Positions 1 through 21,672 of a stretch of 21,672 nt of DNA are shown here, in pieces. The first letter of the stretch is position 1. Each line of letters opens with the position of its first letter. The notes beneath the pieces are model-generated. The model made no database searches. It saw only the letters and a program-made list of their open reading frames with translations, and had not been told where the DNA came from. The translations under genes were made by a program, and so were the position numbers. Source of the stretch: a virus; the IMG/VR virus record IMGVR_UViG_3300032299_000136, positions 1 to 21,672 of that record; one strand, written 5' to 3'.

Positions 1-390
1 GGAAATAGGTTTGCATCCGGCAAAAAAGCGATTGCCATGTGCGACCGCTGTGGCCAGCAATACCTACTTAAAAAGCTTAAAACAGAAGTTATTAAGCAGA
101 GAAAGTATCAGTTGTTGGTTTGCTCTGAGTGCTGGGACCCCGACCAGCCTCAGTTAATGTTGGGCACATTCCCTGTTGATGACCCACAGGCTTTGCGTAA
201 TCCGCGCAAGGACACAACGTATGTCACTTCTGGGGTGAACGTTGATGGATACACCGCAGGAGGATCGCGGGATATTCAGTGGGGATGGAACCCGGTTGGC
301 GGGTCTAGGTTTTTTGATGCAGCTTTAACGCCAAACTACTTGGCATTAGCTGCACAAGTTGGTACAGTAACGATACAGATAGGAGCTTAA
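1..390 (+). CDS. Zinc-ribbon phage structural protein (5' partial)
   Basis: The reading frame is open from base 1, so the gene starts upstream; the internal ATG at 37 is not likely to be the true start because the 12 residues before it (GNRFASGKKAIA) belong to the conserved N-terminal part of this family. In the visible 129 residues, C14-x2-C17 and C41-x2-C44 form a four-cysteine zinc-ribbon pattern, followed by W45 and a segment rich in PQ/DDPQ. The C-terminal half (GSRDIQWGWNPVGG and the closing beta-like segment) matches what I remember of a small family found next to adaptor genes in uncultured aquatic phages. Function is not established. Its place just before the adaptor suggests a virion or head-completion role, which is inference. 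Confidence 0.85.
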   Translation, partial: GNRFASGKKAIAMCDRCGQQYLLKKLKTEVIKQRKYQLLVCSECWDPDQPQLMLGTFPVDDPQALRNPRKDTTYVTSGVNVDGYTAGGSRDIQWGWNPVGGSRFFDAALTPNYLALAAQVGTVTIQIGA

Positions 391-391
391 A

Positions 392-580
392 ATGGCATAC
401 ACACGATCAGCAGATGGCATTGCTAAAAAAGGCAAGACCGAAGGCAAAAACTTGGGCAACAGCGGCCCTACCCAAAAAGAAATCATGGGCGGCAAGGGTA
501 AAGGTAAGGGTAAAACCAATGCCGATATGTTGTCTATGGGTCGTAACTTGGCAAAAATTGCCGCACAGAAACGAGGCTAA
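392..580 (+). CDS. Small basic Gly/Lys-rich protein, function unknown
   Basis: This 62-residue protein is strongly basic and has a run of alternating G and K around residues 33-41 (MGGKGKGKGKT). A Shine-Dalgarno-like TAGGAG lies at about 379-384, eight bases before the ATG, and the gene begins one base after the previous stop. No membrane segment or known fold can be seen. The composition suggests a nucleic-acid-facing or capsid-associated peptide, but that is inference from charge only. An overlapping +1-frame ORF at 414-596 lacks the good ribosome site and is rejected. Small basic proteins of this kind commonly sit between capsid and adaptor genes in uncultured aquatic phages. Confidence 0.7.
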   Translation: MAYTRSADGIAKKGKTEGKNLGNSGPTQKEIMGGKGKGKGKTNADMLSMGRNLAKIAAQKRG

Positions 581-582
581 TC

Positions 583-846
583 ATGGCTACATTTAGCAAA
601 AAGATAATGGGTAAAGAAGTTGGCGATGCCAAGGTCTACGCCACACCGCATACTATGACGGGTAAAGTGGTTACAACCTCTACCAACCCCGGCTCTGGCC
701 CTGACCACAGCGATGCTGGAACAGTCAATATGGCTGTAGGTAACGTTTATCGCCGCGCGCAGCCAGCCGCTAAAACATCTGGTATCAAAATGCGTGGCGC
801 AGGTGCAGCTACCAAAGGCTTTATGTCTAGAGGCCCGATGGCATGA
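583..846 (+). CDS. Small basic protein with RGxGAATKG...RGPMA C-terminus
   Basis: This is an 87-residue basic protein of unknown function. Its last 20 or so residues (IKMRGAGAATKGFMSRGPMA) match a C-terminal signature that I recall recurring in small proteins beside adaptor genes of uncultured aquatic phages. The middle is rich in T, S, G and N and looks unstructured. The ATG follows the previous stop by two bases with GAGG at 573-576 upstream, and its TGA overlaps the ATG of the adaptor gene (ATGA), indicating translational coupling. A role in the head or neck is inferred from position only. Confidence 0.72.
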   Translation: MATFSKKIMGKEVGDAKVYATPHTMTGKVVTTSTNPGSGPDHSDAGTVNMAVGNVYRRAQPAAKTSGIKMRGAGAATKGFMSRGPMA

Positions 847-1682
847 ATTACAGCCAGCTTGTTACCGCAGTAACTGATTACTGCGAGAACACTTTTCCAA
901 CGACTGACATGGATACATTTATCCGTCAGGCGGAGCAACGCATCTATAACACGGTGCAGATTGCCAACTTGAGAAAGAACGTGACAGGCTCACTGAATAC
1001 CGGCAATAAATACTTGGCATGTCCAAATGATTTTTTGTCGCCATATAGCCTTGCAATCTACCCCGTCATCACCACAACGGCTACAGGCACTTCTGGTGCT
1101 TTTACGGTTGTTGTAGCGGATGCAACAGGCATCACTGCGGGGCAGTCTGTAGCTAATGCAAACATTCCGTCTGGTACTTATGTTCGCGCAGTGACCGGAA
1201 CTACGGTTTATCTGACGCAAGCAAGCACCGGCGCAGTCTCAGGTACTATCATCTTCCAAGGCGACTTCTTGTACTTGTTGAACAAAGATGTGAACTTTAT
1301 CCGTGAAGCGTATCCACAGACCGCCACCCGTGGTGAGCCAAAGCATTATGCTATCTTTGGCCCGCAATCTGCGGACGACAACGAGTTGACGTTTATTGTT
1401 GGCCCTACGCCTAACTTGGCGTACATGGCTGAGTTGCATTATTACTACTACCCTGAGTCTATTGTTACCGCTGGTACAACTTGGCTTGGAGATAACTTTG
1501 ATTCCACGCTGTTATATGGGACAATCTGTGAAGCATTTGTTTATATGCGTCAAGAGGCCGATATGATGAAACTAGCTCAAGATCGTTACGTGCAGGCTAT
1601 TGCCCTGCTGAAGAACTTGGGTGACGGTAAACAACGCGCTGACGCTTACCGCGATGGCCAAGTTAGGATTGCAGTATCATGA
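843..1682 (+). CDS. Phage adaptor (head-tail connector), SU10-type, with an inserted beta domain
   Basis: The 279-residue product has the hallmarks of the SU10-like adaptor family, which forms a ring under the portal and joins it to the tail. The N-terminal helical part (residues 1-72) contains the FIRQAEQRIY helix and LRKNVTGSL...YLACPNDFLSPYSLAI. The C-terminal part (141-279) contains LLNKDVNFIREAYP, the segment before HYYYYPESIV, TTWLGDNFDSTLLYG, and a final helix ending LKNLGDGKQRADAYRDGQVR. In the relatives I remember, the strand after SLAI runs almost straight into YLLNKDVNFIREAYP. Here about 66 residues (74-139, T/G/V/A-rich, beta-like) intervene. The gene overlaps both neighbours by ATGA. 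Family confidence is high; the insertion's role is unknown. Confidence 0.85.
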   Translation: MNYSQLVTAVTDYCENTFPTTDMDTFIRQAEQRIYNTVQIANLRKNVTGSLNTGNKYLACPNDFLSPYSLAIYPVITTTATGTSGAFTVVVADATGITAGQSVANANIPSGTYVRAVTGTTVYLTQASTGAVSGTIIFQGDFLYLLNKDVNFIREAYPQTATRGEPKHYAIFGPQSADDNELTFIVGPTPNLAYMAELHYYYYPESIVTAGTTWLGDNFDSTLLYGTICEAFVYMRQEADMMKLAQDRYVQAIALLKNLGDGKQRADAYRDGQVRIAVS

Positions 1683-2134
1683 GCATTCTTCAGACAGTAA
1701 CCACAAGTTGCAAGGTTGAGCTTCTCCAAGCTATTCACAACTTTGGCCCTACATCCCCAAACACATTCAAGATTGCACTGTTTACAGCGGCAGCAGATTT
1801 AAGCGCAAGCACTACCGTTTACACGGCAGGCATGACCGGCGAAGTAGCAAACGGTAGCGGGTACACAACCGGCGGTAATACATTAGTTATCAGCCAATTC
1901 CCTACGTCAGGTAATAACCAAAGCGCAGTACCTACAGCTTTTATTTCATTCTCAAATACAAGCTGGACTAGCGCCTCATTTACTGCTCGTGGTGCGTTAA
2001 TTTACAACTCAACGCAGGGTAACAAATCCATCGCTGTGTTGGACTTTGGTGCTGATAAAACAGTAACCAACGACACTTTCCAAATCATTTTCCCAACTGC
2101 CGATGCGAACAGCGCCATCGTGCGCATATCTTAA
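1679..2134 (+). CDS. Beta-rich phage structural protein, function unknown
   Basis: This 151-residue protein begins with a helix (LQTVTTSCKVELLQAIHNF) and continues as an S/T/A/G-rich beta protein: FKIALFTAAADL, a long central loop, then ALIYNSTQGNKSIAVLDFGADKTV and DTFQIIFPTADANSAIVRIS. The closing pattern, FGADKTVTNDTFQIIFPTA, resembles a short structural protein family that I remember directly downstream of adaptors in podovirus-like aquatic phages. It overlaps the adaptor by four bases (ATGA), so it is probably made at a coupled rate. A neck, tail-tube or fibre-attachment role is plausible, but nothing in the sequence decides between them. Confidence 0.8.
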   Translation: MSILQTVTTSCKVELLQAIHNFGPTSPNTFKIALFTAAADLSASTTVYTAGMTGEVANGSGYTTGGNTLVISQFPTSGNNQSAVPTAFISFSNTSWTSASFTARGALIYNSTQGNKSIAVLDFGADKTVTNDTFQIIFPTADANSAIVRIS

Positions 2135-2146
2135 GGACTTATCATG
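2132..2146 (+). promoter_or_regulatory. Stop codon fused to Shine-Dalgarno (TAAGGA-ATG) at the start of the 2144 gene
   Basis: The upstream TAA is the first part of TAAGGACTTATCATG, so the stop codon supplies part of the AAGGA ribosome-binding site seven bases before the ATG at 2144. The same 15-base layout occurs at 3407 and 18972. Confidence 0.6.
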
Positions 2147-2734
2147 AGTACAGAAACATCAAAAGCCCAAGACCTCGTGTCAGCAAGCTTGACTGCAAAC
2201 AAAGGTTCCACTGAGCGCGTAGGTGCTGGTGGTATCTTTACCGTTACTTGCGTAGGCGCTGATGGCGTTGAGAAGTGGTCTGACACCTTCCACAACTTAG
2301 TTGTTAATGAAGGTCTGCAAGACATGAACAGCAAGTACTTCAAAGGCTCTGGGTACACAGCTAGCTGGTTCTTGGGTTTAGTCCAAGGCCCCGGTTCAGG
2401 TACAACATACGCTGCCGGTAATACATTGGCTTCACATGCTGGTTGGACAGAATTGGTTCCCGGTACAGCCTACACAGGTAATCGTATTGCTGTTACTTTT
2501 AACGCAGCTTCTCCTACATTAGCAGATCCTTCAGTAGTAAGCAATTCTGTTGCCCCATCTGCATTCCCTATGTTGGTTAACGGTACAGTGGTTGCTGGTG
2601 CGTTTTTAACTACAGTAGCTACAGGCACTTCAGGCATTTTGTTCTCTGCTGGTGACTTTACCGGTGGCGATAAAACTGTTGATGCTGGCGATACATTGAA
2701 CGTAACTTACACGTTCTCGCTTGACGCAGCCTAA
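2144..2734 (+). CDS. Beta-rich phage structural protein, possibly tail-associated
   Basis: The product is 196 residues and rich in small residues and T. The N-terminal half contains GGIFTVTCVGADGVEKWSD and FHNLVVNEGLQDMNSKYF, followed by WFLGLVQGPGSG, TYAAGNTLASHAGWTEL and a strand-rich C-terminal half ending DAGDTLNVTYTFSLDAA. The block from WFLGLVQGP to ASHAGWTEL is a recognisable signature of a phage protein family usually left as hypothetical or putative structural. The start follows a strong AAGGA. Lying between the neck genes and the fibre block, it may be a tail or fibre-attachment protein, but no function is proven. Confidence 0.8.
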   Translation: MSTETSKAQDLVSASLTANKGSTERVGAGGIFTVTCVGADGVEKWSDTFHNLVVNEGLQDMNSKYFKGSGYTASWFLGLVQGPGSGTTYAAGNTLASHAGWTELVPGTAYTGNRIAVTFNAASPTLADPSVVSNSVAPSAFPMLVNGTVVAGAFLTTVATGTSGILFSAGDFTGGDKTVDAGDTLNVTYTFSLDAA

Positions 2735-2746
2735 TAAGGTAGCTCG

Positions 2747-3409
2747 GTGTTTGGAGATGTCGCATTTGCCCAAGCACCCTTCGCCGCTCTAGGCGGGGCT
2801 ACAGTGTTGTCGTCTGTAAGTGAAGCAGCTACGGCTGCCGATTCTGTTGCTCAAGAGACTCGTGCAGGCGCTCTGATCCAAGAGGCAATCGCAGCAGCTG
2901 AAACGTTTGTTAGTTTAAATAACATAATGACCGCTGTTCGGGCAGAACTTGCCACAGCTACAGACACTGCTGCTACTGCGCCATCTAACTTCCTAGCAAC
3001 GCAAGCCGAAACAGCTACAGGCACAGACACTCAAACTGTCATTGGCACGATGCGGGCTTCAATGTCAGAGTTAGCCACAGCAACAGATGCGCCTTCTGCT
3101 ATTGCAAACTTGTTAGCGGCTATTGCAGAAATCTCTACGGCAACCGATGCGGTAGCTGGCGGAACTTCATTTCAAGTGACAATTACAGAATCCGCCGTTG
3201 GCTCACATACGCAAAGCGCTACTGCTAGGTTTAACGGCAGCATCCAAGAATTGGCTTCAGGTCTTGATGCGTACGACAAACTAAAAATTGCAAATGTATA
3301 CCCAGCAGGTTTACAGCTTACCGTTTCTGTAGGTAATGTCTTGGTGTGGGGCACAATCCCAACAGATCAAACGCCACCCGACCCAAATTGGCAAAATATA
3401 CCGACTTAA
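2747..3409 (+). CDS. Repeat-containing tail-fibre-like protein (eight 20-residue repeats)
   Basis: The GTG start at 2747 is the first start after the double stop of the upstream gene and has AAGG at 2736-2739. The 220-residue product opens with a short segment (FGDVAFAQAPFAALGG). It then has eight imperfect repeats whose core is [small]-E-x-A-[T/A]-[A/G]-x-D/E. The core glutamates fall at residues 26, 46, 67, 88, 108, 128, 148 and 168. The last 40 residues (IANVYPAGLQLTVSVGNVLVWG..., ending DPNWQNIPT) form a separate C-terminal domain. I recall related proteins with SE-T-A-TD repeats and this VYP-G-QLTV ending from aquatic phage fibre clusters. A fibre or fibre-linker role is inferred from the repeats and the neighbours. 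Confidence 0.78.
   Translation: MFGDVAFAQAPFAALGGATVLSSVSEAATAADSVAQETRAGALIQEAIAAAETFVSLNNIMTAVRAELATATDTAATAPSNFLATQAETATGTDTQTVIGTMRASMSELATATDAPSAIANLLAAIAEISTATDAVAGGTSFQVTITESAVGSHTQSATARFNGSIQELASGLDAYDKLKIANVYPAGLQLTVSVGNVLVWGTIPTDQTPPDPNWQNIPT
2810..3265 (+). repeat. Eight diverged tandem 20-21-residue protein repeats
   Basis: The repeat-carrying part of the 2747 gene covers about residues 22-173. Glutamate spacing is 20, 21, 21, 20, 20, 20 and 20 residues. DNA copies have diverged, so the period shows best in the protein. A regular one-turn unit such as a beta-roll or short helical hairpin would give this spacing; which one cannot be told from sequence alone. Confidence 0.75.
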
Positions 3410-3421
3410 GGATTCAAAATG
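3407..3421 (+). promoter_or_regulatory. Stop codon fused to Shine-Dalgarno at the start of the large fibre gene
   Basis: TAAGGATTCAAAATG combines the upstream TAA, an AAGGA ribosome-binding site at 3408-3412 and the ATG at 3419, with the same spacing as the sites at 2132 and 18972. Confidence 0.6.
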
Positions 3422-6400
3422 GCTATTGTAGTAAAAGATCGGGTCAAACAAAGCGCATCTGCTCCCGGCACAGGCACGATTACTTTGGGGGCTGTAGCCA
3501 CAGGCTTCCAAGGCTTCTCTGCCATTGGCAACGGCAACGTTACTTACTTTGCTATCGTGGACGCAGCTTCAGGCGCATGGGAAGTTAACTACGGCACGTA
3601 CACATCGTCTGGTACAACACTAAGCCGTAACGCTACACCACTTTCGTCTTCTAACGCTGGTGCGTTGGTTAACTTCACAGGCGCAGTAGATGTGTTCTGT
3701 ACATACCCATCTTCCAAGGCCATCTACGAAGAGACATCAGGCAACGTTCTGATTGACGGCGGCCCTATCACGGTGGTTGGTACAGGTGTTACAAGTTACA
3801 CAACATTTGGTGCGGCCTTGGCTGAGTTGTACGCCAACCTCAATAGCTTTGCACAGTTCTATGCACAGAACTTAAATGGTGGTGCTTCTGCTTCTACAGA
3901 TATTGTTGCCTACAACAACTTGGGTGATGGCACGTTTAACTTCATTGATATGGGCATTGCTAGCTCTAATTACACTGAAGCGGCTTACCCAATTTTTACG
4001 CCCGGTTCAGGGTACGTATACAACGATGGCGGTGAACTAATTATTGGTACTGCTACGGCACTCAAAGATGTCTTGCTGTTTGCTGGTGGTGTAGCAGCAA
4101 CCGATTGGGCTGCGCGTATCTCGGGCACTAACCAGTCTATTACGACCAAGGCAGGCTTGACTGTTGGCGGCGCATTCACCTCAACAGGTGCGGCTACTTT
4201 TAGTTCAACAGTTCTTCTCAATGCTAATCCAACACTAAACTTACAAGCAGCCACCAAGCAATACGTAGACTCAGCGGTATCTACGGGTTTTACCGTACAG
4301 CCATCCGTAGTTTATTCCACAGCAGCAGCCCTTCCCGCAAACACATACAACAACGGAACTGCTGGAGTAGGAGCCACACTAACTGCTACCGCAAACGGCG
4401 CTCTGTCTGTAGACGGTAATGCTGTTACCACCTCTCAGCGTATCTTAGTCAAGGATGAGGCGGCGCAAGCAAATAACGGCTGCTATACCGTAACAGCCAC
4501 AGGTAGTGCTGGCGCTCCTTATGTACTGACCCGTGCAACTAATTTTGATACTGCTACCGCAGGTGAGATTTCTAACAACGCATATTTTTTTACAACCGCA
4601 GGCGCAACTAATGCAGGTAGTGCGTTCATTTTGTCTCAGACAGCGGCAATTACTGTAGGTACAACTGCACTGCCGTTTACACTCTTCTCAGATCAACTTA
4701 ACTATGTTGGCGGCACAAACATTGATGTAACAGGTCTGACTATTTCGTTGACCGGTACGGTAGCCCCCACAAACGGCGGCACTGGGGTTAACACGGTTAC
4801 TACGGGCGATCTTCTGTACGGCTCAGCCACAAACACTTGGGGTAAGCTGCCAAAAGGCGCGGCTTACAGGTCTTTGATTATGGATGCCTCAGCTACCAAC
4901 GTTGAGTGGAACGCTGTTGCTTTGAACCAATCAAACGCAGTGTCTGGTACTTTGGGCGCAACTAACGGTGGTACAAGTTTTAGCTCCTACACGCTTGGCG
5001 ATATTATTTATTCAAGCGCGTCTAATACGTTGGCTAAGTTAGCAGGTAACACAACCACCACCAAGAAGTTTTTAGTTCAGACCGGTACAGGCGCGGCTTC
5101 TGCGGCTCCTGCATGGGATGTGGTCAACGGCGCTGATGTAAACGGAAACATTACGGGTCAAGCTGGGTCTGTGGCAAATGCTTTGACTGCTGGCACATAC
5201 TTGACTAGCGGCGGTACTTACAACGGCTCGGTGGCTCGTACTTTTACTGTGGATGCTACTTCGGCAAACACCGCTTCTAAAGTTGTGGCTCGTGATGTAT
5301 CTGGCAACTTCTCTGCTGGCACGATTACAGCGGCCTTGAGTGGTAACGCAACAACGGCAACCACCGCAACTAACGTAGCTGGCGGCACAGCCAACCAGAT
5401 TGTTTACAACACATCTGCTGGAACTACAAACTTTGCTGCTGCGCCTTCTGCTTCAGGCCAATTGCTTGGATGGAATGGTTCTGCGTATGCATGGGTAAGC
5501 CCGGTTCCAGTTACTAGCGGCGGCACAGGACTGACATCTCTAACAGCGGGATACATTCCATTTGGCGCGGGTACTTCTGCGTTTGGTAATTCTGCTAACT
5601 TGTTTTGGGACAACACCAATGCTCGTTTGGGTATTGGTACAAGTTCGCCAGCTAACAAATTAACTGTCGCAGTTCCTGGTAATGCAACGCTAAATACGCC
5701 AGCCGCTTATGCCGCTATTTTTAATAGCAATGACGCTGTTAACAATCAGTATTACGGCCTTGCATTTACAAACAGCAATACGGCTGAAGGTGCAACACAA
5801 AAACCACAAGCATTGATTTCTTGCATTGCATCAGGTGGTTCATGGTCTTCTAACTGGGCTGGTGATTTAGTTTTTGCTACCGCATCAGGTGGTGCTAATG
5901 CCGCACCAACTGAAAAAGTAAGGATTAGGTCAGATGGTAATCTAGGTATTGGTACAAGTTCACCTAGTGTCGCATCTGGTTCTGGTGTTGTTATTTATTC
6001 TAGTGCAGTCGCTCGTTTAACATTAAAAAATTCTACTACAGGCGATACTTCAACCGATGGAGTTGGTCTATTTGTCTCTGGTAGTGATTTGGGAATTGAA
6101 AATAGAGAAGCTGGGAACATAATTTTTTATAACACCAGCGAAAAAATGAGGCTTGACTCATCAGGCAATCTAGGTATTGGTACGGCTAGTCCAGCGCAAC
6201 GACTAGACATTCGAGGCAATACAGGGTCAAACATTGGGCAGGTCATCAAAAATGATGGTGCAGGTCGAGCAATTCTTGAGCTTGATGCGGGGGGCACAAG
6301 CACCACATTTATTCAGTTCAAAAATCAAGGAACCGCCACTGCTTTGGTGCAAAGCGATAACTCTTCTAATCTGACATTTGCTACCGGTTCTAGCAACACA

Positions 6401-6571
6401 GAACGATTCCGCATCGGTTCAGCAGGTCAACTAGGCATCGGTGGCGCTAACTACGGTACAGCAGGTCAAGTATTAACATCAGCAGGTTCGGGCGCAGCAC
6501 CAACTTGGTCAACATCTACAGCCGCAGCAAAAGGTTTTGCTGTTGGAATGTCTTTAGTCTTCGGACGATAA
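3419..6571 (+). CDS. Large modular tail fibre protein (1050 residues)
   Basis: This is the longest gene in the window, and its modules are typical of phage tail fibres. Residues 1-270 form an N-terminal attachment region (VKDRVKQSA..., NYGTYTSSGTTLSR, then SYTTFGAALAELYANLNSF). Residues 275-435 hold a widely shared fibre module that starts QAATKQYVD (Y282) and includes QRILVKDEA and the NNGCYTVTA strand. Three collar-like GGTG/GGTS repeats begin at residues 453, 517 and 701, each followed by a G-D/Y-ll/ip-Y/F-gs pattern. Four LGIG repeats start at residues 737, 842, 918 and 1005; three continue into T-[SA]-SP. It ends in AAAKGFAVGMSLVFGR. No peptidase S74 intramolecular chaperone domain, which often follows LGIG repeats, can be seen. 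The protein probably trimerises and projects from the tail. Confidence 0.88.
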   Translation: MAIVVKDRVKQSASAPGTGTITLGAVATGFQGFSAIGNGNVTYFAIVDAASGAWEVNYGTYTSSGTTLSRNATPLSSSNAGALVNFTGAVDVFCTYPSSKAIYEETSGNVLIDGGPITVVGTGVTSYTTFGAALAELYANLNSFAQFYAQNLNGGASASTDIVAYNNLGDGTFNFIDMGIASSNYTEAAYPIFTPGSGYVYNDGGELIIGTATALKDVLLFAGGVAATDWAARISGTNQSITTKAGLTVGGAFTSTGAATFSSTVLLNANPTLNLQAATKQYVDSAVSTGFTVQPSVVYSTAAALPANTYNNGTAGVGATLTATANGALSVDGNAVTTSQRILVKDEAAQANNGCYTVTATGSAGAPYVLTRATNFDTATAGEISNNAYFFTTAGATNAGSAFILSQTAAITVGTTALPFTLFSDQLNYVGGTNIDVTGLTISLTGTVAPTNGGTGVNTVTTGDLLYGSATNTWGKLPKGAAYRSLIMDASATNVEWNAVALNQSNAVSGTLGATNGGTSFSSYTLGDIIYSSASNTLAKLAGNTTTTKKFLVQTGTGAASAAPAWDVVNGADVNGNITGQAGSVANALTAGTYLTSGGTYNGSVARTFTVDATSANTASKVVARDVSGNFSAGTITAALSGNATTATTATNVAGGTANQIVYNTSAGTTNFAAAPSASGQLLGWNGSAYAWVSPVPVTSGGTGLTSLTAGYIPFGAGTSAFGNSANLFWDNTNARLGIGTSSPANKLTVAVPGNATLNTPAAYAAIFNSNDAVNNQYYGLAFTNSNTAEGATQKPQALISCIASGGSWSSNWAGDLVFATASGGANAAPTEKVRIRSDGNLGIGTSSPSVASGSGVVIYSSAVARLTLKNSTTGDTSTDGVGLFVSGSDLGIENREAGNIIFYNTSEKMRLDSSGNLGIGTASPAQRLDIRGNTGSNIGQVIKNDGAGRAILELDAGGTSTTFIQFKNQGTATALVQSDNSSNLTFATGSSNTERFRIGSAGQLGIGGANYGTAGQVLTSAGSGAAPTWSTSTAAAKGFAVGMSLVFGR

Positions 6572-6581
6572 TGGAGAAACA

Positions 6582-7691
6582 ATGACTTCACCTACCGCAC
6601 TTCTTGGCCTTGCGCTGCCCGTACAGGGCGACCTGTCTGGTACATGGGGCGATACTGTTAACGACTCCATTACATCTTTGTTAGATTCGGCTGTTGCCGG
6701 TGTAACTACGCTCAGTACCGATGCAGATGTCACGCTGACCACAACCGACTATGTAGCTAACCAAGCACGACAAGCCATTATTCGGTGGACGGCCAGTAAT
6801 GGCGCTACAACTAGAAACGTTACAGCCCCCGCAAAAAGCAAAACGTACGTAGTCATCAATGCCGGTACAGGTTCTATTGTGTTTCGTGGCGCTGGGCCAA
6901 CGGCTGGCGTAACGATTGTTTCTGGAGAGAAATGCGTTGTTGCTTGGAGCGATACAGACTTTGTAAAAGTAGCGTCTTCTACCGGGGGTGTAACTTCTGT
7001 AAGCGTTGTTTCAGCTAATGGCTTTGCAGGTACGGTGGCAACATCTACAACTACCCCGGCCATCACGGTTTCTACAAGTATCACAGGTGTGCTGAAAGGT
7101 AACGGGACTGCAATCTCAGCAGCCACTGCGGGTACGGATTATTTAGCACCCCCATCTGGTACAGCTATCCTAAAAGCTAACTCTGGCGGCGCACTTGCAA
7201 ACGCTACTGCGGGTACGGACTATCTAGCCCCTCCATCTGGTACAGCCATTTTAAAAGCTAACTCTGGCGGCGCACTTGCAAACGCTACTGCGGGTACGGA
7301 CTATGTGGCTCCGGGCGGCGCTCTTGGCACTCCTTCACAAGGCGTATTGTCTTCATGCACAGTAGATGGCACAAACGCGGTTGGTTTTAGAAGTATCCCA
7401 CCTGTTGGTACAAAAACAAGTTCGTATACGCTTACAACTGGAGATGTTGGTAAATACGTGCAGGTCAGTACAGGCGGCTCTATTGTAATTCCCACTTCTA
7501 CTTTTGCTGAAGGTAACGCGATTAGCATCTTTAACAACACTTCTGGCAACATCACAATTAGTTGCAACCCTACTACTTACATTGCTGGCACTAATGGCTC
7601 TAACGCAACACTTGCTTTGGCCACCCGAGGCGTAGCAACCATCTTGTTTATCAGCAGCACAGTCTGCGTTGTCTCAGGGAACGTATCGTGA
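6582..7691 (+). CDS. Tail fibre protein with tandem 27-residue repeats
   Basis: The 369-residue product starts with MTSPTALLGLALPVQGDLSG followed by TWGDTVNDSITSLLDSAVAG, an N-terminal fibre domain that I recognise from many aquatic phage fibre genes. A beta-rich domain (about 60-135) with TYVVINAGTGSIVF follows. The middle carries ITGVLKGNGTAISAATAGT and two near-identical copies of a 27-residue unit (182-208 and 209-235) plus a third start. The C-terminal domain (about 260-369) has SSYTLTTGDVGKYVQV and FAEGNAISIFNNTSGNITI, a pattern also common in fibre tips. GGAG at 6573-6576 precedes the ATG. Its TGA overlaps the GTG of the next gene. The role is probably a second fibre or a partner of the 1050-residue fibre. 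Confidence 0.85.
   Translation: MTSPTALLGLALPVQGDLSGTWGDTVNDSITSLLDSAVAGVTTLSTDADVTLTTTDYVANQARQAIIRWTASNGATTRNVTAPAKSKTYVVINAGTGSIVFRGAGPTAGVTIVSGEKCVVAWSDTDFVKVASSTGGVTSVSVVSANGFAGTVATSTTTPAITVSTSITGVLKGNGTAISAATAGTDYLAPPSGTAILKANSGGALANATAGTDYLAPPSGTAILKANSGGALANATAGTDYVAPGGALGTPSQGVLSSCTVDGTNAVGFRSIPPVGTKTSSYTLTTGDVGKYVQVSTGGSIVIPTSTFAEGNAISIFNNTSGNITISCNPTTYIAGTNGSNATLALATRGVATILFISSTVCVVSGNVS
7125..7306 (+). repeat. 81-bp in-frame tandem repeat (two full copies plus partial)
   Basis: Units begin at 7125, 7206 and 7287 with ACTGCGGGTACGGA, exactly 81 bases apart. The first two are nearly identical along their whole length, with differences mostly at third codon positions. The third stops after about 20 bases. 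Each unit encodes T-AGTDYLAPPSGTAIL-KANSGGALANA. The high DNA identity points to a recent duplication or continuing exchange between copies, and copy number could vary between related phages. Confidence 0.92.
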
Positions 7692-8563
7692 GCGGTATCC
7701 AAATGCTGCTAGGTATAAAACCTAGAGTTACTGGGCTAACGTCTGTCCAATACATTGTGGTTGCTGGCGGTGGCAGTGGTGGTACAGGTGATAACAACAC
7801 TGGCGGAGGCGGCGGCGGTGCAGGAGGGTATAGAACCGGCAGTTCACTTGCTGTTACAACAGGTAATTCTTACAATGTAACTGTTGGCGGGGGCGGTGAT
7901 GCGGCTAGTAGTGGTAGCCCTTCCAGTTTTGCGGCAATAACTACTATTTCGGCCACAGGAGGCGGTCGTGGCGGCGATCCCGGTAATGTAGGGCTAGGCG
8001 GTGGTTCTGGTGGGGGTGGCGGTGGACGTCAACAAGCCGCCGGGGGCGCTGGTAATACCGGCGGGTATTCTCCTGTTGAGGGTTATGCTGGCGGTGCTGG
8101 TGGTACTACCGGTGGAGTTGAATCTGCCGATAACGGCGGCGGCGGTGGTGGTGGTAACTCTAACAATGTTGGTGAAGCTGGTAGTGGCAGCGGAGGCGGT
8201 AGTGCAGCTAGCGGAACTCTAGGGTTTGATGGAAATAGGTATGCTGCTGGCGGTGGTGGTGGGGGCGGAGCTGGTGGCGCAGGTGGTTCTGGCAGTTCTT
8301 CTGCAAACTCCGGTGAAGGCGGTACAGGGTCTTCCGGCAATTATCAAGGTGCTAATGCTGGTGCTAACAGTGGCTCAGGAGGCGGCGGAAGTGCCGCAGG
8401 CTCTGGAAGCAACGTAGATGGTGGCACGGGCGGCTCGGGCGTAGTTGTTATTCGTTATGCAGACACATTCCCCGCAGCTACCACAACAGGTTCTCCAACA
8501 GTTACAGTTTCAGGCGGATTCCGCACATACCGTTTTACGGGTTCAGGTTCAATAGAATTTTGA
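7688..8563 (+). CDS. Glycine-rich tail adhesin A
   Basis: The GTG start overlaps the previous TGA (GTGA). The 291-residue product has a short unique N-terminus (residues 1-18), then VQYIVVAGGG at about 20, which opens a glycine-rich domain with many poly-G runs to about residue 250. A strand VVVIRYAD and a C-terminal cap follow (about 257-291: TTTGSPTVTV, GGFRTYRF, TGSGSIEF). The VxYxVVAGGG-GGAGGYRT opening is typical of the Gly_rich_2 type domain. By analogy with the polyglycine receptor-binding tip of phage S16 gp38, such sequences can pack as polyglycine II helices; applying this here is inference. Unlike adhesins B, C and D, it lacks the M-A-x-FPS docking segment, so it may attach elsewhere. 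Confidence 0.82.
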   Translation: MSGIQMLLGIKPRVTGLTSVQYIVVAGGGSGGTGDNNTGGGGGGAGGYRTGSSLAVTTGNSYNVTVGGGGDAASSGSPSSFAAITTISATGGGRGGDPGNVGLGGGSGGGGGGRQQAAGGAGNTGGYSPVEGYAGGAGGTTGGVESADNGGGGGGGNSNNVGEAGSGSGGGSAASGTLGFDGNRYAAGGGGGGGAGGAGGSGSSSANSGEGGTGSSGNYQGANAGANSGSGGGGSAAGSGSNVDGGTGGSGVVVIRYADTFPAATTTGSPTVTVSGGFRTYRFTGSGSIEF

Positions 8564-8571
8564 GGTAAATC

Positions 8572-8925
8572 ATGGCAGCACCAAATATCATCGCGCCAAC
8601 AACAATACTCGGTAAAACCGCTGTGTTGGCAATTACGACATCAGCTACGGCTATCGTCACTAACTCTGCCGCCAGCGGTAAGGTTCTTAAGATAGACCAA
8701 CTTCTAATTACCAACGTCAACGGCACTGCAAACGCAACCGTGAACGTGGATATTTTTAGAGCTTCGGTTGCGTACGATATTGCGTACCTAATGACCGTTC
8801 CGGCGGGTGCAACGCTTGATATTATTTCAAGCCGCATCTACTTGGAAGAAGGTGATGCCTTGCGTTTAACAGCCAGCATTAACAGCTACCTTGATGGCGT
8901 CTGCTCTTACGAGGACATTAGCTAA
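8572..8925 (+). CDS. Small beta-rich fibre-associated protein, function unknown
   Basis: The 117-residue protein has NIIAPTTILGKTAVLAITTSAT near its start, then VLKIDQLLITNVNGTANATV, AYLMTVPAGATLDIISSRIYL and a C-terminal EEGDALRLTASINSYLDGV with CSYEDIS. The layout looks like a compact jelly-roll or beta-sandwich. It resembles a small structural protein that I remember from cyanophage and other aquatic phage fibre loci. TGAGGT upstream combines the previous stop with a ribosome site, and TAATG couples it to adhesin B. Because it is interleaved between two glycine-rich adhesins, it may be a collar, adaptor or chaperone for them, which is inference. Confidence 0.8.
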   Translation: MAAPNIIAPTTILGKTAVLAITTSATAIVTNSAASGKVLKIDQLLITNVNGTANATVNVDIFRASVAYDIAYLMTVPAGATLDIISSRIYLEEGDALRLTASINSYLDGVCSYEDIS

Positions 8926-9797
8926 TGGCTCAATTCCCATCCACTTCGGGTGCATCAGACGTCTGGAACGTAACAGATGTCTACCGCGCTGTGGCTGGTG
9001 GGAATTGGCCTTTATCCCCGCCATCAACAGTTGAATACCTTGTTGTAGCCGGTGGTGGAGGTGGTGGTAATAGTAGTAACAATACCGGCGGGTCGGGAGC
9101 GGGGGGCGCTGGTGGGTATAGAACCGCGACTGGTTTTGCAGTATCAGCGGGTTCCGCAATTACGGTTACGGTTGGGGGTGGTGGTGCGGGGGCGGCTTCA
9201 CAGGGAAATTCTGGAACTAGCGGCATTGATTCTGTTTTTAGTTCTATTACATCTATTGGTGGCGGTGGTGGCGGTACGGGCCGAGGTAATGGTATTTCTG
9301 GTGGCTCTGGTGGTGGCGGCGGTTATCAACGATCTGGGGGTACAGGTACTGCTGGCCAAGGTAATGATGGCGGTACAGGTGCTGGCAGTAGTCCATTTAA
9401 CGGCGCAGGTGGAGGCGGCGCAGGCAGTGCCGGAAGTGGCGCTACTGCTGGCACTGGTTTGCAATCTTCTATTTCTGGCAGTGCTTTGTTTTATGCCGCT
9501 GGTGGCGGCGGGCAAGGTGCATCTGGAGGCTCTGGTATCGGGGGTGCTGGTGCCTCTGCAACAAACGTCAACGACGCTCAAAGTGCTTCACCTGCAAACC
9601 GAGGCTCTGGCGGTGGCGGCGGTGCAAATACTGACACAGGCTCAAAACCCGGAGGAAGTGGTAGCTCAGGTGTTGTAATTATTCGCTATGCAGACATATT
9701 TGCTGCGGCAGCTTCAACAACAGGTTCTCCTACAATAACGGTTGCAGGCGGTTATCGTATTTATCAGTGGACTGGCTCCGGCTCAATCACGTTCTAA
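8925..9797 (+). CDS. Glycine-rich tail adhesin B
   Basis: The start overlaps the previous stop (TAATG). The 290-residue product begins with a docking segment (MAQFPSTSGASDVWNVTDVY..GGNWP, residues 1-29) shared with adhesins C and D. VEYLVVAGGGGGG at residue 36 opens the glycine-rich core, which includes GGAGGYRTATGFAVS and SVFSSITSIGGGGGG. VVIIRYAD and the C-terminal cap (STTGSPTITVAGGYRIYQW, TGSGSITF) close the protein. There is no Fn3 domain. Core and cap are very like those of adhesin D at protein level, though the DNA has drifted at many silent sites, so the duplication is not recent. The likely role is a receptor-binding tip. Confidence 0.83.
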   Translation: MAQFPSTSGASDVWNVTDVYRAVAGGNWPLSPPSTVEYLVVAGGGGGGNSSNNTGGSGAGGAGGYRTATGFAVSAGSAITVTVGGGGAGAASQGNSGTSGIDSVFSSITSIGGGGGGTGRGNGISGGSGGGGGYQRSGGTGTAGQGNDGGTGAGSSPFNGAGGGGAGSAGSGATAGTGLQSSISGSALFYAAGGGGQGASGGSGIGGAGASATNVNDAQSASPANRGSGGGGGANTDTGSKPGGSGSSGVVIIRYADIFAAAASTTGSPTITVAGGYRIYQWTGSGSITF

Positions 9798-9799
9798 TC

Positions 9800-11017
9800 A
9801 TGGCAGACTTCCCATCCCCCTCAAGTGCTTATGGTCGTTGGAACCTAATGGATGTGCGCGACGCCATTATGGGCAGTAATTGGCCCTCACCTGCAACGGT
9901 GCCCGGTGCGCCTACGATTGGTACAGCTACCGCTGCAAATGCTTCAGCGTCTGTAACTTTCACAGCACCAGCTAGTGATGGTGGATCGCCTATTACTGGG
10001 TATCGTGTGACGTCTAGCCCCGGAGGTGTTACGGCAACAGGCTCTGCATCGCCCATCACAATTACTGGATTGACAAACGGCACTGCGTATACGTTTACTG
10101 TGGCCGCACAAAACCTTGTTGGGTATGGCGCAGAAAGCGCGGCATCAAACAGCGTAACACCTACGGCTGGACGAATCTTTAGTATTTCTCCCGCAGTTTC
10201 AGGCTTATCTAACTGGAATCTTGATTCAGATGGCGCGCTAAACCTTGGCTCTGGCGGTACATGGACTATTGTGCCTGCTTCAAGTTTCAACGTTTCTGCC
10301 AAAGTTTGGGGCGCTGGAGGCGGTGGTATGACTACTGCAGGTGGCCCTGCTGGAGCGGCTACTGGCACTATTGCTATGACTTCTGGAACTTCGTACCAGC
10401 TTATTGTTGGTACGGGTGGGCAAGGCACAACGGCTAGCCGTGCTGCTGCTGCGGGCGGCGCGGGTTCAGGTATTCAATTTACTTCTGGCTCTACACCGAT
10501 CATGGTTGGCGGTGGCGGCGGTGGTAATGCTGAAGGTGGGTCAGGTCGTTATGGCGGTGGCGGTGGCGGCTCTACTGGCGAAACTGCTCCCGGGGGTGGC
10601 GGTGGCGGCGGTACGCAAAGTGCTGCTGGTGCTGGTGGTAATGGTGGCCGTCGTACTGGCAACCCGGGTTCTGGGCGTAATGGTGGCGGCGGAAATACTG
10701 GGTCAGCATACACAACAGGCGGTACTGGATTTGGAACGGGCGGTGTTGGCACATTTAACGGCGGCGATGCTGGTTCTGGCGGCGGCGGTGCTGGTTACTT
10801 TGGTGGTGGTGAAGGTGGCGGTGACGCTGGTGGTTTTGGCGGTGGCGGCGGCTCTGGCTACGTTAATGGCTCAGTTGTCACATCTGGAACGTTGTATACG
10901 GGTGTAGCAGCTACCGGCACAGTAGGTAATTCAGGCGATGCCAATCGCGGCACTGCGGGTAATGGTGGCTCCGCAGGGGGCGGTAATGGGGTTACAGGAA
11001 GGATATATCTGTCGTGA
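9800..11017 (+). CDS. Fn3-containing glycine-rich tail adhesin C
   Basis: An ATG at 9767 is in frame, but the start at 9800 is chosen because it gives the conserved MADFPSPSSA...W...V docking segment and lies just after the previous stop. The 405-residue product has docking residues 1-29 and a fibronectin type III-like domain at 34-122 (PGAPTIG, ITGYRVTSSPGG, LTNGTAYTFTVAAQN, SNSVTP). A connecting segment follows, then a glycine-rich core from about 165 (KVWGAGGGG). The end differs from the other three adhesins: it lacks the TTGSPT...GSGSI cap and finishes with GYVNGSVV...GNGVTGRIYLS. This may be a replaced tip with a different receptor. The stop overlaps the oxygenase start (GTGA). Confidence 0.83.
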   Translation: MADFPSPSSAYGRWNLMDVRDAIMGSNWPSPATVPGAPTIGTATAANASASVTFTAPASDGGSPITGYRVTSSPGGVTATGSASPITITGLTNGTAYTFTVAAQNLVGYGAESAASNSVTPTAGRIFSISPAVSGLSNWNLDSDGALNLGSGGTWTIVPASSFNVSAKVWGAGGGGMTTAGGPAGAATGTIAMTSGTSYQLIVGTGGQGTTASRAAAAGGAGSGIQFTSGSTPIMVGGGGGGNAEGGSGRYGGGGGGSTGETAPGGGGGGGTQSAAGAGGNGGRRTGNPGSGRNGGGGNTGSAYTTGGTGFGTGGVGTFNGGDAGSGGGGAGYFGGGEGGGDAGGFGGGGGSGYVNGSVVTSGTLYTGVAATGTVGNSGDANRGTAGNGGSAGGGNGVTGRIYLS

Positions 11018-11589
11018 CCGCAAAATGTTCATACGTTTTCCCAGTGCCTATGTTAGAGCGAGACTCTGACGGATTAGTTACGCCAGAACTGATCGACTGC
11101 GCAAAACAAATATTAAACCAGCATGGTGATAATCCCTTCTATAGCCCATGTAAAAGCACTGTTCGCACATTTGGTACGGTTTTAGAACTGCCGGAGTTTG
11201 CACAACTTAAGAATTTTATTGTTGAGTGTGTTGCGACATATTGTGACTTTGCAAAGATTGACAAAAACAATTTGATGTTTAGCGGCTCTTGGCTAAACGA
11301 ATATCAAACTAACGGCTACCAAGACTTGCATACGCATGAAGATAGCGTGTTGTCTGGCTGTGTGTATCTCAAAGCCCACGGAGTTAAAGACTTTATTACC
11401 CAAGCACCTTGGCACTTCTTTCAGCCATCCTATCCAAAACATACAGAAATAACCACGCAAAACTGCCACAATCTTGAGTATGAGACTGTAACCGGCAGGT
11501 GTTTTATATTTCCAAGCCATCTAATGCACCGCACATTACCCACGGCTCAAGAGCGAATCAGCTTGTCTTTTAACGTTCGGTACGGTTAA
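11014..11589 (+). CDS. Putative 2OG-Fe(II) oxygenase
   Basis: The GTG start overlaps the preceding TGA and has AGGAAGG at 10996-11002. The 191-residue product resembles the phage 2OG-Fe(II) oxygenase group (2OG-FeII_Oxy_5-like): W93-L-N-E-Y, then L-H106-T-H108-E-D110 followed by SVLSGCVYL, and near the C-terminus GRCFIFPSHLMH172R with R181 in ERISLSFNVRYG. H108-x-D110 (or H106) plus H172 would bind iron, and R181 would bind 2-oxoglutarate. Such enzymes hydroxylate protein side chains, nucleobases or small molecules; the substrate here is unknown. Its composition lacks the G-richness of its neighbours, so it looks like an independent gene placed inside the adhesin array. Structural proteins of the phage itself or host surface components are possible targets. 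Confidence 0.72.
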   Translation: MTAKCSYVFPVPMLERDSDGLVTPELIDCAKQILNQHGDNPFYSPCKSTVRTFGTVLELPEFAQLKNFIVECVATYCDFAKIDKNNLMFSGSWLNEYQTNGYQDLHTHEDSVLSGCVYLKAHGVKDFITQAPWHFFQPSYPKHTEITTQNCHNLEYETVTGRCFIFPSHLMHRTLPTAQERISLSFNVRYG

Positions 11590-11591
11590 AC

Positions 11592-12728
11592 ATGGCTCAG
11601 TTCCCATCTCAAACAAACGCAAACGGTCTATGGACTGTAAAGAAGGTTAAACGCTACCTTCAGGGGGCCAACTTCCCCACGTTCCCCGGAGCGCCCACGA
11701 TTGGCGCTGCAACAGGTGGAAACGCACAAGCAAGTGTGGCTTTTACCGCACCTGCTTCCACAGGCGGCTCAGCGATTACAAGCTATACAGTTACGTCCTC
11801 CCCCGGTGGTATTACAGCTACAGGTTCTTCTTCTCCTATCACTGTCACCGGTTTAACTAACGGCACGGCATACACATTTACTGTTAGGGCGACAACGTTT
11901 ACAACAGGCCCTGCAAGTGGATCGTCTAACAGCGTTACCCCTGTTGCTGCGCTTTCTGCGGTCGAATACTTGGTTGTAGCTGGTGGGGGCGGTGGTGGTG
12001 GACACTATGGTGCGGGTGGGGGTGCAGGTGGGTACAGAACTGCGACTGGTTTTGCTGTTTCAACGGGCGTTTCTTACACCGTAACGATTGGCTCAGGTGG
12101 CAGTGGATTGGGTAGTCCGGGTCAAGGCGGTAGCGGTAATAATTCGGTGTTTTCATCTATCACCTCTATTGGCGGCGGTGGCGGCGGCTCCCGCGATAGT
12201 GGAATTGCGGGTCTACCGGGCGGTTCTGGTGGCGGTGGCGGTGGTGGTGGTGGCTCTGTTGGCGGCGCAGGGACTGCGGGCCAAGGAAATAATGGTGGGG
12301 TTGGTATAAACGATGGCGGTAATTCCCGTGGCGGTGGCGGCGGTGGAGCCAGTCAAGTTGGCAATACTAACGGCGCTGGTTATGGCGGCAACGGTTCCAC
12401 AGCTTTTGATGGCATTACGTATGCTGGCGGTGGCGGCGGCGGTAGTCAAAGTGCTGGTGGTAGACCGGGCGGCAGTGGCGGCGGGGGCGGAGGCGGCTCT
12501 GGAGGTGGAAACGGCACGGCTGGCGGGGGAAATACTGGTGGTGGCGGTGGCGGTGGCGCACAAACTGAAGATGGATCAAATAGCGGTAGTGGCGGTTCGG
12601 GCATAGTGATTGTTCGCTACTCCGATGTTTTTTCAGCCGCCGCATCCACAACAGGCTCTCCTACAATTACTGTGTCCGGAGGCTATCGTACATATAAATG
12701 GACAGGTTCTGGTTCAATTACTTTCTAA
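11592..12728 (+). CDS. Fn3-containing glycine-rich tail adhesin D
   Basis: The ATG lies two bases after the oxygenase stop. The 378-residue product carries every module of the set. The docking segment is 1-29 (MAQFPSQTNANGLWTVKKVK). The Fn3-like domain is 31-118 (PGAPTIG, TSYTVTSSPGG, LTNGTAYTFTVRA, SNSVTP). The glycine-rich core starts at about 124 (VEYLVVAGGGGGGG) and includes GYRTATGFAVSTG and SVFSSITSIGGGGGG. The C-terminal cap is about 343-378 (STTGSPTITVSGGYRTYKW, TGSGSITF). It therefore looks like adhesin C at its front and adhesin B at its back, which fits modular shuffling. A receptor-binding tip is the likely role. Confidence 0.84.
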   Translation: MAQFPSQTNANGLWTVKKVKRYLQGANFPTFPGAPTIGAATGGNAQASVAFTAPASTGGSAITSYTVTSSPGGITATGSSSPITVTGLTNGTAYTFTVRATTFTTGPASGSSNSVTPVAALSAVEYLVVAGGGGGGGHYGAGGGAGGYRTATGFAVSTGVSYTVTIGSGGSGLGSPGQGGSGNNSVFSSITSIGGGGGGSRDSGIAGLPGGSGGGGGGGGGSVGGAGTAGQGNNGGVGINDGGNSRGGGGGGASQVGNTNGAGYGGNGSTAFDGITYAGGGGGGSQSAGGRPGGSGGGGGGGSGGGNGTAGGGNTGGGGGGGAQTEDGSNSGSGGSGIVIVRYSDVFSAAASTTGSPTITVSGGYRTYKWTGSGSITF

Positions 12729-12736
12729 GGTGATAC

Positions 12737-13234
12737 ATGGCACATTTTGCAAAACTTGATGACAACAACATGGTACTGCAAGTTATTGTGGTACATAACA
12801 ATGAATGCTTGGGGGATGATGGAAACGAATCCGAATCCGTCGGAATAGCGTTTTGTCAGTCCTTGTTTCCCGGTACGCGCTGGAGACAAACAAGCTACAA
12901 CGGCAACATTCGTAAAAACTATGCGGGGATTGGTTACCAATACAACCCTACGCTTGATGCGTTTGTTCCGCCAACACCATACCCAAGCTGGGTTCTAAAC
13001 GAAACCACATGCCGATGGGATGCCCCAGTAGCGTACCCAACGGACAATAAAACTTATGGATGGGACGAAGCAACACTTTCTTGGGTCGAAGTTGCCTACC
13101 CATCACCATACCCAAGCTGGGTTAAAAACGAAACTACAGGTCGATGGGAAGCACCGATCCCTATTCCTGACGACGGCAAAAAATACAGTTGGGATGAACC
13201 CACAACGTCTTGGATGGAGATTATAAATGTTTGA
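12737..13234 (+). CDS. Tail-associated protein with duplicated PYPSW modules
   Basis: The 165-residue protein starts MAHFAKLDDNNMVLQVIVVHN and continues to FPGTRWRQTSYNGNIRKNYAG with GIGYQYNPTLDAFVPP, a recognisable phage family usually annotated as unknown and often found near tail fibres in cyanophages and other aquatic phages. The second half is two copies of a roughly 43-residue aromatic module (from P81 and P124): PYPSW, RW[DE]AP, YP/IP-D, K-Y-WDE, SW-[VM]E. One copy is what I remember in relatives, so the second is probably an internal duplication. It ends inside the holin gene with an 8-base overlap. Confidence 0.82.
   Translation: MAHFAKLDDNNMVLQVIVVHNNECLGDDGNESESVGIAFCQSLFPGTRWRQTSYNGNIRKNYAGIGYQYNPTLDAFVPPTPYPSWVLNETTCRWDAPVAYPTDNKTYGWDEATLSWVEVAYPSPYPSWVKNETTGRWEAPIPIPDDGKKYSWDEPTTSWMEIINV
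12977..13234 (+). repeat. Two 43-residue PYPSW aromatic modules
   Basis: CCATACCCAAGCTGGGTT is identical at 12977-12994 and 13106-13123, 129 bases apart. The codons after it have diverged but encode the same order of W, Y, D and E residues. The second module ends at the stop codon. Confidence 0.85.
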
Positions 13235-13721
13235 CATCTTATCTGGCGGTATTCTGGGTTCTGTGTTTGGTGGGCTGTTCCGACTTGCGCCTGAAGTTCT
13301 AAAGTTCTTTGACAGAAAAAACGAGCGCCAGCACGAACTCAATATGTTTGCCCGCCAGTGTGAATTGGAAACGCTTCGTGGTCAGCAGAAGTTAGCTGAG
13401 ATTGGTGCACAGCGGGAAGCCGCTATTGACGTAGGTGTTATGGATGCGTTTAATAACGCCATTGTTCAGCAAGCTGAGATGGTTAAAGCCGCAGGCGGTT
13501 GGGTTGCTTCCCTGTCGGCATCGGTTCGCCCTGTAGTCACATACTGGGTGCTGTTTGTTTGGTCGTTTATCCACGTTTGGTTTGCATGGAACGCATGGCT
13601 TGCCGGTGCGCCAGCCGTAGAAGTATTTAAGACCATGATGACACCTGACTTCTCAGCCTTGTTGTCTGGGACAATTAACTATTGGTTCCTCGACAGAACT
13701 CTAAAACAGCGTGGCCTATGA
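13227..13721 (+). CDS. 3TM-type phage holin
   Basis: The 164-residue product fits the GTA_holin_3TM-like family, whose members form lesions in the inner membrane that let endolysin reach the cell wall. A hydrophobic N-terminal helix (ILSGGILGSVFGGLF, about 4-18) is followed by a charged coiled-coil-like stretch (about 28-68). The conserved SVRP at 99-102 comes next, then a strong membrane segment (about 104-126) and the family C-terminal pattern INYWFLDRTLK (150-160). It overlaps the PYPSW gene by 8 bases, with GGATGGAGA at 13212-13220 as ribosome site. It couples to the lysozyme through ATGA, a standard holin-endolysin arrangement. I found no separate antiholin or spanin gene. Confidence 0.82.
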   Translation: MFDILSGGILGSVFGGLFRLAPEVLKFFDRKNERQHELNMFARQCELETLRGQQKLAEIGAQREAAIDVGVMDAFNNAIVQQAEMVKAAGGWVASLSASVRPVVTYWVLFVWSFIHVWFAWNAWLAGAPAVEVFKTMMTPDFSALLSGTINYWFLDRTLKQRGL

Positions 13722-14161
13722 ACCTAGAGCTTGCTGCTGAACTGTGCCGCCGGTTTGAAGGGTATCGGGCCAAGCCCTACCTTTGTCCGGCTAACGTGGC
13801 AACGATTGGCTACGGCTCTACCTACTACGCAGACAAGCGCAAGGTAACTTTGGAAGACCCGCCGATGGATGAACCCACGGCTAGGGCGCTTTTGATGATT
13901 GAGCTTGAGCATACATACCTGCCCGGTGTTCTGCGTAACTGCCCCGGTTTGATTACAGACGTACGTAAGTGCAACGCCATCGTAGACTTTGCTTACAATT
14001 TAGGCGTTGGGCGCTTGCAAACTAGCACGTTAAAGAGGAAAATCAATGCCAATGATTGGGAAGGCGCAAAAGAACAACTGATGCTCTGGACTAAAGGTGG
14101 CGGCAAGGTATTGCCGGGTTTGTTAAAACGCCGCACTGCTGAGTGCGCCCTACTGGATTGA
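13718..14161 (+). CDS. GH24 phage lysozyme (endolysin) with Cys at the catalytic Asp position
   Basis: The start at 13718 is chosen over the in-frame ATG at 13682 because it overlaps the holin stop (ATGA) and gives a normal N-terminus. The 147-residue protein is a T4/P22-type lysozyme that cleaves the glycan strand of peptidoglycan. E14 in RRFEGYR, C23 in YLCPANV and T29 in ATIGYGST align, with exact spacing, to T4 lysozyme E11, D20 and T26; the aspartate is thus a cysteine, as in many YLCPAG-type phage lysozymes. Further family segments are CNAIVDFAYNLGVGRLQTSTL and a C-terminal GGGKVLPGLLKRRTAECALL. No signal or SAR segment is seen, so export should depend on the holin. Confidence 0.92.
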   Translation: MNLELAAELCRRFEGYRAKPYLCPANVATIGYGSTYYADKRKVTLEDPPMDEPTARALLMIELEHTYLPGVLRNCPGLITDVRKCNAIVDFAYNLGVGRLQTSTLKRKINANDWEGAKEQLMLWTKGGGKVLPGLLKRRTAECALLD

Positions 14162-14164
14162 CCG

Positions 14165-16042
14165 ATGCCGCTTAAAAAACTTACCCTGAAAGCTGGTGTA
14201 AACCAAGAAAACACCCGCTATACCAACGAGAACGGTTGGTACATATCCGACAAGATGCGGTTTCGTCAAGGTACGCCTGAAAAGATTGGCGGCTGGCAGC
14301 GCATTTCTGCAAGTACTTTTTTAGGTGTTTGTCGTTCTTTGTGGAACTGGGTCACGTTGCAAAACTTCAATCTAATTGGAGTGGGTACCAACTTAAAGTT
14401 TTACATTGAAAAGGGTGGCGTGTATAACGATATCACACCTATTCGTTCGTCTTCTACCATTAACAACAATCCATTTTCTACAACCAATGCTTCCAGAGTT
14501 GTGACGGTTACGGATACTGCGCATGGTGGGGCAACTGGTGACTTTGTAACGTTTAGTGGTGCCTCGGCTGTTGGTGGGTTAACCTTAAACAACGAGTATC
14601 AGATAACGGTACTGACTGCCAATACATACACAATTACTGCAGCTACTGCAGCCACTTCTACAGCCACGGGTGGGGGTGCTTCTGTTGTAGCCGCATATCA
14701 AGTAAGCGTTGGTCCAGAAATTGAAGTGGCCTTGACCGGTTGGGGCGCAGGCGCATGGGGCGCAGGGACTTGGGGTGTTGGAACTCCATCCACAACTGAA
14801 ACTAATATTCGCATTTGGAGCCAACAAAATTTTGGTGAAGATTTAATCTTTGCCCCGGCGGGGGGTCAGCTTTACTATTGGGATGCAACCTCTGGTGTAA
14901 CAAGCCGTGGCGTTTTAGTTTCTAGTTTGGCCGGTGCTTCAGATGTTCCGACTGTCCAAAACTTTATTTTTGTATCTGATACCAGCCGATTTGTGTTTGC
15001 TTTTGGTACCAATGAACCCGGCAGTGCCGTGCAAGACCCTATGCTTGTTCGCTGGTCAGATCAAGAATCTGTAGTTAATTGGACGCCAGCTATTACCAAT
15101 CAAGCTAATAGCCTTAGACTTTCTCACGGTTCTAAAATTGTGACTTGTGTGCAGACTCGTCAAGAGATTGTGGTTTTTACTGATTCTTCTGTATATTCAT
15201 TTCAGTACCAAGGCCCACCGGCAATTTGGTCAAGTCAGCTTTTGGGCGACAACATTTCTATTTTTAGTCAAAACGCCGCAATCATTGCGTCAGGTGTTGT
15301 GTATTGGATGGGCGTAGACAAGTTCTATAAATACGACGGTCGTACTCAAACCCTACGTTGCGATCTGCGACAGCACATTTTTCAAAACATTAACTTAAGC
15401 CAAGCGGCTCAGGTATTTGCTGGAACCAATGAAGGTTTTAACGAAGTCTGGTGGTTCTATTGCTCAGCTAACAGCACCGTAATTGATAGCTACGTTATCT
15501 TTAACTACTTTGAAAACAATGGTGAAGGCGTGTGGTCCTATGGTACGCTGGGCCGTACAGCATGGCTTGACTCAGGGCTTCGCGATTACCCACTGGGTGC
15601 CACGTATACATATAACTTGGTCAACCACGAACTTGGTAACGACAATGCAGAAACAGCAACGCCTGTAGCAATTAATGCAATTATTGAGTCTGCTGAATTT
15701 GACATTGACGACGGAGATCACTTTGGGTTTGTTTGGAGAATTTTGCCAGACATTACATTCCGTGGGTCAGACACAGCTTCTCCGCAAGTTACTATGACGC
15801 TAATCCCAATGCAAAACTCAGGTTCTGGGTATAACGATCCCATCTCGTTAGGCGGCAATTCAAATGCAACTGTCACCCGTACATCGACGTCCGTTATTGA
15901 ACAGTTTACGGGTCAGGTTTACGTCAGGGTTCGTGGACGTCAAATGATTTTACAAGTTGAATCCAACCAACTGGGATGCGCATGGCAGCTTGGGTCGCCC
16001 CGTATTGATATTAAACAAGATGGCCGCAGAGGTAACTCATGA
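14165..16042 (+). CDS. Nozzle / DNA-stabilisation tail protein (P22 gp10-like)
   Basis: The 625-residue protein begins LTLKAGVNQENTRYTNENGW followed by YISDKMRFRQGTPEKIGGWQ, an N-terminal signature of phage tail hub (nozzle) proteins related to P22 gp10, which seal packaged DNA below the adaptor. Residues 104-176 are an inserted beta domain (TTNASRVVTVTDTAHG, GDFVTFSGASAVGGLTLNNE, NTYTITAATAATST) of a type often likened to the E1 FCCH domain. After that come the GWGAGAWGAGTWG repeat (about 192-204) and IWSQQNFGEDLIFAPAGGQL. A propeller-like body has VWWFYCSANSTVIDSYVIFN and WSYGTLGRTAW. A C-terminal beta domain follows. The stop overlaps the next gene by ATGA. The family call is good; the gp10 equivalence is less certain. 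Confidence 0.72.
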   Translation: MPLKKLTLKAGVNQENTRYTNENGWYISDKMRFRQGTPEKIGGWQRISASTFLGVCRSLWNWVTLQNFNLIGVGTNLKFYIEKGGVYNDITPIRSSSTINNNPFSTTNASRVVTVTDTAHGGATGDFVTFSGASAVGGLTLNNEYQITVLTANTYTITAATAATSTATGGGASVVAAYQVSVGPEIEVALTGWGAGAWGAGTWGVGTPSTTETNIRIWSQQNFGEDLIFAPAGGQLYYWDATSGVTSRGVLVSSLAGASDVPTVQNFIFVSDTSRFVFAFGTNEPGSAVQDPMLVRWSDQESVVNWTPAITNQANSLRLSHGSKIVTCVQTRQEIVVFTDSSVYSFQYQGPPAIWSSQLLGDNISIFSQNAAIIASGVVYWMGVDKFYKYDGRTQTLRCDLRQHIFQNINLSQAAQVFAGTNEGFNEVWWFYCSANSTVIDSYVIFNYFENNGEGVWSYGTLGRTAWLDSGLRDYPLGATYTYNLVNHELGNDNAETATPVAINAIIESAEFDIDDGDHFGFVWRILPDITFRGSDTASPQVTMTLIPMQNSGSGYNDPISLGGNSNATVTRTSTSVIEQFTGQVYVRVRGRQMILQVESNQLGCAWQLGSPRIDIKQDGRRGNS

Positions 16043-16380
16043 TTGTTACGTCTGAATACGAATTAAACCAAGTAGCTGCGCCTAACTTACCCTTGGCTCC
16101 AACGGAGTACCAGCGGCAATATACCGACCAGCTTAACGACATCTTGCGCCTGTACTTTAACAGGCTTGATTTTATTATTGCCCAATTAAGAACAGACAAT
16201 ATTATTCCTGCGTTAACTAATTACACTGTAGCCACGCTACCCAGCGCAGTCACGTCAGGTAGGGGTGCAAGGTCTTTTGTTACCGATGCCTTAGCGCCAA
16301 CGTTTGGGGCAACCGTTGTGACTGGCGGAGCAGTGGCTGTGCCTGTATATTCCGATGGAACAAATTGGAAAGTTGGATAA
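16039..16380 (+). CDS. Small protein with helical N-terminus and fibre-tip-like C-terminus
   Basis: The 113-residue protein has a helical N-terminal half (YQRQYTDQLNDILRLYFNRLDFIIAQL, about 24-50) with heptad-like hydrophobic spacing. Its second half (ATLPSAVTSGRGARSFVTDA, APTFGATV, then VPVYSDGTNWKVG) is a small module that I normally see at the C-terminus of phage fibres. The two parts suggest an oligomer that attaches to the nozzle or supports an ejection protein. ATGA couples it to the nozzle gene and TAATG to the following gene. The function is unknown. Confidence 0.8.
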   Translation: MIVTSEYELNQVAAPNLPLAPTEYQRQYTDQLNDILRLYFNRLDFIIAQLRTDNIIPALTNYTVATLPSAVTSGRGARSFVTDALAPTFGATVVTGGAVAVPVYSDGTNWKVG

Positions 16381-18974
16381 TGGCAGACCAAGCAATCATT
16401 AATAAATTAGCCAGTCAAATTCTAGGGCAAGGTCTTACCTCCCAATGGAAGGGTACAGGTCATGGTTCTGCTCAAAAGAACGCGGAAGACATGGCCAAGA
16501 TCATGGCCGACATCGGCATTACCGACATTAAGCAGTTTGGCAAGGTTACTAAAACTGTTGATGCCGCTGTTATTCCTCAGTATGAGCGCGTAGTTCTAGG
16601 TTACGACCAAGAGGGCAATCAAATTGTTAAAGATAATATTATTGGCTATACCGATCAAAACGGAAATACTGTTGACGCAAGCTTGGTTAAATCTGAGAGT
16701 GTTTTTTCTGGCGGTGAGGGCGGCGTTTATGAAACTGTCTACACAGCTCCTGTAGGTAAACAAGAAGTATTTGGTAACAAACTTACTGGGCAAGAAGTTG
16801 CCAACACATACGGCGAACGTCAGACAGGCAATGCCTTTGGCGGCACCTTTGCTGGATCGGGAAACACTGGCTACCGCGTTCAGTTTACGCCTGACGGAAC
16901 GCCCATCTTTTACACAACGTACGCAACGTCTAACGATCTTGCCATGCTTTTGCAAGACCTTGGCCCAATCGGTCAGATTGGTTTGGCACTTGCTACAGGC
17001 GGTTTGACTATTCCCCAACAGATTGCCGCGCAGATGGCAGTTCAAGTTTTGAGTGGCGCGGAACTGAAAGATGTAGTTACAAATGCGGCGATCAGTTTTG
17101 CTGGGTCACAAATCCCCGGCATGGATTTCATGAAAGAAGGCGCTTCTTTTATTCAAGACCTTGGCCTATCAGAAACGGTTACAAAAACATTAGTCAATTC
17201 TTTTCAAAATGCTGCGGTTTCTGCAGGTACTGCTTTACTAAAAGGCGAAAATATTGTTGATGCCGCGCTTCGAGGCGGTGCCACCGGTGGTGTAAACGGC
17301 GCTGTTAACGCAATTTTAGGTAACATTGACTTATTTGGCGATCTGAGTAAGACCCAAAAGAAACTGATTACCAATGCTGTTACAGGAGTTTTGTCTGGTA
17401 AAACGCTTAACCAAGTTGCAATTAATACCGCTGTCGCTGCCGCAAACGCTGAAATTGCGCAGCAAAGAAAACTTAACGCTCCGTTAGACGCAAAAGCAAT
17501 TTCCGAATTGACACCCGAAGAAAAGGCTATATACGACGAATACGGAACAAAGGGCCTCAAATATACATCAGACATCAACAGATTATTAGCCGGTATTGAT
17601 TCTGGGTCTAGTGAAAATACGGACAGCGGCCTGAGCAATCAAGACATCTTGGACATGATTTACGGTGGAACTGACGCCGGTGGCAACATTACAGATACCA
17701 CGGGTCTGGATACGGGGGAAACTATCCCCGATGGCACTGATACCACTGGCTTGGACGAAGGGCCGATAATCCCCGGCGGCACTGAAACGGTAACTATTAC
17801 TGATGGTAAAGACGGTACCATCGCAACCGACGTCATCACAAAAAGTACTGATCTTGGCAACGTTAATGTTACCGCTTGCGGCGAGGGCAAAGTACGTAAC
17901 GCTGCTGGTATATGCGTACCTATTGACTGTGGCGACGGAAAATACTGGGACCCGGTTACAAAGCAGTGTGAGCTAAAGAAAGTCGAGACTGTTGATATAA
18001 CTGACAAGACAGACAAAACTGATCTTGGCACCGTTACTGTCACCGCCTGCGGACCCGGAAAAGTACGTAATGCTGCCGGTATATGCGTAGATATTGATTG
18101 TGGCGAAGGTAAATATTGGGATGCAACTACCAACAAATGTGAGCTAAAGAAGGTTGATGAAGAAGTCAAAACCACACTCACATGCGGAGCCAATGAGGAA
18201 AAAAGTCCTGATGGGCTAAGTTGTTTACCTAAGTGCGGTCCGGGATACAAACGGGGTCCTGACGGCATTACCTGCGTTAAAGACGATGAGATCGTAATCA
18301 CAGCTTGTCCAAGTGGCCAAGAGCGAAATGCTGCGGGTAAATGCGTACCTATTAATTGTGGCGACGGCAAGTATTGGGACCCGATTACCGAACAATGCGA
18401 AGTCACAGAGGTTGAATGTGCCCCCGGATTTCATAAAGATGCTACTGGGCTGTGTGTAGCTGACGATGATGAGGGCTGTAAACCGGGTTTTGAGTCGGTT
18501 AACGGCAAATGTGTGCCGGTCTGCAAAGACGGGTATATACGCAACCTAGCAACAGGCGTGTGCGAACTAGCAACAAAAGAATGCCCAGCCGGACAAACAA
18601 GAAATGCCGAAGGTAAGTGCGTCCCAATTACCACGACAACTCCACCTGCAGGTTGCCCACCGGGTCAAACTAAAAATGCTGCGGGTGTGTGCGTTCCTAT
18701 TAAAACTACTACAACCCCAACTACACCGTCGTTTGTACCTACGGGGATTGCGGCAAGTACGGAAACCACAAGCCCTATTTATGCAGGCCCTATGGGTGAC
18801 TTTGATCTGTTTGCAACTTTGCCAGAACTCTTGGCTGACGATACGGACAAAGAGGATAAGAAAAAAACTACCCGGCAAACCCAACAAACTACTAAAATGG
18901 CTACCGGCGGGCACCTTGATGACCTGCTGGCGGAGCAGATGACAGTAGACGATCTGCTTAACTTATTACGCTAA
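16380..18974 (+). CDS. Probable internal virion (ejection) protein with cysteine-rich repeats
   Basis: The start at 16380 (TAATG with the previous stop) is preferred over the in-frame ATG at 16365. The 864-residue product has no recognised enzyme domain. Residues 1-190 are mixed, with AQKNAEDMAKIMADIGI and repeated GYDQ-GN/GYTDQNGN motifs. About 190-375 is a long alanine/glycine-rich helical stretch (GPIGQIGLALATGG..., NAAVSAGTALLKGE, VNGAVNAILGN), as in membrane-interacting ejection proteins. About 410-490 is a GTDTTGLD-rich linker. Residues 500-771 hold 26 cysteines in repeats of RNAAGxCVPI-CGxGKYWDPxTxxC type. The end, KMATGGHLDDLLAEQMTV followed by DDLLNLLR, is amphipathic. Its place after the nozzle supports a DNA-ejection role, but this is inference. 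Confidence 0.72.
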   Translation: MADQAIINKLASQILGQGLTSQWKGTGHGSAQKNAEDMAKIMADIGITDIKQFGKVTKTVDAAVIPQYERVVLGYDQEGNQIVKDNIIGYTDQNGNTVDASLVKSESVFSGGEGGVYETVYTAPVGKQEVFGNKLTGQEVANTYGERQTGNAFGGTFAGSGNTGYRVQFTPDGTPIFYTTYATSNDLAMLLQDLGPIGQIGLALATGGLTIPQQIAAQMAVQVLSGAELKDVVTNAAISFAGSQIPGMDFMKEGASFIQDLGLSETVTKTLVNSFQNAAVSAGTALLKGENIVDAALRGGATGGVNGAVNAILGNIDLFGDLSKTQKKLITNAVTGVLSGKTLNQVAINTAVAAANAEIAQQRKLNAPLDAKAISELTPEEKAIYDEYGTKGLKYTSDINRLLAGIDSGSSENTDSGLSNQDILDMIYGGTDAGGNITDTTGLDTGETIPDGTDTTGLDEGPIIPGGTETVTITDGKDGTIATDVITKSTDLGNVNVTACGEGKVRNAAGICVPIDCGDGKYWDPVTKQCELKKVETVDITDKTDKTDLGTVTVTACGPGKVRNAAGICVDIDCGEGKYWDATTNKCELKKVDEEVKTTLTCGANEEKSPDGLSCLPKCGPGYKRGPDGITCVKDDEIVITACPSGQERNAAGKCVPINCGDGKYWDPITEQCEVTEVECAPGFHKDATGLCVADDDEGCKPGFESVNGKCVPVCKDGYIRNLATGVCELATKECPAGQTRNAEGKCVPITTTTPPAGCPPGQTKNAAGVCVPIKTTTTPTTPSFVPTGIAASTETTSPIYAGPMGDFDLFATLPELLADDTDKEDKKKTTRQTQQTTKMATGGHLDDLLAEQMTVDDLLNLLR
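17850..18692 (+). repeat. Cysteine-rich repeat array in the ejection-protein gene
   Basis: A 132-bp unit occurs at 17850-17981 and 18021-18152, 171 bases apart. Both begin GATCTTGGCA and end with GAGCTAAAGAA; they encode VTACGxGKVRNAAGICVxID followed by CGxGKYWDxxTxxCELKK. A third, more diverged copy lies at about 18297-18405. Shorter C-P/A-G-[QF/YK]-x-[RNKA]-x-G-x-C units fill the rest. Cysteines pair within each unit with spacing of about 11-14 residues, like EGF or TNFR-type loops, though no standard EGF signature is met. Confidence 0.85.
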
Positions 18975-18986
18975 GGACTCAAGATG
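18972..18986 (+). promoter_or_regulatory. Stop codon fused to Shine-Dalgarno (TAAGGA-ATG)
   Basis: TAAGGACTCAAGATG joins the stop of the cysteine-rich gene, an AAGGA ribosome-binding site and the ATG at 18984. It differs from the site at 2132 in three bases and has the same length. Confidence 0.6.
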
Positions 18987-20951
18987 GCACTAATTACCGA
19001 AACAGTTTACAACCCGGATACGGATGAGGTTGAAACATATACCTACGAAGACGGCACTGTTAGCACCTTTGACTTTACCGGGGGCGGGTCCCAAGACTAT
19101 GATTTAACTTCGTCTGAAGCCCTTGCGGGGCAAGGTTTTTTGCAAGATGAGCTTGGCAATGCTTACAAGTTAGACGACTCTGGTAATTTAACTTTTAAAG
19201 ACAGTAAAGGCACTGACTTTACATACAACGCAGAAAAGGGCGGGTTTACAGACAAAGATGGAAACTTTGCTGGCGGTGACAATTCTCTACTTAGCTACGT
19301 AAAAAAATACGGTTCTAAAGCGCTTGATTTACTTAAAACAAACGGCAAATTTGACCCAGCAAAATTGTTAGTTGCTGGTATTGGCGCATATAAGCTTGCA
19401 ACTGACAAAGACGAGGGTGGCTACAATGTCCCCGTTCCTAAGTTGGATGCAGTTACACAACAGATTGACTATAACGACCCAAACCGCAGGCCCGGTTCTG
19501 CCGGACGCCAGTATACGACTGACCCGCGTTACGTAAAGCAAGGCGATGCTACAGCTTTAGCCGCAGCGCAAGCTGCCTCAGACGCACAGAAAGCCGGTAT
19601 CTTAGCCGCATATAAACCCGCAGCAGCACCCCCTGCGATTAATCCATACGCAGGCCAAATGGCTATGAAATACAACACACCTGCAACCGCTACAACTGGC
19701 GCAACCACAACTACAGCCTCTGCAGGGCTACCTGCTATACCAACTAACGAGCAGCTTATGGACCCCAACTATAAAATCAATTCAATTGGTATGGCTGATG
19801 GCGGTATTGCAATGGCTAAAGGTCGTTATCTAAACGGTGACACAGATGGCATGGCTGATAAGATTTCAACCACAATTGATGGCGACCAAGAGGCAGCACT
19901 AAGCCATGGTGAGTTCGTAATTCCTGCCGATGTCGTATCCCACTTAGGTAATGGCAATTCAGATGCTGGCGCTAAAAAACTGTATGCCATGATGGACCGC
20001 ATCCGTGAAGCTCGTACTGGCACAAAAGAACAGGGTAAAAAGATTAACCCCGACAAATTCCTTGCGGCAGCTTCAGGTGGTTTGGCTGCGGCTTATGCCG
20101 GTGGTGGCTCTGTGCAAAAGTTTCAAGAAGGCGGTATTCCACTTGATACGTCTAAGACGTCTACGCTGTCCCCTTGGGCTGGTGACTACGTTACCAATAT
20201 GCTGGGCAAAACCGAAGCTTTAACTAACGCCCCCATGCAGACTTATGGCGGTCCTTTGACGGCGGGCGCATCTAACTTGCAGCAGCAAGGTTTTGCTGGA
20301 CTTAGCGAGGTAACCAAAGGTGGGTTTAATCCCGCAACGTTTACTTCTGGCACGTTTGACGCAAGCGCCGCTAACAAATACATGAACCCCTATTTGCAGG
20401 CTTCTTTGAATCCTCAATTGGAAGAAGCTCGCCGTCAGTCTCAGATTACTCAGCAGCAGAATGCTGCCAAGATGACTCAAGCCGGTGCATTTGGTGGCTC
20501 ACGCCAAGCTATTCTTGATGCCGAAAACCAACGTGCTTTGGGGGCTAACTTAGCTAACATTACCGGCACTGGATACAACACCGCCTACGACAAAGCCATG
20601 GCTCAGTTTAATGCCGAGCAGGGTCGCGGTTTGGATACTCAGAAAGCCACTGAAGAATCACGTCGGTACAGCGCAGACTTTGGCCTTAAGTCTTTGGGTG
20701 ATTTAATGAAAGCCGGAGAAACCCAACGCGGCATTGAGGCTGAGGGTATTACCGCAGACAAACGTCAGTTCGAGGAACAGCAAGCTCGTCCTTACACTAA
20801 CTTAGAGTTCCAACGCAAAATGCTGACTGACCTGCCAATTGGGGCGTCAACAACATCGACAAACCAAGACACATTATCTAAAGTGCAGACAGACATTGCG
20901 GGCTTAGCATCGTTGTATCAAAAATTGGCTAACTTAGGCATTAAGCCGTAA
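18984..20951 (+). CDS. Probable internal virion protein (MADGG / HGEFVIPADVV / AGAFGGSR type)
   Basis: The 655-residue product starts with an acidic, tyrosine-rich region (TETVYNPDTDEVETYTYEDG). Around residue 270 is MADGGIAMAKGRYL, followed by GMADKISTTIDGDQEAALSH and GEFVIPADVVSHLGNGNSDA (H308), then MMDRIREARTGTKEQGKKIN. YAGGGSVQKFQEGG lies at 371-384. The last 250 residues are helical and glutamine-rich, with YMNPYLQASLNPQLEEARRQ, AKMTQAGAFGGSRQAILDAE (A500-R507 core) and repeated NxAYDKAMAQFN-type helices. Both signatures are ones I associate with large podovirus-like proteins from aquatic phages, often annotated as internal virion or hypothetical. No lysozyme or transglycosylase motif is visible. 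An ejection role is inferred from the neighbours. Confidence 0.75.
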   Translation: MALITETVYNPDTDEVETYTYEDGTVSTFDFTGGGSQDYDLTSSEALAGQGFLQDELGNAYKLDDSGNLTFKDSKGTDFTYNAEKGGFTDKDGNFAGGDNSLLSYVKKYGSKALDLLKTNGKFDPAKLLVAGIGAYKLATDKDEGGYNVPVPKLDAVTQQIDYNDPNRRPGSAGRQYTTDPRYVKQGDATALAAAQAASDAQKAGILAAYKPAAAPPAINPYAGQMAMKYNTPATATTGATTTTASAGLPAIPTNEQLMDPNYKINSIGMADGGIAMAKGRYLNGDTDGMADKISTTIDGDQEAALSHGEFVIPADVVSHLGNGNSDAGAKKLYAMMDRIREARTGTKEQGKKINPDKFLAAASGGLAAAYAGGGSVQKFQEGGIPLDTSKTSTLSPWAGDYVTNMLGKTEALTNAPMQTYGGPLTAGASNLQQQGFAGLSEVTKGGFNPATFTSGTFDASAANKYMNPYLQASLNPQLEEARRQSQITQQQNAAKMTQAGAFGGSRQAILDAENQRALGANLANITGTGYNTAYDKAMAQFNAEQGRGLDTQKATEESRRYSADFGLKSLGDLMKAGETQRGIEAEGITADKRQFEEQQARPYTNLEFQRKMLTDLPIGASTTSTNQDTLSKVQTDIAGLASLYQKLANLGIKP

Positions 20952-20964
20952 GTAAAGGTAAATC

Positions 20965-21672
20965 ATGAATCTCGTTAAAGCGCAAGAATACGCACAGTCA
21001 CTTCCACTGGCGGAACTAAAAAAGTACGCGGATGGTCTAAACCCATCCATGATTCCGCCATGGCTTGCCACAGGTGAAATACAAGCTAAGACTAAACGCG
21101 CTGAGATGGCTAACGCAATGCAAGGCGCGGCACAAGGAGAACAGCTTAGCGTAAAAGAACAAGTTGAGCAAAAGGCCGGACTGTTAGGACTTCAACAAGC
21201 GCAACAACGATCTCAAGCACAACAGATGATGCAGCCACGCCCTATGGCTGGCCCTGTACCTACGGGAACTCCACAACCCGAAGCACAACCACAACCTGCC
21301 GGACTTGACCAACTGCAGTCCAATATCAAGATGGCTGGTGGCGGTATCGTTGCGTTTGCTGCGGGAGACAAGGTTAAAGCTGGCCCCGAGTTTATTAAGT
21401 TCTTGCAAAGCATGGGTATTGATTACACAGATTTTGTAAAGTCTCCCGCCGCCGCGCAAGATAGTATTAAGGACATGTTTCGTTCCGTACAAGGCTCACA
21501 GCCAGCGGCACAAGCAGCGCCTACTCCACAGCCCGTTCAAGGTAACGCGTCTCCAAAAGCCTTTGCCGCAGGTCAAGCCATGCGCCCTGCAATAGCCGCA
21601 GCAAAGAATATAGCCAATATAGCCAAAACTAAAGCAATTCCCGGTGCTAACGTAGGTTTAGCGGCCTATCAA
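20965..21672 (+). CDS. Probable internal virion / ejection protein (3' partial)
   Basis: An ATG at 20965 opens a frame with no stop to the end of the window (236 residues seen). It is preceded by AAAGGTAAATC, the same GGTAAATCATG context as at 8564. The N-terminus MNLVKAQEYAQSLPLAELKK with DGLNPSMIPPWLATGEIQAK fits a family of large phage proteins that begin with a short helical PP-containing motif. A Q/P-rich linker follows (about 70-115), then KMAGGGIVAFAAGDKVK at M123, a signature also echoed in the two preceding proteins. The alanine-rich helical sequence at the edge (IAAAKNIANIAKTKA, GANVGLAAYQ) may be the start of a membrane-active region. In relatives I recall, such genes can be very long and may hold lytic or peptidase domains further on; here that part is missing. 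Confidence 0.8.
   Translation, partial: MNLVKAQEYAQSLPLAELKKYADGLNPSMIPPWLATGEIQAKTKRAEMANAMQGAAQGEQLSVKEQVEQKAGLLGLQQAQQRSQAQQMMQPRPMAGPVPTGTPQPEAQPQPAGLDQLQSNIKMAGGGIVAFAAGDKVKAGPEFIKFLQSMGIDYTDFVKSPAAAQDSIKDMFRSVQGSQPAAQAAPTPQPVQGNASPKAFAAGQAMRPAIAAAKNIANIAKTKAIPGANVGLAAYQ

What the first reader, a model, noticed from the sequence alone, without database searches (positions are those of the whole stretch)
17850..18692. 26-cysteine repeat domain in a putative ejection protein
Residues 500-771 hold 26 cysteines in recurring loops. Disulphide-rich EGF-like repeats are uncommon in phage internal proteins made in a reducing cytoplasm. If this protein is ejected into the periplasm, the cysteines could oxidise there and lock a structure across the envelope; alternatively they bind metal or the protein is not internal at all but a surface adhesin.
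Basis: partly seen in the sequence, partly recalled or inferred. Interest (0 to 1): 0.62.

Follow-up and report, generated by a model that had tools for sequence, protein, structure and literature searches.

The report
Swappable cysteine-hairpin arm in phage protein
A virus of bacteria, known only from environmental DNA, carries in a protein probably injected into the host a string of small two-cysteine loops, always in pairs, that close relatives lengthen, shorten or replace with cysteine-free repeats, so it looks like an exchangeable spacer arm.

Summary
The ORF at 16380-18974 (864 aa) has exactly 26 Cys, all in residues 500-771 (17877-18692), forming 13 units C-X10-12-C and none elsewhere. 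In 16 distinct related arrays (1 to 34 units) there are 410 Cys. All but two sit in such pairs, and those two lie at contig ends. AlphaFold2 gives one beta-hairpin per pair, with no fixed arrangement between units. The units resemble the last (C5-C6) loop of an EGF domain, but they are not EGF domains, and there is no CXC, CXXC or His pattern for metal. Pairs within a unit are therefore the likely disulphides (inferred; no chemistry was possible).

The array is not essential to the family. Most relatives, some nearly identical in the N-terminal half, carry Thr-Pro, Glu-Pro, Lys-Ala-Asp or Asn-Pro repeats in the same slot. Arrays occur in 10 of 10 complete proteins with the tail KMA[TS]GG-LD-LLAE...DDLL, and in 1 of about 21 complete proteins with other tails. 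Gene order (nozzle, needle, this gene, two large genes, a 2,059-aa LPD38/HExxH protein) makes an ejected or internal virion protein the best guess.

Best reading: a length-variable, locally cross-linked spacer arm of an ejection-block protein. Surface exposure is not excluded.

The parts
16380..18974 (+). ORF of the finding, 864 aa; no Sec signal-like N-terminus (MADQAIINKLASQILGQG...)
16380..16928 (+). N-terminal conserved domain (residues 1-183): two helices, then beta-rich
   Evidence: AlphaFold2 pLDDT about 90 over this part; conserved in 53 relatives; no PDB relative
16935..17459 (+). Gly/Ala/Leu-rich helical stretch (residues 186-360), the most hydrophobic part of the protein; candidate membrane-active region
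   Evidence: helices, low confidence; Kyte-Doolittle maximum 1.36 at 187-205; 15% Ala, 12% Gly, 12% Leu
17661..17876 (+). Thr/Gly/Asp-rich linker before the array (residues 428-499)
17877..18692 (+). Array of 13 two-Cys hairpin units (C-X10-12-C), residues 500-771, 26 Cys
18771..18971 (+). Conserved C-terminal tail SPIYAGPMGDFDLFATLPELL...KMATGGHLDDLLAEQMTVDDLLNLLR (residues 798-864)
14165..16042 (+). Upstream gene: nozzle/DNA-stabilisation-type tail protein (phrog_3287, E 2.3e-57); its homologues are annotated 'stabilization protein' in named phages
16039..16380 (+). Upstream small gene, tail-needle position (short form; some relatives carry a C1q/BclA-like knob here)
18984..20951 (+). Downstream gene, 655 aa, no Cys; ejection-block neighbour that co-segregates with the tail type
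20965..21672 (+). Next gene of the block, cut by the window end (about 668 aa in the 66-kb relative G001)

Best explanation
The gene encodes a virion protein of the ejection (internal protein) block of a short-tailed-type phage known from environmental sequence. It is built as N-terminal domain, hydrophobic helical stretch, exchangeable spacer arm, then a short conserved C-terminal tail. In this phage and about 15 sequenced relatives the arm is a chain of two-Cys beta-hairpins, each closed by its own disulphide once the protein leaves the reducing cytoplasm (in the released virion or in the periplasm of the next host). Because each Cys partners its neighbour 11-14 residues away, the chain stays linear. 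It can be lengthened or shortened by whole units, and should still pass a tail channel while resisting proteases better than the disordered repeats that occupy the same slot in other members. Shown: anatomy, pairing pattern, conservation, swapping and gene context. Inferred: disulphide formation, ejection, spacer function and threading.
For: Pairing: 408 of 410 Cys in 16 relatives lie in C-X10-13-C pairs, and the two exceptions are at contig ends. Fold: 26 strands = 13 hairpins, pLDDT 71, pTM 0.22. Selection: pN/pS 0.23. Slot swapping: L030 and L031 share a 95% identical nozzle gene and 88% identical DNA over the first 1.67 kb of this gene, then diverge, one into Thr-Pro repeats and the other into 9 Cys hairpins. 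The family tree needs at least 5-7 changes between array and no array. Linkage: arrays are tied to the KMA[TS]GG tail and to closely related downstream genes. Ejection context: nozzle, needle, this gene, two large genes, then a 2,059-aa protein with LPD38 (1.7e-27) and HExxH, then a strand switch. LPD38 is reported only from phage-type polyvalent proteins, thought to be injected with DNA (PMC5512222). In SU10 the nozzle is gp17, the needle gp18, and gp20-24 are the ejected proteins (PMC9509320). In the related phage DSL-LC04 the last gene of this block is annotated 'DNA transfer protein'.
Against: No proteomics or structure places the protein inside the head. Its N-terminal domain has no solved relative. 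Frequent swapping and extracellular-style repeats (Cys hairpins, GGxGND repeats in L006 and L114) would also suit a surface-exposed tail part. The AF2 model is of moderate confidence, from a shallow alignment, and Cys-Cys distances could not be measured.
Confidence: 0.5

Rival explanations
1. A surface-exposed tail-tip or needle-associated adhesin: the hairpin array projects from the virion and binds or penetrates host surface material, and its swapping reflects host-range change.
For: Extracellular-type repeats (cEGF and CBM_14-like; GGxGND in relatives). Rapid module exchange between close relatives. It sits right after the tail-needle gene.
Against: The neighbouring block is of ejection/polyvalent type. 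A Gly/Ala-rich hydrophobic helical stretch is conserved. A distant homologue of the N-terminal domain lies between portal and scaffold genes in MW202710. The array is replaced by low-complexity repeats with no obvious binding surface. No trimeric-fibre fold found.
Confidence: 0.27
2. Redox switch or envelope lock: the array is reduced in the virion and is oxidised by host DsbA on entering the periplasm, stiffening or anchoring an envelope-spanning conduit.
For: No signal peptide, so oxidation must come after leaving the cytoplasm. Precedent: delivered T6SS effectors need DsbA of the recipient cell (PMC5792426).
Against: Most family members have no Cys in this slot, so locking is not essential. 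Disulphides would be local and would not cross-link between units or subunits. Once released, virions also meet an oxidising environment.
Confidence: 0.12
3. Metal-binding (metallothionein or zinc-knuckle-like) domain.
For: 9% Cys in a compact region, even number of Cys.
Against: No CXC or CXXC, one His in 281 residues. Spacing between units varies widely, and single two-Cys units exist (L090), so there is no constant four-ligand site.
Confidence: 0.04
4. True EGF, peritrophin-A (CBM_14) or TIL domains captured from a eukaryote and acting as chitin or protein binders.
For: CBM_14 26.2 bits over cut-off on the isolated segment; cEGF, CBM_14 and TIL over cut-off in relatives.
Against: Matches cover about half of the CBM_14 profile and positions 5-20 of 24 of cEGF; units have 2 Cys, not 6. 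The whole-protein CBM_14 score is below cut-off. No PDB relative by sequence.
Confidence: 0.07

Closest known systems
C-terminal (C5-C6) loop of EGF / cEGF domains (Pfam PF12662)
   Same: C-x2-G-[YF]-x(n)-DG-x2-C hairpin with a bonded Cys pair at its ends; L042/L016 array hits cEGF at 1.8e-20 in ten stretches; Foldseek's best hits are EGF-rich receptors
   Different: Only one of the three EGF disulphide loops is present; units repeat alone; in the window itself cEGF does not reach E 1; Foldseek TM-scores are only 0.1-0.15
Ejection (internal virion) proteins of short-tailed phages: T7 gp14/15/16, P22 gp7/16/20, SU10 gp20-24
   Same: Gene position after nozzle and needle, hydrophobic helices, mosaic modular evolution (reviewed in PMC8954989)
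   Different: No sequence relation found; no Cys array is mentioned for ejection proteins in that review; location unproven
Phage polyvalent proteins (PMC5512222)
   Same: The last gene of the block in relative G001 has LPD38 and an HExxH motif
   Different: The Cys protein itself carries no known polyvalent domain
RTX / GGxGND repeats and Thr-Pro or Glu-Pro low-complexity arms of tail proteins
   Same: Occupy the same slot of the same family in other members
   Different: No cysteines, no hairpins

Membership tests
EGF-like domain | six Cys per domain, paired 1-3, 2-4, 5-6 | tested here: not met
   Units hold two Cys, with widely varying distances between units; no EGF family hit in the window
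EGF-like domain | C5-C6 hairpin C-x2-G-[YF]...G-x2-C | tested here: met
   Present in some units: 3 in the window, 2-12 in most larger arrays; cEGF profile in relatives
Peritrophin-A / CBM_14 | full six-Cys profile over cut-off | tested here: not met
   Only profile positions 25-48 of 53; whole protein 19.5 bits against a cut-off of 22.1; the isolated segment is over cut-off at 26.2 but still partial
Metallothionein / zinc knuckle | CXC or CXXC clusters, constant ligand sets | tested here: not met
   CXC 0, CXXC 0, one His in the array
Ejection (internal virion) protein | encoded beside nozzle and needle with large internal proteins | tested here: met
Ejection (internal virion) protein | present in virions, absent after DNA release | not testable with these tools
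   No isolate or proteomics of this phage
Ejection (internal virion) protein | sequence or fold relation to a proven ejection protein | tested here: not met
   PDB sequence and fold searches with the N-terminal domain found nothing significant; the only significant viral matches are uncultured phage proteins
Disulphide-bonded protein | Cys pairs bonded | not testable with these tools
   Inferred from invariant pairing and hairpin model

The most novel reading that the evidence does not exclude
A phage ejection protein carries a redox-responsive, unit-counted arm: reduced and flexible while packed and threaded through the tail, then oxidised in the host periplasm into a chain of disulphide-closed hairpins whose number sets the reach across the envelope. 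This would be the first Cys-hairpin spacer in a DNA-delivery machine.
Probability: 0.15. Interest if true: 0.8.

Novelty: new variant of a known kind. Interest (0 to 1): 0.52.

Why it matters
Proteins that phages push into cells must unfold, pass a narrow channel and work in an oxidising compartment. A protein class in which one slot is filled either by disordered repeats or by strictly paired Cys hairpins, with recent swaps between near-identical phages, is a natural experiment on what that slot does. It makes questions about redox chemistry and length control in phage DNA delivery directly testable, and warns against reading EGF or chitin-binding functions into such arrays from profile hits.

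Tried and rejected
Megablast of the whole window against named phages: no match. Relatives in bacterial genomes (prophages, host surface proteins): none for the N-terminal domain or for the array. The array against named phages: only weak matches, to Stenotrophomonas filamentous phages (E 0.02) and one other, not pursued. PDB sequence searches with array and N-terminal profiles: nothing. Foldseek of the N-terminal model: no PDB hit better than E 0.15, two uncultured phage proteins in BFVD. NCBIfam hits (GCG_CRPN prefix, CCPGW putative bacteriocin) rejected as short-motif resemblance. Thioredoxin not found in nine related records. The Erv1/Alr search is uninformative because its controls were also silent. 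Glutaredoxin occurs in three records, one without Cys in this slot, so it does not track the array. Literature searches found no description of Cys-hairpin arrays in phage virion proteins, but the library lacks many subscription papers. A metal-binding reading was rejected on spacing. Alignment searches failed on frame errors and were redone.

Full report
Observation. Translating 16380-18974 gives 864 residues with 26 Cys, every one between residues 500 and 771, that is 17877-18692. They form 13 successive units C-X10-12-C. Shuffling the residues of the region never paired more than 62% of the Cys, against 100% observed.

What the array is. I collected relatives from IMG/VR and read the whole ORFs. 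Sixteen distinct proteins carry the array: 26 Cys in the window; 24, 26 (cut), 8 (cut), 44, 42, 18, 9 (cut) and 2 in the first set; 68, 30, 50, 40, 15 (cut), 4 and 4 in the second. That is 410 Cys in all. Only two are unpaired, and both are the last Cys before the contig ends (L068, L113). Within a unit, Cys and the Gly after the first Cys are nearly constant while most other positions vary. Between the window and L026 the array has pN/pS about 0.23 and Cys codons differ synonymously, so it is a maintained protein feature.

Fold. AlphaFold2 on the array with 11 aligned segments gives 26 short strands, two per unit (13 hairpins), mean pLDDT 71 and pTM 0.22: local hairpins strung together without a fixed overall shape. 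Foldseek matches are EGF-rich receptors (LRP2/megalin, NELL) at E 1e-5 to 1e-4 with TM-scores of 0.1-0.15, then Pfs25 and TNF-receptor-type proteins, more weakly; this is resemblance of small loops, not shared architecture. Pfam gives partial CBM_14 for the window and cEGF, CBM_14 and TIL for relatives. From established knowledge of EGF (disulphides 1-3, 2-4, 5-6), the unit matches only the 5-6 loop. There is no CXC, no CXXC and a single His, so metal binding is unlikely.

The family and its exchangeable slot. The N-terminal part (residues 1 to about 400) is conserved in at least 274 IMG/VR stretches, but the region after it is not. Many members have Thr-Pro, Glu-Pro, Lys-Ala-Asp, Asn-Val-Asn-Pro or other repeats there and no Cys. 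On a quick maximum-likelihood tree of the N-terminal domain, array against no array needs at least 7 changes, at least 5 of them forced by well-supported branches (some rows are truncated and were left unlabelled). The clearest case is L030 and L031: nozzle genes 95% identical, this gene 88% identical in DNA over 1.67 kb, then no similarity. L030 continues into a Thr-Pro-rich arm, L031 into nine Cys hairpins. Conversely, L108, L109 and L114 keep array and tail with a different N-terminal part. Among complete proteins, all 10 distinct ones ending in KMA[TS]GG-[HY]LD-LLAE...DDLL have arrays; of about 21 with other endings only L090 has one, a single unit. Downstream genes split the same way: close relatives of the window's next gene follow the arrays, and more distant or split versions follow the other tails. 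Physical interaction of the tail with those products is my inference.

Where it acts. In the 66-kb relative G001 the late genes run in the order small and large structural genes, adaptor, fibres, lysis genes, nozzle-type protein, needle with a C1q-like knob, the Cys protein, 657 aa, 668 aa, 2,059 aa, then a strand switch. The 2,059-aa protein has LPD38 (E 1.7e-27) and an HExxH sequence; [quoted passage not shown] SU10 has the same logic: gp17 nozzle, gp18 needle, gp20-24 ejected (PMC9509320). In named relatives of the nozzle protein the same block ends in 'DNA transfer protein' (DSL-LC04) or very large proteins; none of the neighbouring proteins I checked there carries a Cys array. A distant relative of the N-terminal domain lies between portal and scaffold genes in MW202710. 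An ejection or internal protein is therefore the best guess, but no experiment places it.

Mechanism. I commit to a spacer arm: the slot tolerates unrelated repeat types and very different lengths, so its sequence matters less than being an extended linker between the N-terminal/hydrophobic part and the conserved tail. Nearest-neighbour disulphides would make that linker compact and protease-resistant without tying distant parts together, so it should still thread through a tail channel. Steps shown: anatomy, pairing, swapping, context. Steps inferred: oxidation, ejection, spacer function. Oxidation on arrival has a precedent in T6SS effectors that need recipient DsbA (PMC5792426). Against a general 'envelope lock' stands the absence of Cys in most members.

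Novelty. I found no description of such arrays in phage virion proteins in the searched library. Two-Cys EGF-like loops and modular ejection proteins are both known kinds; the combination, with strict pairing and module swapping, appears new. I rate it a new variant of a known kind.

Noticed in passing
window 18894-18971, 18984-20951, 20965-21672: A short motif MA-x-GG (KMATGGHL, GMADGGIAMAKG, IKMAGGGIVAFA) recurs in three consecutive virion-block products; it may be a common docking or processing signal.
   Followed up: partly
window 18984-20951; L040, L043, L077; L122:16132-18411; L125:12429-13313: A second shared module, DGE[FY]V[IF]-A--V---GNG...GA--L--M---IR, ends some members of the Cys-protein family and lies inside the neighbouring gene in others, suggesting modules shuffle between ejection-block proteins.
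   Followed up: partly
window 16039-16380; L030:4732-5397; L031:1777-2118: The needle-position gene swaps its C-terminal part between a C1q/BclA-like knob and a short form in phages with near-identical nozzle genes.
   Followed up: partly
L102:12175-18354 (minus strand): 2,059-aa protein with LPD38 and an HELGH (zincin-like) motif at the end of the ejection block: probable polyvalent protein.
   Followed up: partly
window 11014-11589: 2OG-Fe(II) oxygenase gene among fibre genes (phrog_81, 2.2e-28), kept at a similar place in related phages (L122, L123); its substrate could be a virion protein.
   Followed up: no
window 7688-8563, 8925-9797, 11592-12728: Three paralogous genes matching phrog_2295 (the first also Pfam Gly_rich_2), probably variable fibre parts.
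   Followed up: no
window 14165-16042, residues 112-171: Nozzle-type protein carries an inserted stretch resembling the ubiquitin-activating-enzyme E1_FCCH domain (5.5e-6, just below Pfam's cut-off).
   Followed up: no
L006, L070, L114: GGxGND (RTX-like, calcium-type) repeats lie next to or between Cys hairpins in some relatives.
   Followed up: partly
window 7125-7304: 81-bp near-perfect tandem repeat (2.2 copies) inside the ORF at 6582-7691.
   Followed up: no
G001:C1:20706-20885, G005:C1:16071-16250, G010:C1:31541-31723: Glutaredoxin genes in three related phage records, not correlated with the Cys array.
   Followed up: yes
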